From NCBI GenBank assembly GCA_008690995.1, contig VRMN01000001.1, forward strand, positions 2,604,001-2,668,000: a DNA stretch of 64,000 bases, read 5' to 3'. A model generated the notes under the pieces. That model was not told the DNA's origin and ran no database searches. It saw nothing but the letters and a program-made list of their open reading frames with translations. The position numbers were made by a program, and so were the translations under genes. Below, one piece after another: positions 1-64,000 of the stretch. Positions within the stretch are counted from its first letter, which is position 1, and each line of letters begins with the position of its first letter. Origin of the DNA: Porphyridium purpureum (lineage: Eukaryota; Rhodophyta; Bangiophyceae; Porphyridiales; Porphyridiaceae).

Positions 1-1
1 T

Positions 2-2641
2 CAAGCTGGACGATTCAGCAACGCATACATGCTGCAGTATGTGCGAAAGGATCGATTGGGGGACATTCTTGCGGAGGTTGAGGACAGGGAGATCCCACCG
101 CAGCTGTCGGAAAGAATCAAACGCGAGATAGAGGAAGAAGAGCGGCGGAAGAAGGAGCGTGCAGAGCAGCATCTGTACGTCACTGTGGAAGTAGCATTTG
201 AGGAGGATCTGTTCGCGAATACGGAACCAGATTTGGTCAATTGGTCCAAAGTTCCGCGTTTGCGAGTCAACCGCGTGTGTACTTTGCGGGACCTGAAGGC
301 GCGCATCTTTGAGTTCTACGTTAACAACGTGCTCGGTGGTGGCCTTGCCGTTGCTCAGCAACAGCTACCGCGAACACGTGCAGAAGCGACTGACTTGGCC
401 AGCGACACGAACGATTCGGATAATGTTCAAGTTCAGCGCGCTATCGAACTCGAGGAAGGACGCAGAGCCGCAATGCTTCAACAGCTGCAGCAACACTATC
501 TGAGCAATTTCAACCCAGCGCTGGTTCGTTTGTGGAAGGGCGTAGAAAGACAAAATCATACGCACAGGCCAGAGACCTTGCTTGCCGATGGGGACGACGC
601 GGTTACGATCGCCGAGTTCATGTCATCGAAAGTGAATCACAACACGAACTCGTTCGGCACATACAATACGAACGTCAATAGCGAGTGTATGAAAATTTTC
701 GCGCAGATTTTCCTTAATGACGGAGATAATCGCCGCCACCAGGAGCTGATTGGTCGTCATGTCCAAAACGGCACGCTTGCCATGGAGGATGTACCGGTGC
801 AAGAGCGCATTCGTAAAAATCCGCGGACGTTGCTCAAGAATGAAGTTCTGATCTTTCTGAAGTACTTCGTGCCATCAGGCGTTGCGCCGGTACGTTTAGC
901 TGAGGGTGTCCGTCTGGTACGCACCCCACCAAAGCTCACTTACGTGGGGTGTATCGTGGTTGACAGGACGGAGCGAATCAGTAGCATTCGGCAAGAGTTG
1001 GATATTCGTTCTGGCCTCACGTCTGAACAGAAGATTTTGCTTTACGAAGAAGTCAAGCAGGATATGGTCGAGCCGGTGGGCTTTGACAAGACCTTTGAGC
1101 AAGCTGAACTTTCCGAGGGCGGCGACATTTTGATATTCCAGATCGATCCCGGGCATCTGACCAGTAGGAGCCGCAAGAAGAGCTCTAGATTGAATGGAAT
1201 CGAGACCAAGGCGCTAGCCCCGGGGCACGGGGATATGTACAATGCGGAACTGTGCGATGAGCAGCTGCATGACGGCGGGCTCGAAATGGCAGAGATGGAT
1301 TTGGAAAGTGGAGCGAAAACTGATGCCCCTGTTTCGGCTTCTGACGCCGTTACCGCGAGTCCGTTCGTTGACTCTTCCGGGGCGGAAGTGGAGATGTCGG
1401 GGCTTCCACTCGGTGGCAAACCCTTGTTATATGCACCAGAGTACATCAGGTATCTAATCGAACGAGTCATCGTCGAGTTTCGTCCCGTCGTTCGGGATGC
1501 CAGTGCAGGGATTTCTTCGAGAAGCATAGCAGGTGGCGGACCAGATCAAGCGCTTCCGATGCCTGCGAGCACGACGTTTGAACTCGAGTTGCTCCGTAGC
1601 GACTCGTACGAGGAAGTACGAGAACGCGTGGGGCGCGTTATCGGTACAAGTCCAAATTACTTGAGATTATACGGGCCGGACGAGCTTACCAGCGCTACTT
1701 GGAGCGCCGAGCCGGTCAAGTATTCGTCCAGGTACGCTCTCGAGCATTTGCTTCAACCGGGGCCCTACTCAATGCACACAGCAATGCCGTTGTCGAACAC
1801 CACGCGCATCATGAATAGCGGTTCGGATGGCGGGCGGAAAGCGAACGTTCTGTGGTATGAGCGCATCGAGTACCCGATTCAAGAATTCGAGAACATGGAA
1901 GAAGTTCGAATTGTGTGGCGTCCAGATGGTGGTGCACCAGGTAATCGTGAGTGGCTGGACCGTTATGCGGATAAAGACGCCGACGCACTGAGAGCTGCGA
2001 GCGATGCGCCGCCGTGGACTAGCACGCGTGCTCTCTCATGCCTGGTTCCGTTTAACTCTCTTTACTCGGCTGTCGAGAAGGAACTGCGAAGTCGCTTGGA
2101 GTTGCCAGATGAAATGGGCGTGCACTTCTTACGAATTGTGGACTACAACATTGTTGCGCAGGTGGCGGTGAACGAGGCTGTGCAGCGAGCGGGATCCATG
2201 TTTGCGGTTTCGGGTGGCGCGATTCCAAGAGACGAAGGATCTTACGAGCTGCGGGCAGAGCCGCGTTTCGACGCGCTTCCAGGTTATATTGCCGTGGCTG
2301 TTTTGCACTTGACGAAAGAAAGGGATCGTCGTGCTAATGGAAACTTGGTATTTTTCGGTGTTCCCTTCATCATGCAAGTTCAGAAACAAGGCGAGGCGGT
2401 GTCTGAAATTCGTAGTCGCATGCGCGCAATGCTAGGTGCCACGAGTGCAGCTGAGTTTGATGAGTGGGGTCTCTATGAAGTGGCCTCCGGATATAAGCTG
2501 GAGCCATTGTCGGATCCCGGGGTGATTTGGATCCCACCCACAGGTATCAAGGCGACGCTCGCACTCGAGCATCGCAATGCGGCACCACCTACATCTCGAA
2601 AGGCGGCTAACTTTTATTCGAAGCCGCTGAAGATCCGGTGA
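2..2641 (+). CDS. USP7: USP7/UBP12-type ubiquitin-specific protease, C-terminal part (5' end outside window)
   Basis: The frame is already open at base 2 and reads NAYMLQYVRK just before the first ATG (base 29), so the gene begins outside the window. This junction matches the end of the catalytic domain of USP7/UBP12 deubiquitinases, where an (S/N)AYMLxY(I/V)R segment is followed by a charged helix (EIPPQLSERIKREIEEEE) and then the region binding ICP0-type partners. The remaining ~870 residues correspond to the tandem ubiquitin-like domains (USP7_ICP0_bdg and USP7_C2 in Pfam terms), and the end, YSKPLKIR, resembles the conserved basic tail that activates the catalytic domain in USP7. The MATH and Cys-His catalytic parts are not in view. 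Two insertions rich in Asp, Ser and Gly (about residues 130-150 and 390-480) look disordered. Family role: removal of ubiquitin from nuclear and cytosolic substrates. Family assignment is strong; paralogue identity is not settled. Confidence 0.85.
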   Translation, partial: QAGRFSNAYMLQYVRKDRLGDILAEVEDREIPPQLSERIKREIEEEERRKKERAEQHLYVTVEVAFEEDLFANTEPDLVNWSKVPRLRVNRVCTLRDLKARIFEFYVNNVLGGGLAVAQQQLPRTRAEATDLASDTNDSDNVQVQRAIELEEGRRAAMLQQLQQHYLSNFNPALVRLWKGVERQNHTHRPETLLADGDDAVTIAEFMSSKVNHNTNSFGTYNTNVNSECMKIFAQIFLNDGDNRRHQELIGRHVQNGTLAMEDVPVQERIRKNPRTLLKNEVLIFLKYFVPSGVAPVRLAEGVRLVRTPPKLTYVGCIVVDRTERISSIRQELDIRSGLTSEQKILLYEEVKQDMVEPVGFDKTFEQAELSEGGDILIFQIDPGHLTSRSRKKSSRLNGIETKALAPGHGDMYNAELCDEQLHDGGLEMAEMDLESGAKTDAPVSASDAVTASPFVDSSGAEVEMSGLPLGGKPLLYAPEYIRYLIERVIVEFRPVVRDASAGISSRSIAGGGPDQALPMPASTTFELELLRSDSYEEVRERVGRVIGTSPNYLRLYGPDELTSATWSAEPVKYSSRYALEHLLQPGPYSMHTAMPLSNTTRIMNSGSDGGRKANVLWYERIEYPIQEFENMEEVRIVWRPDGGAPGNREWLDRYADKDADALRAASDAPPWTSTRALSCLVPFNSLYSAVEKELRSRLELPDEMGVHFLRIVDYNIVAQVAVNEAVQRAGSMFAVSGGAIPRDEGSYELRAEPRFDALPGYIAVAVLHLTKERDRRANGNLVFFGVPFIMQVQKQGEAVSEIRSRMRAMLGATSAAEFDEWGLYEVASGYKLEPLSDPGVIWIPPTGIKATLALEHRNAAPPTSRKAANFYSKPLKIR

Positions 2642-2797
2642 GCGGTTCCCTTTCGCAACGAGTAGTCGACCTGGATTGAGCCCAAGCACGCTGCTCCAGG
2701 CGTTCTTCGAAGACGGTCAGAATGAAGGGGCATGGTGGCTGTGCTGGCAGTATGTATTGACGAACTGAATTGACGAACTGCATTTACTCTTAAAGAC

Positions 2798-3115
2798 CTA
2801 CATGTAGTGAGCTGTATAATCTGGCTCCCCGTGGTCGGAGAAAATACTGTTTGTCGTTTCAGTATCTGATCTCGACGTGCCCTCAAAGGCTGGTCTTGCG
2901 TCAGGCTGATGCTTTGTCCACCTGTTCTGCTTTCTTTGAAATAATGTGTTTGTCTTCCACCGCGTCGCGTCCCGACGCACGAGAGGTTTGTGCTCTTCGT
3001 TGCTCGGACTCCAGGCAGGGCGACGATTTCCCGCTGAACTCTGATACCCCATGGGCACGATTGGAATAGGTGCGGAGAACTGCATGACCATTGGCGTAAC
3101 CGGCTTGGAGCTCAT
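2798..3115 (-). CDS. small hypothetical protein, 105 aa
   Basis: An ATG-initiated frame reading MSSKPVTPMVMQFSAPIP... and ending ...EPDYTAHYM. It is rich in Pro, Ser, Thr, Lys and Arg, has no membrane segment, and matches no family I know. The main support is a TATA-like box on the same strand at 3271-3280, about 156 bases before the ATG, a spacing shared with other genes here. It is convergent with the deubiquitinase gene (156 bases between stop codons). Before the LTR element inserted, it and the gene at 9640 would have been divergent neighbours with start codons about 760 bases apart. It could still be a chance frame in an untranslated region. Confidence 0.4.
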   Translation of the reverse strand: MSSKPVTPMVMQFSAPIPIVPMGYQSSAGNRRPAWSPSNEEHKPLVRRDATRWKTNTLFQRKQNRWTKHQPDARPAFEGTSRSDTETTNSIFSDHGEPDYTAHYM

Positions 3116-3270
3116 GTTTGCGACTGGATTCTGCGGATAAAGTGTCGAATACTTCGGAACCGATACAGAGTCAACACTTCAGATTTCTTTTGCTTTGCCT
3201 GTTTTTGCGCCGGTTGAATCTGCTTTGCCGGCGCTGCAGTCGGTCAGGTGTGGCCCGCGTCCCCCTCGCG

Positions 3271-3280
3271 CCTCTTATAC
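3271..3280 (-). promoter_or_regulatory. TATA-like box (GTATAAGAGG) for the small gene at 2798-3115
   Basis: On the minus strand the sequence reads ATGTATAAGAGGCGCG. It resembles the boxes at 9513, 36323, 51491 and 62667 in core and in following G/C-rich bases. It lies 156 bases upstream of the ATG at 3115. Confidence 0.45.
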
Positions 3281-3376
3281 ATCGCACGCATCGCCACATC
3301 GGCGCGCGTCTTACATTTGATGTCAGCGCCCATGCGCAAGTCCATGGCGCGCAAGTGTAAGCTCATGTAAGGAGTT

Positions 3377-3437
3377 CGCTGTACTACTTACAAATCACTG
3401 TACTTCTTTTTGGGGGAAACGTTGGGGGTACAGTGCG
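3377..3437. promoter_or_regulatory. cluster of CTGTAC / GTACAG motifs
   Basis: CGCTGTACTA (3377), CACTGTACTT (3396) and the inverted GTACAGTGCG (3428) lie within 61 bases, just before the LTR element. The same octamer CACTGTAC recurs upstream of several genes in the window. This was probably part of the divergent promoter between the genes at 3115 and 9640 before the insertion. Confidence 0.4.
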
Positions 3438-3448
3438 TCCAAACAAAC

Positions 3449-4245
3449 CTTGGAATTTCTCCCTTTCTGCTTTGTAACCGAATCAACAAAACCGGATCGC
3501 TTCACCGATAACAGGAACTGGAAACCGCCACACCCCGGAAACTGACAAACCGACGACGAACCGACACACCGAAACGAACGGAAGGACAAGCAGGACAATC
3601 AGAGAAAAGTGGCTAGAAAGGAAGAGAGGACAGAAAATTCAACTTATAGGGGACTACGAGAGGGAGTGGACCGGTCTTGACAAGTGAAGGGTGATGGAAG
3701 GTACGTTTAAACCCCAGCTGCCTTTTTAAAAACACTCCAGACCGATATCCGCTCGCACAACACGCTAGCGTGCCTCTCCCGCAAATCCAACCCAAGTCTT
3801 CCAACGACTGCCTCAATCCAACTAACCAATTCTCTTTTTATTCTATTTGCCCTTACCTCTTCTTCTACCTTGACCTGGAAATTCCTGGGAACCAGCTTGC
3901 CCCTTCGTCCTTTTATACCCTTCGTCCTTGCTCTTTCCAGCAAGGACGGGAGAACAAATTTCTCCAACAGGACGAATTTCCACCACAGGTTTTGATTCGT
4001 TCCACAACTCGCAACCACAGCCGGCCACGTATCCGGAAAATGGCCGGGAAGGCGCGTCAAGAACGAATCCAGAAGCTTCGGCCGGCCTTTGACCTTTGCA
4101 CAAGGTCACACAAAACGACAATGACAAACATTTCGCAGGTCCGAGATCATCACGCTTCTCGAACAATCTTTCATCATAGAACTTTCTAGGGTTTTGTACT
4201 CAAAACCCTACGGCGTCTCTCGGGGCGGAACCCTAAAATTCCACG
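3449..4245 (-). repeat. 3' LTR of the copia-type element
   Basis: Direct repeat of 8412-9207. The ends carry short inverted termini (TGGAATTT...AAATTCCA with two extra bases on each side), and the outer flank is the CAAAC target duplication. Confidence 0.95.
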
Positions 4246-4249
4246 CTCC

Positions 4250-7200
4250 TCCTTCCGGTCTGAGGGACGCGTAACTTCTCCCAGCACTTAATGTGGCCCT
4301 CCGGAAATAAGGCCTTGGTCATTAAGTCCGCCACATTTTCGTCCGTCTTCACAAATGCCAGTTTCACAAGTTTCTGCTTTTCGCACACCTGATGCAACCA
4401 GGCCAAATCTGTTGCTCGGGTTATCGCCATATGATGCAACTTTGGCGAGTACCCCATCTCTATTGCTCGCATCACAGCTTGATTATCACACATCAAAATC
4501 ACCGAGAACTCTCCGTCACGTATACTTCGCAAGAAAGACAATGCAGGAAACAACGAGAGTTGCACAGTTTCCTCTAGGGCGGCCAGCTCCGACTCTGAAG
4601 TCGACGAGCTCACGAAACGCTGCTTTCTTGAAGACCAATCCACTAGGTACTTGTAATCTCCAGCAACTAAGTACGTTGCTCTTCCAGAAGTCGACACACG
4701 ACTCTCTGGACAACCAGCAAAGTCAGCATCCGTGTATCCAAGAATGTTCACCCCTCTGATGCCTTCCTTGAGATTCCCCAACACGTGATACTCCAATGCT
4801 TCCCGAGGTGTTTTCAAATACTGCACGACTCGTACGAGCAGCCTTTCTGCTGCCACATTCCACTTGTCAACGTACCGGGCAATCATACCGACTGCATACG
4901 CAATATCAGGTCGAACCGTTCTGGCGAGCCACACAGCCTCCCGACGTGTTCTCTTACTTTCAAAGTCTTCCAGATGACTTGATAATTCAGAACTTCCTCG
5001 CCATCTAGCTTCTCAGATGGTGACTTCACGGCACGCAATACGCGTCTAATATCCTGCTCGAATTCCCGAATGACCACATCTTGATACTCTTGATTCGCCA
5101 AACTCACGTTCCCATTTTTGAGGGAAATGCTCGTCCCCAGGAATCTCAAGGATCCCCCTTCCGTCAATAGTTCTGGTGCTTTTTCTATGAGAAACTCTTG
5201 TTTCAATTCTTCGATGATTCCTGGGCGTTCCTCCTCTCGACAGGCTAATAGACCATCATCCACGTACAGAGCCAACAACGCAACTGACGAACTTGCAGCA
5301 TTTCTCCGGACGTACACATTCTTTTCACCATGCACGAGCTTCCACTGGAACTTTTGCAATCTCCTCCGAGCATCTTGTGAGAAATCCGAGCCGCTCCTGG
5401 GCAAGCCATACAGCGCCTTTCTCAGCCTGACTACTGTGTCTTTTGAATCACAAATTTCACGCGGTAAATATGCAAACGTAGGTGGCCCAGACAGGTCCGC
5501 ATGGAGGTATGCCGAGCTGATGTCGAAGCTAACAATCTGAAGGCCCAGAATTGCAGCCACAGCTATTATCATTCGGATAGCTGACAAACCAGCAGGCGTC
5601 TCATAATCAAAAATGTCATTCGTCGCAGCTCCATCGGACCCCCATATCCTGTTTCCCCCGGCCACCAAGCGGCACTTCACCTTGCGAAATTCTTCCGGCA
5701 TCTCAGCAAATTTCAGATCGAAAATGAAATGTGTGCGTACGAAACGAGCACCAGGTTGCCTCCGGGCCTCCTCCAGCGTCAAGGGACTCTCATCCCATAC
5801 CCCAAATTTCAGCATGGATTTGACTTCTTTTTCCATCGCGGCTCGTCCTTGCTCAGACGCCAACGCCGCTCCAGTTTTCATCAAAGTCGTCAAGTTCAAC
5901 TGTGGGATCGTCACTGGACCACCCGTGCCTGCTGCCCGTTCCTCGTCAACCACTCTCACTTTCAATGCCTCGATCTCTTTCTCAAGCTCCGCTTCTCGAG
6001 CTCTGAGAGCATCGATACGACGATCCAAGTCCTGCACCGCTTCAACCGCGGATGGTTCGTCCACTTCTGGCAACTCTTCCTGCTGGCTCAGGCTCACCAT
6101 CTCTCGTTCGATTCCCTTTAAAGGGAACTCATGGGGAAATGCCTTAAAATCCTGAGTGCGAATTACTTTTGGGGTCTCACTCGTCCAGTCATCCCGAGGA
6201 AGCACCAAAATTGCCATCGGATGCTCTCCAACGCCGACGAGAATGCCAACTTTTCCTCGCGGTGCATACTTATTGTCAGGCTGATCATCTTCGTAGACCA
6301 CCTTGCACCCGAATGGCAAACCAAGATTTTTCGGCGACCATTTTTCACCATGTCGTAATTCAAACGGCGTCTTTCCAGACTTCCTGCCCACGTGCAGTCT
6401 ATTCGTCATGAACGCAAAATGCTGCGCGGCGTGCATGAACCAACGCTTCCCGAGCCCGGCCTGCACAAGATTCGCACGGATTCCCTGATTCAGCGTGTGG
6501 TGAAACCGCTCCTGTTCAGCATGACTGTTTGGCCTGTACGGAATCCCCACCTCGTGCTTTATGAGGTGTTCACGCACCAGTCTCCCCACATCTCCCTTGA
6601 ACTCATTCCCATCATCCGTTCGCAAAACCTTCGGCCATCCTCTCCCGGCTTGCACACTTTTCCAAGCGTCCGCAACCGCCGTGTGAGTTTTCGCACGTAG
6701 CCCCGCCAATGTCACCCATCCTGTGGCTCTGTCGATATGCGTCAAAATAAATTTTGAACCATCTACCGACTTCACATTTCGCCCAGGCTCCACCAAGTCA
6801 ATTCCGACTTCATCATTGAATGACAATGCACTGACATCTTTCTCCAGCCTTCGGGCCGGGCGTCGCTTTATCTTCGCCACGACACACGTCTCACAGTCTC
6901 TTTGCATAGGCATGTGAGTCAACTCGTGTTCCGAAGCAGCCACGCTCTGATTTTTCCCGTCAAGCTCGGGAACCACTTCTTCAACATTTTCCAACGTGCA
7001 TATTTCCTTCCCCTCGGGCCTCGTTTCCATCAGTCCCTTCTGCCAATCAATCTTAGGATTCACCATCTTGAGCCATTTCCACCCTAAGATGGCATCCATA
7101 CGAATGGGACCGATATAAAACTCGACGTTCCCTATCCAGAAACCGAGGTCCACCGCAAGCACAATGGGGCCGTGCACCTTCATTCTCTGTCCTCCCGCAA

Positions 7201-7400
7201 GCTCGACCATGCATTCATCGCAACTGGACTTTACGCTTGCGTCCAAGAATCGGGACCCCAGGAAATTATGCGACGCTCCACTGTCAATCAAGAAGTCGAT
7301 TTTTGAACCACTCACTTTCCCATGTTTGTAGAAGAGCCTTGACCTCGCACCCTCGTGCGCAACACCTTCCACAACACCCATTACAGGAGGCTCCATTCCC
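4250..7400 (-). mobile_element. pol part of the copia-type element (protease, integrase, reverse transcriptase, RNase H)
   Basis: Rounded limits. Parts in order from high to low coordinates: aspartic protease with the DSGASHN active site near 7.25-7.30 kb; integrase with an H-H-C-C zinc region near 6.9 kb and catalytic core around 6.3-6.8 kb; reverse transcriptase around 5.0-5.75 kb with the YVDD box; RNase H around 4.3-4.9 kb. The order integrase before reverse transcriptase places it in Ty1/copia rather than Ty3/gypsy. A closer tie to the algal/diatom copia branches is likely but not tested. Confidence 0.9.
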
Positions 7401-7429
7401 CTCGAGATCTCCTCCTGTCTTGGCTCTCG

Positions 7430-8390
7430 AGGTCTTAGTTTTCCGGCTCTGGCGGACCACCTGCCAAGCGCTCCTTCAATTTAGGGCATTTGGGCTTAAT
7501 GTGTCCACGTTCTCCACAATGGTAACACTTCACTTTGGTCTTGCCAGACTTCCGCTTGTCCATGGCTCCCAAATCCATTGGTGCGCTACCAGAATGCGAC
7601 GAGAACGCCCTGCTATGAGTCGATGACGAGTTCTTGATCACTTGACTCATATCTCCTCCGAACTTTGCAACCTGCTCAGCTGCCAACGCAACTTTCAGTG
7701 ATTCTTCCAAGGTCCTTGTGTCCTGACGGGCCACCTCAATACGCAGTTTCTCCTTCAAGCCCAGCGTGAAGATGGTGTTCAGTTCTGCATCTGTCACATC
7801 TTCAACTGATAACGCTGTCATCCTGAGATTCTGCTCAAATTCTGCGACCGTCATTTTCCCTTGCTTCAACTGATACAGATTGGTGCGCGCTGTCAAATGC
7901 GCCTGCGGCGGCTCAAACGCTGTGCGCACGAAGTTTGCGAACGCATCCCATCCGGCCTCTGCAAGGCCCTTTCTCTGCTCCTCCGGACGAGCTGCCCAAA
8001 GCAGCGCTGCGTCCCTCTCGAAAAAGCGACTTGCAACAATCACTTTCTGCGAGTCCAAAGCATCTGCGGGCATGCAGATATCCAGGTCGCTCTTCATTCG
8101 CATCAGCCATTCATTGACAACGAGCTTGTCACGCTGACCATCAAACTTTCTCAAACTGCGCCCAATTAACGCGGCCATGGCACGATCGTTGTCACCAGAC
8201 CCAGACGCCACGGTCTGCTGGCGCAACAAAACATGCATCATTTCATGGAGGTTACGATTCGCTTCCTGCACTTGTGCCATCATCATCTCCTGTCCCGCAA
8301 TGCGCGCATGCAGCTGATTAGCTGCCTCAATCCATGCCGCATTCTCCTGCGGGACATTCATTTCCATTTCATGGCTTTCCATTTTCTCCA
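7430..8390 (-). mobile_element. gag part of the copia-type element
   Basis: Rounded limits. The product has the helical retrotransposon gag (UBN2-like) region followed by a CCHC zinc knuckle of the form CYHCGERGHIKPKC near its C-terminus, the nucleic-acid-binding signature of copia gag. No envelope-like part is seen. Confidence 0.88.
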
Positions 8391-8411
8391 AACAACCGGG
8401 CGATGATACCA

Positions 8412-9207
8412 CTTGGAATTTCTCCCTTTCTGCTTTGTAACCGAATCAACAAAACCGGATCGCTTCACCGATAACAGGAACTGGAAACCGCCACACCCCG
8501 GAAACTGACAAACCGACGACGAACCGACACACCGAAACGAACGGAAGGACAAGCAGGACAATCAGAGAAAAGTGGCTAGAAAGGAAGAGAGGACAGAAAA
8601 TTCAACTTATAGGGGACTACGAGAGGGAGTGGACCGGTCTTGACAAGTGAAGGGTGATGGAAGGTACGTTTAAACCCCAGCTGCCTTTTTAAAACACTCC
8701 AGACCGATATCCGCTCGCACAACACGCTAGCGTGCCTCTCCCGCAAATCCAACCCAAGTCTTCCAACGACTGCCTCAATCCAACTAACCAATTCTCTTTT
8801 TATTCTATTTGCCCTTACCTCTTCTTCTACCTTGACCTGGAAATTCCTGGGAACCAGCTTGCCCCTTCGTCCTTTTATACCCTTCGTCCTTGCTCTTTCC
8901 AGCAAGGACGGGAGAACAAATTTCTCCAACAGGACGAATTTCCACCACAGGTTTTGATTCGTTCCACAACTCGCAACCACAGCCGGCCACGTATCCGGAA
9001 AATGGCCGGGAAGGCGCGTCAAGAACGAATCCAGAAGCTTCGGCCGGCCTTTGACCTTTGCACAAGGTCACACAAAACGACAATGACAAACATTTCGCAG
9101 GTCCGAGATCATCACGCTTCTCGAACAATCTTTCATCATAGAACTTTCTAGGGTTTTGTACTCAAAACCCTACGGCGTCTCTCGGGGCGGAACCCTAAAA
9201 TTCCACG
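8412..9207 (-). repeat. 5' LTR of the copia-type element
   Basis: Nearly identical to 3449-4245: by eye the only difference is one base in the length of an A run. It is followed on the inside (lower coordinates) by the initiator-tRNA primer-binding site. Confidence 0.95.
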
Positions 9208-9212
9208 CAAAC

Positions 9213-9512
9213 ACCAAGCGATTCCGTGAAGGTGGGCTAAGCGCGTAGAAACGGCGCCTATGGCTGCGCGTTTCCATGTTGCGAAACGCGGATTTGCGAC
9301 GTGTGCTGAGAATGTCTCCGCGAAATGGGCTCCGGGAATGGGTCATCCACAGGCAGCCATGAGGCACCGATTTGTGTTCAGAGCGCAAGCCGTCGTGCTT
9401 TCGTCTGCGATTTGAGATTTCCTATGCAAGTGATGCCGATTTGGAGCGGATGCCGAAACGGCCAAAGACAAATGTCGCGCTGGACAGAATCACGTACGGC
9501 GTAGACGCAGCG
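9213..9512. other. right part of the divergent intergenic region
   Basis: No gene is seen. A small hairpin-capable inverted repeat CGCGTTTC/GAAACGCG lies at 9267-9290. This stretch leads into the TATA box for the gene at 9640. Confidence 0.4.
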
Positions 9513-9521
9513 CATATAAAG
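9513..9521 (+). promoter_or_regulatory. TATA box (CATATAAAG) for the gene at 9640
   Basis: Context is GCGCATATAAAGCGCG, almost the same as GGCGTATAAAGCGCG at 62667. It lies about 119 bases before the ATG at 9640, within the range seen for other genes in this window. Confidence 0.55.
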
Positions 9522-9639
9522 CGCGACCACACCGAAAAGTGCCAGAAGTGCCAGACGGAAGGAGCAAGGAAGACGCAAGAGTGAAGACATACACGGCGAC
9601 CAAGCCAAAGCCAGAAAAGGAGAGGAACGTGCTTTCATC

Positions 9640-9987
9640 ATGTGGGACTTTGCAGGATTGTTCGGGGATGAGAAGCGTCGAGCTCTAGACGCAACAGAGT
9701 CGCAGAGGATGCTCTCTGCGAACAAGGGATTGTTTCAAAGTCAAGACGCAAAGGCTGTAGGGAATCAGCAAGGCTTGAGGCCGGCCCGTGGGATGAGAAG
9801 GTCATTCTTCAATCGTTCGCAGCGCAAGACGGGTACCGCCGTGAGAATGAACTCCCTGTCTTCTCCGCGGCTTCAGCAGTACGATCGCACATCGAGCCTC
9901 GGGCATGTGGTATGCCTAGAGCGTTGTCTGTCCGTAGAGGAACATCGCAGTTCGCTCTTACAGCTGAAGCAGTCAGGGTTAATTTGA
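9640..9987 (+). CDS. small hypothetical protein, 115 aa
   Basis: An ATG frame reading MWDFAGLFGDEKRRALD... and ending ...LQLKQSGLI. It is basic, with Ser/Arg-rich stretches and a Trp/Phe-rich first few residues, no membrane segment, and no family I recognise. The upstream TATA box at 9513 supports real transcription on this strand. It is convergent with the membrane-protein gene that ends at 10038, leaving only 50 bases between stop codons. Confidence 0.45.
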   Translation: MWDFAGLFGDEKRRALDATESQRMLSANKGLFQSQDAKAVGNQQGLRPARGMRRSFFNRSQRKTGTAVRMNSLSSPRLQQYDRTSSLGHVVCLERCLSVEEHRSSLLQLKQSGLI

Positions 9988-10037
9988 AGCTATGCTCTAT
10001 GTAGATAAAGTCCAATCTGAATTTCATTTCCTTAATA

Positions 10038-11009
10038 TTATTTCGCACCATCCGCAAATGACATCCAGGCTGCTTGAAATTCTTCGGTCGGGCGGAGCCA
10101 TTTGGTGACGATGCGTTCCCTCGACGGAACGCCTTCCGGCATTTTCAATTCATTAATCGCGGAAATGAGCAGCGGGTCGACGAAAACACACCATGAATGG
10201 CCCTGCTTTGCGACTGCGTCCATCACCGACTTGATATGCTTCCCAACAAATTCCGGCTCGAAAGAGCGAAAGGGACAACCAACGGACCTTTTCGCACGGC
10301 CCCGCACGCTTGTTTCATCGGCATCTGGAAACTCCGCAAGAAACACGTTTACGATCAGACTACGGACACCTAGCTCAGGGCCGTACAACCACGCCCACTT
10401 GGACGACCCTTCAACGTCGCACGCCGTTCGCAGGTCATCGAAGCGCAAGTTATCACCAGCTGCCAAGGCTGCAACGTTGAGGAGTTCCTCAGTCTGTTGC
10501 CAAACTGCATGCGAGGACCTGCCACCAAGCGAACCGGATTCAGAATGTTCCTGAATCCAACTGGGCAATACAACATGTCCAATTCGGTCAGATGAATCAG
10601 CAGACAGGTAGACTGCTACTCGAAGGAACGCCGTGGTGAAATTCATATATTGTTCAACGGTTCCATTGATGGCCGACACAAGAACCATTTCTGCATTAAG
10701 ATTCTCGACGTCGCCTGTGCCAAGACGACGGTTCTTTTCCGATTCACTGGCCCTGACACTTTGACGATCATCTCCGCGGTTACCGGCGGAATCGGACCCG
10801 TAAGTTTTGCGGAGGGCTGCGCGACCAACAAGCACCACAACAATGCCCGCGATAATCACGAAAAGCATCTGCAGCCTTCGCTTGCGGTTCCGTCGATCAT
10901 GAAAAGCGTGTGTTGTGGGTGAGCTGGCATACTTGCGCTGAGCGACTCTTGGTGAAACTGGTTCACCGAGCGCGCCTGTTGCCATTTTTCCAGCGGGGCG
11001 CTTCGACAT
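10038..11009 (-). CDS. single-pass type II membrane protein of unknown function, 323 aa
   Basis: The ATG at 11009 gives MSKRPAGKMATG...; an upstream extension of the frame begins only at a GTG. A basic N-terminus (DRRNRKRRLQ) is followed by one hydrophobic helix (MLFVIIAGIVVVLVG, about residues 48-64), with the remaining ~260 residues predicted outside the cytosol. The ectodomain has four cysteines and NGT and NFT sequons, as in a Golgi-lumenal or cell-surface protein. The shape (short tail, one anchor, globular ectodomain, 300-350 residues) is that of many Golgi glycan enzymes, and the C-terminal half (VRSLIVNVFLAEFPDADE, CVFVDPLLISAINEL) could belong to a glycosyltransferase-like fold, but I see no DXD-type proof, so function is left open. 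It lies on the same strand as the TMEM131-like gene, 336 bases downstream of it. Confidence 0.65.
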   Translation of the reverse strand: MSKRPAGKMATGALGEPVSPRVAQRKYASSPTTHAFHDRRNRKRRLQMLFVIIAGIVVVLVGRAALRKTYGSDSAGNRGDDRQSVRASESEKNRRLGTGDVENLNAEMVLVSAINGTVEQYMNFTTAFLRVAVYLSADSSDRIGHVVLPSWIQEHSESGSLGGRSSHAVWQQTEELLNVAALAAGDNLRFDDLRTACDVEGSSKWAWLYGPELGVRSLIVNVFLAEFPDADETSVRGRAKRSVGCPFRSFEPEFVGKHIKSVMDAVAKQGHSWCVFVDPLLISAINELKMPEGVPSRERIVTKWLRPTEEFQAAWMSFADGAK

Positions 11010-11345
11010 TGCTCGCCCAGACTCGGGAGCGGAGGTTTGTGGCACAGCAGATCAGCAGCACCTCCACCTGCGCATCGGGAATCGTGTACCAAGCTTCCCT
11101 GGTCACAATGGGTCCGAGGATCTCGTGCCAAGCTTCGCAGTTCCAATTTTCTCCCGAGACGAAAATTTCAATTATTTAGGAGCCATGGATGCAGAGTGTG
11201 TCGTGGGCGACGCAGTGATGAGAAGGCGAGCGCTTTTGATGAGTGCTGATGTCCAGTGATTGCAAGCATGTCCCAACCATCTCTTCAATAGTTAAAAAGT
11301 AAAGAACAAGACACGACGCGCAGATTCAATCTTTTCTCGGGCAAA
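11010..11345. other. intergenic region between two minus-strand genes
   Basis: No coding evidence. It contains the 3' flank of the TMEM131-like gene and the 5' flank of the type II membrane protein. No clear TATA or GTAC-pair motif is seen. Confidence 0.4.
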
Positions 11346-14300
11346 TCAATAGCGCTTGTAATTTGTGGTCTTCCTGTGCTTCTGCTGCTCCTCTCTCTGT
11401 CGCGAAGGAGCCGGGGCCGGCCCCCGCACATCACGCTCCGTCTGCAGCGAAGCTCCCGCAGTCGGACGCGCTAACCAGCTAGATTGTAAACCAAAGTCAA
11501 GCGTCGCGGGGTGGTCTACCACACTCGGCATGGCAGGGACGCCTGCGATTCCGGTACCGCTAGGGGAGACAATGGCAGTCGGATCGACCGCCGTGACTTG
11601 CGTCATAACAGGCACAAAAGAGGGTCCGAACAAGGAATATTCGGATGCAAATGCTGGCGCGGGTGCTGCTGAGCTCGCGGTCGACAAGCCACCGCCGTCC
11701 CCGAGCCCAAGCATGTCCCTGTAAGGCAAAGCAGCGTCTGCCGCCGTATAAGCTGGTGTAGCGCTTGTCGATCTCACTGTCATTCCAATATTCAGGCCAG
11801 ATGAATTTCTGCTCGTGGCGGACGCACTGTTCAAAGGCTCGTCCGCGATAGCCCGATCGGTTCGAGCCGACACGTTATTCGCATCAGAGAAGAGCGACGA
11901 TCCGAGAGATAGCGACGAATCGACCACCATGTTCGTCATTGACTCCGCCAACAAGCGCGCGCTTTCCAGGTCTTCGAATGACTCCTGCCCAATGCTGTGC
12001 CGTTGGTATGCACTGTCCGCTATCGTGCTGGCACTCCCGGGGTACTCGAATCCGCTTCCAACCTTTTTCGTGATGAAAGCCGAATCAGGGCTTAAAGTTG
12101 GGCTTCTCCTTGCTGAAGCCCCAGACCATGGCGCATCTCTTCTCGCAACTGGTGAAACGCGCACGCCTGGGCTCGAGGACACGTGCATTCGATTTGACAT
12201 TAACGGTGAAGAGAAGGGGCTCTGAGCCGCAGTCCCTCGCCATGCAGAGCTGTCACCGCCGCCACTTCCACTGCCCCCTGAACTCCCAAAGCTTGCGTTT
12301 GGCGTGCGATCAGTATCACAGGAACCGCTTGTCGTCTCCTTCGGAGACGGTAAAACGTGAAAAGGACCAAGTGGTGCCCTCGGAAGGGTCGCAGTCGACA
12401 ACGAAGGCACGGCACCGCGCTTGCTCGAACTGATAGCCTGCCCAGGCACACCGGAAGATCCAGACATATCGACAGCAGCAGAGCCGACACCGCCGTCATC
12501 GCTCAAAACAGAACTGAAAACTTTCTTCTTCCCTGAATGAGTATGATCAGCTCGACTGGCAGAGCCACCATTTGCAGCGTTCCATTGCTTATTGATGGTA
12601 CGCTGCTGCTGCGACGGCGATGAGGTTGTCGCCGCCAGCTCGCCAGACGCGGGAGACTCGAAAACTCTTGTCGAATGCATCGCATTCGACAAGTTCGCTG
12701 TCTCCGTCACCATGGCATTGGACCTATCACGATGATGGTGATGCAGCTGCTGCTGTTGCTGCTTGACACTGCGGCCATCCGAATGCTTCTGGAAAACCTG
12801 CCCGCGACCACTGGAGCCCGCAGCATCGACACGATCTTCGTTGTCCTTCCCGCCTCTGCCGCGCGATCCCCGCGTGATCACATTCGTGCTCGCTTCCTTA
12901 TTAACCGACACCAAATGACTCTGGCGAAGATCTCCCGCATGAGGGTTTAGCGGAGAAAGAGACTGCGGGGCGGGCCTTGGCTGTGTATGCATCTTGTTTT
13001 GGTTTGCATGGTTGTGTGGCGAAGACAGCGGGTTCGAATCAGAGAGGATCGTTACAGTCACGTCATTCTTGTGTCCTCGCGATCGCTGCTGAAGAACGAA
13101 CTTGCGCTCTTCCGCTTGCGGTCGTGTTGCCGTGGCTTTCGGCGATACCTGTGGCTGCCCGTCCGGCACGAATTGCTCTCTTCTTTCCTTCTCCTTGCTC
13201 GCACTAAAGTCACGTGCACGGATATTCTCATCCGCCGAATTTTTCGCATTCCCCGCTTCATCAATCGCTGGGTCTGCCCCTCTGCCATAGCTTCTACCAC
13301 CCAAGGCTACCGTTGGACTAGCTTCCTGCAATAGAGTCACTGTTGTATCACTCTTGTGTCCGCGCGAGCGCTGCTGCAAGAGAAATCGGCGTTCCTCTTG
13401 GAGCCGGTTAGCACCATTATTAACTTCACCAGCCTTTGACCCTGACGAGGATTCGTCCTCGCCAGCCGCCGATAGTTTGTGCCGCGGCTTCACGGATGCA
13501 GGAATTCCCTCAGTCTTCCGCGAGCCCTCGCTGCGTTTCACTGGAGATGAAGCAACATGCGCGTCACATTCATGAGCCGCGGGGACCACAGAATCGTTCT
13601 GTACCCGTTCGGCAGCATGAAGACATTCACCAACGCGGTAACCGTCAGAATGCCACCCAGTCACTCCTCCGACTTCAGCTGCGCGCTCAACGACAAGAGG
13701 CGAAACACACTCTATTACTCCACTTTCACCTGCATTGAACGTCAATTCTGACACCTTTGCTCTTGTCTCATCCTGCCGAGTCCGAATCGCTCCGGGAATT
13801 CGCTGGAATGCCTTCGGTGGGAGTGCCTCCACTGATCGTGCCTCCACTGATCGTGCCTCCGCTTGTTCGTTATTTCTCATACGTGCTTGCTCCAGTACTA
13901 CCTTTTGCAATTGCTGCCCCGACTTTGCAACAACGAAGAGGAGCACCAATGCGCATTGTACGACCGCTGCCACAATGCCTGCGAGTATACCTGTGCGTGT
14001 AAATCTACGCACGCACATACGACGTGCCCCAAACCACGCCAACCACTTCCTCCAAAAGCCGTCTCTACTTAGCTTACTGTGACCACCCGTTGCGCGCGCT
14101 ACTTTGCCGAACAAATGCACGTGAATCTGTTGCACCCCAATCTGAGCGCTGAGAAGCCAGTGCGTTCTCAACATGCCACTCGAATGTAAATTACCGCTCA
14201 CCATTCTCGGGTCTTTTTCGAAAAGCTCCTGCCTCATGCAGAACTCTACGTCCAGCTCAGCCTCCTGACCGGCTTCAACTCGACGATACGGTATGCGAGA

Positions 14301-17300
14301 CGCCGCGCCCAGACGAAATAGTGCCAACGGCATGCGGCGCCGCGCCAACTCTGATGATGTGGCAAAAGATCCGATCGAGACCGATTCAATGGGGTGCAGA
14401 GACGCGTGCAATACTGGACGCACAGAAATGTGAGAGAGGGGTTGCCATAGAGGACTGAGATTGCGAAACCTCACGCTCTGGGCGCCGCATACTGCAAAAT
14501 CGCTACTGCGCTGGTTTCGCAGCCGTGCGGGACGTAGTCCAGCGGAGCTTGTCACATTCTGCGCGTCGCGTATTCGACTCATGCCGGGGAAAAACAGGAA
14601 ATTCCACGACAGCGATGAAACGTGCGCTACCCGCGCTTTTGTTGGTGCGATTGCTGCGCCCATGCCAGACTGGTGTAGGTCAAGATCTCGTGCTACGCCA
14701 GTACGGTCTGCGATGGTAAATGCCACACTATCAGGGTCAATCCTAATCGTTCGAGTCTCCAAACCAGTCAAGTTTGAGATGACTCGAAGTTGCGCAGCCA
14801 CCGAGAGCCCAGAAATCGGATGATAGAACAAAGTGCCCAGTCTGACTTTCCTTCGCTGATCGGCCGCTTCTCGTGATGCCTCCGGCGAGAATGATGAAGG
14901 TGATGATGCAGAAGCCGACGGCTGTAATGTTCCGTAACCCTGCGTCCGGAATTCTTCTGCCGGCTTGAATTGCAATATATTCTTACATAATCTGCCAACG
15001 GAAGGCACCAAACAGACCAGCGATACCTGCACCATGGCTACTTCGTCGGACGGATTCTGCGCGAATACATCATATGCATACGCGACACTGCCCGGCACCA
15101 CACGCATGTGCATAGTGTCAATGACGTCGCCGCTGTGCAAGAGCAAAGAGGGCTTGCGCGTGCGCAGCAAAAGCGTGGATGCGGGGCCGCGGGCGGGAGC
15201 TGTAAAGCCAAGTCGGACTATCAGCTCATCGGGCACGGACTTCCAGACATCATCTAAAGCGCGACACGCCGCAACGCACAAACCTGCCGCAATATTTGAG
15301 TGCCCTTCTATTCCTGCCAGCTCAAAGCATTCGTCTGCGATGCGAGACATGGCGGATACGACGTGCCTGAACGCAGGCAATGTTCTACCTTGCACAAGAA
15401 GCGCATGCGTACCAGCTGCGGACCGTTTCGACACGGGCCCTGTCCGCTTACCAGCAAAGAGCGTGACGCCGGGACTCACCACATGGCCGCCCTCACTCTC
15501 GTCTGCTTGTGCCTCTGGCAAAGAAATTTCGCCGGCGAGTTGCAAGTGCAGCAATTTTCCGGGAAAAATTCGCGTTGGCGTGCTACCATGATCCTCACCT
15601 GCGCTTGAGATTATTGAAGCGCTTTCCGCGGAATGGAACGTGACAGACACTGGAACCTTCAACTCCAGCAAAGTCATTTGCCCATCACCATACTCGTCAG
15701 CGGACATATCTGACGAGGACGGACTTCGGAATGCAGAGTATCGCACGACAAGAAGTGCCCTCGCGACACCGAAAGGAAGGCTGTCTCGGTCCGCTGGCAC
15801 CGCCGCGGAGCCCGTACTTGCTCCTGCCGAATCCGCAGAAGCTTGCACCTCCTGCTCGGCGGCCGAGGACCAAAGAGGGGGCAAGAGCCGAAATTGGACA
15901 GTCCACCCTGGCTCCAGAATCACTGCCACCGAGTTCTCATCCATACCACGCGGAAGCGCTTCATCACGCTCACTCTCAATATCGTGTTCATGCTCGTGCC
16001 GAATCGAGATGATATTCGCACAGTCAGCCAACATGCGGTTGGATCGCAGTAGCAACTGCTGACGTTCACTCATCGAGCGTCGCCGCACAAGAGACGATGG
16101 CATGCGTTGCAGAGCTTCTGAGACCGGCGCACGCCAAAGAACGTTATATGCCATGTTTTGGTTCCGCGCCGCCGCGCTGCGCACCTCATTCTCATCGGTA
16201 TCGTCGTCATCGTCCAAAAGCACAAGTTCAATGGCATGCAGTTGTTGCGCAAACCCATTCGGGTTGCTCAAATTCCACAAGATGCCCTTCCCTTCATCAG
16301 CTGTCCCGGCTGTCGTTGCCAGCGCCTCATCTGCGTGATTGATAGAAGCCTCAAAATGCATGCGCGAATGCGATGCGCGCAAGTTTCCGCGGGACACTTT
16401 TAGCTCGGCTCGCAACGAGCTCACGTTCGTCTTGAACTCGACAAATGTCGGAAGACACTTGTGGATGATTGCGTGCGGCGGTACCGTTTGAGCGCTCCCG
16501 CCTATGTTCCTAGTAGGCCGCTGAAACGTATACTGCGCTACAACACGTTCCTCCCCAGGCAGCAAGAGTGCATTTTCAAATGATAGCACGTCCAGCATGC
16601 TGCAGGGATCATACACATCCAAACGCAGCAACTGGATGGGAACATCTGCCGCGTTGAGCACTGACAACGGACGACGCCTTCTCCGTTCACCACTGCGGCT
16701 TCCAGCGTGCCTAACGTTCTCCGAAAGGGTCGAGTCTCGTTCTGGTGGCAAAATATCAGAATCGCGATTCGATTCAGAGCCAGCATCCAAATCACCGCAG
16801 AGTACGCATGCCTCAAAAAAAGGCTCAACCAGCATCAATGTGCCCCGAAGGGTAGTCATGTGCAGTTCTCCCACAGACGTGTGGTGGATTCTTTGCACTG
16901 CGGCGCTCCTACTATCATAAACTTCTGCCTTGACTGTGCAGCCCGCCGTATCTAGTCGCGTGCGTACCTCGGACGGGACTTTCACGCGTACTTCGCCAAT
17001 CGCATACAGCGCGTCTGCTTCATGTACCTCGTGCTGGCCACACATCGAAGGTAAAATGGCGCAAGTCTCCGTGTGACGCAGTCGTCGCGGAGCAAGGGGC
17101 CAGGTCTCAAACAAGACGCCTTGGACGCGCGCACCCGGCGGGGCCGAGAAGCCCAAATTCGACAGGAAAAAGCTCTCTGGGCGATGGCCCACAGCCACAA
17201 CCAGTTTCCGCAAAACCATGGCCTCGCCCTCGGACCGCAGGACTGGGCCAAAGTCCACAGGCAGAATATCAAAGTTTTGGACAGAGAGCGTGAAACTGGA

Positions 17301-19187
17301 ATTTGCGCTCATCAACGTAAAATTTGCTACCACCGGGACCACCATTTCGACATGAAAGCCATCAGATTGGTGAATGTCAATCTCGCCAGTTGCATCATCT
17401 TCTGTGTCCGCGCCACCAAACTGAAGGTGCAAGTAGGAAACCAGCGTGCCCGCTTGCGGCGCAGGAGAGAAAGAAAGCGATAACAACGGCTCTGCACCTT
17501 GCCGAGAAACGAACCGAGGAAGCGGAATCAAAGAAGGCTCGGGAGTGCTTCTATCGACCCGCGAGACTGCATTGTCGGCACCGCCGATCTTTGGCCCGAC
17601 CCCAGAAAATAAATCAAGCGAGTGAATCCTTACTTCGTCGACACCAACTAGGTGCGCGCCTTTGAGAGGGAGCAATCGCGTCGCAAATACTGTTTGACGA
17701 AGCGTAACAAGATCTATGCCGTCTTGGTGAAGATGCTGACCCACCAAACTAATTGGACACGGCAGATCAAGCGGGTTTGGTATCGCTTCGCCGTTCAAGT
17801 TCACGCGCAGACTGAAGTGCGTCGTGCGAATAATGGCGTGTGAGGTGTGCCCCCCAGCAGCAAGAGGATAGTACACGGCACGCATTCGAATGGACGCGCC
17901 TTGTCGCAGGACACGAATTGGCATCGCATCCGTCTTGTGCGTCCGTCCGAGTCCACGTATGCTTTCGTTCTCGTCGTTGAGAAGAAAAATGTCAAATGTG
18001 GGGTTCCGAACTTCCGTGCCGATTGAAATTATCTCAACATCAATTTCCAGCGCATTCCGCAAAACCACATCCTCGAAAACCGGGGTACAAGTCCATGTGC
18101 TTTCAAAACGAACGGAAACCGTCATGAGCGATGCCCGGGCAAATACTTCATGTGGACTCCGCCTCTGCTCTATCTGGGGCCTGCGCACCAGGTGATGCTC
18201 AGCATCAAATGTCGCGCCCGTGCTCCTGCTTGCGCGGTCCGTTTTGCTACCCTCCTCACTCTCAGACCGCGAGCTGCTGATACTTCGCAACGTGACTTCG
18301 GTCGACGCCATTCCTGACGCGCCTTTTTCACAGCCATCCAGCGTGTACTGTTCTGCAGTAATAAACTGCCGTTCGTCGTCATGCACGATCAAGCTGTTCA
18401 TCAAATCTTGGAGAGCGCTACCCATACTAAATCGCAGCATGGGCGGCGGTGGTTCACCGCGCAGAAATCGGTCGTCTTCGGTTCGTCTCGACGTTCCCGA
18501 AATGCTTGCCTGAAAATCTGACCATAAGGTCGTCCGGAAGCCAGCACGATGTCGTTCACCGTACATGTTCACGACACCCACAAGCCCCGCGCTATGCCAA
18601 ACAGTTGACAGATCAGCGACTCTGCGCATACTTGCGTCCATTTCACAATCGGGTGAGGTCCATAAGATTGCCTGCTGTTCACCTATCCACGCACATGGTG
18701 GACGCCGGCCATCGCTCCTTGCAACAGAACCAGCCGCATCTGTATCAACAGGCGCATGGAGCTGAGAATTCATCGGCTTTGGAAGAGGCTGCTGCCGCTC
18801 ATGAAGCGCTGCTGCGTCGACGCCTTCCCCCGTGTTGGCTCTGCGTTGCTGTTCCGCGGTTGACAATCCAGCGCTCATTGCCATCGAATCCATGGCCGCG
18901 CCAGATGCCATGTGGGCCGCATCAGATGCGCCGGCTTGCATGACAGACGCAGACTGGAGATGTGACGAGACAGTTAGAACGAGCAACACGAGCAGCAAGT
19001 AATTTCTCCACGACACGCGCGTGAACACGCCCTGAACGTCTGCGTGTACGCTCCTCGGCGCCGACGCCACCGACGGCGGAGAGACAAGTGCGCTAGCACC
19101 GACGCTCGCGCCGCGCAAACCCAGCGCTCGCCGCGCACAACCCTGCGAGCCGCGTACTCTCCCCATGTCTCCTCCTGTGCATTCCAT
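11346..19187 (-). CDS. TMEM131: giant TMEM131-like type I membrane protein, 2613 aa
   Basis: A single exon starting at ATG 19187. A hydrophobic segment (YLLLVLLVLTVSS, about residues 62-77) serves as signal peptide or anchor. Lumenal residues ~350-480 match the PapD-like/ASH-type start of TMEM131: a CTPVFEDVVLRNAL strand, then a GEAIPNPLDL segment equivalent to GVPNPYRLRP of animal TMEM131. More beta-sandwich repeats follow. One transmembrane helix lies at about 1732-1755 (GILAGIVAAVVQCALVLLFVV), then a Ser/Pro/Gln-rich cytosolic tail of ~860 residues. In animals TMEM131 recruits procollagen and the TRAPP/COPII machinery for ER export; here the cargo would differ, perhaps cell-wall glycoprotein (inference). 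Oddities: a 22-residue tail motif occurs twice (about residues 1930 and 2025), and there is a short EARSV tandem repeat. It is longer than the ~1900-residue animal proteins. Confidence 0.75.
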   Translation of the reverse strand: MECTGGDMGRVRGSQGCARRALGLRGASVGASALVSPPSVASAPRSVHADVQGVFTRVSWRNYLLLVLLVLTVSSHLQSASVMQAGASDAAHMASGAAMDSMAMSAGLSTAEQQRRANTGEGVDAAALHERQQPLPKPMNSQLHAPVDTDAAGSVARSDGRRPPCAWIGEQQAILWTSPDCEMDASMRRVADLSTVWHSAGLVGVVNMYGERHRAGFRTTLWSDFQASISGTSRRTEDDRFLRGEPPPPMLRFSMGSALQDLMNSLIVHDDERQFITAEQYTLDGCEKGASGMASTEVTLRSISSSRSESEEGSKTDRASRSTGATFDAEHHLVRRPQIEQRRSPHEVFARASLMTVSVRFESTWTCTPVFEDVVLRNALEIDVEIISIGTEVRNPTFDIFLLNDENESIRGLGRTHKTDAMPIRVLRQGASIRMRAVYYPLAAGGHTSHAIIRTTHFSLRVNLNGEAIPNPLDLPCPISLVGQHLHQDGIDLVTLRQTVFATRLLPLKGAHLVGVDEVRIHSLDLFSGVGPKIGGADNAVSRVDRSTPEPSLIPLPRFVSRQGAEPLLSLSFSPAPQAGTLVSYLHLQFGGADTEDDATGEIDIHQSDGFHVEMVVPVVANFTLMSANSSFTLSVQNFDILPVDFGPVLRSEGEAMVLRKLVVAVGHRPESFFLSNLGFSAPPGARVQGVLFETWPLAPRRLRHTETCAILPSMCGQHEVHEADALYAIGEVRVKVPSEVRTRLDTAGCTVKAEVYDSRSAAVQRIHHTSVGELHMTTLRGTLMLVEPFFEACVLCGDLDAGSESNRDSDILPPERDSTLSENVRHAGSRSGERRRRRPLSVLNAADVPIQLLRLDVYDPCSMLDVLSFENALLLPGEERVVAQYTFQRPTRNIGGSAQTVPPHAIIHKCLPTFVEFKTNVSSLRAELKVSRGNLRASHSRMHFEASINHADEALATTAGTADEGKGILWNLSNPNGFAQQLHAIELVLLDDDDDTDENEVRSAAARNQNMAYNVLWRAPVSEALQRMPSSLVRRRSMSERQQLLLRSNRMLADCANIISIRHEHEHDIESERDEALPRGMDENSVAVILEPGWTVQFRLLPPLWSSAAEQEVQASADSAGASTGSAAVPADRDSLPFGVARALLVVRYSAFRSPSSSDMSADEYGDGQMTLLELKVPVSVTFHSAESASIISSAGEDHGSTPTRIFPGKLLHLQLAGEISLPEAQADESEGGHVVSPGVTLFAGKRTGPVSKRSAAGTHALLVQGRTLPAFRHVVSAMSRIADECFELAGIEGHSNIAAGLCVAACRALDDVWKSVPDELIVRLGFTAPARGPASTLLLRTRKPSLLLHSGDVIDTMHMRVVPGSVAYAYDVFAQNPSDEVAMVQVSLVCLVPSVGRLCKNILQFKPAEEFRTQGYGTLQPSASASSPSSFSPEASREAADQRRKVRLGTLFYHPISGLSVAAQLRVISNLTGLETRTIRIDPDSVAFTIADRTGVARDLDLHQSGMGAAIAPTKARVAHVSSLSWNFLFFPGMSRIRDAQNVTSSAGLRPARLRNQRSSDFAVCGAQSVRFRNLSPLWQPLSHISVRPVLHASLHPIESVSIGSFATSSELARRRMPLALFRLGAASRIPYRRVEAGQEAELDVEFCMRQELFEKDPRMVSGNLHSSGMLRTHWLLSAQIGVQQIHVHLFGKVARATGGHSKLSRDGFWRKWLAWFGARRMCVRRFTRTGILAGIVAAVVQCALVLLFVVAKSGQQLQKVVLEQARMRNNEQAEARSVEARSVEALPPKAFQRIPGAIRTRQDETRAKVSELTFNAGESGVIECVSPLVVERAAEVGGVTGWHSDGYRVGECLHAAERVQNDSVVPAAHECDAHVASSPVKRSEGSRKTEGIPASVKPRHKLSAAGEDESSSGSKAGEVNNGANRLQEERRFLLQQRSRGHKSDTTVTLLQEASPTVALGGRSYGRGADPAIDEAGNAKNSADENIRARDFSASKEKERREQFVPDGQPQVSPKATATRPQAEERKFVLQQRSRGHKNDVTVTILSDSNPLSSPHNHANQNKMHTQPRPAPQSLSPLNPHAGDLRQSHLVSVNKEASTNVITRGSRGRGGKDNEDRVDAAGSSGRGQVFQKHSDGRSVKQQQQQLHHHHRDRSNAMVTETANLSNAMHSTRVFESPASGELAATTSSPSQQQRTINKQWNAANGGSASRADHTHSGKKKVFSSVLSDDGGVGSAAVDMSGSSGVPGQAISSSKRGAVPSLSTATLPRAPLGPFHVLPSPKETTSGSCDTDRTPNASFGSSGGSGSGGGDSSAWRGTAAQSPFSSPLMSNRMHVSSSPGVRVSPVARRDAPWSGASARRSPTLSPDSAFITKKVGSGFEYPGSASTIADSAYQRHSIGQESFEDLESARLLAESMTNMVVDSSLSLGSSLFSDANNVSARTDRAIADEPLNSASATSRNSSGLNIGMTVRSTSATPAYTAADAALPYRDMLGLGDGGGLSTASSAAPAPAFASEYSLFGPSFVPVMTQVTAVDPTAIVSPSGTGIAGVPAMPSVVDHPATLDFGLQSSWLARPTAGASLQTERDVRGPAPAPSRQREEQQKHRKTTNYKRY

Positions 19188-20136
19188 CCATCAACAACGT
19201 GCGAACATGTCCCTGCCCCCAACACGCGTCGCCCTCAGTCCCAACTTGCGCCATATCCCGCCCGCGCGCTTGTCCAGCTCATCTCCTTTTCTCTAATAAG
19301 TTCAAGCTCGAAGCGAATTCCGTCGGGCCGGCAGAAGGAATTGGGTTCCTTCGAAGGCGTTGGCTTACGGCGCATGAATGTTTTCGGAATGCCAGCGACG
19401 GTTCACTTTTCGCAATCGCGTCGAGAGACAGCTTGCGCTTGCGCAAACTGCCGCTCAGAGCGCGACGACGAAGGCTACCGCACCCGTTTGCGGAAGTGTA
19501 GCTGAGGAGCCCCTCAAAGAGCGTGGCTTTTTTTCGCAGTGCTTCGTGTGGTGGTTCATTCGATGGAAGAACGCTTCGGCTTTTCCGTGGCATGTGTGGC
19601 ACGTGCAAGACGTGTTTGTCTCCTACTGCAAAGACACGTGGTAGTCATCTCGGCGTAGGATGTTCTGAACTCCCTTTCCGCCATTCGTCCGCTCCTCTCC
19701 ACACGGATAGCCTGGAAGTCTTGAATAGTGGTATACAGAAGCTGCCTCGAAAGAAAGAGACGAAGCAGGTAGAGCAAGAGAAAGAGTCTTGTATGCAGTA
19801 TCACTGCTTGGAGTCCGGAGGACGGCATCTGGAATCCGGTCGTAAATCCTTGGATTGGCTCAAAGCACGTGTCTTGATGGCTGTTTTCTTGACACACACG
19901 ACGTGCCTTGACTCGAATGGCTTTCGGCCGGTAGACCTGGTGTGCTAGACCCGGGTGAGAGTCTCCGGTATCACGGCGACCGCTTCTCTTCTTACCTCTG
20001 CCGCCACAACACCTGGCTTACCATACGATCTCATGCGTAAAAAAAGCAATGTGCCAATTCCATCTTTTACTCAGGCGCATGTGCTAAAGTACGTCTAGCC
20101 AGGGATCCCGAACAGGTTACCATGCCCCCACATCAC
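19188..20136. other. intergenic region upstream of the TMEM131-like gene
   Basis: About 950 bases between two minus-strand genes. It holds the 5' flank of the TMEM131-like gene and the 3' flank of the nonaspanin. Open frames here begin at non-ATG codons or shadow others, and I see no convincing gene, repeat or TATA box. Confidence 0.4.
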
Positions 20137-22257
20137 TTAGTCGGTACGTACGGCAGCATAGATGCTCGTGACAAATGCCAGACTGGCACCCGTTCCGACA
20201 GCGCCCACGATCAGAGCAAATGTGATGGAGATGACGGCCATGTAGCACAAGTACAGCACCGTCGAGACGAAAAAGTACTGACCCTGCCCGAGATTGATGA
20301 GGTAGTATACGCCATACAGAAAAACGTACAGCCCAGACGACGCCGACGACAAAAAGCTGGGCCACCACCATCGGTAATCCTCCAGAATCAGCTTAAGGTA
20401 CACCACCGATATGCTGGTTTCGGCAGCCGTGACCAGCAGGACTGCATACACCAGCAAAAGCATCCCAAACATGAGATAGTATTCGTTCTGCCATATACTA
20501 TTCAGCACGAACAGCAGCTCCACGCACACAACGCCGAACGGCATCCCACCCGCAATCAGGTAGAGTGGTGCACCCATCATGCCCGACTGCTGCGGGATTT
20601 GACGCGGAACCTGGTTCACGCGCGAAGGGAAGCGGGTCTGCGCGTCCGACGGAAAGCCGAGCTTCGCGCCTACGAATACCAGAGGGCACGAAATTCCAAG
20701 CCAGACAAAAAGCAAAAGTAAAATCGTGAAAAAGGGCGTGACGCTGATGGAGCCGCGCAACCAAAGCAACACGTTTGTGAACAGAAAGACAATGAAGACA
20801 AAGCCAGGATACGCAAGCGACGTGCCCAGCGCCAGTCCCTTCCAAGTACTTGCACCGAAGAGCTTCACCATTCGAGCTATCACAAAGCCGGCCACAATGC
20901 TTGAAATTGGGAACATGAACAGCAGCGCCGTCAAAAGCGCGCCACGGTGCACGACCGACAAGAAGCCGAGCACGCACATGACCAGAGCCGCCACAGCCAC
21001 GATCGCGATTTGAACACCCGTGGCGCACGCTATCGCAAGCACGGGCCAGTTTTGCGGCGGACGGAAAACATCGCCGCCGACCAATTTCCAACCGGTCTCG
21101 AAAAGCGCCTCGTCTGCCTCGTCATGGTCAGCGTAGCGCTTCAAGTCTTTGCGCAGTGTGCGCAGAAGGACGAGCGCCAGCGCACCTGTCAATAAGAGGC
21201 CCAGCAGCAGTGAATTCCCCAATGCCATGAGCTGCAGGTCATGTTGGTTTCGAGATACTTTCAGGATTGGATCCCAACGTGTGGCCCAAGACAGGTCGCT
21301 CGGCTCAAATTTGACCGAGTACGTATACAGAACGGTCTGGAACGGACGCGTGCGGTCTAAAGCAAAGAACGGTACGGGCGCTGCCGCGGTCGCTCCAACA
21401 CTAGACGTTTCCGAGTACTTGAGACACATGTCTTTCGCCTTTTGCGGATCGAGGGTAGGGTTATCCACACTGTAGTCGATGGACATTGGGCGTGCACGAA
21501 ATCCGACCACGCGGAACATCTTGTCTGATACGGAGAGCGAATCGCTGAGCGAGATCTGCGGTGTGTTGACAAGTACAGTAAACATCAGATGGTTGAACAA
21601 CACCAACGTCCGTTCTTTGCCCAAATCGTACTCTGCAGCCTCGGCGGAACCCGGGCCTGGCGATCCCTGCCCTGGTGAGCTTGGGCGGCGATGTGTATGC
21701 TGAATCATTTCGAGCGTTGTGGTCTTGCCAATATTCAGGGTCTGGCCCAGCGGAATGCCTTGCGTGAGGCGAGGTCCGAACAAGTTGGACTGCGGGGTCA
21801 ACTCGGACACTAACGGCATCTGGTCAAGAGACATGCGCACATGGTAGCGCTCCTGAATCCGCTTCGCCATCGTACGCAATTCCGTTGCGGTCATGTTCTT
21901 CTCACACAGCACCGCACAGTCCTCGTTGACCATCATGTGCACGTTGTACGCTGTAGGATGTTCGCGCTCACCGAGCAGGATCTGGCCAAGGCTGACGTGC
22001 GTTAACGCGCGCGGAGAGCCATCACGCTGTACGGGTACATCTGCGGGGACGCACTGCGCAACCGAGTAGTACGCATACGGCACCTTGTTGCGATTCGACG
22101 TGAGCTTGCTCGCGACGATCTCGATGGGCGCGCCCTCCTCGTAGTCTGTGGGGACACCGGGGACATACAGCGCACGTACAGTGCTCGCTAGAAGCAGCAC
22201 CAGCGCTAGCGCCAGCACTAGCGCAGGCAGTCCAACACCAAATCGCTTCCTACACAT
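20137..22257 (-). CDS. TM9SF: TM9 superfamily nonaspanin (EMP70/TM9SF), 706 aa
   Basis: A complete TM9SF protein. An N-terminal signal peptide (residues 1-29, ending ...LASTVRA) is followed by a lumenal domain of about 320 residues and then nine predicted membrane helices. Family hallmarks are present: SDLSWATRWDPILK before the first helix, GWKLVGGDVFRPP after it, the N-Q-V-P-R-Q-I-P loop, and a C-terminus of the form FVTSIYAAVRTD, equivalent to the Golgi-retention tail of plant and animal members (usually KxD/E, here RxD). Length is normal for the family (590-760). These proteins sit in Golgi and endosomes and help sort membrane proteins with glycine-rich helices, adhesion and copper transport in various species. 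The ATG at 22257 directly precedes the signal peptide, so the start is secure. Confidence 0.93.
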   Translation of the reverse strand: MCRKRFGVGLPALVLALALVLLLASTVRALYVPGVPTDYEEGAPIEIVASKLTSNRNKVPYAYYSVAQCVPADVPVQRDGSPRALTHVSLGQILLGEREHPTAYNVHMMVNEDCAVLCEKNMTATELRTMAKRIQERYHVRMSLDQMPLVSELTPQSNLFGPRLTQGIPLGQTLNIGKTTTLEMIQHTHRRPSSPGQGSPGPGSAEAAEYDLGKERTLVLFNHLMFTVLVNTPQISLSDSLSVSDKMFRVVGFRARPMSIDYSVDNPTLDPQKAKDMCLKYSETSSVGATAAAPVPFFALDRTRPFQTVLYTYSVKFEPSDLSWATRWDPILKVSRNQHDLQLMALGNSLLLGLLLTGALALVLLRTLRKDLKRYADHDEADEALFETGWKLVGGDVFRPPQNWPVLAIACATGVQIAIVAVAALVMCVLGFLSVVHRGALLTALLFMFPISSIVAGFVIARMVKLFGASTWKGLALGTSLAYPGFVFIVFLFTNVLLWLRGSISVTPFFTILLLLFVWLGISCPLVFVGAKLGFPSDAQTRFPSRVNQVPRQIPQQSGMMGAPLYLIAGGMPFGVVCVELLFVLNSIWQNEYYLMFGMLLLVYAVLLVTAAETSISVVYLKLILEDYRWWWPSFLSSASSGLYVFLYGVYYLINLGQGQYFFVSTVLYLCYMAVISITFALIVGAVGTGASLAFVTSIYAAVRTD

Positions 22258-22689
22258 TCCCCGTTTCGTTCCCGTGCCTCTTGATGCATCTGGTTGCTCC
22301 GTATGTAGCCTTACCCAAGAAACATCTGGTCTAGCTCGTGCGGCATACGATCATCGAGAAGGTCACGCGCTGCATAGTAAAACACAACTTGTTTATTAGA
22401 TGCTTCACGCAACCGATCACATGTCCGCTGACCGCACACGAAATGGTTCGTGTTCCCTCGATGCGGTCGGCACGGGAATACGCTAGCAGTAGCGGGCTGC
22501 ACTCATCCATTGAGTCCCCTTATGGTGAACAATTTGACAACGTCGCCTGTATCATCACAGAAAAAGAACCATCCGGCCACGCGGAAAGCTTGCCTGCATG
22601 CGTTTTGTAAGGCACGAAACCAGTCAGCAGAATCGGCAGTGGTAGAGGCGGCCAGTTTGATGGCGCTCTAAAGTGCGCCATATTCTCGT
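22258..22689. other. 5' flank of the nonaspanin gene
   Basis: No coding evidence. No TATA box or GTAC pair as clear as those elsewhere in the window. Confidence 0.35.
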
Positions 22690-24480
22690 ATCACGTGACT
22701 ACCATGTCCCAGCGAAGCGAGTCATTCACTGCCGTGTTCATCCGAATCATTTTCTGGCTGCAGTGAAAGCCTTCATTCACAGCCACTTGCGTTGAGTACT
22801 CGAGCAGCTGCTCGAACGGCGCCATGTTCTCGCTGTCCTTTGCGCTTTCAGGCTCCAATCAAACACAAGCGTCTTCGTCATGCGGCCGAATATGTCTAGA
22901 ACAAACGAGTCGCTGGTGCTTTGAAAGCGACTGTCATGTTCAATGTTGTTGAGCAGTAGTTCCGCGCCGCGCGGATGGTGCAAACCTGCTGCGCCGTTGT
23001 GGGAAGGCAGATGGTTAACATTGCTCAACTTTGCAGAAAGGAACTGTGTTCGCACATGAACCCGAGAGCCCGGAAACCTGCATTCCAGCGAAAAGTTCTT
23101 CGTTCTCGTTGTTGAGCAGCAGTGCATGTCGTTGGACTGTTCTCTGAATCTCATCATGTATAAGCGCAAATATGGCATGATGTACTGGTTGGTCCCGTTA
23201 TGGTAAATCTTGACAAGCGAAAGGTCGCACGCTCGGCACATGCCTTCACTTTCAACGCGAGGCTGGCCAAACTTGCAACGTAAAATGTCTTAGCGAGGTA
23301 AGCTGGTCAGCGCGAGAGCAAAAGTCAAAAGCGTCGTCCAGGCTCCTCCGGGCGGGTGACCTTGTACAAATACTCAAAGTTCGAGGTCCTTATCGCATAG
23401 GGATAGAATCTCTTTCAGCTTGTCTTCCTTGATCGAATGAAGTATGTAGAGTAGAACCAAAGCGATTTTTAAACGATCTGGCAAATTTCTGTTAGAGGAT
23501 CCCTTTACACCCTGCTGCTTGTTCGCATCAATTAAGACGGCCTTTCTGCAGTTCATCCAGGCCTTCCATGGCGCTGTCCGGCGCATGCCCGCACGTTTGC
23601 ACTGGTTCTTCATATTACATGCCGGGAAGCCGAAGTCACCTGTTTGCGAGCGTACTTGGTGGATAGTGCAATCAAACCCAAAAACGCGCGTACCGCACCC
23701 ATTTTCAAAGGCGGATGACCTGCGTACACGGCACTTGGCCAAATCGGTACCCTGTCTCTACGGTCAGCGTGGTATCTTCGCGCGAGTATCAAGATGGAAA
23801 CCGGAAGCTTTCATGGGCCTGCAAATATTCAGACAAGTAGGCTACGTCTGCTGCATATCAACCTTCATGCGCTTCGCGATATCCACGTGAGGCGCTTCTT
23901 TTCTGTCAAAAAAGCAATTTTGCCATCACAAGAAGGCGCCCAATTCATCTTGCGAGCAGACGAGGCGCCCTTTGACGAATTTCGAAACATTCGCGGCGGC
24001 CCCTGCACGGTGTCGCTACAATCATTTTAACGTCACCACCATTCTCCCGTACCGTGAGCTCCAAATTAAACTCAATTAAACCCTCCTTCACGTCATGGTT
24101 CTACTCGCGCTCGATGTCGCCGAGCATTTTCTGCAGTTTCAGCGACGATGGGGTCGACCTCTTGTCCAAGCCTGCTGGCCATAGCAGCAAAGTTGTGGAC
24201 CCAGCGGGAGTATGTTTCACGATGGGCAGCACCTATGCGCCAATGTCAGTACGTTCGTTGCAATACTCAATAAACACGACAGTCGGCGGACCAGCTTCTG
24301 GGGTCCCAAAATTCTTAATCTTTCTAAATTTCTCATACCTAGCGAGCTTTTCAAACAAATGGCCGCTCTACATCTTGCTTACTGCGCTCGTGTCCAGAGA
24401 ACGATCCTCACCTCCCGCCATGCCCATCACCACTGCCGCTCCAGACACATAAAGACCATAGCGCCGACCTCTGTTTTACA
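22690..24480 (-). pseudogene. decayed coding region of unknown origin
   Basis: No intact gene, but several minus-strand stretches read like real protein interrupted by stops and frame changes. About 24470-23900 reads GTPEAGPPTVVFIEYC..., then segments with KLQKMLGDIE and LIEFNLELTVREN. About 23700-23380 gives an uninterrupted run with FGFDCTIHQVRSQTGD and a Lys/Leu-rich end (ALVLLYILHSIKEDKLKEIL). About 23240-22690 has LLLNNENEELFAGMQ and, in another frame, APFEQLLEYSTQV, before a stop near 22690. I cannot name a family and cannot show the three blocks were one gene. Alternatives are a dead host gene, an old transposon, or unspliced exons. Confidence 0.3.
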
Positions 24481-25203
24481 CTTTCCCTCCGTCCAAGATA
24501 TCAAAATGTCTTCCGAACTCAACGAGTCTCAGGAGTCTCTGCAGCATACATGGAAGCGCATAAGCATCCATGTCATTCATTGCCTCCCTGCCTCTCGCTC
24601 TTCCTGTGCGTCCGGCTGAAGCACTTCAATTCCACTGGAACGTTTTGGCCACGCGCCTCTGTTCAACATCGCTGGGCTCGCAGCTGCGAAACTGAATTTT
24701 CCCGCTGCATGACGACACTTGTGGTGTTGCACGAAAAGGCCTTACGCGGAACGGGACCCGTACTTCTGCGCGCAGGCGCGCCACGGCCGCGCCAGGGGGT
24801 TGCGCAGCACACGGGTGGTCTTCTTACAACGACGAGGGTGCGATATCCTGCGCCCCGCTCCACACTATTTGAGATCAAGAGAAGCCTTTATGAAGACAAG
24901 CCTCCAAAGACTCTTGGCTAGAAGCGGCAAAGGCGGACGGCACAGCCTGCACCGCTCGTCTCTTACGTACCCAAACCTAGTCCATCACGAATCTGACGAG
25001 ATGCGCTGCACGAGATGGTCGCAAGTCACTCCCACAACAGAGGCTCGAGTCTCTTGATCTGCAGTAACGTTGTCCGTCAGACGCACCTCTTCCGTTGGAG
25101 GCGCAGTCGCATTTCGAGGGGAGTTGGAGACTGATTTGTGGCTTTGGCGTTCGCTTGGTCGTGCGTGAGACTCCAAGCGCGTGCAGACGAGAAGAGACTG
25201 AAC
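24481..25203. other. 5' flank of the CHMP6/VPS20 gene
   Basis: No gene seen. An open frame runs into the CHMP6 gene from a GTG at 25138 but the myristoylation-type start at 25204 is preferred. Confidence 0.35.
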
Positions 25204-26004
25204 ATGGGGAGTTGTCTGGGTAGAGAGGAAACGAAGCCTGCGGGCGCTGGGACGAAGGCCGCGACAGAGAAGGATGTGAAGTCTACGGCTGCGGCACCGG
25301 CATCGAGCGTGAACGCAGCAGCTTCTGCGGCTCGCGTGGAGAAGGCGCCGCCACCTGTGAGGCCGAAAGTGACCGTCACGCCAAAGGACCAGGCAGTCCT
25401 GGACGTGAAGAATGGCCGTGATCAGCTCGAACAGTACAGGAAGAGGACGGACGTGGCCATCGCTCAGCAGGATCAAGTGGCGCGACAGCTTGTAAAGGAA
25501 GGCAAGTTGGAGCGCGCGAAACTAGCTTTGGAGATGAAGCAGTTGTTGCAAACCAAAGTGAACCGCGCAGACAAGCAGCTGCGGAACGTGGAGAAGCTTC
25601 TCGCGGAGATTGAGTCCACGGCTTTGTCCAAGGAGATCATTGAAGGCATGGAGCAAGGCAATTTGGTTCTCAAAGAGCTGGCAAAGGATTTGACTGTCGA
25701 GCGGGTTGATCGGCTGCTGGAGGAAACAGAGGAGCAGGCACAGCTCCAGCGTGAGATTGGAGACCGACTGGCGGCGAACCCGTTGTCCTCAGCAGAAGAG
25801 GAGAACCTGGAGCGCGAACTGGACCAGCTCATGGCGTTGAACGCGCCGGTGCCAGCTGTTGCGAACCCGTCGACTTCTGCTGTGAAGAATGCGTCGAATC
25901 CAACAGGCGAGAAGAATGTATCATCATCTATGTCGCATCCCCCAATCGACGGTTCGGCCAAGACCAAGGCGCCGAAAGTCGCGGCCTCCCCCGTGCCGGC
26001 GTGA
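25204..26004 (+). CDS. VPS20: ESCRT-III subunit CHMP6/VPS20, 266 aa
   Basis: The start at ATG 25204 gives MGSCLGREE..., an N-myristoylation signal (Gly2) with a likely palmitoylated Cys4, as in CHMP6/VPS20; this decides the start over a GTG-led extension. After an Ala/Pro-rich linker (residues ~15-65) comes the Snf7 core of basic helices (KDQAVLDVKNGRDQLEQYRKR, then LVKEGKLERAKLALEMK) and the acidic C-terminal helices (EETEEQAQLQREIGDRL). The segment EENLERELDQLMAL near residue 225 fits an MIT-interacting motif for VPS4. Family role: CHMP6 links ESCRT-II to Snf7/CHMP4 filaments on endosomes for multivesicular-body sorting and membrane scission. A disordered Pro/Ser/Thr tail of ~45 residues is longer than usual. 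It is convergent with the CS-domain gene. Confidence 0.87.
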   Translation: MGSCLGREETKPAGAGTKAATEKDVKSTAAAPASSVNAAASAARVEKAPPPVRPKVTVTPKDQAVLDVKNGRDQLEQYRKRTDVAIAQQDQVARQLVKEGKLERAKLALEMKQLLQTKVNRADKQLRNVEKLLAEIESTALSKEIIEGMEQGNLVLKELAKDLTVERVDRLLEETEEQAQLQREIGDRLAANPLSSAEEENLERELDQLMALNAPVPAVANPSTSAVKNASNPTGEKNVSSSMSHPPIDGSAKTKAPKVAASPVPA

Positions 26005-26867
26005 AAGGGGACTGGTATTCCAGGCCCCGTGACGAGACGTGTGAACGCAGGCATCGCAGACATACCGTCAAGGTGTCGGGCGGTGCAGCGGTTTTACAGA
26101 TCGGCGGGAGGAAGGAAAAGCACGTGCGATTGAGCAAGCGTATGCGTGATTCCAGACGATAATGGCAATCGCTCGAAACGATTAACACTAAAGAGCGGTG
26201 CGACATGCTGCAGGCAAAGTGCGGTCCGCGCTAAAAGATAGGCACAGCACGCAGCTCAAATATACCCGGACTCTTCAAGCCATGACGTCGTGCTGAATGA
26301 GAGAGCTATTTTCTAGCAAAGTCTTGCGGAAAGTCGTGATGCACTCGAATAGCTGTGGCTTGCAAATTTAATGCTTGTTTCGAAGACGTCTAATGAAGTT
26401 TAATCATACGTACTTTGACTTTGACGCCACGAAGCGCCATACTGCAGATGGAGCTAAAGCAAGAGCCAGCCAACCGCGACACGGGAGCAAACCGAGAGAC
26501 GCATCAATCCTTCGAAAAGAAGCAAGGTGTTCCGACAAGTGCCGCTGCACTGACGGTCTGTTTGGAAAGAGCGAGCGGCACTCAGCGAGAAGATCTTGCT
26601 GGCTAGAGGATGAGCGCCTAGCAAGATAGATGTTTCAGAACCTGAGCGGCGCGAGTAGACAGCGCCGCGGTGCTCAAAAAATGACATACGGCCGAGTATG
26701 AATGTCTCCTCAGCCAGACATTACAGACCTGATTCATACACGGGTCTGACGAGCGTCGCTTTTTCTTGCTCTTCTTTTCACGACACAGGATGCCCTGGAC
26801 GTCTTCTCGGACCAAAATAGCAGTCAAATTCAGAGTCACCAAAGATGTTTAGCCTGTGTAAGTCATC
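26005..26867. other. intergenic region between convergent genes
   Basis: About 860 bases holding the 3' flanks of CHMP6 and the CS-domain gene. Small frames are present but none has supporting features; no repeat or RNA gene was recognised. Confidence 0.4.
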
Positions 26868-27620
26868 TCAGCTATTTGTCTTCCATTCATCTGTCTGTTT
26901 TGGCGAGTCGGGAAGCACTCCGTGAGACTTCATGCGCTCCTTGAAGGCAGCATGTGCGTAGCTCCACGCTTCTGCGAATCTCATTCCATCGGCACCCTTG
27001 CGCTCGATACGTTCTGGGATGTCGTCCAGACTAATTTCAGAATGACCTTTGCCGGCACATGTCCACCAAACATGTGCATTGGCGATTGGTACCTTTTTCG
27101 TGACCTCGAGCTCCACGACCTTGTTCCCATCTTCTGTCGTTTGCACACTCCAATCAGCCATCCCGTCCTCATCAATTTCAACGTCGTACGGAAAGTCCAT
27201 CTCATGCAGTGTGCTCCCACTAACTTTGACGCAAACGTAGCAGTCCTTGTGGTCTGTATCACCTCGCTGTTTCACTATAACCAGCACATGCTTGCCACGC
27301 GTATTCGAAGGCAGTCTGAATCGAATCCACACTTTCTTGGCATCCTGCGTCCACTCGTACTCTGACTCGTGGGGCCACCAGACGCGCTGGTGACGACCTT
27401 CATTGTCGGGCGGCGGGCATTTCTCTTTCGCGAGTTCGACGGTCTTTTCCGGCTCGTCGGTAACCCCAACAGACAATGGTGCACCGTCACCAAATGTGAC
27501 CGACGTCGACTTGTCAAACTTGGTCACTCGCGGGCGCGTACGAGCCTTCATTTCTTGCGGTTCTTCTTCTTCGTCAGAAAGCAGCGCACCTAGCCTGTCC
27601 CAGCGCGAGTAATCGACCAT
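26868..27620 (-). CDS. CS-domain (NudC/p23-like) protein, 250 aa
   Basis: The first ATG in frame is at 27620 (MVDYSRWDRLGALLSDEEEE); the frame is open upstream only from a GTG. An acidic N-terminus is followed by a CS domain at about residues 85-195: YEWTQDAKKVWIRFRLP opens it as in NudC proteins, and a Trp-containing strand (DGMADWSVQTTEDGNK) and VWWTCAGKGHSEISLDDI close it, matching the WW..v..g.peIdt..i ending of NudC-family CS domains. Such domains are Hsp90 co-chaperone or client-binding modules acting in the cytosol, on dynein, beta-propeller proteins and others. The C-terminal ~45 residues form a charged tail. Exact subfamily (NudC, NudCD2/3 or a plant BOB1-like protein) cannot be fixed by eye. 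Confidence 0.78.
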   Translation of the reverse strand: MVDYSRWDRLGALLSDEEEEPQEMKARTRPRVTKFDKSTSVTFGDGAPLSVGVTDEPEKTVELAKEKCPPPDNEGRHQRVWWPHESEYEWTQDAKKVWIRFRLPSNTRGKHVLVIVKQRGDTDHKDCYVCVKVSGSTLHEMDFPYDVEIDEDGMADWSVQTTEDGNKVVELEVTKKVPIANAHVWWTCAGKGHSEISLDDIPERIERKGADGMRFAEAWSYAHAAFKERMKSHGVLPDSPKQTDEWKTNS

Positions 27621-27881
27621 CTTGGAGGTCACAAATGAGCGCTGCGTGCACCGTGCTTCGTTTCATCGATCGGCCGCGGTTTCTCAAACTGGTATGGGCC
27701 AGGGAAAAGCATCCGCCTCGAATCCGCCTCGAGTCCAGGAGCGCCCGTCTTGAAAAGTGCAAGACAATAGGTGATTCAGGCGAACGGGACAAGTGGTGAT
27801 TCACATACTTTAAGATAAAATAAACAAGTTGAAGGACCAGTCTCGAATTCTCCTTTCCTCGCACATCACTGTGGCTTAAAT

Positions 27882-30776
27882 CTATGCGCGTTCGGCCCAC
27901 AGCACAAACTCTTCAAAGCTAAACGAGTCACTAGGGTGGGATTCGAGGTTGTCGACCAGCATCATGAGATCTGCCGTGTCGTGGCCGCGGTCCTGTTCCT
28001 CATCGACAAGGGCCTTCAGGTTTGTACAAAAATCGCCCAGCTCGCTGGCATCTAGTACGCCATCCCCGTTACTGTCCAACGCACCAAATACAAGCCGCAG
28101 CTGTGCGCGATCCTCTTTCGACACCAGACTTTCCATCTGCTTCACAATGGAACGCGAGCGCCTTGTAGTCGAGTCCATAGACTCATGACTGCGAAGCAAG
28201 CTCGACAAAGAAGCATCTTCATCATACTCGTCAACCATGACCGTAACGTCAGGTGGGCTGGCACTGCTACCGGACATTAGCTCATTTTGAACTTCTGCTT
28301 CCTCTGCCTGTTGCTGCTTTTGGTCCTGTCGCTCTCTCTGGATTCGGTACACCAGCTGAATGATAATTTTTAGACTCGCACGGAGACTTTCCCAACCTGG
28401 ATGCAGCTCGGCGGCAAGCAAGTCGCCGGCAGATGACGACTGATTTCGCTTGAACGTTCTTGCTTTCCCTGGAGATGCATCGCTACTCGAGCCATCACTG
28501 GAGCCGAGCGCAACAGCAGCGAGCTGCTGAAAGGATGCACTTTTCCCCGACGGAGTCACAACGTCATCATAATCCTCAATCGGTCTACCAATCTTGATGA
28601 CGAACTGGGCGCCGTCTTCCGAGATCTTAAGCAGAGCCCCGCGATTGCTGTACTGACCGCAGTAGTTTGGTGCTGTAAAAAGAGTAGTAATCATCGGGTA
28701 CTTGAATGTTGTGGTCCGACTTCTCGAATAATGGTACGAAACACCAGACTTCGCGACCTGGTGGCCCCGAATGACGCCAGACAATTCGTTTGCCTGAAGA
28801 AAATCTTCAACAAGGGCAAACCCGATCAACCACGAGCATCCACGCGCTTCATTGCGCTGGTAGCGGCACGCCAAGAAGGTTGAATAATCCTTCTCACTCA
28901 TAGTCAAAACGCCGCGCTCCGGTAAGGGATCCGACCACAGCAGATCGCAAAACGGACCAGCCAACGGTGGTTCACGGAAGCGGTCAATCTTGTCAATCTG
29001 CTCCAGTTTCTTCACGCCCGGTGACAATCCTGCGTGCGCGCAGAAAAATCGTGGTGGCGGCGCCTCGTCCAGCTTTTGGCCGTTCGTGGACGGAGAGGGT
29101 ACGTCACTACACGTTACCAAGGCACACAACGGCATCTTGTCAAAACACTCCAGCAATGATGCGTACACAGTCGCGTCATACTTGACTGCGCACTCCTGGC
29201 TAAAACTGATGCCTTCCAAATACGTCTTGAACGTCATGGCGCGACTCTCATGATTGCCGCGAAGCAAAGTGATCTGCGAGGGATACCGCAGCTTCATGCA
29301 GAATAAATACATTGCGATCTCAAACGAGTGACACCCGCGGTCCACGTAATCGCCAAGAAAGAGCCATTTGCTTGCAGGCTTCAAGCAATGTGTGTGCTCG
29401 TGAATATCCTCACTCTTGTACGCTGCGTTGAGCAAGTCAATAAACTGCCCGTGCAGGTCGCCAAAGATGGTGACGGGGGCCTCCACTCGCACCATGTTCG
29501 GTTCGCTTTCAAGCAGCATTGCCGTACTCGACACAACGCGCTCCACAACGGCGACGGGCAGCAGTGCGCCCGGAACCAGTGGCACATAATGGGACACCAA
29601 GCCAGTGGTAGAAGATCTATTCGGCGAGCTGCGCGGACCATCATCGCAGTTAAGTGTCTCATTCTCACCTAGAGAAGTCTTTTTCGGCTCCTGCGCCGGC
29701 AGCGGCTTGGACTTGCTCTCAAGAATAGGACTCTCGTCAATGTCCGAATCTGGATTCACGGGACCCGTTGGAAGCTCCACAGATGCATTTTTGATCCCCC
29801 ACTGAGACTTCTCTCGAAAGGGCTGCTGAGCAAGCTTTCTGAGTACACGAGACACGATGGGCAGCCCGTCTGCATCAAAGTAGTAGTCCGGGTCAGAATC
29901 ATCGAGCACGTTGACCGATGCGGCTTTTGCGTGGTCTCCATCAGCATCCGAACCTCCAAAATCATCCGTTGAGTCGTGCTCAACCAGCGAATCGTCACAT
30001 CCTATGCTCTGCGCGTCCATGCTTCTGCTTTCATCTGCAAAAGACGTGAGCTCCTGCGACCATGACTCTGTGTCGCTTTTTGTTTCTGTCAGCACGGAGC
30101 GGGCCGCTGATCCGGTGGCAGATGGCTGCCTCTTGTGCTTCACATGTGGAGAAGGCAACTTCACATCGCTCACGCTGCGTGGCATCTCGTTAATTCTTCG
30201 CGAGCCCGTCTTCGCTGGAGAAAATGCAGACGAGTCGGAGTAGAGATTCAACTCCTTGACACCAGAGTCGACTCGTACCATGCGCATGGGAAATAATGAC
30301 GTTGATCTACCTCGTACTCGCATTGGTTGGATCACTTTTGTCGATGACGAGGTAAGAGATCCAGTTCCTGAAGAGCGCTCGGTCGACGGATGTCGCGGCA
30401 CACCAGCGCCCGTGCGGGCGCTGAGCCGTATTGGGGCCGCTGAATGTCGCACGCTCACTCCCTTCATTGCCGCGATATCTGCGGCCAATTCGTCGGTGTC
30501 CGGCTGCAACATGAATTCCAGAATTTCAGACACCTTACTCCTCTGCGAATTGATACTCGACATTCTTCTGCGAGGCACCAATCTGGGCGTGGGCCCAGGC
30601 GTGGGCCCAGGCGTGGGCCCTGGCGTGGGCCCCGGCATGGGCCCTGGTTTGGGCTGTTCGGAGCCGCCGCCGACAATCGAGTCTGCATTCAAATTCATGG
30701 TGATCTGCGGTGTTGCATGCTTCTGCGTGATATGATCATGATCCCCTCGACCGTCCATTCCCAAATTCTGCGCCAT
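27882..30776 (-). CDS. calcineurin/PPEF-like Ser/Thr phosphatase with C-terminal EF-hand region, 964 aa
   Basis: The start is taken at ATG 30776 (MAQNLGMDGRGD); the frame extends upstream only to a TTG. Residues 1-~400 are a Ser-rich, probably disordered regulatory region with a PGPT tandem repeat. The metallophosphatase domain covers ~425-780 with all PPP signatures: FGDLHGQF (~440), LGDYVDRG (~472), LLRGNHESR (~505), HAGLSP, WSDPLPE, RGHQVAKSG and FTAPNYCGQY. The sequence between them (KLDRF-type IDRFREPPLAGPFCDLLWSDP) is closest to calcineurin A (PP2B). A hydrophobic amphipathic stretch near ~802 (LKIIIQLVYRIQRERQ) could be a regulator-binding helix. The C-terminus holds an EF-hand loop DSNGDGVLDASEL (~897-909) and a second, degenerate hand. 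Catalytic plus Ca-sensing parts in one chain is the PPEF/RdgC layout. Predicted role: calcium-regulated dephosphorylation in the cytosol. Confidence 0.88.
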   Translation of the reverse strand: MAQNLGMDGRGDHDHITQKHATPQITMNLNADSIVGGGSEQPKPGPMPGPTPGPTPGPTPGPTPRLVPRRRMSSINSQRSKVSEILEFMLQPDTDELAADIAAMKGVSVRHSAAPIRLSARTGAGVPRHPSTERSSGTGSLTSSSTKVIQPMRVRGRSTSLFPMRMVRVDSGVKELNLYSDSSAFSPAKTGSRRINEMPRSVSDVKLPSPHVKHKRQPSATGSAARSVLTETKSDTESWSQELTSFADESRSMDAQSIGCDDSLVEHDSTDDFGGSDADGDHAKAASVNVLDDSDPDYYFDADGLPIVSRVLRKLAQQPFREKSQWGIKNASVELPTGPVNPDSDIDESPILESKSKPLPAQEPKKTSLGENETLNCDDGPRSSPNRSSTTGLVSHYVPLVPGALLPVAVVERVVSSTAMLLESEPNMVRVEAPVTIFGDLHGQFIDLLNAAYKSEDIHEHTHCLKPASKWLFLGDYVDRGCHSFEIAMYLFCMKLRYPSQITLLRGNHESRAMTFKTYLEGISFSQECAVKYDATVYASLLECFDKMPLCALVTCSDVPSPSTNGQKLDEAPPPRFFCAHAGLSPGVKKLEQIDKIDRFREPPLAGPFCDLLWSDPLPERGVLTMSEKDYSTFLACRYQRNEARGCSWLIGFALVEDFLQANELSGVIRGHQVAKSGVSYHYSRSRTTTFKYPMITTLFTAPNYCGQYSNRGALLKISEDGAQFVIKIGRPIEDYDDVVTPSGKSASFQQLAAVALGSSDGSSSDASPGKARTFKRNQSSSAGDLLAAELHPGWESLRASLKIIIQLVYRIQRERQDQKQQQAEEAEVQNELMSGSSASPPDVTVMVDEYDEDASLSSLLRSHESMDSTTRRSRSIVKQMESLVSKEDRAQLRLVFGALDSNGDGVLDASELGDFCTNLKALVDEEQDRGHDTADLMMLVDNLESHPSDSFSFEEFVLWAERA
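30584..30652. repeat. 12-base tandem repeat (GGCGTGGGCCCA-type) inside the phosphatase gene
   Basis: About five units, coding on the minus strand for PGPT/PGPM repeats near residue 45-65. In frame, so a protein repeat rather than a separate element. Confidence 0.8.
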
Positions 30777-31145
30777 GCGCCACGCCGCGCTTTCTAAGTG
30801 ACGAGCTCCGATGCGCGCGCGCCACCATACCGCGAAGGCCAATCACGCCGCCGCGGCAAACTCCTCTTTTTCGATTCCGCCACGCACCCGCCGAGTTGGG
30901 CCCGCCCGAAACTGGGCAGCAGGCGTCGCGCACGGCTGTGTCCAGTGTCGCGGCGTCGCCGTCGCCACCCTTCCCCGCGCCCCGCCTGTGCCAACCCGTC
31001 CAACACGCACGTCGCGCCGCCCAGAGTCGCGACGCAGTGATGCCCCAACTGCGCGACTGACCCGCGCGCGTTCCGCCACGTTGTCAACAGCGCGTCGTGA
31101 GCATTCGCACTGAACACCCAGCACTGAACCGCCGCACTCAGTTTT
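30777..31145. other. divergent promoter region, phosphatase and TMEM115 genes
   Basis: G/C-rich region with no gene of its own. The small open frames found here on both strands follow from low stop-codon density. Confidence 0.45.
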
Positions 31146-31168
31146 CACTGTACATCTATACTGTACGG
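31146..31168 (+). promoter_or_regulatory. tandem CTGTAC motifs upstream of TMEM115
   Basis: CACTGTACAT at 31146 and TACTGTACGG at 31159, same orientation. They end 160 bases before ATG 31329, close to the spacing seen for the same motif upstream of the CBM20, TrpRS, Nudix and formin genes. Confidence 0.4.
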
Positions 31169-31328
31169 TGTTCGTCCTTCGAAGATGACCATGGAATGGC
31201 ACACCACCAGCGTGAGTCGATTGCGGTCGAGTTGCAGCGCGAACCGGCAAGGCGGAGTGGATCGCAAGTGGGTAATCTCTTTGCCAGGGGCTTGCGTGCT
31301 TGGAGGAAAGGAGTCGCCCTGCGAGGAA

Positions 31329-32342
31329 ATGGACGCGGCGACCGTTGACGCGCGCGGGCGGTCGCCGAGTGAGGAGCTCCGCGCGTTTGTGGTGTCGACA
31401 GTGTCCAATGTGCCGTCGGGAACGCGCGTCGCACTGGCCAGCTTGTTCGTCGGTTACCTCCTCGCCAGTCTTCCCATCCTGGGCACGGCCATCATCAAGA
31501 TCTTTGCGCTCATTCCGTCAAACACCTTCTCAAAGATGATGCTGTGGAATGTCCTCACTCACTGCCTGATCGAGAGTTCGTTCATCAGCTTTGTGCTTAC
31601 AAGTGTGGCTCTCCTGTCCATTGGCCGGTGGGTGGAGCCGCTGTGGGGTGCGCGAGAGATGGCCCTGTTCTCGGCCTTCACGCAGGCCACAGCAGGTTTC
31701 ATGGCATGCTTCGGGCTCTTTTTTATGTATTTCGTAACGACCATACCGGAGTTCTTATTTCTGCCGCATTATGGCGCCCTGCCACTTGTCGCGGCCTTCG
31801 GAGTGGCCGTCAAACAGCTGGGCGCCGAGCTGCAATTTATTTCAATTGGGCCGTTCCAAGTACAGGCGCGATACTTACCTCTCCTGTATATCGGAACAAA
31901 CGCCGTGCTGTGTTCTTTCCAGCTGATTCCTGTCGGAGCCTTCTTGCTTGTCTTTGACGCCACGCTCACCGCGTGGTTCTATCTGCGCTTCCTCCAATCG
32001 AGCGGCAACGGTGCGACAAGAGGTGACGCATCAGGTTCTCTCGCAGTGCACACATTTTTCCCAGAACCTCTAAGCTCCTTCGTGGAAACATTGACAAAAG
32101 CCGCCGAAAGGTTGGCCACTCCCACACTGAGTCGATACTCACGTGTCGCCGTGTCCGGTGGCTCTGGAAGGCTGGGCGGCGACGCAGCTGGAGCGGATAG
32201 TGGGAGCCTCCCAGCAGCGCACAAGCCACAGGACGGAATGGACGTTGATCGTCGGCGCTCGCTCGCGCTTAAATCGCTCGAGGAGCGCATGACACATGAG
32301 ATCAGTGCGTCTTCGCAAGACGGTACGGAGGACAATGTTTAG
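31329..32342 (+). CDS. TMEM115: TMEM115-like Golgi membrane protein (rhomboid-fold family), 337 aa
   Basis: Four or more membrane helices and the TMEM115/DUF1751 pattern: LWNVLTHCLIESS, then GRWVEPLWGAREMALF (the conserved GR..EPLWG...E), a conserved KQ after the third helix, LPLLYIGTNAVL, then AVHTFFPEPLSSF equivalent to ATFFPEILQP of animal TMEM115, and near the end RRRSLALKSLEERM matching RRRQLALKALNERL. It belongs to the rhomboid-like fold without protease residues and acts in Golgi retrograde traffic with the COG complex in animals. Start: in-frame ATGs also exist at 31185 and 31191 (48 and 46 residues longer); 31329 gives the family's usual length (~350) and places the upstream CTGTAC motifs at the common distance, so it is preferred, but not certain. 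Confidence 0.85.
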   Translation: MDAATVDARGRSPSEELRAFVVSTVSNVPSGTRVALASLFVGYLLASLPILGTAIIKIFALIPSNTFSKMMLWNVLTHCLIESSFISFVLTSVALLSIGRWVEPLWGAREMALFSAFTQATAGFMACFGLFFMYFVTTIPEFLFLPHYGALPLVAAFGVAVKQLGAELQFISIGPFQVQARYLPLLYIGTNAVLCSFQLIPVGAFLLVFDATLTAWFYLRFLQSSGNGATRGDASGSLAVHTFFPEPLSSFVETLTKAAERLATPTLSRYSRVAVSGGSGRLGGDAAGADSGSLPAAHKPQDGMDVDRRRSLALKSLEERMTHEISASSQDGTEDNV

Positions 32343-32365
32343 CAGCTTCAAACAATCAGAACGTT

Positions 32366-35300
32366 TCAAACCGGCTGCAGATCATGTGTGTACGCAGTCT
32401 GAGCACGAAGAGGATGAGGAATCTCCGCATCCGAAAACATTCCGAGGCTACCGGCGTCCGGATTCAACACGCGAAGCCGCCCAAACAGTTCCATCCCAGC
32501 CAGTACCAACTTCCCTGATCCGTTATCCGGGACCGCGCGGATGCGAAAGCGCGAGAAGGACAATTTACGCGGGCTTGCGTCAGTAATCTCCCAAACCGCT
32601 CGCTGCCGCGGAAAAGTCAGCGAGCTGTCGTTGTGCATCTCGCATAGACGGGTCCATTCCCCGTCGATCTCGTCGCTGCTCTTTTTTAAACTCGGGTCTT
32701 CATCGGATTGCTGGGCTTCAATAATCCACGAACGAAGAAAATCCTTCGCACTGTCATCATGGAGCAAACTAAAGCCGTACAAACTCAACTGCAGATTCGG
32801 GCCTAGATCAATGCTTATCCACTTGAGCCCACTCTTATCGCTCACAACGTAGCTCTCACCAGGCGCACCTTGCGGCCGGACGAACCCAAGCGCAGAAAAG
32901 TGCGCTCTTGACGAGGCCCGCACGGTCACGAGGCCATACTGAACCGGATTCATCCATGCGCCTGGCAACACGCTGTGCTGCGCAAGAAACTGAAGCACAC
33001 CGGAAGCTCCTTGCTCCGGAACATACGGAATGCAAATTTCCAGCGCCTGGTCCAGCGAGTGCCTTGTGTGGCGGCATGACCTTCGGCCGCGCAACCTCAA
33101 GAGTTTAACATACTCTGCGAACCTCCAACGGCGCTCAAAGGTCGTGCGAAACACCTTAGGCTGCCACAAAAGAGGTGCGACATCCACGAATAGAAGAGGA
33201 TTCGACTCGTTAGGCATCACAAACCAATTTCTGTCTTTCGCGTCGGCAGCGCCGGTTATCCCAACTGTGTGTGTTTGTCTGCCTTCACGTGACGCTTCGA
33301 CATCTGACCAAGCCTCACCGAAAAGGCGGCCCACTTCCAAATCCTCGCCATGCTTTCGCAATAATTTGCAGAGCATATCGGCAACCAGCGCCAATTCCTC
33401 GTCGGCAAGGCGACGGATGTGCAGGCAACTCAGAAGGTCAGAAAGAAAGACCGGCCCGTCTGCATCTGAGAGGAGAAGACTTGTAGTGTGTTTGCGCGTA
33501 GGGCAGCTTAAGGAGCCGCTCCGCGGTGAGGAAGAATCAGTCCTACAAGCACAGTCACTGCCCTTGCTAGTGGCCTCTGTGCTTAATGCTGCTTCCACAC
33601 TGCCAATTTGAAACTCTTCGCGCTGCAGCGCCCGCAAAATCATGTCACGATGAACGGTAGACTCTGCAACTTGTTTCACCTCATCCACTTTCGCAGATCC
33701 ATCGTGCATGGCCTCATCCGCCTGCGCTTCGAAAGTCGCACTCGAATCTGGCTGCTGGCCTACGATCCATGCCCACATGAATCGAAAGACCGTCAATTCG
33801 GACGACGTACAGATGTCGGCGCGCAGCAGGATATGAAAAAGGAAATCTTTGTGCATGTCTGATATTCTACTTCCCTGCACACAGTCCCCGCTTCGTCGAC
33901 CCATGTCCAACAGGGCTTCGAAGTGGTCAGTCAGAAAATCTGCACATCGCGCGAAAAGAATGGGAGCGTTCAAAAGCAAAGCCACATTGCCAAGCGCGAC
34001 AACGTTCTCCGTGCTGATTCTTGCATACGTCATACACAATGCGAGCGTACGAAGAGCACCGAGATTTTGAACCTCCGCCAGCACAAGTAGAGACACCAAT
34101 TGCTCCAGGCGGAGCGCCTCGAGCGCATCTGCCTCAAGCCTGCAGTACAAGTACTTGACCAGTGTGGTGCACACATTGACGTCAACTGCTGCATCGAGTA
34201 AGACTATGCTGTCACGCGATTCGCACATACAACTGGTAAACATGGCCTTGAAAAAGGAGCTGCGGTGCGCTAAGAGGGCTCGATTGCATGCAGCCGCTCC
34301 TGCCATTTGACTTCCAATGCGCATGTTTCTACGCTTGGTATCGCGATTGCTCTGGCGTGGTACGAGCCAAACATTCGAAAAGCTTTGAGAGTCAAAAATA
34401 CGTCTAAAGTGCGCTTCCAAGGCCAATTGATCTGCGATCGCGATTTCCCAATTCACATTTGTTGCGTAGCTATCTTTGTTGCGGGCGAGTGAAAACTTGA
34501 GCCAGCACGTGTTGCCCCGTGTGACGGGCAAGACCGTCAGAGCAAAGTCATCTTCGCAAGAAGCCCCAGCGTTCCGGCTCTGACTCCAAACGTTCCAAAC
34601 CCAATCAAGGGCCTCCAACACGCCCTGAATGTCCCACAGGCGCGCCAAGTCTGTTATGGCAGCGAGTGATTCAATATTCGGCAATCTTTCTACCTCGCCG
34701 TACAAAATACGTACAAGAAGATTAACATCTTGAGCTGCGTAGCCTTGAGGAAGTTCTACGACCGTGCGTGCATCCTCCGGTCTCCATCCGTCAATTATCT
34801 CGCGTGCTAATCTGCCTCCGAAAAACGACAAGTACGCGGCATGAAAACGCACGACCGCAAGTTCCGATTTCGCATGAGCCCTGCAGCTGCTACCGCTGTC
34901 TATCGTGTCCCGCACCCTAAACTCGCCATCAAACAACTCACGCGAGCGGAATAGACTGGTAAAATGGTGGCGCGAGAGATGGCTAGGCGTGTCCAGCTGC
35001 TCCGTCCAACCTGCACCAAATAGCGTGTTGTCAACAGGGCTCAGCTTCAAGTCGGAAAACACAGCACGCTGATCCCAGCAGCTCAGCCCGAAAATGTCAT
35101 AGTCTTGTGGGTCTGGATCGACCCAGCGCAGCAAGCACTGGTCACCCGGAACCTCACCTTGGCCCATGGCAAACATGCCGTTCCGCGCTGCGACCCAATA
35201 AGCACCGAAGCACCATTGCCGCCTGGCCTGTTCGGCCGCCTTTCTAGAAGGACCGGAGGGTAGCTTTCCGCTGTTCGTCTGAAGCGATTCCGCAGAGGGC

Positions 35301-35644
35301 ATGTCATACGCAGGCGTCTTGCAGGAGGCACGTACAACGCCGTGCTTGCGTAGCAGCACTTTGGTGTTACAGTGTGAGCCCCACACAAACTCATACTCTG
35401 CACGGCTGCTCGACTCCATAAATTCATCCTGCGCATCCCTACGTATGCAATTCGCTCGCTCCAAGCGGCTCACCAGCACTATAATGTCTGCGCTTGAGCG
35501 CGCGCGGAACTGCAGGACGCCGCCATGCTGCGCGCTCAGCCTGTGAGTCGCCAACCACAACGGCTGGCCCAGACGCGGCGCCATGCACAACAAGCCATCG
35601 CGCGAGGCATAATACGGCTGGCCCGGCGGCACGTGCGCGGCCAT
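32366..35644 (-). CDS. BTB-domain protein with FAMeT, BACK-like and discoidin-like regions, 1092 aa
   Basis: ATG start at 35644. Residues ~40-215 resemble the farnesoic-acid O-methyltransferase-type (FAMeT/DM3) ligand domain: YEFVWGSHCNTKVLLRKHG, a YWVAARNGMFAMGQGE strand pair, then FGLSCWDQRAVFSDLKL. Residues ~265-350 look like a degenerate BTB fold (FHAAYLSFFGG, VELPQGYAAQDVNLLVRILY). A clearer BTB lies at ~425-530 (HRSSFFKAMFTSCMCES, then VCTTLVKYLYC), followed by a BACK-like helical region to ~650. The last ~180 residues contain a coagulation-factor 5/8 (discoidin)-like sandwich with WEITDASPRKLSFSRFRIRAVP, as in BTBD9. BTB-BACK proteins commonly act as cullin-3 substrate adaptors; the FAMeT and discoidin parts could recognise ligands or glycans (inference). 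Its stop lies only 23 bases from the stop of the convergent TMEM115 gene. Confidence 0.72.
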   Translation of the reverse strand: MAAHVPPGQPYYASRDGLLCMAPRLGQPLWLATHRLSAQHGGVLQFRARSSADIIVLVSRLERANCIRRDAQDEFMESSSRAEYEFVWGSHCNTKVLLRKHGVVRASCKTPAYDMPSAESLQTNSGKLPSGPSRKAAEQARRQWCFGAYWVAARNGMFAMGQGEVPGDQCLLRWVDPDPQDYDIFGLSCWDQRAVFSDLKLSPVDNTLFGAGWTEQLDTPSHLSRHHFTSLFRSRELFDGEFRVRDTIDSGSSCRAHAKSELAVVRFHAAYLSFFGGRLAREIIDGWRPEDARTVVELPQGYAAQDVNLLVRILYGEVERLPNIESLAAITDLARLWDIQGVLEALDWVWNVWSQSRNAGASCEDDFALTVLPVTRGNTCWLKFSLARNKDSYATNVNWEIAIADQLALEAHFRRIFDSQSFSNVWLVPRQSNRDTKRRNMRIGSQMAGAAACNRALLAHRSSFFKAMFTSCMCESRDSIVLLDAAVDVNVCTTLVKYLYCRLEADALEALRLEQLVSLLVLAEVQNLGALRTLALCMTYARISTENVVALGNVALLLNAPILFARCADFLTDHFEALLDMGRRSGDCVQGSRISDMHKDFLFHILLRADICTSSELTVFRFMWAWIVGQQPDSSATFEAQADEAMHDGSAKVDEVKQVAESTVHRDMILRALQREEFQIGSVEAALSTEATSKGSDCACRTDSSSPRSGSLSCPTRKHTTSLLLSDADGPVFLSDLLSCLHIRRLADEELALVADMLCKLLRKHGEDLEVGRLFGEAWSDVEASREGRQTHTVGITGAADAKDRNWFVMPNESNPLLFVDVAPLLWQPKVFRTTFERRWRFAEYVKLLRLRGRRSCRHTRHSLDQALEICIPYVPEQGASGVLQFLAQHSVLPGAWMNPVQYGLVTVRASSRAHFSALGFVRPQGAPGESYVVSDKSGLKWISIDLGPNLQLSLYGFSLLHDDSAKDFLRSWIIEAQQSDEDPSLKKSSDEIDGEWTRLCEMHNDSSLTFPRQRAVWEITDASPRKLSFSRFRIRAVPDNGSGKLVLAGMELFGRLRVLNPDAGSLGMFSDAEIPHPLRAQTAYTHDLQPV

Positions 35645-36322
35645 TCACATTCAAGCCCGGTCTTCCCCGCCTCCGTTCACCAGAGAGACAGCGCGACCAA
35701 AATGGCACTTCACGAGGCAACGACGCCCCTGCCCACCTACACAGCGCGACTTTCCCACCACGTCATCGTTCCTCAAAACCCCCCAAAACCCTCAAACTAA
35801 CCCGCCGCCCTAGTTAGATCCAGGGTCTTCCATTCTTTCATGTTTGGCACCAGCGCGTGCAGAATGGCAATGGAATGCGTCATTTCACGGGACCGTTGGC
35901 GCGGGTGTCCACTTTCCGGGGGTTTGTGGTTTGCTGGCGCGCCGGACCTCACAAACACAACACACGCGCGCTCTCACAGTTGGGCGCGGGGGTAATCTTT
36001 TTCTCATCCTTTTTTTTTCTTTCTTTTTCTTCGGCTATGTTTGAACAGGCGCGATCGATGTATTCGAGTCAGTTCGAGACAGCGCCCGTTTGTGAGGTTT
36101 TGAGCTGCTCGGAGCACGTTCATAATAAACCAGAGCTGTTTTATAATGCGTTTGTGCCGGGGGAAAGAGAAGGAGAAGAAGTGCGATGGACACGCGTGTC
36201 CATCAAAAAAAGCTGCGAAAACGCATGGACACGCTCAAGCGCCAGTTACCGCTAGAACGTGCGTGTTTTGGTAAGAGAGCGGACGATTTGTGGACGCGGA
36301 AGAAAGCTTTGCTACGGCTGCC
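35645..36322. other. divergent promoter region, BTB and surface-protein genes
   Basis: No gene seen. Contains a pyrimidine-rich run (36001-36030) and a short hairpin-prone segment; the TATA box for the rightward gene follows at 36323. Confidence 0.45.
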
Positions 36323-36331
36323 AGTATAAAG
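36323..36331 (+). promoter_or_regulatory. TATA box (AGTATAAAG) for the surface-protein gene
   Basis: Context CCAGTATAAAGAGGCAGG, 201 bases before the ATG at 36532. It helps reject the in-frame upstream codon at 36400, which lacks an ATG and a signal peptide next to it. Confidence 0.55.
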
Positions 36332-36531
36332 AGGCAGGACGTTGCTGGTGAGCTGGGGAAGGTGGAACGGTAGGAAGTTCGCGACGGAGGGAGGAGGAAG
36401 TGCTAAGCTCCGGGTGCAAGCGAGGGAGCCGAGCCAAGTGGCGCGTGAGGTCGAGGTGGAGCGGGGAACCGAGCTCCAGCGCGCAGTGCAGGTGGGGATC
36501 TTGGACCGGTCGTGGAAGCCCGGCTGAGACC

Positions 36532-39500
36532 ATGGCGGCCGGCGTGGGATCGAGGGTGCCGCTAACGGCGGTGCTGCTTTCGATTCTGCTCGCGCTCTTG
36601 GTGGGTGCGATCAGAAACCGTGCTGACGCCGCAGCGGCAGGCGCGGCAGTAGGGCACTATGACGCAGACGCAGCGTCGTTGATGGCCGAGGGCGAATCGC
36701 TGGATGAATGGATCCGCATGGCTAGGGACCAAGGAATCTCGCTGGAAGAGCTTCTAGAGCGCCCGTTCGAGAACAGGCCTGACCCTGGCTGGACAGGCGA
36801 CAACACGGTCAAGTTCTTGCTGCAGAATAACTCGGCGCTGGTCCAGTACCAGATCTCGTTCCGACCGGAGAGACCCACCGACTCGATCGACAATTACACC
36901 TTTTCGTACACAAGCAGCAACAACCTCGTGCTCGACCTGATGGAAGGCGTCAATTTTAACCTGTCGGCAATCACGTCGGAAGAGATCTCGCCGCCGTTTA
37001 ATCCGCCAGTGACGGTGTATAACCTAACATTCCTCATTTTGTTTGACGAGTACACGGGCATCACTGACATAGGCTTCACGGCAACGAACACCGCGTCGTA
37101 TCCGGTTCGTGTGCCTGAGAACTATACTTTTGTGACGGAATTCACGGCAGCGGGCTTTGTGCTGTACAGTCCCATCGACCCATTCAACGGACTGGGTTTC
37201 AATCTCGTGAACACTGGTGCTGACCGTAACAACGTATTGGATGCGTTTACGAGCGAGGATTTCCCTGGCAAGTATGACTTTGGCGTCTTTGTGCAATTCT
37301 TCAACGGAACGTCGACCAACTTTACCGTGAGCGGCATTCCGATGGACCCAGTCACGGCCGTGGTGGATCAGAACAATCTTCTCGTGAACCAACCTCCAGA
37401 GTGTACGCTGACTTCTGGTGAATGGACAGGTACTGAAATGGACTTGGGCAATTGTTCATACTCTTTCAATTCGAACGTTGCACAGGGTGAAAACTATTTT
37501 GGGTTGCAGCTGGAGTTCCAGCGCGAAGGAGATATGCTCATACTCTTCACATGGCCTGACTTTCCGGACTTTGAAGAGGGTATTGACATGGAGCCCGATT
37601 TTCAGAACTTCTATGAAGCAACGGTGATCGCACGGGAAGACATCGGCCCGGTGGTGTTCAACATCGACCCGGATGGCTTCTTGAGAGTGTGCGGTGGCGA
37701 GGAGCTGATTATTGACCTGTACAATGCCGATGGAGCCGAGCAAATTCGCTTCTTTCTGCAGCAATCGCCGCAAGCCCCGTTTCCATTTATTAGCGTCGTG
37801 GACGTTCCAGAAACGTTTTCACAGCGAGCAGTTGTTACAACTCTGCCGTACGACGCGGCATCCGGAGTCGGGCGCTCGCAGACCTGGGTAGTGCGCGTGG
37901 CCTTCCCGGGAAGCGTGCAGCTGGCGACGGATATCACGGACCCAACGTATGTGTTCATGTACGCACCTGAGCCGATGATCGACACAATTGCACCCTCTTC
38001 CAGTGACAGTCTCGACGGCGGCTTTACAGTGACATTGACGGGTACTTTTGACACATTCAATCCTGTTGATTTTCCGGATGACAACCTACTGATTAACAAT
38101 CAGCCGATTGATAAGGAGCGCATCACATTTTTCAACTCGACGACGGTACAGTTTACTATGCCCTCTCTAGTGGAACTTGACCCGACAGAGACGCAGTTTG
38201 AGTACCTTATCAGCGTGCAAATCTGTACGGAGACGTCAAACCAGGTCTCGTTTGTGTTCAATGACCTGCGCGTCATGATTGTCGTCTTTGGAGCTTCTCA
38301 GAATCCGAATACTGGAGCATGGGAGTTTACCGGCGGGGCTGTGATTACTTTGCAAGCAATTGTGACCGGGAATGTGGACGGACTTACATATCAGTGGACC
38401 TTCAACGCAGATACACCCAACGGGCCGGCTGTTTCTTTCGTTCCGGCGCTGTCGAGCACCACAGTACAAACCATTGAGTTCACGTACGAGCAGATTGACC
38501 CGGATGGTCCAGTCCCGAGAACTTTCTTTGCTACAGTTGACGTGATGAATGCGCTTGGAGCTACAGCAGACGATACGGTGGAGTTGCTCAAGCTTGACCC
38601 GGATGAGACCCAGATTGTCGTAAATATCATCGATAACGCACAGTCTGGCCGTTCGCGTGCCTTCCCGGTGGCGCCGCTTGAATTTGTATCTGAAGTTGAA
38701 GTCTTGAATCCGCCGACAACAGCGTTTACGTTGACATACGAGTGGACGTACATCTCGGGTCCTCCGTTCATTTTTACAGTGGACACCCAGGCGCCTGACG
38801 ACGCAACCACCGCCTCACGTCTTGGACGCGTCTTTACGGTGCCGCAGCCGGATATCATGGCAATTGAAGGGGGGATCAACCCGATCAGCCTGAGGGTGTT
38901 CATTACTGAACAGCCTGATGTTGTTGCCACGGCCTCGTCGAACGTTGTTATCACCGAGGCGCGCCTGGTTGCTGTTATTCGCGATGGCTCACAGGAAACG
39001 AGCTTGGGTGGCACGTCGGACTTTGTCATGACGGCGGAAAATTCGTACGACCCGGATATTCTGGCCGTTGATGGCATCCCTCAGAATACGGGACTCATTT
39101 ACGATTGGGTGAACGTGACAAAGGCAGACAATCCGAGCTTTACTGGTGCGCAAGTCGCGACTACGCTTTTCCCATCGGACGAGGGCGACGAATCATATAC
39201 GATTTCAGCAGCGACGTTTGACGGGGAGCAAATTGCTGCCACGACATACTATCGATTTTCGTTGCGTGTGCTCAAGCCCTCGATAGTGTCGCCTGGTACG
39301 AACCGTCGCTCGAATGTAGTAACCTTGACGGTGATCCGTGACGCTGACGTCCAGCAGGAATTTGTGCAGCTGGAGGACGTTTCTTATCTCTACTTGGATG
39401 GAGCAGCGGTGAACCTCGCTGCAGTCAACCCGCTCGAGTCCCTGGTCATCACGCCTATCACGGATGACCCAGAGACGACTTACGAGTATGTATTCATTGG

Positions 39501-41595
39501 CCCGCCAGCTGCTGCAGAGATTACGGAGAACTTCATCTTTACAGGCACAGGGTTCTACAACCCGCTGAATGGAGCGTCAAACCTGCCTCTGCGCATCGCG
39601 GCTGGAGGCTTGGGGCTTGGCGACTTTCAGGAAATCGGGTTCACGACCACGTACACACTGGAAATTACTGTGTTCAATCCAAATCTCGAGACCAATGTGG
39701 TCGTGGTCAGCTTCAGTACGATTCCGCAGCCGAGCATTTTGAACCTGCAGTGCAACCGATACGAGGCGACACAGGATCAACAGCTCCGTTGCTCTTCTGA
39801 ACTCTCCTTCTTTGGTGATCGAGGAACGCTGGCATACCAGTACACGTACACTGAGATCGTGGGTGGAGATGCGACTGGTGCGCCATACTGCGCCGGTGGT
39901 TGCAGTAATGATTACTTTGTGATCTTCCAGATTTCACGAGCTGGGACGTACCGTCTGCGTGTCGCGGTAATTGATCCCAAGTCGGGCATCCAGTTTGTTG
40001 CGTCGGACTTTCCGGAGGACATTGTGATTACGCCGACCTATGACAGCATTTTGACCTATTCGAATACCCAGCTGAATCTGTGTGCGGACGCGGGTGATCA
40101 CGAGTGCGTTGAGCAGATTTCGTACAATCTTGCCAAGGAACTGACGGGCGGTCGCCGCCGCCGCCGTCGTAGCCTGATGTTGGGGGGCATCGATGAGGCA
40201 ACGGCAGACCGACAGGTTGACGCCCGGGAAGATGTCTCGTTGACAGAGCTGGTGCAGCACCAGACGCAATCTGAGGTTGTGGCGAATGCACTCGCACGTG
40301 TGCGCAGGTCAAGTGGAAACTCTTTCCCAACCACCGAGCTGCTGAACAACTATTTGGAAACAATTCAACTGTTTTCAGAACTTGAGGATGATATCGTGAT
40401 TTCCACCATGCTGAGTGATATGTTGCTCATTTCGCGAACGGCTCTTTCTCGCAAGCCTGATTTCACGACAATATCCGACTTTGCAATTCAAAGGTTGCAG
40501 GTGATGTACGGAAATTTGCCTCCGATAGCACAGAATATTGGCGAAATCGAGGGGCCGACTGAGCGCCTGCAAGGAGGGTCAACGAGAAGACGGCTGCTTC
40601 AAGAAACGGGCGATAACCCGAATGACAGGAACATCAACCTAGCGAACGTGTACGCATCTCAGGGAATAGACCTGACCTTTGCTTCTGCCGACAATAGCGC
40701 ATGTGGTTTCTTCCGTGAGGTTGATGTTACTGTGACAGGTGGGTCATTTGATGATTCTATCGTATTCGTTTCCACCCGCTGCTCTGTAGACCAGAATACT
40801 GTCGACGGCCCGGTGGTTGCTGGAACCAACACATTGACAATTTGCAACGAAGTGTTTCAGAGTGGTCTTCGAACGCTTTCGTTCTACCTGGTGAGCACAC
40901 CGGAGTTTGCGTGGCTTTCAGGGTACGAGAACTCTGTGATTCCGTCCTCGAACTTGCAGTTGCCGCAGGTGTACATTGACACGTCGCGAGGTGAATTGCC
41001 AGCTGGTTTGCCGGAGGACTGCTTCACCCTGACCACGCAATTGAACATGTCAGGTGCGCCGACAGACCTCATGGTTGACACCTTCCAGCTCACTCCGCAG
41101 ACATTGGTCACCACGACGGATGTTCCGAGCGAGCTGTATCTGCGTTCGGACACCGGCCAGACAGCAGGTGAGTTGATCGAGGACGGTGATAATGTCTTCC
41201 AGGAAATTTTCATTATTCCGTCTTCTGCGCAAGGTGATCAAGGGATTCTGTTGGGCGCTGCCATTCGCGGCATCATAACGGAAGGACCGATTACAACTCT
41301 GCCGTCAGAGCCTCCAACGTCCACCGTACCATCAAGTACAACAACAGAATCACCGCCAGGGCCCCCAGGCGGGCTTTCGGGAGGAGCGATTGCTGGTATT
41401 GTTGTCGGTATTCTTCTTTTCATCATCATTGCCGTCATTATCGCGTGGTTGATAGCGACACGATGCTTTATTGTGGCTGCCCCGCCACCAGAGGAGCCGT
41501 TCGACTATGTTGAGCGTGATATCTACGGGCGTGGTTTCGTTGTGGAGCAGTCCGTCTTTTCAGAAGGGTCGGTCGCAGAGTCTGGCTTCGAGTGA
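36532..41595 (+). CDS. giant type I cell-surface protein with Ig-like/REJ-like ectodomain, 1687 aa
   Basis: The ATG at 36532 (ACCATGG context) immediately precedes a signal peptide (MAAGVGSRVPLTAVLLSILLAL), so it is chosen over the frame's extension to 36400. The ectodomain of ~1580 residues has many N-glycosylation sequons and beta-sandwich sequence. Residues ~480-580 resemble an IPT/TIG domain (IDTIAPSSSDSLDGGFTVTLTG). Residues ~600-1180 hold repeated YxWTF/YEWTYISG and YDWVNVT motifs typical of PKD/REJ-type domains of polycystin-like proteins. A run GGRRRRRRSLM near residue 1205 and RRRLLQE near ~1355 could be furin/kexin-type cleavage sites. A Pro/Thr/Ser stalk precedes one membrane helix (~1616-1643, GIVVGILLFIIIAVIIAWLI) and a ~45-residue acidic tail. 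There is no channel domain. Possible adhesion or wall-sensing role (inference). Confidence 0.72.
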   Translation: MAAGVGSRVPLTAVLLSILLALLVGAIRNRADAAAAGAAVGHYDADAASLMAEGESLDEWIRMARDQGISLEELLERPFENRPDPGWTGDNTVKFLLQNNSALVQYQISFRPERPTDSIDNYTFSYTSSNNLVLDLMEGVNFNLSAITSEEISPPFNPPVTVYNLTFLILFDEYTGITDIGFTATNTASYPVRVPENYTFVTEFTAAGFVLYSPIDPFNGLGFNLVNTGADRNNVLDAFTSEDFPGKYDFGVFVQFFNGTSTNFTVSGIPMDPVTAVVDQNNLLVNQPPECTLTSGEWTGTEMDLGNCSYSFNSNVAQGENYFGLQLEFQREGDMLILFTWPDFPDFEEGIDMEPDFQNFYEATVIAREDIGPVVFNIDPDGFLRVCGGEELIIDLYNADGAEQIRFFLQQSPQAPFPFISVVDVPETFSQRAVVTTLPYDAASGVGRSQTWVVRVAFPGSVQLATDITDPTYVFMYAPEPMIDTIAPSSSDSLDGGFTVTLTGTFDTFNPVDFPDDNLLINNQPIDKERITFFNSTTVQFTMPSLVELDPTETQFEYLISVQICTETSNQVSFVFNDLRVMIVVFGASQNPNTGAWEFTGGAVITLQAIVTGNVDGLTYQWTFNADTPNGPAVSFVPALSSTTVQTIEFTYEQIDPDGPVPRTFFATVDVMNALGATADDTVELLKLDPDETQIVVNIIDNAQSGRSRAFPVAPLEFVSEVEVLNPPTTAFTLTYEWTYISGPPFIFTVDTQAPDDATTASRLGRVFTVPQPDIMAIEGGINPISLRVFITEQPDVVATASSNVVITEARLVAVIRDGSQETSLGGTSDFVMTAENSYDPDILAVDGIPQNTGLIYDWVNVTKADNPSFTGAQVATTLFPSDEGDESYTISAATFDGEQIAATTYYRFSLRVLKPSIVSPGTNRRSNVVTLTVIRDADVQQEFVQLEDVSYLYLDGAAVNLAAVNPLESLVITPITDDPETTYEYVFIGPPAAAEITENFIFTGTGFYNPLNGASNLPLRIAAGGLGLGDFQEIGFTTTYTLEITVFNPNLETNVVVVSFSTIPQPSILNLQCNRYEATQDQQLRCSSELSFFGDRGTLAYQYTYTEIVGGDATGAPYCAGGCSNDYFVIFQISRAGTYRLRVAVIDPKSGIQFVASDFPEDIVITPTYDSILTYSNTQLNLCADAGDHECVEQISYNLAKELTGGRRRRRRSLMLGGIDEATADRQVDAREDVSLTELVQHQTQSEVVANALARVRRSSGNSFPTTELLNNYLETIQLFSELEDDIVISTMLSDMLLISRTALSRKPDFTTISDFAIQRLQVMYGNLPPIAQNIGEIEGPTERLQGGSTRRRLLQETGDNPNDRNINLANVYASQGIDLTFASADNSACGFFREVDVTVTGGSFDDSIVFVSTRCSVDQNTVDGPVVAGTNTLTICNEVFQSGLRTLSFYLVSTPEFAWLSGYENSVIPSSNLQLPQVYIDTSRGELPAGLPEDCFTLTTQLNMSGAPTDLMVDTFQLTPQTLVTTTDVPSELYLRSDTGQTAGELIEDGDNVFQEIFIIPSSAQGDQGILLGAAIRGIITEGPITTLPSEPPTSTVPSSTTTESPPGPPGGLSGGAIAGIVVGILLFIIIAVIIAWLIATRCFIVAAPPPEEPFDYVERDIYGRGFVVEQSVFSEGSVAESGFE

Positions 41596-42047
41596 TCCAA
41601 GCTGTGATTCATTTTTCTCTCTTCTTTGTGCTCTCCCGCACAATACGTGCATCGATATTTTCTCGAGCAGTCTTTCTGCGTCTGGAATCAATCGTGCTCG
41701 GCGAATGGCCGTCCTTAGTTCTCCTGCACTTTTGAATAAACGAAAACTGTGCATTTCTAGCGCAGTGCTTATTCCGCACCCCGGTACGAAAGCTGGAAAT
41801 TTTCTCGTGTGCGGCCTGTTCGAAGCGCGCGCGTAAAACTGTGATCTCCGCCCACCACGAATTCATGGCTTGGGCCAAGAGCCACCTTGGGCCCGCGTCC
41901 ACTGCGGCGTTCGGCAAACCGACGGACTGGACGCATACGCTTGCCGCACGAGATGAAATGGCTGCAACGCATGAATGGCCTTCCCAAAGGATGTGACGAG
42001 ATTGGGCAGCAGCCGTACTTAATTTCGCTAGGTGGGTGCATGTCATT
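41596..42047. other. intergenic region between convergent genes
   Basis: 3' flanks of the surface-protein and Nudix genes. An AATAAA-like sequence (TGAATAAACG near 41735) could be a poly(A) signal for the surface-protein gene. No gene seen. Confidence 0.4.
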
Positions 42048-43205
42048 TTATTTGTTCAGTTGCACGATCCCGGCACGCTCCAGTTGCACAAGGCGTTCCC
42101 ACACCATGATGGCCTCATCCGCAAAGCTGAACGCCTTGCGGTCGGCCATTCGCGCCTCGAGGACTTCTCGCGAAACAGTTTCAACCGCGAGCACTTCCTC
42201 GGGGTTCCTTGTCTCTTGCACGTCACTGAAATTACCCAGAGCAATGTAGACTTCGACCACACAATTCACGCTGGGCGACGCAACGATGCAACGATCGACT
42301 TTGCGAATTCTAGCGTCCGAGACTCCCAACTCCTCGGAAATCTCACGGATCGCCGCCATGGTCTCGTCCTCACCGCCACGCACTGCACCAGCGACGAACA
42401 CGTCCCACGCGGCTGGAGCGCGTGCTGAGCCCGCCGCGCGCTGCAACAATGCAATCTCTCTGGACTTGCGGTCGCGACACAGGATGGCCACACAGCGATG
42501 CAAGACACGATTTTCGCGCACAAGCCACCGTGGCAGCACGAGGATGGAAGTGCCGTTGTCTGCAACCACGTCGATCATCTCGCCCACGTCAGACTCGACG
42601 AGCCCGTCTGCGGCGGCGCCGAGGACGTCGCTGCCATTTCCCTCGCGCTCGCCCTGACGTTCCATCAGCAAAGACAGCAATGCTTGTGTGTTAATGGACG
42701 AACGAGAGTTCTTGAAGCCGAGTGCACCGCAGCAGGCCTGCATGAGCACGCAGAAAATGGCCAAGGCGTACTCATCATCCAAGGCGGTATTTTCCAGCAC
42801 AATCTCGGCTGTGTCCTGCGCTCCAGCAGCCTCACAAATCATACCGCGCAGAAGTGGAGCGGCCTCGAGCCGAGTTCCGTCGTCCAGTGCAGGTGCCCGT
42901 GTGACGATCCACCGCTCTGATCGCCCCGGCCCGACTTGCTCCCTTCGGAATACCAGGTCCTTAACCATCGTTTGCACTTCATGGACCTCATTCAGCTCCG
43001 TCGCCACCAATCTTCTCGTTCCGGCCCCCGCACTCGCGGCGCAAGCCGCAATGTGCGCACCTGGCCGACGGCGTGTGCGTAGAGAAGCGCCCAAGGCTGG
43101 GCGCCCAGTCAAACACCATGTGCGGCAGCCGCGCGGCTCACATGTCGCCACGGCTGCAGCCGTGGCCGCCGGCAACGGAGATACCCAGGCCGATGTCATG
43201 GACAT
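42048..43205 (-). CDS. Nudix hydrolase with organelle-type leader, 385 aa
   Basis: The open frame extends to 43622 but only through a TTG; the first ATGs are at 43205 and 43199. From there the protein starts with an Ala/Ser/Thr/Arg-rich leader (MSMTSAWVSPLPAATAAAV..., ~60 residues, almost no acidic residues), as in plastid or mitochondrial transit peptides. A middle region (~70-225) matches no family I know. The C-terminal ~150 residues are a Nudix domain with the full box GAVRGGEDETMAAIREISEELGV (G-x5-E-x7-RE-x2-EE-x-G), giving Mg-dependent cleavage of a nucleoside diphosphate linked to X. The layout (RDRKSREIALLQRAAGSARAPAAWD before the box, then VEVYIALGNF) recalls the IPP-isomerase-like/YfcD branch, but substrate cannot be told. 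The promoter carries two GGTACAGC motifs (43362-43394). Confidence 0.78.
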   Translation of the reverse strand: MSMTSAWVSPLPAATAAAVATCEPRGCRTWCLTGRPALGASLRTRRRPGAHIAACAASAGAGTRRLVATELNEVHEVQTMVKDLVFRREQVGPGRSERWIVTRAPALDDGTRLEAAPLLRGMICEAAGAQDTAEIVLENTALDDEYALAIFCVLMQACCGALGFKNSRSSINTQALLSLLMERQGEREGNGSDVLGAAADGLVESDVGEMIDVVADNGTSILVLPRWLVRENRVLHRCVAILCRDRKSREIALLQRAAGSARAPAAWDVFVAGAVRGGEDETMAAIREISEELGVSDARIRKVDRCIVASPSVNCVVEVYIALGNFSDVQETRNPEEVLAVETVSREVLEARMADRKAFSFADEAIMVWERLVQLERAGIVQLNK

Positions 43206-44276
43206 GGTGCGCGTCGAGAATGCTTGCTTCTGTCGCACGTCAAGACGCAACCGTTCGCAAGCACTGCCGCCACGCTGCCAATGAACGCCGTAATCTCGTG
43301 AAGATTTTTGCTGTCGCGGAGGTTTTGTGTGCGCACGCGTGGCGAGCGTGCGCGGAACCGTGCGCTGTACCAAGTAAAGTCTCAGCTGTACCTCTCCACC
43401 AGTTCGACGGTTCGAATCGCGTTTCGTTTGGTTCTTCTCATTTGGGTCGTGCTCGCCGCGAAAGCCGAAGCGCGCCGTCTGCACGCGAGCCACAGAGTTT
43501 TTCCAAGACAGTGACTTGCGTTTAAGAAACTTGCCGCCCAGACTCCACCCTCGCCGAACACGGTATGATTCACGATTTCTTTGTTTTATTTCTCCTGATG
43601 CCTCCACAAATAAACAGCGCAAGTTACCGCCTCGTGTTTTCCTCGGCCATCGCGTCTTGCTCCCTTCCCTCTACCATGCATGCCGACGATACAGCCGCAG
43701 AAGGGCGTAGAAACAGATCACCCTTCAACTTGGCGACACGTTGCAGTGCGATGGGGCGAGTGCCAAAACAGAGACCAGACGTCCGAAAATCCGCTCAAGA
43801 TCTCGTCTTCGACACCACCGCGAGTCCACCGTAGAGCAACCTGACACGCACAGGCCCACTGCCTGGTCCCGTCCGCGGCAATCTTCCCAAGAGACACACG
43901 AAAGGATGGCTCAAGCGGCCGCAACCCAACACCAAAAACGAACGTGCTGGATGACAGTTTTCGGAGTCCGCAAAAATCAAGCCACCTGGAACACACGCAT
44001 TCACGGAATCCAAGCCAATCGAGGATTGGCGGGGAAGAGCGATCAGAGCAGGCGCCGGGATCGCGAGAGCAAAGTACTCGCAGTAGATCCGGGAACGAAG
44101 ACACCGAGGCTGCCAAGTCGGGAGCAAAAGTCAAAGCGAGATGCAACAACAAACAAAACAAGCATAGAAGAAAGAGCAATGAAGCAGGAAACGATTTGCG
44201 CTGAGCAGTCAATGAAAAAGAAAGTAGCTGGAATAGATCAAGCTGAAATTACAAATGAAAAAGGGACGATCCATTT
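43206..44276. other. intergenic region between Nudix and CBM48 genes
   Basis: About 1.07 kb. It includes the Nudix promoter and the 3' flank of the CBM48 gene. A minus-strand frame at 43718-44212 begins with a hydrophobic, signal-like stretch but only from TTG, and a plus-strand frame at 43741-44649 runs antisense into the CBM48 gene; neither is supported. Confidence 0.4.
43362..43394 (-). promoter_or_regulatory. direct repeat of GGTACAGC upstream of the Nudix gene
   Basis: GCTGTACC occurs at 43364 and 43385 on the plus strand (GGTACAGC on the gene strand), 160-190 bases before ATG 43205. Same GTAC-core motif as in other promoters of the window. Confidence 0.4.
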
Positions 44277-45257
44277 TCAAGCAATCACACAGCAACCACC
44301 CTTCTTCTCACCCCCGCCCTGCTTGCCGCCTTGCCCTCCTTGCTGCTGCTGCTGCTGTTGCTTCGGCGGGCCGCGGATAACTCGAATGTTATTCATTGTC
44401 TCTTCGTCGTCGCCGACCGTAGGGTGTCGTGTGCTGTGCCGCCATTCACCATCAACGATGAATTTGAACTCGTGCGTGCCCGTCGGCACCGGTGTCACGA
44501 CCGACCACATGCCTCCACCTTCGTGGTACATCTGCACGGGCATCCAGCCGTTCCACGATCCAGACAGCTTGACGTCATTTTCCGCACCGTCAGCCCACAC
44601 AAACTCGGTCTTCACCATAACTTCTTCCTCTTCGTCTGGGCGCTCGTAAGTTCCGTGCATGACAGGCACGTCACCGCCTCCTCCGCCGGCCATTGCCATG
44701 CCTGCACCCCCTGCGGCCATGGTTGTGGTCGCTCCCATAGGCTCGGGCTCTTCAACAAACTCTGCGTCCGGTACCATTTCGTCCTGACGCATGGCCTCGG
44801 CTTCCATAGTCTCGGCTTCCATGGGCTCCGCAGCCGGCGGCGGTGGCGGAGGTGCCATTTCCTCATCCATTTCCATACCCGGCGGTGGTGGTGGCTATGG
44901 AAAGTCAAGCACACGTTCACAACAGGATCCACGACACACATGCACACAAAACAAAAAAACGGGTCCACATAAAGATGAGACAGAAAAGAAAAGGAGATCA
45001 ACTAGTCAGCAAAACCATTCCGCGCGCGCGAGCGAACACAACTTGCGGGCCGAAAGGCCCAAAGACTCCTAGCCGAGATAGAAAGGTCCTTGAACCTTCC
45101 TTCGCTTCCTCTCCTCCGATCATCTCGGCGTTCTCCATCGCGCAAAATCCAAACAAGGTAGCAAGCAAGCGCGAGCGCAACGTACCGGTGGCGGTGCTAC
45201 TTCGCCGCCCATCATGGGCGGCGGCGGCGGCGGCGGCGGAGGCGCAAGTTCAGCCAT
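44277..45257 (-). CDS. prenylated CBM48 (AMPK-beta-type) glucan-binding protein, 229 aa, two exons
   Basis: Exon 1 is 45186-45257 (24 codons, MAELAPPPPPPP...), exon 2 is 44277-44894 (205 codons plus stop), joined in phase 0 across a GT-AG intron of 291 bases. Splicing gives a continuous proline-rich N-terminus. Without it the only start is an ATG inside the same proline-rich run (44876). After an acidic Met/Glu/Ala-rich stretch comes a CBM48 domain (~105-190): TEFVWADGAENDVKLSGSWNGW, a GTHEFKFIVDGEWRHS strand and a TVGDDEETMNNIRVI end, the layout of AMPK beta glycogen-binding modules including the two binding Trp. The AMPK-complex C-terminal domain is absent. A Gln/Gly-rich tail ends in GGCCVIA, a CaaX box (CVIA, probably farnesylated) with a neighbouring Cys. 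Predicted role: holds starch or a starch enzyme at a membrane. It is divergent from the CBM20 gene at 46255. Confidence 0.83.
44895..45185 (-). other. spliceosomal intron (291 bases) in the CBM48 gene
   Basis: The donor reads CCG|GTACGTTG and the acceptor TTTCCATAG|CCACCA. The frame is open and of the same proline-rich composition on both sides, and stops occur inside. It is the only intron I can support in the window. Confidence 0.75.
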
Positions 45258-46080
45258 GATCGCACGTTTGCTCTTCTCTCCTCCCCTCTTCCCCCCCTTC
45301 CCCTACTTCCCGCCTTCCTTCCTACCCCGTCGCCACACCTTCTCTCTTTTCCTCCTCCCCTCTCTACCTTTGACCCTAGCGCCCTTCAGCGTGTGAGCGC
45401 CCAGCACGGCACGTCTGCACACCCAGGAAAAAGTGCCCACCTGCCTACCTTCCAAAAGACGACCTACTGCCCAACCCACCAGACTACTAGAACGCCTGCG
45501 TTTTAGTAGAGAACTTGCGCATGCTCGTATGGAGCAAGTGCGCCCGCGTGCATAGATGCGCGCGCCCGCCTCGCACTTTCGGTCTTCATAATCCAGCGTG
45601 TCTGTTTATAGCGAGCGGCCTCAAAAAAGCGGCTTGTGGTGGGTCTTGTCCGTTTCGATCCCACGAAATCATCCCCGTCTTGTGCGTACGGTCCTACCCA
45701 AAGCTCTCCGCTTTACTTGTTCCGCGTCAAGACACCACCTCCATAGCCACCACTAGCAACACTGCGCCACAAACCGTAACAAACACTCCCTTTGCGCTAT
45801 AGAAACAATGTCGGTTTACCACACTCCACATCGACACATCCTTGACCGCAGGTGTCACGTGTGCGCAGAAAATAGGAAAAGGTGGTGGGGGGGCGCTGTT
45901 TCCCGTTACGCGTTTATCCTACTTTTCCTACTTTTCCTATTTTTGTACCAGGCTTGCTGTAAGACCGTCTTTGCCGCGACGCGCTCTGGCTCCACACCGC
46001 GCCACATCGGACCGGGTCATCGCAAAGGATGCCGATGCAATTGCGCATTGCCGCCATTCCAGGCAAGAGGATCGGACTGT
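45258..46080. other. divergent promoter region, CBM48 and CBM20 genes
   Basis: About 1 kb between start codons. It begins with a pyrimidine-rich stretch (45260-45380) at the CBM48 side. No separate gene seen. Confidence 0.45.
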
Positions 46081-46124
46081 AGCTGTACACGCAGGTACAG
46101 CAGATTTTGGTTGTGTACAGTGAC
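46081..46124 (+). promoter_or_regulatory. cluster of three GTAC-core motifs upstream of the CBM20 gene
   Basis: AGCTGTACAC (46081), GGTACAGC (46094) and GTGTACAGTGAC (46113), in both orientations, ending 131 bases before ATG 46255. Confidence 0.45.
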
Positions 46125-46254
46125 CATTGTGCCACGCACGTGTGGCGGACCAAATCGGATCTGGATGGAAGCCGTTGGTGGTGTGGTGCCACGGTGGACG
46201 GCAGCGTGTGTCGAGTGTGAGGCGGTCTGGTGAAGTTGCGGGGAGATAGGCAGC

Positions 46255-47151
46255 ATGGGAGTGGTCACGCTGCGCGCGACGCTGATAACGTCCAGCAAGG
46301 ACGTGCGCTTATGCGTGGTGGGTTCGTGCGACGCGTTGGGCGCCTGGCGCGTCGGCGACGCGGTGCCGCTCACGCCAGTGAACGAGTCCCAGTTTGAAGT
46401 CACGGTGGACGTTGAACAGCCGGCAGAGTACAAGTACGTGCTCTTGGACAAGTCGAGGCCAGGTCAGTTTAGGTGGGAAGACGGCGGCAATAGAAAACTG
46501 CACCCAGACGTCGGCTTTGTCAGCGACCCGCTGCAAGCGTGGGGCGTCAAATTCCGCGAGTGGGAGCACCACGAGCCTGGCTCGCTGAACCTGAACGACC
46601 CGGCGTACGAAGAGGGACGCTTCTTGCTTGTACCGCTCGCGTCGGGGGTCCTGCCGAGCGCGTACTCGCTCACACAAACCACGGCAAAGCAGTCGCAGGG
46701 CGCCCTGTCGGCTGTCACGGTGGCGTCGTCTGGTGAGAACAGCCCAGCCATATTCGCACGCTCGGGACCCGCGAGCGCAGCTGGTGTTGTTCCTGAAGAG
46801 CCTCTGCTCGTGGTCGAGAGCAACGACACAGAGCCAGCACCCTCGGCAGGTCCCAAGGACGGCGCACTATTGCCGCAGGAAGCCACACAGACCAGTGCTT
46901 CGGATGTAGATGAGACGCCCGCAGAGACCCAAACGATTCAAAGCAGCCGCGGAGAACCCTGGGCTGGGCCAGACGTTGCAGAGCCAGCAGCTGGGGAAGC
47001 GAAAAGCTTGGACAAGCCAACGTTGGAAGAACCTCGCGTTGCGGATTCAAGCGGGCCGATTATGGTCGGGGCTGCCGCCGCGGGCGCCGCTCTTCTCATT
47101 CTTTCTTGCTTCCTCCGGAGCGGGCCCAAGTTTGTTGCCAATCCGGTCTAA
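46255..47151 (+). CDS. tail-anchored CBM20 starch-binding protein, 298 aa
   Basis: The ATG at 46255 opens directly into a CBM20 domain (residues ~3-105): TLRATLITSSKDVRLCVVGSCDALGAW, a SQFEVTVDVEQPAEYKYVLLD strand pair, then FRWEDGGNRKLHPD; the Trp and the W-E-x-G-x-N-R motif are the known starch-contacting residues. A disordered acidic, Ser/Thr/Pro/Ala-rich linker (~130-265) follows. The protein ends with one hydrophobic helix (IMVGAAAAGAALLILSCFL, ~273-291) and a short basic end, the layout of a tail-anchored protein facing the cytosol. Animal STBD1 also joins a CBM20 to a membrane helix, though at the opposite end, and brings glycogen to membranes. A cytosol-facing starch binder makes sense where starch is stored in the cytosol, as in red algae. 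It is the divergent partner of the CBM48 gene. Confidence 0.87.
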   Translation: MGVVTLRATLITSSKDVRLCVVGSCDALGAWRVGDAVPLTPVNESQFEVTVDVEQPAEYKYVLLDKSRPGQFRWEDGGNRKLHPDVGFVSDPLQAWGVKFREWEHHEPGSLNLNDPAYEEGRFLLVPLASGVLPSAYSLTQTTAKQSQGALSAVTVASSGENSPAIFARSGPASAAGVVPEEPLLVVESNDTEPAPSAGPKDGALLPQEATQTSASDVDETPAETQTIQSSRGEPWAGPDVAEPAAGEAKSLDKPTLEEPRVADSSGPIMVGAAAAGAALLILSCFLRSGPKFVANPV

Positions 47152-47417
47152 GACGTGCTTCTTCGCGCCCATCTTGCGCGGAAAAAATGGGCTTTGGACC
47201 ACACTGTGTCACATTTCTTGTTCATCATGGCAACATTTGCACCCTTTAAAGTCACGCGAACCACAAGCGCAGAGACGCTGCAGCAGCCCGAAAGTGCCCG
47301 GCATACAATCCAATCCAACTTTCTCAGGCGCCTAGGCTCTATCGTGTGAATAAAGGAACAGGGCGAGCGTCTCACGCGGCGCTTGGCTTGTATCAATTGG
47401 AATACCACTCCCTCGCG

Positions 47418-48509
47418 ATGCGCGTGTGTGTAGTCGGCGCCGGCGCTATCGGGGCTCTCCTCGGTGTGAAGATATGGCACGCGGCAGGCGGTGAGCACGC
47501 CGTGACCATGGTAGGGCGGGCAGGAAGTCACTTGTCTGCCATGCAGCGAGATGGGCTTCGTTTGTGTGGTGAAAGTGTAGCCGACGATGTGAGCGCCTCG
47601 GGGGATAATGGCGGTGAGATTTGTATGCGCACAGGAGAGCGCAACGCAGCATTCTTCTCGAGCTTGGAAGACGTGCCACAAAAGCAAGACGTGGTATTTC
47701 TGGCGCTGAAGGAGAACCAGCTCGCGCAAATCATGCCAGGCTTGCCAAGCGTGTCGCACGCGGAGACGGTGTATGTGACGCTGCAGAATGGCATTCCCTG
47801 GTGGTATTTCCAAATCTATTCGGGTCCGAATGAGTATGCGAACAAGGTGGTGGAGAGCGTTGATCCGCAGGGTGTGCTGTTCCATGGCATCGATCCATGC
47901 AGAGTGCTGGGCTGCGTAGTGTACCCTGCAGCTCGTAAGAAGGAGCCCGGCGTCGTTGAGCACGTAGAGGGCATCCGGTTCCCGCTCGGCGAGCTGGACG
48001 GCTCGCACTCGGAACGCGCAGAGCGGATCTCGCAGCTACTTGTCACAGCTGGCTTCAAGGCGCCCGTGGTAGAAGACATCCGTTCCGAACTGTGGCTTAA
48101 ATTGTGGGGCAGTCTCGCTTTCAACCCTATTTCTGCGCTGTGCCATGCTACGCTTGGGGAGCTGTGCACGTTTCCTCCTTCGCGCGAACTAGCCGTGCGC
48201 ATGATGCGCGAGGCAGAGCAGGTCGGCATCGCACTGGGCGCGTCCTTTCGAGTCCCGCTCGAACGCCGCCTCGATGGCGCGGCGAGTGTGGGTGCGCACA
48301 AAACATCCATGTGTGCGGACGTTGAGGCCGGGCGCCCGATGGAAGTCGATGCCATTATGGCAAGCGTCGTCGAGCTCGGCGCGCTCACAGGCGTGTTTAT
48401 GCCATCCGTCTCAGCCGTTTACGCGCTCCTTCAGCTGCTCAATCGTCAGCTGGATCAAGGCGTCTCCTTCCCTGCCGTCCCAGCGCCACTACCGGACCCA
48501 AAAATGTGA
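47418..48509 (+). CDS. panE: ketopantoate reductase-family (PanE/ApbA) oxidoreductase, 363 aa
   Basis: The first ATG at 47418 leads straight into the NADP-binding Rossmann motif (VCVVGAGAIGALLG, GxGxxG), so the frame's extension to a GTG at 47346 is not used. The N-terminal domain has LKENQ, and QNGIPWWYF at the nucleotide-site Asn. The C-terminal helical domain (ApbA_C) includes LWLKLWGSLAFNPISAL, VGAHKTSM and GRPMEVDAI with the catalytic/substrate residues of the family. The reaction would be NADPH-dependent reduction of 2-dehydropantoate to pantoate for CoA synthesis, or a related 2-keto acid. From memory, these motifs (GIPWWYF, ESVDPxG, RRIDGAxxVGAHKTSM) are those of a proteobacterial PanE-like subfamily rather than classic PanE, so bacterial ancestry is likely but untested. 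It lies 266 bases downstream of the CBM20 gene. Confidence 0.87.
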   Translation: MRVCVVGAGAIGALLGVKIWHAAGGEHAVTMVGRAGSHLSAMQRDGLRLCGESVADDVSASGDNGGEICMRTGERNAAFFSSLEDVPQKQDVVFLALKENQLAQIMPGLPSVSHAETVYVTLQNGIPWWYFQIYSGPNEYANKVVESVDPQGVLFHGIDPCRVLGCVVYPAARKKEPGVVEHVEGIRFPLGELDGSHSERAERISQLLVTAGFKAPVVEDIRSELWLKLWGSLAFNPISALCHATLGELCTFPPSRELAVRMMREAEQVGIALGASFRVPLERRLDGAASVGAHKTSMCADVEAGRPMEVDAIMASVVELGALTGVFMPSVSAVYALLQLLNRQLDQGVSFPAVPAPLPDPKM

Positions 48510-49182
48510 AAGTCGATAAATCGTGTATCGCCGCTTCTCACACAATTCATGGACACTTCCCCAGACGAACCAGAGATAAACGGTTCACATCTCGGAATCA
48601 GAACGTGACGTTTTGAACCTGTTTTGCGACGCTTTTTCACGGTTAACCTCGCGCCGAATTGACATGAACCGATACTGAAACCGTTTTGGCGGGCGCCACT
48701 TAACCGTGAAAACATTCGGTCAAACCGTTGAAGAGCACGCATCGAACGACAGAGCGAATATGCAGACCACACTGTGATGTGTGCGAAGATTGCGAAAATT
48801 TGGGGGCTGTCCGAGCATAAAGCAGCGCAGTATGCAGCGTAGCATTTCAGTGCAAAAGAGCGTCAGGCATCTCTGCGACGATCGAAGAGAAATGCACAGA
48901 CTTCCAACGAGTGGAGTCCACACGCGGACAAACGAAGGCGCCTGATCCTGCCTGAGGCGAAACTCTTCCAGAGCGCGCAGCGAGGTAGTGCTCGATAGAC
49001 CTTCGCTCCGGTGAATTCTCACGGCGTAAGAACCGAGCCTCGCACTCTTGTGCGGAACGCCCACGAACGATGTTGTTCAGATTGACTGCTCTTGAGAAAC
49101 CGTGCCTCGACACATTGACGGCACATGTTTATATGAAAGCGGCTTGGTTTTATAGAAGTTACGGTAAAAGCACATTGAAGAT
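48510..49182. other. intergenic region before the TrpRS gene
   Basis: No gene seen. It holds the inverted repeat at 48633-48713 and A/T-rich sequence near 49120-49240 with TTTATA-like words that could serve as a TATA box. Confidence 0.35.
48633..48713. repeat. imperfect inverted repeat downstream of the panE-like gene
   Basis: Arms TTTTTCACGGTTAA (from 48633) and TTAACCGTGAAAAC (to 48713) can pair over about 20 bases with a ~36-base loop; GGCGCC/GCGCC extends the pairing. AACCGT-type words recur nearby (48580, 48723). It may be a 3' end signal or a small transposon remnant. Confidence 0.5.
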
Positions 49183-49256
49183 AACTGTACTTACGAACTC
49201 AAATACGTCATCTTTAAGAGGACAACGTTTCATTGCCAAAATAAAAGTACAGTGCA
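49183..49256 (+). promoter_or_regulatory. inverted pair of GTAC-core motifs upstream of TrpRS
   Basis: AACTGTACTTAC at 49183 and its inverse AAGTACAGTGCA at 49245. The second ends 143 bases before ATG 49399. Confidence 0.45.
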
Positions 49257-49257
49257 T

Positions 49258-49281
49258 TCTGTCATCTGTCATCTGTCATCT
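49258..49281. repeat. 7-base tandem repeat (TCTGTCA)3
   Basis: Three perfect units plus TCT, directly after the GTAC motif in the TrpRS promoter. Confidence 0.85.
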
Positions 49282-49398
49282 TTGAACACGGGCGCGAGCT
49301 CAGGATGGATGTAGCTCGTGTGGAATGAGAAAGCAATTGTGGAGGAGGAAGGTGCGGACGAAACGCGCCGATCACAGCGCGTTGCGGTGGCATACAAA

Positions 49399-50643
49399 AT
49401 GGCGAATGTGAGCAGCGCGTTTGTGGCATGCCCAGGTATGCCTCGGCTAGGAGTGCGCAGCTCCTCCAATCGCGCGTGGCGAGATGTGGTGCGGTTTTCC
49501 CCGCCGATGTGTCGACGAGCGCGACCCATCGCCACGCCGCCGGTTCCTCGTTGTAGCAGTGTCGAGATGGACGAAGCGCTTTCTGAAACTGGTGAGCCGT
49601 CCTCCATGTCGTCGTCCGAGTCTGGGACAAAGAGGAAGCTGCGCGTGCTGTCGGGCGTGCAACCGACAGGCTCGCTGCATTTGGGCAATTACTTTGGCGC
49701 TATTCGAAACTGGGTTCTGACGCAACACCAGTACGAGTCTTTTTTCTGCGTTGTGGATATGCACGCGATCACAATGCCATACAAGGCTAAGGAGCTATCG
49801 GAGGTGACTTACAAAACCGCGGCGCTCTACCTTGCCGCCGGCATTGATGCCAACACGTCAAAAGTTTTTGTGCAGAGCCATGTTAAGGAGCACGCCGAAC
49901 TCACATGGCTGCTCAACTGTATCACGCCCATGAACTGGCTCGAGCGTATGATCCAATACAAAGAAAAGGCGCGGAAACAGGGCGAGAACGTTGGCGTCGG
50001 GCTGTTTGACTACCCAGTACTGATGGCGGCTGACGTGCTGCTCTACCAGACTGACGTGGTACCCGTAGGCGAAGACCAGAAGCAGCACATTGAACTGGCG
50101 CGAGATATTGCTCGCCGCTTCAACGACCAGTTTGCAAAGCGCGCGCGGCCGCGCGTCCTGAGGGAACCAAACCCGCTGATCCAAAAAGATGGTGCGCGGC
50201 TCATGTCCCTGGAAGACGGCACGAGCAAGATGTCGAAAAGTGCTGAAAGTGACTTTTCACGTATCAACCTGGACGATGATCCAAAGCTCATCGAGAAAAA
50301 AATCAAGCGCTGCAAGACCGACTCGCTGAAGGGGCTGACATATGACGACCCGAATCGACCGGAAGTACGCAATCTGCTCACCATTTATCAATTGTGCACA
50401 GGAAAGAGCAAGGAAGAGGTGATCGCAGAGTGTGCGGACATGAACTTTGGCACCTTCAAGCCACTGCTCACGGATGCCATTATTGAACACCTCTCTCCGA
50501 TTCAAAAGACTTACAATGAGCTGATTTTGGACCGCGCATACCTCGACGAAGTACTTACGAAAGGCGCCGCTGAGGCGCGCGAAGTCGCAGCTGCGACAGT
50601 AAGTGAGGTCAAAAAGTACATGGGCTTCACACAACCTCTTTAG
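49399..50643 (+). CDS. WARS2: tryptophanyl-tRNA synthetase, bacterial/organellar type, 414 aa
   Basis: The frame opens upstream only from a GTG at 49318; ATG 49399 gives a ~80-residue leader rich in Ser, Arg, Ala and Val, then the catalytic core. Class I signatures are VLSGVQPTGSLHLGNYFG (HIGH-type TGSLHLGN, ~87-99) and SKMSKS (KMSKS loop, ~276). PVLMAADVLLYQTDVVPVGEDQKQHIELARDIA is typical of bacterial TrpS, not of the cytosolic eukaryotic enzyme. After the core, LTIYQLCTGKS and the helical C-terminal anticodon region are complete. It charges tRNA-Trp with tryptophan; the leader suggests import into plastid, mitochondrion or both. The mature part (~330 residues) has the normal length. The promoter has GTAC motifs at 49183-49256. 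Confidence 0.94.
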   Translation: MANVSSAFVACPGMPRLGVRSSSNRAWRDVVRFSPPMCRRARPIATPPVPRCSSVEMDEALSETGEPSSMSSSESGTKRKLRVLSGVQPTGSLHLGNYFGAIRNWVLTQHQYESFFCVVDMHAITMPYKAKELSEVTYKTAALYLAAGIDANTSKVFVQSHVKEHAELTWLLNCITPMNWLERMIQYKEKARKQGENVGVGLFDYPVLMAADVLLYQTDVVPVGEDQKQHIELARDIARRFNDQFAKRARPRVLREPNPLIQKDGARLMSLEDGTSKMSKSAESDFSRINLDDDPKLIEKKIKRCKTDSLKGLTYDDPNRPEVRNLLTIYQLCTGKSKEEVIAECADMNFGTFKPLLTDAIIEHLSPIQKTYNELILDRAYLDEVLTKGAAEAREVAAATVSEVKKYMGFTQPL

Positions 50644-50900
50644 GGGGGGGGAAAAGGGCGCACAACGCTGCTATTTCTTTTAGTTACTTAGACAACGCAT
50701 ACAGAGCCTTGTATTATCCGGGTCAAGCAGTCGGCTTCGGCCTCAACCGCACAACAAAAATAGGAAGGTCCAGTATGATATTTCAGCGACCAAGCACAAG
50801 CGGGTCGTGGCCACAAATTTTCTCTTTCTCTCCGGGTGCTCATGGGGGCTTCGTACGACCCTCTTGCGTCCCCCAGGAGCCATGCGATGTGGATCCAGGC

Positions 50901-51338
50901 CTAATCCGAAATCTCACTGGCAAAGCGCTTGGCCTTCTCTTCTGGCGCCGCGGCGAATGAAGCCAGCACAGTGATGGCTATCGTCAGGAACAGCGACAGG
51001 AAGCCAAAGCCTTGTTCGAGTGGATTAAAATTATAGGTGATGGTGGAAAGCACCGCCACGACCGCGCTCCACCAGCACACGAAAAATATGCCTCCAAGCA
51101 ATTCCAGCGCACCGGGCACGACAAAAGGGTTATCCATTAGAATCCACAGAATTGAAAGCACCGCAAAGTATGCCGCGCTCACGGCGCCACCAGTGATAAT
51201 CCACGCGTTGACACCCGAGCACGCGGTACCAGGAAGACGCGAGCAGATATCGACCGTCTGACCCAACACCACGCTGCTCGACACGACGAGGGACACGCCA
51301 AGGAAAACCTTGGAACCCCACAAATTCTCTGTGAGCAT
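50901..51338 (-). CDS. four-helix membrane protein, 145 aa, unknown function
   Basis: The start is set at ATG 51338 (MLTENLWGSKVFLG). The frame runs on to 51479, but a TATA box at 51491-51500 would leave no room for a leader there, and the extra sequence is an Arg-rich untranslated-type stretch. Four hydrophobic helices lie at about residues 10-27, 45-66, 74-98 and 112-128, with a conserved-looking CWWSAVVAVLSTITYNFNPL loop before the last. The C-terminus is polar (APEEKAKRFASEISD). The size and four-helix layout recall MARVEL-type proteins, but no diagnostic residue proves it. Two cysteines in the first loop (CSRLPGTAC) could form a disulphide. Confidence 0.72.
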   Translation of the reverse strand: MLTENLWGSKVFLGVSLVVSSSVVLGQTVDICSRLPGTACSGVNAWIITGGAVSAAYFAVLSILWILMDNPFVVPGALELLGGIFFVCWWSAVVAVLSTITYNFNPLEQGFGFLSLFLTIAITVLASFAAAPEEKAKRFASEISD

Positions 51339-51424
51339 CTTTCTTCTCCTTTTTTCTCTTCTTCGCCAGCGACCTCTTCCTCGCGCCACACGGGTTCTCC
51401 TCTCAGTCTGCGTGGGCCTCAATT

Positions 51425-51446
51425 GCGCACGCACGCACGCACGCAC
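51425..51446. repeat. GCAC microsatellite
   Basis: About five GCAC units in the probable 5' untranslated region of the four-helix protein gene. Confidence 0.8.
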
Positions 51447-51490
51447 AGCACTCAAGTGTCCGCCGCGCGCCGACAACATGATGTGCGCTC

Positions 51491-51500
51491 CGTTTTATAC
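51491..51500 (-). promoter_or_regulatory. TATA box (GTATAAAACG) for the four-helix membrane protein
   Basis: On the minus strand GGGTATAAAACGGAGC, 153 bases before ATG 51338. It fits the spacing of the other TATA boxes in the window and decides the start codon of this gene. Confidence 0.6.
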
Positions 51501-51740
51501 CCATGCAGAGGTGCAAGGCCACTTGCATTCACGCGCAGACACACGCGCAAGTGAGATGCCCATCTTGTCTTCCAGGAGTTGTAGAACACGCGCGCACGCA
51601 CCAAGTCGCACGCACTTCTTGCTCGAACGCCCGCGTTTGGTGCGCCAGCTCGACGCGCGACGCAGCAAACGCTACACCGCGCGCCCACATCCGCAACTGC
51701 CATCCGGAACTGGCATCGAGCTCGCGCCCAATCGCGAGTG

Positions 51741-51915
51741 TACAGTGAATAAGTATAAAGTGCGACCAGAATGGATAGGACCCCCCACAATTTTATACTC
51801 AATTTCAAAGTTTTATATTAAAAATAAAGTGTTTTAGTATGAAAAGGACAAGAAACGGAAGAAGGGCACGGAAAAAGGACAAAAAAGAGGGTCAAATAGG
51901 ATAGGACCCCCAACT
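51741..51915. repeat. left terminal inverted repeat region of the Tc1-like element
   Basis: Begins TACAGTGAATAAGTATAAAG. It contains ATGGATAGGACCCCC (from 51771) and ATAGGATAGGACCCCC (near 51897). Pairs in inverted orientation with 53069-53229. It also contains a TATAAAGTGCG word resembling the host TATA boxes. Confidence 0.7.
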
Positions 51916-51972
51916 TTGTGCGTGCAATTACGCAGCAAGGCGCAGGCGAAATCGACTCGGATTGCCTCCCAC

Positions 51973-52970
51973 CTATGCACGCTGACGTTGCGCACATCTC
52001 CACATTCGATTTTCCACTGACAAATGCAGTATGTTGAAGCTAGCCAGCTCAACAGCGCCTTGCGCAGCAAAAACAGCACTCTTTAGCCGATCCACGGTCG
52101 CGTACTGCCTTTGGTCCCCAATAATCTTGCGGTCTGTATTCCTCAGACGTTGGCAACCATGCTGAAGTCTGAAAAGTACTCAAACCACTCCATAATGTGG
52201 ACATGGCTGCTTCGAAAATGCTGCCTTCTTGGTCAGTAGTTTGCCGCTTCGTATTTTCTTTCACCCATATGAAGCCATGGTTCTCTAAATCGCGGCATTT
52301 CTGAAGCTTCTCTTTGCCCTGCAACATGAGCACGTACCTATCTGCACTCACTCTGCCTTCACCAATGTGCAAACAAAAACGTCTACAGCTCAAAAGTTTG
52401 CCCCAGATCATGATGCTTCCCCCGCAGTATAATTAGACCAGCACGAATGAGTATCGTCCACCGCATTTGACCAGGCGGCGTGAAAGACATCTGAGCACAT
52501 CGAAATCGAACATTTTCTCGTCAGAAGAAACAATCTTTTTTCATTTCTCACAGAACGACGTTTGAGCTCTGGCACAATCAAGTCTTGCTAGCTTTCGGTC
52601 GAGTGTCAAAAAACAGATTATTCACCACACGATGGAAAGCATATTGCTGGTGCATTGCGCTCCGGACTGTGGTCCATGATGCAACAGTTTTTCCTCCGCA
52701 GGAGCAGATCCTCGGCTAGTAGTCACGCTTTTTGAAAAGCTCGCTCAAACTTTCACTGTTCATGATCCTTTCGACAACGGCCGGCGTGAGCTTAGACGGG
52801 TTGGTGGAAGTGTACTTGAGACTGTAGGCATCAGTACCAGCTGAGAAGCGGCGAATTGCGCTACCGGGGCGGTTTATCTTACGCGATATTCCCTACAGAG
52901 CGTCGCATGCTGCCTTGAAGGCCAAAATGGCTCTTTTTCCGCGCTCTGAGAGTCCGCATTTGCGTCGCAT
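51973..52970 (-). pseudogene. relic Tc3-like DDE transposase
   Basis: Starts at ATG 52970: LSERGKRAILAFKAACDAL, then a stop, then GISRKINRPGSAIRRFSA, the paired helix-turn-helix DNA-binding region (compare RxIARxLxRSxxAVRxFL of Tc3). Further on, KKIVSSDEKMFDFD holds the first catalytic Asp region (SDEKxFxLDG), and GGSIMIWGKLL matches GGSVMVWG. FIWVKENTKRQTT stands where FIFQQDNDPKHTA belongs, so the second Asp is lost. In another frame SDFSMVANVSGI replaces SPDLNPVENVWGI, so the last acidic residue is lost too. The end, VDRLKSAVFAAQGAV...ENRMWRC, matches the C-terminal helices. Length (~330 codons) equals that of intact relatives, with several stops and at least two frame changes, so it cannot transpose itself. 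Confidence 0.83.
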
Positions 52971-53068
52971 GGTACCTGGGCGATGGTGTCGCAGATGAGC
53001 GCACACGAAGATCAAAATTCGTGCCGCCTGTCCACGCGCAGCCTTGGATTGTCGCTGATATTGTTCCC

Positions 53069-53229
53069 GGTCCTATCCTTTTTGTGCGCGCTTTTCACTG
53101 TACCTCCAGTGGAGAACACCGCCTTACATAGTAAAACGATCGAATTTATTATAAAGTCCAGAAAAACTTGGGTGGGTCCTATCCTATTTGTCCGCACTTT
53201 AGTTTCTATGATGTACAGCGTGCACTGTA
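53069..53229. repeat. right terminal inverted repeat region of the Tc1-like element
   Basis: Contains GGTCCTATCC near 53070, GGTCCTATCCTATTTGTCC near 53176, and CACTGTAC words at 53096 and 53223. The outer one carries the TA target copy. Confidence 0.7.
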
Positions 53230-53339
53230 CTTCTACGTGAGGTTTCGGCGCGGGATGACAGATGCGGCTTTGAGGATGACGTGGCATAGTTCATTCATGA
53301 CATCGACTCCATACTAAAATCGCATCGCTTTCATATGAA

Positions 53340-54887
53340 ATGGAAACACCGCAAACCATGCGTGGAACCCTAGCGACGGTACACTCTGTGTACACTTCTG
53401 GCTCCAGGCCGGGGTACGGAGTAGTGGATGAAAGCGGGGAAGGGAAGGAGACATCTGTGAGGATGGCGGTGGTGTGTTGGACTGCGCCTGTGGCGTGCGA
53501 CGTGTCGCGCAGGCGCCGATATGTGCGTCAATGTCGTGAACAGATTTGCACCAGGCGCAGGGTTGGATCGACTCGCAGCGATGGCAGAGCTGGGAATCTA
53601 GCACGCACACAGGTCGTGGGTGCGAGGCACATGATGACTCTGAATGAAGAGTCCTCGCGCGACGGCATGCAGCAGGAGGATTGCAACCGCCACGAGTACA
53701 AGGTGCTTGTCCTGGGCGGAACAGGACGCGTCGGGGCTTCGACCGCCCGTAAATTGGCGGCCTTGGTGGCGCGCAAGAACCGCGAGCATCCTGGAATGGG
53801 CGCGACAAAAGTGACATTGCTGGTGGCCGGACGGAACCAGGATCGTGGGGCACGCGTGGTGGAGGAACTATGCCGCGACTCAGATCCATTGCTCGTTGAG
53901 CCTCGCTTTGTTTCGATCGACTACACAAATACGTCCGCGCTCGTGGAGCTCCTAGAGCAAGTAGATCTTGTCATCCATACCGCTGGACCTTTCCAGCAAC
54001 GGCTTGAGCGGTGCGAGGTACTGCGCGCCGCAGTTCAGGCACGCACAAGGTACTATATAGATGTCTGCGATGATTTAAGCCATTCACTTCTGGCCAAGCA
54101 GATGCACGATACTGTAGCTGCTGCTGGCGTGCGCGCTGTCGTTAGCACGGGGATTTATCCGGGTGTGTCCAACCTTATGGCGATAGACGCCGCGCGATTG
54201 CTAGATCATGGTCCTGCAGAAGCGGTCCAGTTTTCATACTTTACATCTGGCACGGGGGGCGCTGGGGCAACGATCCTAGCCTCCACATTCCTACTTCTTT
54301 CGGAGGACGCTTTGACGTACAAAAATGGCAAAGAGCAGTATGTGTACCCGGCAAGTCAAGTCGAAACGGTGGATTTTGCCGGGCAAACGGGACGTCGATC
54401 CGTGTACGTACTGAATCTACCCGAAGTGTTCTCCATCCGTGAGAAGTTAAACCTGAAAGATTGCCGTGCCAAATTTGGAACCGAGCCAGAAATCTGGAAC
54501 TGGCTTCTGCGCGCCACGCCGCGCATTGTGCCGCGCAAGTACCTCCGGAACACGTCGTTTATTCGGGCATTGTCGGAACTGTCTCTGCCTGCTGTGCGCT
54601 TCACAGACGCGATTTTTGGAGCACGCACTAGTATGCGCGTGGACGCGAATGGGCGTGCGGGCGGAGACGGCACCGCGCAGCGCGCGTCAATTTTCTACGA
54701 GCATGACAACCTGGAAGAATGCGTCGGCACGGCGACTGCGGCTTTTGCATGGCACATGCTGGCGACAGGCGACAACTTGAGAACGGGCGTGTGGTGGCCG
54801 GAAGAGGCATTCGACGAGGACACATCTCGTGAGGCGATGTTGGCCGATGCCGTCTATGATGCTGCGATGTATCGATCGAGCTTTTAA
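53340..54887 (+). CDS. saccharopine dehydrogenase-like NAD(P) oxidoreductase, 515 aa
   Basis: ATG at 53340; a second in-frame ATG at 53463 has a strong context (AGGATGG) and begins an Arg/Cys/Val-rich segment more like a transit peptide, so the true start may be there (474 aa). The Rossmann domain begins near residue 120 (YKVLVLGGTGRVGASTARKLA), followed by a ligand loop VIHTAGPFQQ and the strand RYYIDVCDD. STGIYPGVSNLMAIDAA is a hallmark of the plastid/cyanobacterial saccharopine-dehydrogenase-like proteins (plant At1g50450 type). The C-terminal half (FYEHDNLEECVGTATAAFAWHMLATGDNLRTGVWWPEEAF) matches the same group. These enzymes are not proven lysine-pathway enzymes; their substrate is unknown. 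The gene follows the Tc1 relic, whose right end lies 111 bases upstream. It is convergent with the formin gene (34 bases between stops). Confidence 0.83.
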   Translation: METPQTMRGTLATVHSVYTSGSRPGYGVVDESGEGKETSVRMAVVCWTAPVACDVSRRRRYVRQCREQICTRRRVGSTRSDGRAGNLARTQVVGARHMMTLNEESSRDGMQQEDCNRHEYKVLVLGGTGRVGASTARKLAALVARKNREHPGMGATKVTLLVAGRNQDRGARVVEELCRDSDPLLVEPRFVSIDYTNTSALVELLEQVDLVIHTAGPFQQRLERCEVLRAAVQARTRYYIDVCDDLSHSLLAKQMHDTVAAAGVRAVVSTGIYPGVSNLMAIDAARLLDHGPAEAVQFSYFTSGTGGAGATILASTFLLLSEDALTYKNGKEQYVYPASQVETVDFAGQTGRRSVYVLNLPEVFSIREKLNLKDCRAKFGTEPEIWNWLLRATPRIVPRKYLRNTSFIRALSELSLPAVRFTDAIFGARTSMRVDANGRAGGDGTAQRASIFYEHDNLEECVGTATAAFAWHMLATGDNLRTGVWWPEEAFDEDTSREAMLADAVYDAAMYRSSF

Positions 54888-54921
54888 AATCACACTGTAC
54901 AAATTGTTTTCCGAACCACCC

Positions 54922-57900
54922 TCACATATCTTCTTCAACCTCCTCTTCATCTTCGACGACACCATCTGCTCCAAAGTCCCGAAAGTCCAGCAGAGCATCG
55001 TCTTGTGTATGATCTGGATCGTGATCTGACGCCTTGCTTGTGTTCGACGTTACCCCATCCGACTCAACGACGACATCGACATTGTCTGCCCCGCCAAACT
55101 CATCCATTTCATCGCGAAAAACGTCGTCATTCTGCCGATCGAAAGTCTTCGCAGAGAATGATGGGATGACTTGCGGAGTGCTTTCCTGAGCCACTGAAAA
55201 GTCCTGACCACTCTGCCCGCGACCACTGAAATCAAGCAAAACATCATCCTGACTCGAGCTTGGCTCGCTCAGGACCATCTCAGCAAGAGCTTCGTGCACA
55301 GACATTTTTTCGACCGTCTCTGTCTTCGTCGCCGCGCTTTGAGTGAAGAGAGATTCATCAAAATCGAGCAGCGGGGGAGGGACGAATGCTTGGAGCTCCG
55401 CGATGCGCGCGAGTGCAAGTTCATCCTCTTCAGTTTGCGCTTCCGGTTCAGATCCAGCATTCATGGGAAAAATATCAAAATCATTCATTTCGTCAAGCGA
55501 GAAACGATCCTCATGGTTCTGACTGACGTCCGCGGGCAGGCCCTTGATTTCGGAACGGTCGAGTCGAACCTCATCCTCAGAAACGGGATCAGCCGAGAGT
55601 GAACGATCGTGACCGTACAGCTCCCTCTTCACCGTTCCGTCTTCAAGCCCAGCATCAAAGCTCATCTCGTTCTCACGGTGAACAGACCAAGCGTGTGGCG
55701 GATCACTTATAGCCTCAATTTCGACATGGTCGGCTGTACGTCCGACCGCGGTTTCGTCATCTAATTCTTGACTGTCATTTCGTCTGCTCCTCAGGTCATC
55801 TCCCGGTGGATCCTCCGCAAGCGACAAGTCGACGCGTGCTGCGGAAATGTGGTCCTTTGCACCTGCGCTTGCGGCAATGCTGTAAAAGTCCGGAGGGAAT
55901 GCAAGGGTTTCCCCAACATGTCCCGCATATACACTCGTTGGCGGAGAGTCGAGCAGTGATGGAATCCTTGGAACCACGGCCAGCTTAGAAACGTTCCCAG
56001 CATCACCACGAGAATTCTCTACCACCGTATCGGCTCCGGCATGTGCTCCCGCATCACGCATTTCCGGAAAGGTTTGTACTACGTTCGATGATCTTTGGGT
56101 GCCACTCAGGTGCAGGCGGTCCCCAAAGCCTTCCCCCGCAACAGCACATGGGTCTTCTAAATCCCCCCCAACCTCATCCATCTCGCCAGTCGGTTCCTCC
56201 AACAGATTACCAGTACTGGCAATAGCTGCATTGCTATGCTCCGGCAATCGCTTATCACCGGGTGTGCTGATCGGTGGGATAGACGGAGAAAGTGCCGCTA
56301 CTGATGATGGTACGAAACTGGTCCTTCCTTCACTTCTAACCCCATCCCCGGCGGAATGCAATTCATCACTAAGATTCGGCCCCACTGAGTTCTGATTTTG
56401 TGTAACGTCTGATGATTTTGTGGATCTTGCTCCATCATTGGTACCTGCTTGACGAACCTCCGTACCGTGCTGGTTTACAGCGCGATCGTTTCCTTCCATG
56501 CTTAATTCGCCCTCGTGCGGGTCAGAAGATTGCAGAAATTCGTCCTCTTCTTGGTCTGCCGGCTTCCTGACGACACCATCCATAGTATCTTGAGTGCTTG
56601 GAACCGCAGTCGTAGTATTGGAGGAGATACCAAAAGAAGCAGAATCATGTTTCTTGGCTTCCTCGCGTAGCCTCCGTCGATCCTCACGCTCACGCTGCAA
56701 TCGTGCTTTTTCGTCAGCGGCGATGTTATCAGCAGTGCACTGTTCGACGGCCTTGATGAACCCACCAAATGTGGCAAACATTTCTTGCACTTTGGCGTTT
56801 TTTGGATCTTCTCCCAAGTACTCTGCCAGATTATGAAACTCGTCCACCATTTTGTCGAGGTCCCTTTTAAGAGCTTCCACCATTTCCTCTGCTTTGATGA
56901 AGCGGCGATGTGCCACAGACAGCTCAAAATGATGGTCCACGTCACCATCAATATCATCGTCACCACCACCCTCACCGAGCTCTTTGCTACCACTGCTGAA
57001 CTGACGATCGGGTTTGCTCTGATCCCTACCATCTAGCAATAGTGGCGTCGCTTTCGAGCTGAGACTGAAACCAAAACCTGAACCTGATCCCGACCCTGAT
57101 CCCGACCCTGAACCCACGCCCTGCCCTCGAGATTTCATTTTCGACAACGTTTTTGAACCAATCTTAGTTTCCAGATGCTGACGATGGCGCAACGCATCGG
57201 CCTGTTCCGGGTGATACTGCTCTTCCGCGACCTGCTCTCCTACATCTTCAAGATCATCAACTTGCGCGTGCGACGCAGATGCATTCGATAAGACGGACCC
57301 CGTCCCGGCCTGATCATTTTCGCTGCCAATTGATCGCCGGCTTGCCCGGTGACTCAGGCCATCGCTGAGCTCGCTAACATTTTGAAGCAAACGACGGTGG
57401 AATGATTTTTGTTGACTTGGACGCCGCGCAAGTGAGCGCGGTGTCATTCCCGTCTCTTTCAATTGCATTGTGACCTCGCGGCCCAGCAGCGCCACCGCGG
57501 CCTCGAGCGCATTTACGTCTGCAATCAACTCTTCCTTGACCACTTTACTTGCACCGGAAACGCTCGGAAACTGCTTTGCAAAAGCGTGCTCCTCCCGCAT
57601 CTGCTGCTTCTGACCGTCGGGCGCCTTTTCCTCCAGCTTACGCAACACATAATGCAGCAAAGTCATATTTTTGTCCCTTGACCGCGTGTCTGTAAGTTTC
57701 AGCAGCGCGTCCAATCGGAAGCCGCGCGCGCTTCCGCGCTTCGTGCCCTCGTTTAAGAAATTACCGATCGACAGAACCGCACCCAGCAAAAGCTGGAGAG
57801 TTTGGCTACTGCGAATCTCGGCACATGCGGAACGCACGCGCTCAATCACAATGCGGCAGTCAGTGCAAGCGCTCTTGTACGTGCGGAGCGTGAGCATGGC

Positions 57901-60900
57901 ACGCAACTTATTATTCCATCGCGGCACAGTGCCTGCGAAAACCACGAGCGCTTCGCAAGCAAGCATACTCTCTTGCACACGCTTTTGGACACGCTTCTGC
58001 ACAAAAGCCTGTCGAGCGTCATCATCGTCTGCTAGTTTCTCGAGTTCATCCTTGTTGTCGAGCTCCACTTGCTGCACCAGCTGTGTATAGTGCTCGCGTC
58101 CGAGCGCCATTTCCTCCTCTAACACCGGATTTGTTGCGAGCGCATTCACATTATCGTCGCTCAGCTTCCGATGCAACGGGTCGAGGCGGTAAACCGCCAG
58201 CGCGATTCCGTTGGCGTCTACATGGAACTGCTTCAGCATGATCTCAGCGTTCTGCAGCTTGCGAGGCTCGATTATTCCTGCAGGTCGCTTAAAGCCCAAA
58301 CCTGCCCCCACACTGGGCACAGCGGCGCCATCGCCGTCCGTGCCTTCCTCCGCCCCCGTCGCGCGTGCAGGCTTGGTTGAGAATAACTCGAGCAATTCAT
58401 CCTCAACGTCGTCCGCGACATGCACGAGGTCCGGGTTCGCCTCCTGAACTTTGGCGAAGATTGTCTTGTTGGCTTGTGCTTCCGGAATCGGGTTCCAGTG
58501 GAACTGCTTCAGGTCCTTGTGCTTTCGCTCCGGCACAACGGGCGGTGGCGCCGGCACTGCAGCTCCTCCACCTTTACCAGTGATTCCTGCTCGACGCATC
58601 ACGCGACCAACCCCACCAGGTCCAGGCGGAGGCGGTGGCGGCATCGGCGGTCCACCTGCCTTACCGCCCAAACCAGGGACAGGCGGCGGCGGAGGTGGCT
58701 TTGGGATAGCTTTTCCACTGCCTGCGCCTGTTCCAAAGACGGGTGTCGGTCCAGGCGGTGGTGGCGGGGGAGGTGGAGGAGGTGGTGCCGCGCCGCCCTT
58801 CGACGCTGGTACAGCTGCTCCCGGAGGTGGAGGAGGCGGAGGTGGTGGTGCCGGAGCATTACTAGAGCCCGCCGTACCAGATGCTAACCGACTTGGCGGT
58901 GGTGGCATCGGTGCCGACCCTCCTCCACTTCCTCCAGAAACTGTGAAACTCTTGAAGTCAGCTTCGAATGGTTCTAGGCTCATAGCGGGGGGAAACAGCT
59001 CCATACCAGCAGACACCAAAGTGTCGTTCTGATTCAAAGTTGACCCCGCGCTATCAATTGAAGCTCCGCCGCGATCGACAAGCGACTCTGTTGCAAGACG
59101 TCGCCGATCCAAGTGCAGAATAAGCTCACGCCGAGAGCATTGCCCAGATTCTGTCTTCGCCAATGTCATCAAACCATTCCGAATTTCAGCAACAAACTCG
59201 GCTAGTTTGTCTGTGTTTCCATCTGCTCGTGCATTCAGTGCGTCGAGCTGAGCAATCAGGGCTGAGACCTCAAACCTCCCAGTCTGGCCAATAATGGCGC
59301 TTTGAAGTTGCACTTCTAGAAACGCATCAAAGTCGTCCACCACGCCAGCGGAATCCGGCGTCGTGGAGCTTTCCCTTCGAGAGCTGTTCTTCAGGAAGTG
59401 ATCGTGCACTTCTTCCTCTATACCTTCTTGCTCGTCGTCATCATCAATAACATCGTCGAAGTCTTCTTCTTCCTCCTCCTCCTCGTCCTCCTCCTCATCG
59501 TCGTCTACAAAATGCACGTCATCCCCAAGGCTTCCGTCTCTCAACAGGCCGTCGATCGCATCCATATCCTCACCAGTATCGTCGAGCGCGGCGGTGAACA
59601 TGACAGATTTTCGACGGATCAGCTCTCTCGCCACCTCAGCACCGCCGGGCACGTACTTGGGCCCTGCGCCGGCCGCAGTGTCGTCATGCGCCGCTGATGC
59701 CGATGCTTCGGCCTGCAGATCTCGAAAGGCGTACACAAAGTCCTTCAAGTCATCCTCCGGCACTTCCTCCAGCATTTCTCGCACTAATGCTGCACGCTTA
59801 TCATCTGGATCGCTGAGGTGGCGAAGCTCGAACGCTTGATGGAGCTCGCTCATGAGACTCTGCTCCTGTGCGCGCGCAAAACCCAACGCGTCGTTATTTA
59901 GACCTAGTTGAAGCGCGTGATTCTGCGCCGTCTCGCGATGCGCCTCACGCAAATACAGCGGTTTATCCAGAAACTGGATTGCCGAGGCGCGCTCGATGGG
60001 GGCTTGCGCCATCATGCTCTCCATGGAATTCAAACCGCGCAGAATCTCACCAATGCGGACCATCTCTTCAGGTGCATGGCGTTCTGCCAACTCATCAAAA
60101 TCCTCACGGATCGCCTCGCTGTAGATGTGCAAGTCACAGTCCATACCGTCAGGAAGACCGTACCGCTGAAAGTCGGCTGCATGCAAACGCATCACAGGCC
60201 CGCGCATAAAAGCCGAGTGCATCCACACTGAAAACAGCGTTCTCGCCATTTGCGTCGACGTTCTAGCAGAATAGATATCCTTCTCGGCGTCAAAAAGCTC
60301 CAGCTCGTCTTCATAAAGGACGTGTTGGAAAAGCAGGCGAATTTGACCATATACCAACGAGTCGATCTGGAAAGCCGCAAACCCTTCCGCAACGAGCGAT
60401 TCGTCCATGGGGGTGAACACTTCCTCTGCAGAACCCTCTTCCAAGAGTACTAATCGTGGGCGCCAGCTCTTTCCGTTCGGCATGCGAATTCGTATTTGAA
60501 GCGTCACGCGCTGCAGAGACTGCGGCGAGAGATTTGGCAGTACCTTCTTGAACCGCAGTTCCTGAAGGTAGTGAAGGAAGCGCATAAAATCGGCGGACGA
60601 TATGAGCTCATGCAGCCGACGTTGAGCGACTGTCTCAGACGATACCATCAGCGCAGCATTAAGCGCTGTCGAAAATCGTTTCCGAAGACGGCGACAAATT
60701 TCTTTGCCGTCTAATTTTTGCATCACGTACGACGCAAACGCAGCACATACCAGCAGACCAGGTAAAAGCACGTCAAGATCTCCTATTAGAAGCACCAAGC
60801 GAAACTCGTATTCTTCCTCCACGTCAACCGAGCTGCCTCCGCGCATGGTCTTGTTCATATTCCCCAAAACCCTACCTCGCTTCGCCCTCGTCTTGGGCTT

Positions 60901-61767
60901 GGCGGTGTGCGTCTGTCCTGTCGGATTCGACACAATCCAGTCGTACATGTCTGCGCAGGTCTCCACGACCACCTGCAAGGGAGGCAGCTCGTACGGCACG
61001 AACGGGCCTAGCGGGCACGGCAGAACTTCGGCATCTGCAAGGCTGAGCTGTCGCGTCACAAGGTCCTCGATTGATGCTAACGGCGTGGGAACAGACCCTG
61101 TGTCTACGACCATGACGCGTGCTTTGGCGTGCTCAACAGCAGGCCGCCGCTTCACCATCTTATCCATGCATGCTCTGAGCTCTGAACGCAGCGAAGGAAT
61201 GGCCGTTTCCGGCATACACGCAAGATCTGGGTATTTTCCGTGCGCGTGAACATTAGGAAACTCAGCATCTGGAGCCCTTGTGTTTGTTGGACTTGCCGCC
61301 TTTCTCGTTAACACCAGAAATGCGTCATACAATTCGAAAATCGTTGCGCCCTCGTTCGGCCTGCCCGCGTGAGCTGCGCCCGTGCCAGGCACTCCCGCCA
61401 ACGCGCTGCTGTCTGCCGCTGAACGTTTCACGGCCGCCGCATCGCTCTGAAGGCGAGGAGGCCGCGGCGCCACTTCGTGAGACGGTGCGGCCCCAGCGAC
61501 AGGACTCTCGCTTGGTCGCGCACGCTGCGGCAGCGACGGCGCCGCGGACGACGAGTTGGTTGACGCACCATCAACATCACGCAGGTTCGCGCGCGCATTG
61601 CTTTGTTCTTCTGCCTGGCCCTGACTGCGGCTCTGACCGCGCGCCTTTTCCTTCCTGCCGTCAGTTTTCGAACCGCTGCCGCTGCCGCTCGCGCTGCCCG
61701 AAAAGTCGCGCGCGGCCGCGCCCTGCGCGTCCTTCGAGATGTAGAACGAGCTGAACAGTTTCTTCAT
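54922..61767 (-). CDS. very large formin with PTEN-like/C2 head, FH1-FH2 and long tail, 2281 aa
   Basis: The first ATG is at 61767 (MKKLFSSFYISK, comparable to the MxLxxRFFYxK start of plant class II formins); the frame extends to a TTG at 61794. After a low-complexity stretch (~20-140), residues ~145-400 resemble an inactive PTEN-phosphatase fold (ETCADMYDWIVSNP, then LVLLIGDLDVLLPGLLVCAAF where a CxxGKxRTG loop should be). Residues ~402-525 fit the PTEN-type C2 (QRVTLQIRIRMPNGK, RLLFQHVLYEDELELFD). An acidic run (~750-790) precedes FH1 (~945-1069, Pro runs up to 11). FH2 is at ~1079-1455 with LKQFHWNPIP, then LSIGNFLNEGTKRGSARGF and the lasso/knob region. A coiled-coil-like segment (~1610-1700) and ~580 acidic, disordered residues follow. 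Role: actin nucleation and elongation at membranes bound through the C2 part. Confidence 0.9.
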   Translation of the reverse strand: MKKLFSSFYISKDAQGAAARDFSGSASGSGSGSKTDGRKEKARGQSRSQGQAEEQSNARANLRDVDGASTNSSSAAPSLPQRARPSESPVAGAAPSHEVAPRPPRLQSDAAAVKRSAADSSALAGVPGTGAAHAGRPNEGATIFELYDAFLVLTRKAASPTNTRAPDAEFPNVHAHGKYPDLACMPETAIPSLRSELRACMDKMVKRRPAVEHAKARVMVVDTGSVPTPLASIEDLVTRQLSLADAEVLPCPLGPFVPYELPPLQVVVETCADMYDWIVSNPTGQTHTAKPKTRAKRGRVLGNMNKTMRGGSSVDVEEEYEFRLVLLIGDLDVLLPGLLVCAAFASYVMQKLDGKEICRRLRKRFSTALNAALMVSSETVAQRRLHELISSADFMRFLHYLQELRFKKVLPNLSPQSLQRVTLQIRIRMPNGKSWRPRLVLLEEGSAEEVFTPMDESLVAEGFAAFQIDSLVYGQIRLLFQHVLYEDELELFDAEKDIYSARTSTQMARTLFSVWMHSAFMRGPVMRLHAADFQRYGLPDGMDCDLHIYSEAIREDFDELAERHAPEEMVRIGEILRGLNSMESMMAQAPIERASAIQFLDKPLYLREAHRETAQNHALQLGLNNDALGFARAQEQSLMSELHQAFELRHLSDPDDKRAALVREMLEEVPEDDLKDFVYAFRDLQAEASASAAHDDTAAGAGPKYVPGGAEVARELIRRKSVMFTAALDDTGEDMDAIDGLLRDGSLGDDVHFVDDDEEEDEEEEEEEDFDDVIDDDDEQEGIEEEVHDHFLKNSSRRESSTTPDSAGVVDDFDAFLEVQLQSAIIGQTGRFEVSALIAQLDALNARADGNTDKLAEFVAEIRNGLMTLAKTESGQCSRRELILHLDRRRLATESLVDRGGASIDSAGSTLNQNDTLVSAGMELFPPAMSLEPFEADFKSFTVSGGSGGGSAPMPPPPSRLASGTAGSSNAPAPPPPPPPPPGAAVPASKGGAAPPPPPPPPPPPGPTPVFGTGAGSGKAIPKPPPPPPVPGLGGKAGGPPMPPPPPPGPGGVGRVMRRAGITGKGGGAAVPAPPPVVPERKHKDLKQFHWNPIPEAQANKTIFAKVQEANPDLVHVADDVEDELLELFSTKPARATGAEEGTDGDGAAVPSVGAGLGFKRPAGIIEPRKLQNAEIMLKQFHVDANGIALAVYRLDPLHRKLSDDNVNALATNPVLEEEMALGREHYTQLVQQVELDNKDELEKLADDDDARQAFVQKRVQKRVQESMLACEALVVFAGTVPRWNNKLRAMLTLRTYKSACTDCRIVIERVRSACAEIRSSQTLQLLLGAVLSIGNFLNEGTKRGSARGFRLDALLKLTDTRSRDKNMTLLHYVLRKLEEKAPDGQKQQMREEHAFAKQFPSVSGASKVVKEELIADVNALEAAVALLGREVTMQLKETGMTPRSLARRPSQQKSFHRRLLQNVSELSDGLSHRASRRSIGSENDQAGTGSVLSNASASHAQVDDLEDVGEQVAEEQYHPEQADALRHRQHLETKIGSKTLSKMKSRGQGVGSGSGSGSGSGSGFGFSLSSKATPLLLDGRDQSKPDRQFSSGSKELGEGGGDDDIDGDVDHHFELSVAHRRFIKAEEMVEALKRDLDKMVDEFHNLAEYLGEDPKNAKVQEMFATFGGFIKAVEQCTADNIAADEKARLQREREDRRRLREEAKKHDSASFGISSNTTTAVPSTQDTMDGVVRKPADQEEDEFLQSSDPHEGELSMEGNDRAVNQHGTEVRQAGTNDGARSTKSSDVTQNQNSVGPNLSDELHSAGDGVRSEGRTSFVPSSVAALSPSIPPISTPGDKRLPEHSNAAIASTGNLLEEPTGEMDEVGGDLEDPCAVAGEGFGDRLHLSGTQRSSNVVQTFPEMRDAGAHAGADTVVENSRGDAGNVSKLAVVPRIPSLLDSPPTSVYAGHVGETLAFPPDFYSIAASAGAKDHISAARVDLSLAEDPPGDDLRSRRNDSQELDDETAVGRTADHVEIEAISDPPHAWSVHRENEMSFDAGLEDGTVKRELYGHDRSLSADPVSEDEVRLDRSEIKGLPADVSQNHEDRFSLDEMNDFDIFPMNAGSEPEAQTEEDELALARIAELQAFVPPPLLDFDESLFTQSAATKTETVEKMSVHEALAEMVLSEPSSSQDDVLLDFSGRGQSGQDFSVAQESTPQVIPSFSAKTFDRQNDDVFRDEMDEFGGADNVDVVVESDGVTSNTSKASDHDPDHTQDDALLDFRDFGADGVVEDEEEVEEDM

Positions 61768-62666
61768 CCTGTCACCCGAGCTCGCCGCCCGCAACTGCCC
61801 GCCGCCCAGGCGCGCTCACGCACTCACCCAAACCGCGCGTCGCACGTCTACGCACCGCTCCCTCCTGCTGACCCACACCACTCGCCTCTCGCGCTCACCA
61901 TCGCCTGTCATTTCCGGCGCACTGTACCTCGGCCACTGTGGTACAGTGACCGTGCCCATAACTGTACCTCACTTCTAATTTTGGCGCGCGTGCTTGCCTC
62001 CAGAGGATCATCAGCCCACATGGAAAATCCAAATCCTCCGCGCCAATTCAAAATCGCACGCCTTCTGGTTGGTCATTTAATTTCATGAACGGAATTTTTC
62101 TCGATGTTGGGCTTCTGTACTTTTTCCACAGCGCGCTCGCTCTGAAATCGGTGTGGAACCACGTATTCAATGTCTGCGGTCATTGATCTACGTGGTTGAC
62201 ATGGGCGGGGCGGGGTGTCAATCCTCATGACATGACGATACACAGAACCTCCGAAAATCAAAACAACCCTGTTCTGGAAATCGAAACGGAGCGGGCGTGA
62301 CGGCGCGTTTGTGCGTTTGTGTGTGTAAAGAGTTTATGTAGGTGTTTCGAATTTGGAGTCGCTCGTTCATTTGGATGGCATGTTTTCTCTCTCTAGTGGC
62401 TCCACGTGTTTGTTGTATGTGATCTTGCGCGGTGGGTGTGGCGGGGTCGGGGTTGCGCTGGACACCGGACACGTTTCGTTGAATCCAGTAGCGGGCGGGA
62501 GGTGTTCTCTGGCCAGACGCGACGTGACGTTCGATTTCTTTGGTACGTTTCGATTCAGATGCTTTTGCAGCGGTTTAATGGTTTCATGTTGATGATCATC
62601 AACGCAAATGAAGGAGTGTGAAATTCAACACGCGACACTGTGCGCGATAGTGGAACAATGGGAAGG
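61768..62666. other. divergent promoter region, formin and small acidic protein genes
   Basis: About 900 bases without a supported gene. It holds the GTAC cluster at 61920-61972 on the formin side and leads to the TATA box at 62667. Confidence 0.45.
61920..61972. promoter_or_regulatory. three GTAC-core motifs upstream of the formin gene
   Basis: CACTGTACCTC (61920), the inverted GGTACAGTGA (61940) and AACTGTACCTCAC (61960), 153-205 bases before ATG 61767. Confidence 0.5.
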
Positions 62667-62679
62667 CGTATAAAGCGCG
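62667..62679 (+). promoter_or_regulatory. TATA box (CGTATAAAGCGCG) for the gene at 62845
   Basis: Nearly the same as the box at 9513; about 169 bases before ATG 62845. Confidence 0.6.
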
Positions 62680-62844
62680 AAACAGCACTCGTGGGTGTAG
62701 ACGGCGAAACAAGTTGTGAAGGTGGGTACGAGAGAAGCATATTCGTCGCGACGCGAGGGCGCAGTGCGAGAAGAGGGCTTACTTGCTTGAACACGTCCTT
62801 GAGGCGACTTGGTTGAAAGGGTTTAGATAGGGGAAAAGGAAGCC

Positions 62845-63450
62845 ATGGAGTGTGCTCTTCTACACATGGGATTTGTCGGCGGGTCGACGGGGCCTGTATC
62901 GACTCCACCGCGAGGGTCGACCTCGGCCGCCCGGCTCAGCGGTCTGTCTCCCGCAAGAAGGCTCTTTGACATGAAGGATACAGATCGCGAGCAGCGATTA
63001 CGACGCACGTGGTCGAGGGCGGCGACGGTTGAATCCGGAGCCCCACCGGCGGTGGTGGCGACGGCAACACCGTCGCCTACCGAGACGGTGATGGACAGTA
63101 ACGACAACGCCGGTTCTTTCTGCACACCGCTGAAGGCTTCCACGGCTGCGCTTTACGGAGATGACCAGGATCTCATGACATTCGAGCTGCTGCCCGGGAT
63201 CGAGACAGATAGCATTGAAATGATTACGGCGTTCGATGACATTGGGAGTGATGTGGCGTCTTTCTTTTCGGACGAGAACGCGCTTGCTTTTGAGGAACAA
63301 AGCTGCAGCAGCGTGAATCAGTCTTCTGACGCAACGCCAGTGCTCAGTGAGAATAGCCGATTCTTACCGGTCTCGTGCTCTCGTGGGATCGGCAAGAGGC
63401 GACCGGAGAAACGCGCAGGTGCCAAGGCACAAAAAAACGTACCCGTGTGA
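62845..63450 (+). CDS. small acidic hypothetical protein, 201 aa
   Basis: ATG in an AGCCATGG context with a TATA box 169 bases upstream. The protein has a Gly/Ser/Thr-rich N-terminus, a charged helix (FDMKDTDREQRLRRTWSR, ~43-60), an acidic middle (DDQDLMTFELLPGIETDSIEM, then FDDIGSDVASFFSDENALAFEEQ, ~112-153) and a basic end (GKRRPEKRAGAKAQK). Acidic-hydrophobic patches beside a basic region would suit a transcription regulator, but no known domain is visible. The frame ends just after a run of seven A. In the next frame the sequence goes on for ~45 codons with TYPCDARRCPWSG, so the end may be wrong if the run length is misread. Confidence 0.55.
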   Translation: MECALLHMGFVGGSTGPVSTPPRGSTSAARLSGLSPARRLFDMKDTDREQRLRRTWSRAATVESGAPPAVVATATPSPTETVMDSNDNAGSFCTPLKASTAALYGDDQDLMTFELLPGIETDSIEMITAFDDIGSDVASFFSDENALAFEEQSCSSVNQSSDATPVLSENSRFLPVSCSRGIGKRRPEKRAGAKAQKNVPV

Positions 63451-63783
63451 CGCCCGTCGGTGTCCATGGTCGGGTCTCGATTATTATAGCACTTCGCTTG
63501 CGCTGGAGTGGCTTGGCATCCGATATAGCATACGGAAACGCTCTAATCCCTCTTATTGCATTTTGTATAGATATAGAACTTAAAGCCATGAGCTGCATTA
63601 ATTCAGTATCATTTTTACGCCTCTGATAGCTGGTGGGTTTTGAGCACTATCAGCCCTTTAATCAAACAAAGCTTGATAAGAAATAAGCACTCGTGCCACG
63701 GTGCCCACGCAGTCGCGCTGAGGCGCCTGCCCAAAATCGTATACGCCGCTGCCACAAAGTTGCGACTCCGAATCTCCTGCGCT
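63451..63783. other. intergenic region near the right edge
   Basis: 3' flanks of two convergent genes. Apart from the possible frame extension to 63583 described with the previous gene, nothing is seen. Confidence 0.35.
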
Positions 63784-63999
63784 TCAAAGCTCTGTCGCGA
63801 CTGGCTTTCGTGCCTGAAACGGTCCGTACGGGTTCTGGACGAGCCGCGAATAAAGCCAGTCCCCGACCCATCCGGGAACCAAGCTGCGCACTGCCACAAA
63901 TGCGCGATTAAGCCAGCTGACGCCAATCCAGTGGTGGTATGCCAACGTTCGCCCTTCGTATCCCACGTGGTCGACGATTTTCTGAAAGACGTCAGCGTC
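63784..63999 (-). CDS. C-terminal end of a gene running off the right edge (DCC/DUF393-like?)
   Basis: The minus-strand frame is open from the window edge to a TGA at 63784 (72 codons): DADVFQKIVDHVGYEGRT..., then IGVSWLNRAFVAVRSLVPGW, and WLYSRLVQNPYGPFQ. The pattern of a hydrophobic helix, VP, then D-x-x-Y-x-x-(L/V)-x-x-N-x-Y-x-x-F recalls the C-terminus of DCC (DUF393) thiol-disulphide oxidoreductase-like proteins, but the CxxC end is outside the window, so this is a guess. The start lies beyond base 64000. Confidence 0.45.
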   Translation of the reverse strand, partial: DADVFQKIVDHVGYEGRTLAYHHWIGVSWLNRAFVAVRSLVPGWVGDWLYSRLVQNPYGPFQARKPVATEL

Positions 64000-64000
64000 A

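What the first reader, a model, noticed from the sequence alone, without database searches (positions are those of the whole stretch)
44277..47151. Divergent pair of membrane-anchored starch-binding proteins
Two neighbouring genes with start codons about 1 kb apart each join a glucan-binding domain to a membrane anchor: a CBM48 protein with a CaaX box (GGCCVIA) and a CBM20 protein with a C-terminal helix. Domains and anchors are seen in the sequence. It is known that animal STBD1 (CBM20 plus membrane helix) and AMPK beta (CBM48, lipid-modified) bring glycogen to membranes. Inference: this is a starch-to-membrane tethering module for cytosolic starch, co-regulated from one promoter, which I have not seen described in algae.
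Basis: partly seen in the sequence, partly recalled or inferred. Interest (0 to 1): 0.75.

Follow-up and report, generated by a model that had tools for sequence, protein, structure and literature searches.

The report
Red-algal lipid-anchored starch-binding protein family
One of the two neighbouring genes belongs to a highly conserved red-algal family that joins a starch-binding domain to a lipid attachment signal, probably to hold starch at membranes; the other gene looks like a lineage-specific neighbour rather than a conserved partner.

Summary
Both genes are real, in Porphyridium purpureum. The minus-strand gene (two exons, 45257-44277) encodes a 229-aa CBM48 (AMPK1_CBM) protein ending GGCCVIA. 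The plus-strand gene (46255-47151) encodes a 298-aa CBM20 protein with one C-terminal hydrophobic helix.

Of 120 listed relatives, 65 carry Cys at -4, all among the 68 best hits (Pyropia, Porphyra, Gracilariopsis, Agarophyton, Rhodosorus, Galdieria, unnamed records); the other 52 have none. The linker varies, the anchor does not, and four of five glucan-contact residues are invariant. Farnesyltransferase-beta, PTAR1-like and ICMT-like genes are present.

The pair half is weak. The CBM20 protein found no relative in two searches; 0.05 such neighbours are expected by chance; the 1-kb divergent gap is ordinary here.

Most likely: a red-algal prenylated, possibly doubly lipidated, glucan adaptor that holds a CBM48 on the cytosolic face of a membrane, tethering or sensing floridean starch. 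Anchor conservation is shown; prenylation, binding and tethering are inferred. No description appeared in the listings of ten open-access searches, most of them capped.

The parts
45186..45257 (-). CBM48-CaaX gene, exon 1 (24 codons, MAELAPPPP...)
   Evidence: GT donor directly after, frame joins exon 2 in phase 0; splice sites read from sequence, no transcript seen
44895..45185 (-). intron, 291 bp, GTACGT...CATAG
44277..44894 (-). CBM48-CaaX gene, exon 2 including stop; acidic/proline-rich N part, CBM48, Q/G/K linker, CaaX
44373..44615 (-). CBM48 (AMPK1_CBM, PF16561) domain; W, K, W, N of the glucan site kept
44280..44300 (-). GGCCVIA: CaaX box CVIA with tandem cysteine, stop at 44277-44279
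   Evidence: conserved in relatives
45258..46254 (.). 997-bp divergent intergenic region between the two start codons
46255..47151 (+). CBM20 gene, single open frame, 298 aa
46288..46500 (+). CBM20 (PF00686) domain with LGxW, YK and RWExxxNR motifs
47059..47115 (+). C-terminal hydrophobic helix (residues 269-287), tail-anchor-like
   Evidence: hydropathy only

Best explanation
The minus-strand gene encodes a small, non-enzymatic member of a red-algal protein family: an AMPK-beta-type CBM48 followed by a variable flexible linker and a conserved basic KKxCCaaX tail. The cysteine at -4 is probably farnesylated, the tail trimmed and methylated, and the neighbouring cysteine given a second lipid (palmitate, or geranylgeranyl as in Ykt6), so that the glucan-binding face is held on the cytosolic side of a membrane. 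There it would tether or locally recruit cytosolic (floridean) starch or its precursors. SHOWN: domain, coding frame, anchor and glucan-site conservation, presence of prenylation genes. INFERRED: prenylation itself, glucan binding, membrane identity, tethering. The neighbouring CBM20 protein may act alike through a tail anchor, but it is treated as a separate, lineage-specific gene.
For: Cys at -4 in 65 of 120 listed relatives: 65 of the 68 best (P0002-P0069) and 0 of the other 52; Cys at both -5 and -4 in 62. In those 65, the linker (-30 to -9) has 3.1-3.7 bits of entropy per position while -8 and -7 are mostly K (48 and 45), -5 is C (62), and -2 is I, V or L (63); 59 of 60 last-30 stretches of class A differ. 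Domain-only tree: 61 of 62 CaaX sequences, own included, fall in one clade of 64 with support 0.90; the one outside is Galdieria P0069 (116 of 120 hit domains used). Equivalents of rat AMPK-beta1 W100, K126, W133 and N150 are invariant in 61 of 61 class-A and 50 of 50 sister domains. FT-beta, RabGGT-beta, three genes with PPTA repeats (one below Pfam's cut-off, but matching PTAR1) and ICMT-family matches are in the genome. No AMPKBI domain, whereas the true AMPK-beta elsewhere in the genome has it.
Against: No experimental evidence of prenylation, binding or localisation. The fifth contact residue (L146) is not kept. The class-A domain is far more conserved (pairwise identity at least 75%, median 88%) than glucan binding alone seems to need, hinting at a protein partner. 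The sister clade of 50 keeps the glucan site without a CaaX, so anchoring is not needed for the domain's basic role. Five CaaX-less sequences lie in or beside the class-A clade: P0032, P0049, P0057 inside, P0070 and P0072 next to it (support 0.62); P0049 and P0057 carry isoform numbers of one assembled gene, and P0070 and P0072 stop right after the domain, so some may be truncated models. ICMT-family matches also appear in 5 of 14 prokaryote control genomes, so that hit is not specific. The CaaX protease was not searched. The AlphaFold model was unusable.
Confidence: 0.58

Rival explanations
1. Membrane-anchored glucan sensor or scaffold rather than tether: the CBM48 mainly binds a conserved protein partner (kinase, phosphatase or starch enzyme) and uses glucan as a regulatory ligand, as AMPK-beta does.
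For: Extreme conservation of the whole domain across class A, with 45 invariant columns among 32 class A and B sequences chosen for alignment; AMPK-beta is the closest solved relative.
Against: AMPKBI interaction domain absent; no partner known; four glucan-site residues are themselves invariant.
Confidence: 0.25
2. The two genes form a co-regulated starch-to-membrane tethering module driven from one divergent promoter.
For: Closest of the CBM48-CBM20 locus pairs found in the genome, 1.9 kb between the domain matches; both have anchor-like C termini.
Against: 0.05 such pairs expected within 2 kb by chance; no relative of the CBM20 protein found in two searches, while the CBM48 protein has 175; divergent gaps of about 1 kb are ordinary in a rough ORF map.
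Confidence: 0.08
3. The tail is lipidated, but the lipid is mostly masked and the protein is soluble, as reported for doubly prenylated Ykt6; the lipid then serves folding or regulation, not anchoring.
For: Tandem cysteine as in Ykt6; PTAR1-like gene present; Ykt6 stays mostly cytosolic despite two prenyl groups (PMC12001115, passages).
Against: Ykt6 hides its lipids in its own folded domain (recalled); here the linker is low-complexity and variable and no such domain is seen.
Confidence: 0.09

Closest known systems
AMPK / SnRK1 beta subunit (CBM48 + AMPKBI; N-myristoylated in animals, recalled)
   Same: Closest solved CBM48 (1z0n, E=1.4e-11); glucan-site residues
   Different: No AMPKBI domain; the anchor is a C-terminal CaaX. 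The genome has a separate AMPK-beta at L001 with AMPKBI. The public name 'SNF1-related protein kinase regulatory subunit beta-2' on P0029 and P0096 is therefore misleading at least for P0096, which was scanned.
STBD1 (N-terminal membrane helix + C-terminal CBM20, ER protein)
   Same: Membrane anchor joined to a starch/glycogen-binding module; STBD1 CBM20 is one of two weak solved matches to the window CBM20 protein (E=0.066)
   Different: The window CBM20 protein has the reverse order (CBM20 first, helix last). A different P. purpureum gene, L014, has the STBD1 order. STBD1 facts from PMC5358331, passages.
Ykt6 (adjacent C-terminal cysteines, farnesyl + geranylgeranyl)
   Same: Tandem cysteine at the CaaX box; FT-beta, RabGGT-beta and PTAR1-like genes present
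   Different: Pfam shows only the CBM48, no SNARE or longin domain; a second lipid on the algal family is unknown. Ykt6 facts from PMC12001115, passages.
Plant PTST/MFP1 system that places starch granules (recalled)
   Same: Non-enzymatic CBM48 protein linked to a membrane factor (recalled)
   Different: Plastidial, coiled-coil based, no CaaX (recalled); not compared here.

Membership tests
CBM48 / AMPK1_CBM domain | Pfam PF16561 above the curated cut-off | tested here: met
   70.2 bits against 26.8
CBM48 / AMPK1_CBM domain | Glucan-contact residues W100, K126, W133, L146, N150 (rat beta1, recalled) | tested here: inconclusive
   W100, K126, W133 and N150 kept; L146 is E in the window protein; binding itself untested
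AMPK/SnRK1 beta subunit | AMPKBI (ASC) C-terminal interaction domain | tested here: not met
   Absent in the window protein and in P0016, P0069, P0096; present in L001
CaaX prenyl protein | C-terminal C-a-a-X, conserved | tested here: met
   CVIA; Cys at -4 in 65 of the 68 best hits
CaaX prenyl protein | Prenyltransferase and processing genes in the genome | tested here: inconclusive
   FT-beta, PPTA genes, ICMT-family match (family also rings in 5 of 14 prokaryote controls); CaaX protease not searched
CaaX prenyl protein | Lipid actually attached | not testable with these tools
   needs mass spectrometry or metabolic labelling
STBD1 | CBM20 above cut-off | tested here: met
   window CBM20 protein 40.1 bits against 23.3
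STBD1 | N-terminal membrane helix with C-terminal CBM20 | tested here: not met
   window protein has the opposite order
Conserved tethering pair | Both genes conserved side by side | tested here: inconclusive
   CBM48 conserved, CBM20 protein without detected relative; synteny in relatives could not be read

The most novel reading that the evidence does not exclude
Red algae possess an ancient family of (doubly) lipidated CBM48 proteins that fix where cytosolic floridean starch forms or sits on membranes. It would be a cytosolic, lipid-based counterpart of the plastid granule-placing system of plants, with a CaaX-free sister family (KK...GFFGK tail) as its soluble partner or competitor.
Probability: 0.35. 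Interest if true: 0.82.

Novelty: new variant of a known kind. Interest (0 to 1): 0.6.

Why it matters
In the red alga Cyanidioschyzon merolae a glycogenin homologue has been tied to starch synthesis (PMC11986951, passages), but nothing I saw says how red algae decide where granules sit in the cytosol. A short, conserved, single-domain protein with a removable lipid signal is an unusually direct handle: one cysteine change tests whether membrane attachment matters. It would also extend lipid-anchored glucan adaptors beyond animals and correct a misleading database name.

Tried and rejected
Structure prediction of the CBM48 protein on a 32-row alignment gave mean pLDDT 51.3 and pTM 0.27, so it was not used and no fold search was run; the second structure job was not used. 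Two protein-database searches with the CBM20 protein (whole, and residues 1-112) found only itself; the tool needs shared 5-residue words, and only the 7998 candidates sharing most words were scored, so a fast-evolving relative could be missed. The idea that the helix-bearing CBM48 proteins (L029-L031 with a C-terminal helix, L032 with an internal one) are sisters of the CaaX family with a swapped anchor was considered: their placement is unresolved (support 0.32-0.55) and they lack the K126 and W133 equivalents, so it is kept only as a lead. AMPK-beta identity was rejected (no AMPKBI).

Literature: ten searches of an open-access library; some searches were aimed at STBD1, granule position and the genome paper rather than at this family. 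No title or start of abstract in the listings pointed to a CaaX CBM48 protein or a prenylated starch-binding protein in algae. Most listings were capped (20 of 36, 20 of 80, 12 of 18, 8 of 83), one search found no paper, and subscription papers are not held. Passages of seven papers were seen: PMC12001115, PMC8703398, PMC11986951, PMC8523428, PMC5358331, PMC12609287 and PMC6811547. 'CBM48' occurs 0 times in PMC8703398, which discusses CBM20; the PMC11986951 passages discuss CBM45 and CBM20; 'starch' occurs 0 times in the plant-prenylation review PMC12609287.

Limits: only 120 of the 175 database hits were listed. Four of those 120 (P0046, P0052, P0058, P0068, all with Cys at -4) dropped out of the tree because their domain was not recovered in one piece. 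A stricter pattern of mine (aliphatic a1 and a2, limited X) matches 50 of 120. The gap comparison uses a greedy map of long ORFs without introns; one of its six gaps (700 bp) involves an ORF antisense to the CBM48 gene and is spurious.

Full report
WHERE IT IS. The window is G000:C43:2604001-2668000 of a 22,164,627-base genome in 46 contigs. One database protein on a contig of the same length as C43 (5,717,864) is named Porphyridium purpureum (P0096), and the published P. purpureum CCMP1328 assembly is 22.1 Mbp with a largest contig of 5.7 Mbp and 9898 gene models (PMC6811547, passages; it gives 52 contigs, not 46). The organism is therefore taken as P. purpureum.

THE TWO GENES. The minus-strand gene has two exons (45257-45186 and 44894-44277) with a 291-bp GT...AG intron, giving 229 aa: a proline-rich and acidic N part, a CBM48, a Q/G/K linker and the end GGCCVIA. 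Pfam calls AMPK1_CBM at E=1.8e-19. No identical public record is among the 120 listed hits (best 91%), so the gene model rests on the DNA and on its relatives. The plus-strand gene 46255-47151 gives 298 aa with CBM20 at residues 12-82 (E=3.1e-10), a long middle part and a hydrophobic helix at 269-287; the four best hydropathy windows all overlap this helix, which suits a tail anchor. Solved relatives are AMPK-beta1 for the first (E=1.4e-11), and only weak ones for the second: a glycerophosphodiester phosphodiesterase 5 domain and STBD1 (E=0.055 and 0.066). Its CBM20 keeps the LGxW, YK and WE...NR motifs; PMC8703398 (passages) names Trp32, Lys87 and Trp99 of laforin as starch-binding positions, and I take these motifs as their equivalents without having aligned laforin.

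THE CBM48-CaaX FAMILY. A search with the CBM48-to-C-terminus part (residues 84-199 of the exon-2 frame) found 175 proteins at E<=1e-6 among 191 candidates; 120 were listed. Named sources are Pyropia vietnamensis (three genes), Porphyra umbilicalis, Agarophyton chilense, Gracilariopsis chorda, Gracilaria domingensis, a record with taxid 101924, which is Rhodosorus marinus, Galdieria sulphuraria, a Timspurckia species and P. purpureum. Of the 120, 65 have Cys at -4 and 62 have Cys at both -5 and -4; all 65 are among the 68 best hits, where the three exceptions are P0032, P0049 and P0057. None of the remaining 52 has it. Fifty of those 52 form a sister type with basic-aromatic tails such as KK...GFFGK (F or W in the last eight residues in 49 of 50); the other two, P0070 and P0072, lie beside class A in the tree and stop right after the domain. 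In the 65 the linker is highly variable (3.1-3.7 bits per position from -30 to -9) and then K, K, x, C, C, small/aliphatic, I/V/L, X stands out; 59 of 60 class-A tails differ over their last 30 residues. This is the pattern expected of a selected anchor, not of common descent alone. Position -4 defines the 65, so its invariance within them is by construction; the test is 65 of 68 against 0 of 52.

TREE. From CBM48 domains alone (116 of 120 hits, plus own-genome and rat domains), 61 of 62 CaaX sequences, own included, lie in a clade of 64 (support 0.90); the CaaX-free sister type forms a clade of 50 (0.99); the Galdieria protein P0069, which ends CNCSIQ, is the one CaaX sequence outside and sits by the latter (0.75). 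Its position suggests that the anchor is older than the split of the two types and was lost in one, but one sequence is thin evidence. Class-A domains are at least 75.3% alike pairwise, median 88.2%.

GLUCAN SITE. The residues aligned to rat AMPK-beta1 W100, K126, W133 and N150 (numbering recalled) are invariant in 61 class-A and 50 sister domains; L146 is not kept. So binding of alpha-glucan is likely, but untested.

LIPIDATION MACHINERY. The genome search gave two prenyltransferase beta genes, one best matched by farnesyltransferase beta (E=8.5e-75) and one by Rab geranylgeranyltransferase beta (E=1.2e-98), and none for type I; three genes with PPTA repeats, of which one, itself below Pfam's cut-off, matches PTAR1 (E=1.1e-8); and three ICMT-family matches, best E=1.1e-26 (the family also rings in 5 of 14 prokaryote controls). 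PTAR1 with RabGGT-beta forms GGT3, which adds a second prenyl group to farnesylated Ykt6, whose two C-terminal cysteines are adjacent (PMC12001115, passages). A double lipid on the CC tail is therefore possible; palmitate is the other option. This is inference. The CaaX protease was not searched.

THE PAIR. The own genome gave 20 CBM48 matches and 24 CBM20 matches, which I grouped into 17 and 17 loci. The expected number of CBM48-CBM20 pairs within 2 kb is 0.05; the observed pair is the closest at 1.9 kb, the next is 6.6 kb. Divergent neighbours in a rough map of long ORFs of the window lie 408 to 2946 bp apart (six gaps, one of them spurious). With no relative of the CBM20 protein found, nothing beyond proximity supports a module.

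A WIDER PATTERN. Other own-genome open frames join a CBM to a hydrophobic helix: L029, L030 and L031 (CBM48 with a C-terminal helix), L032 (CBM48, internal helix) and L014 (N-terminal hydrophobic stretch, C-terminal CBM20, the STBD1 order). The four CBM48 ones lack the equivalents of K126 and W133, so they may not bind glucan. These are open frames only, not confirmed genes.

VERDICT. Observation confirmed; interpretation partly supported. The notable result is the conserved red-algal CBM48-KKxCCaaX family, not the pair.

Noticed in passing
L029 1442-2590(-), L030 1713-2630(-), L031 1545-2516(+), L032 1350-2459(-): Four further CBM48 open frames of the same genome carry hydrophobic helices (three at the C terminus, one internal) but lack the K126 and W133 equivalents of the glucan site.
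   Followed up: partly
L014 1471-1995(-): 175-aa open frame with an N-terminal hydrophobic stretch and C-terminal CBM20, the domain order of animal STBD1.
   Followed up: partly
50 of P0070-P0121; own copy at L025 1744-2253(+): Sister CBM48 family without CaaX but with a recurring basic-aromatic C terminus (KK..GFFGK; F or W in the last eight in 49 of 50) and, in 33 of 50, an MF start; function unknown.
   Followed up: partly
L025 and L026; L035 and L036: Two stretches are each present twice in the assembly at about 99% identity over at least 3.3 and 5.1 kb, with one copy near a contig start; recent duplications or uncollapsed haplotypes.
   Followed up: no
L001 1198-2184(+): The true AMPK beta subunit (CBM48 + AMPKBI) begins MGLVSS, which resembles an N-myristoylation signal (motif recalled).
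   Followed up: no
P0029, P0096: Public names 'SNF1-related protein kinase regulatory subunit beta-2' on proteins of these families; P0096 was scanned and lacks AMPKBI, P0029 was not scanned.
   Followed up: partly
window 42051-43205(-), 47418-48509(+), 49399-50643(+), 36532-41595(+): Neighbours are a NUDIX protein, a ketopantoate-reductase-like (ApbA) protein, a class I W/Y tRNA synthetase and a REJ-domain protein; none of these is a starch gene by its Pfam domain.
   Followed up: partly
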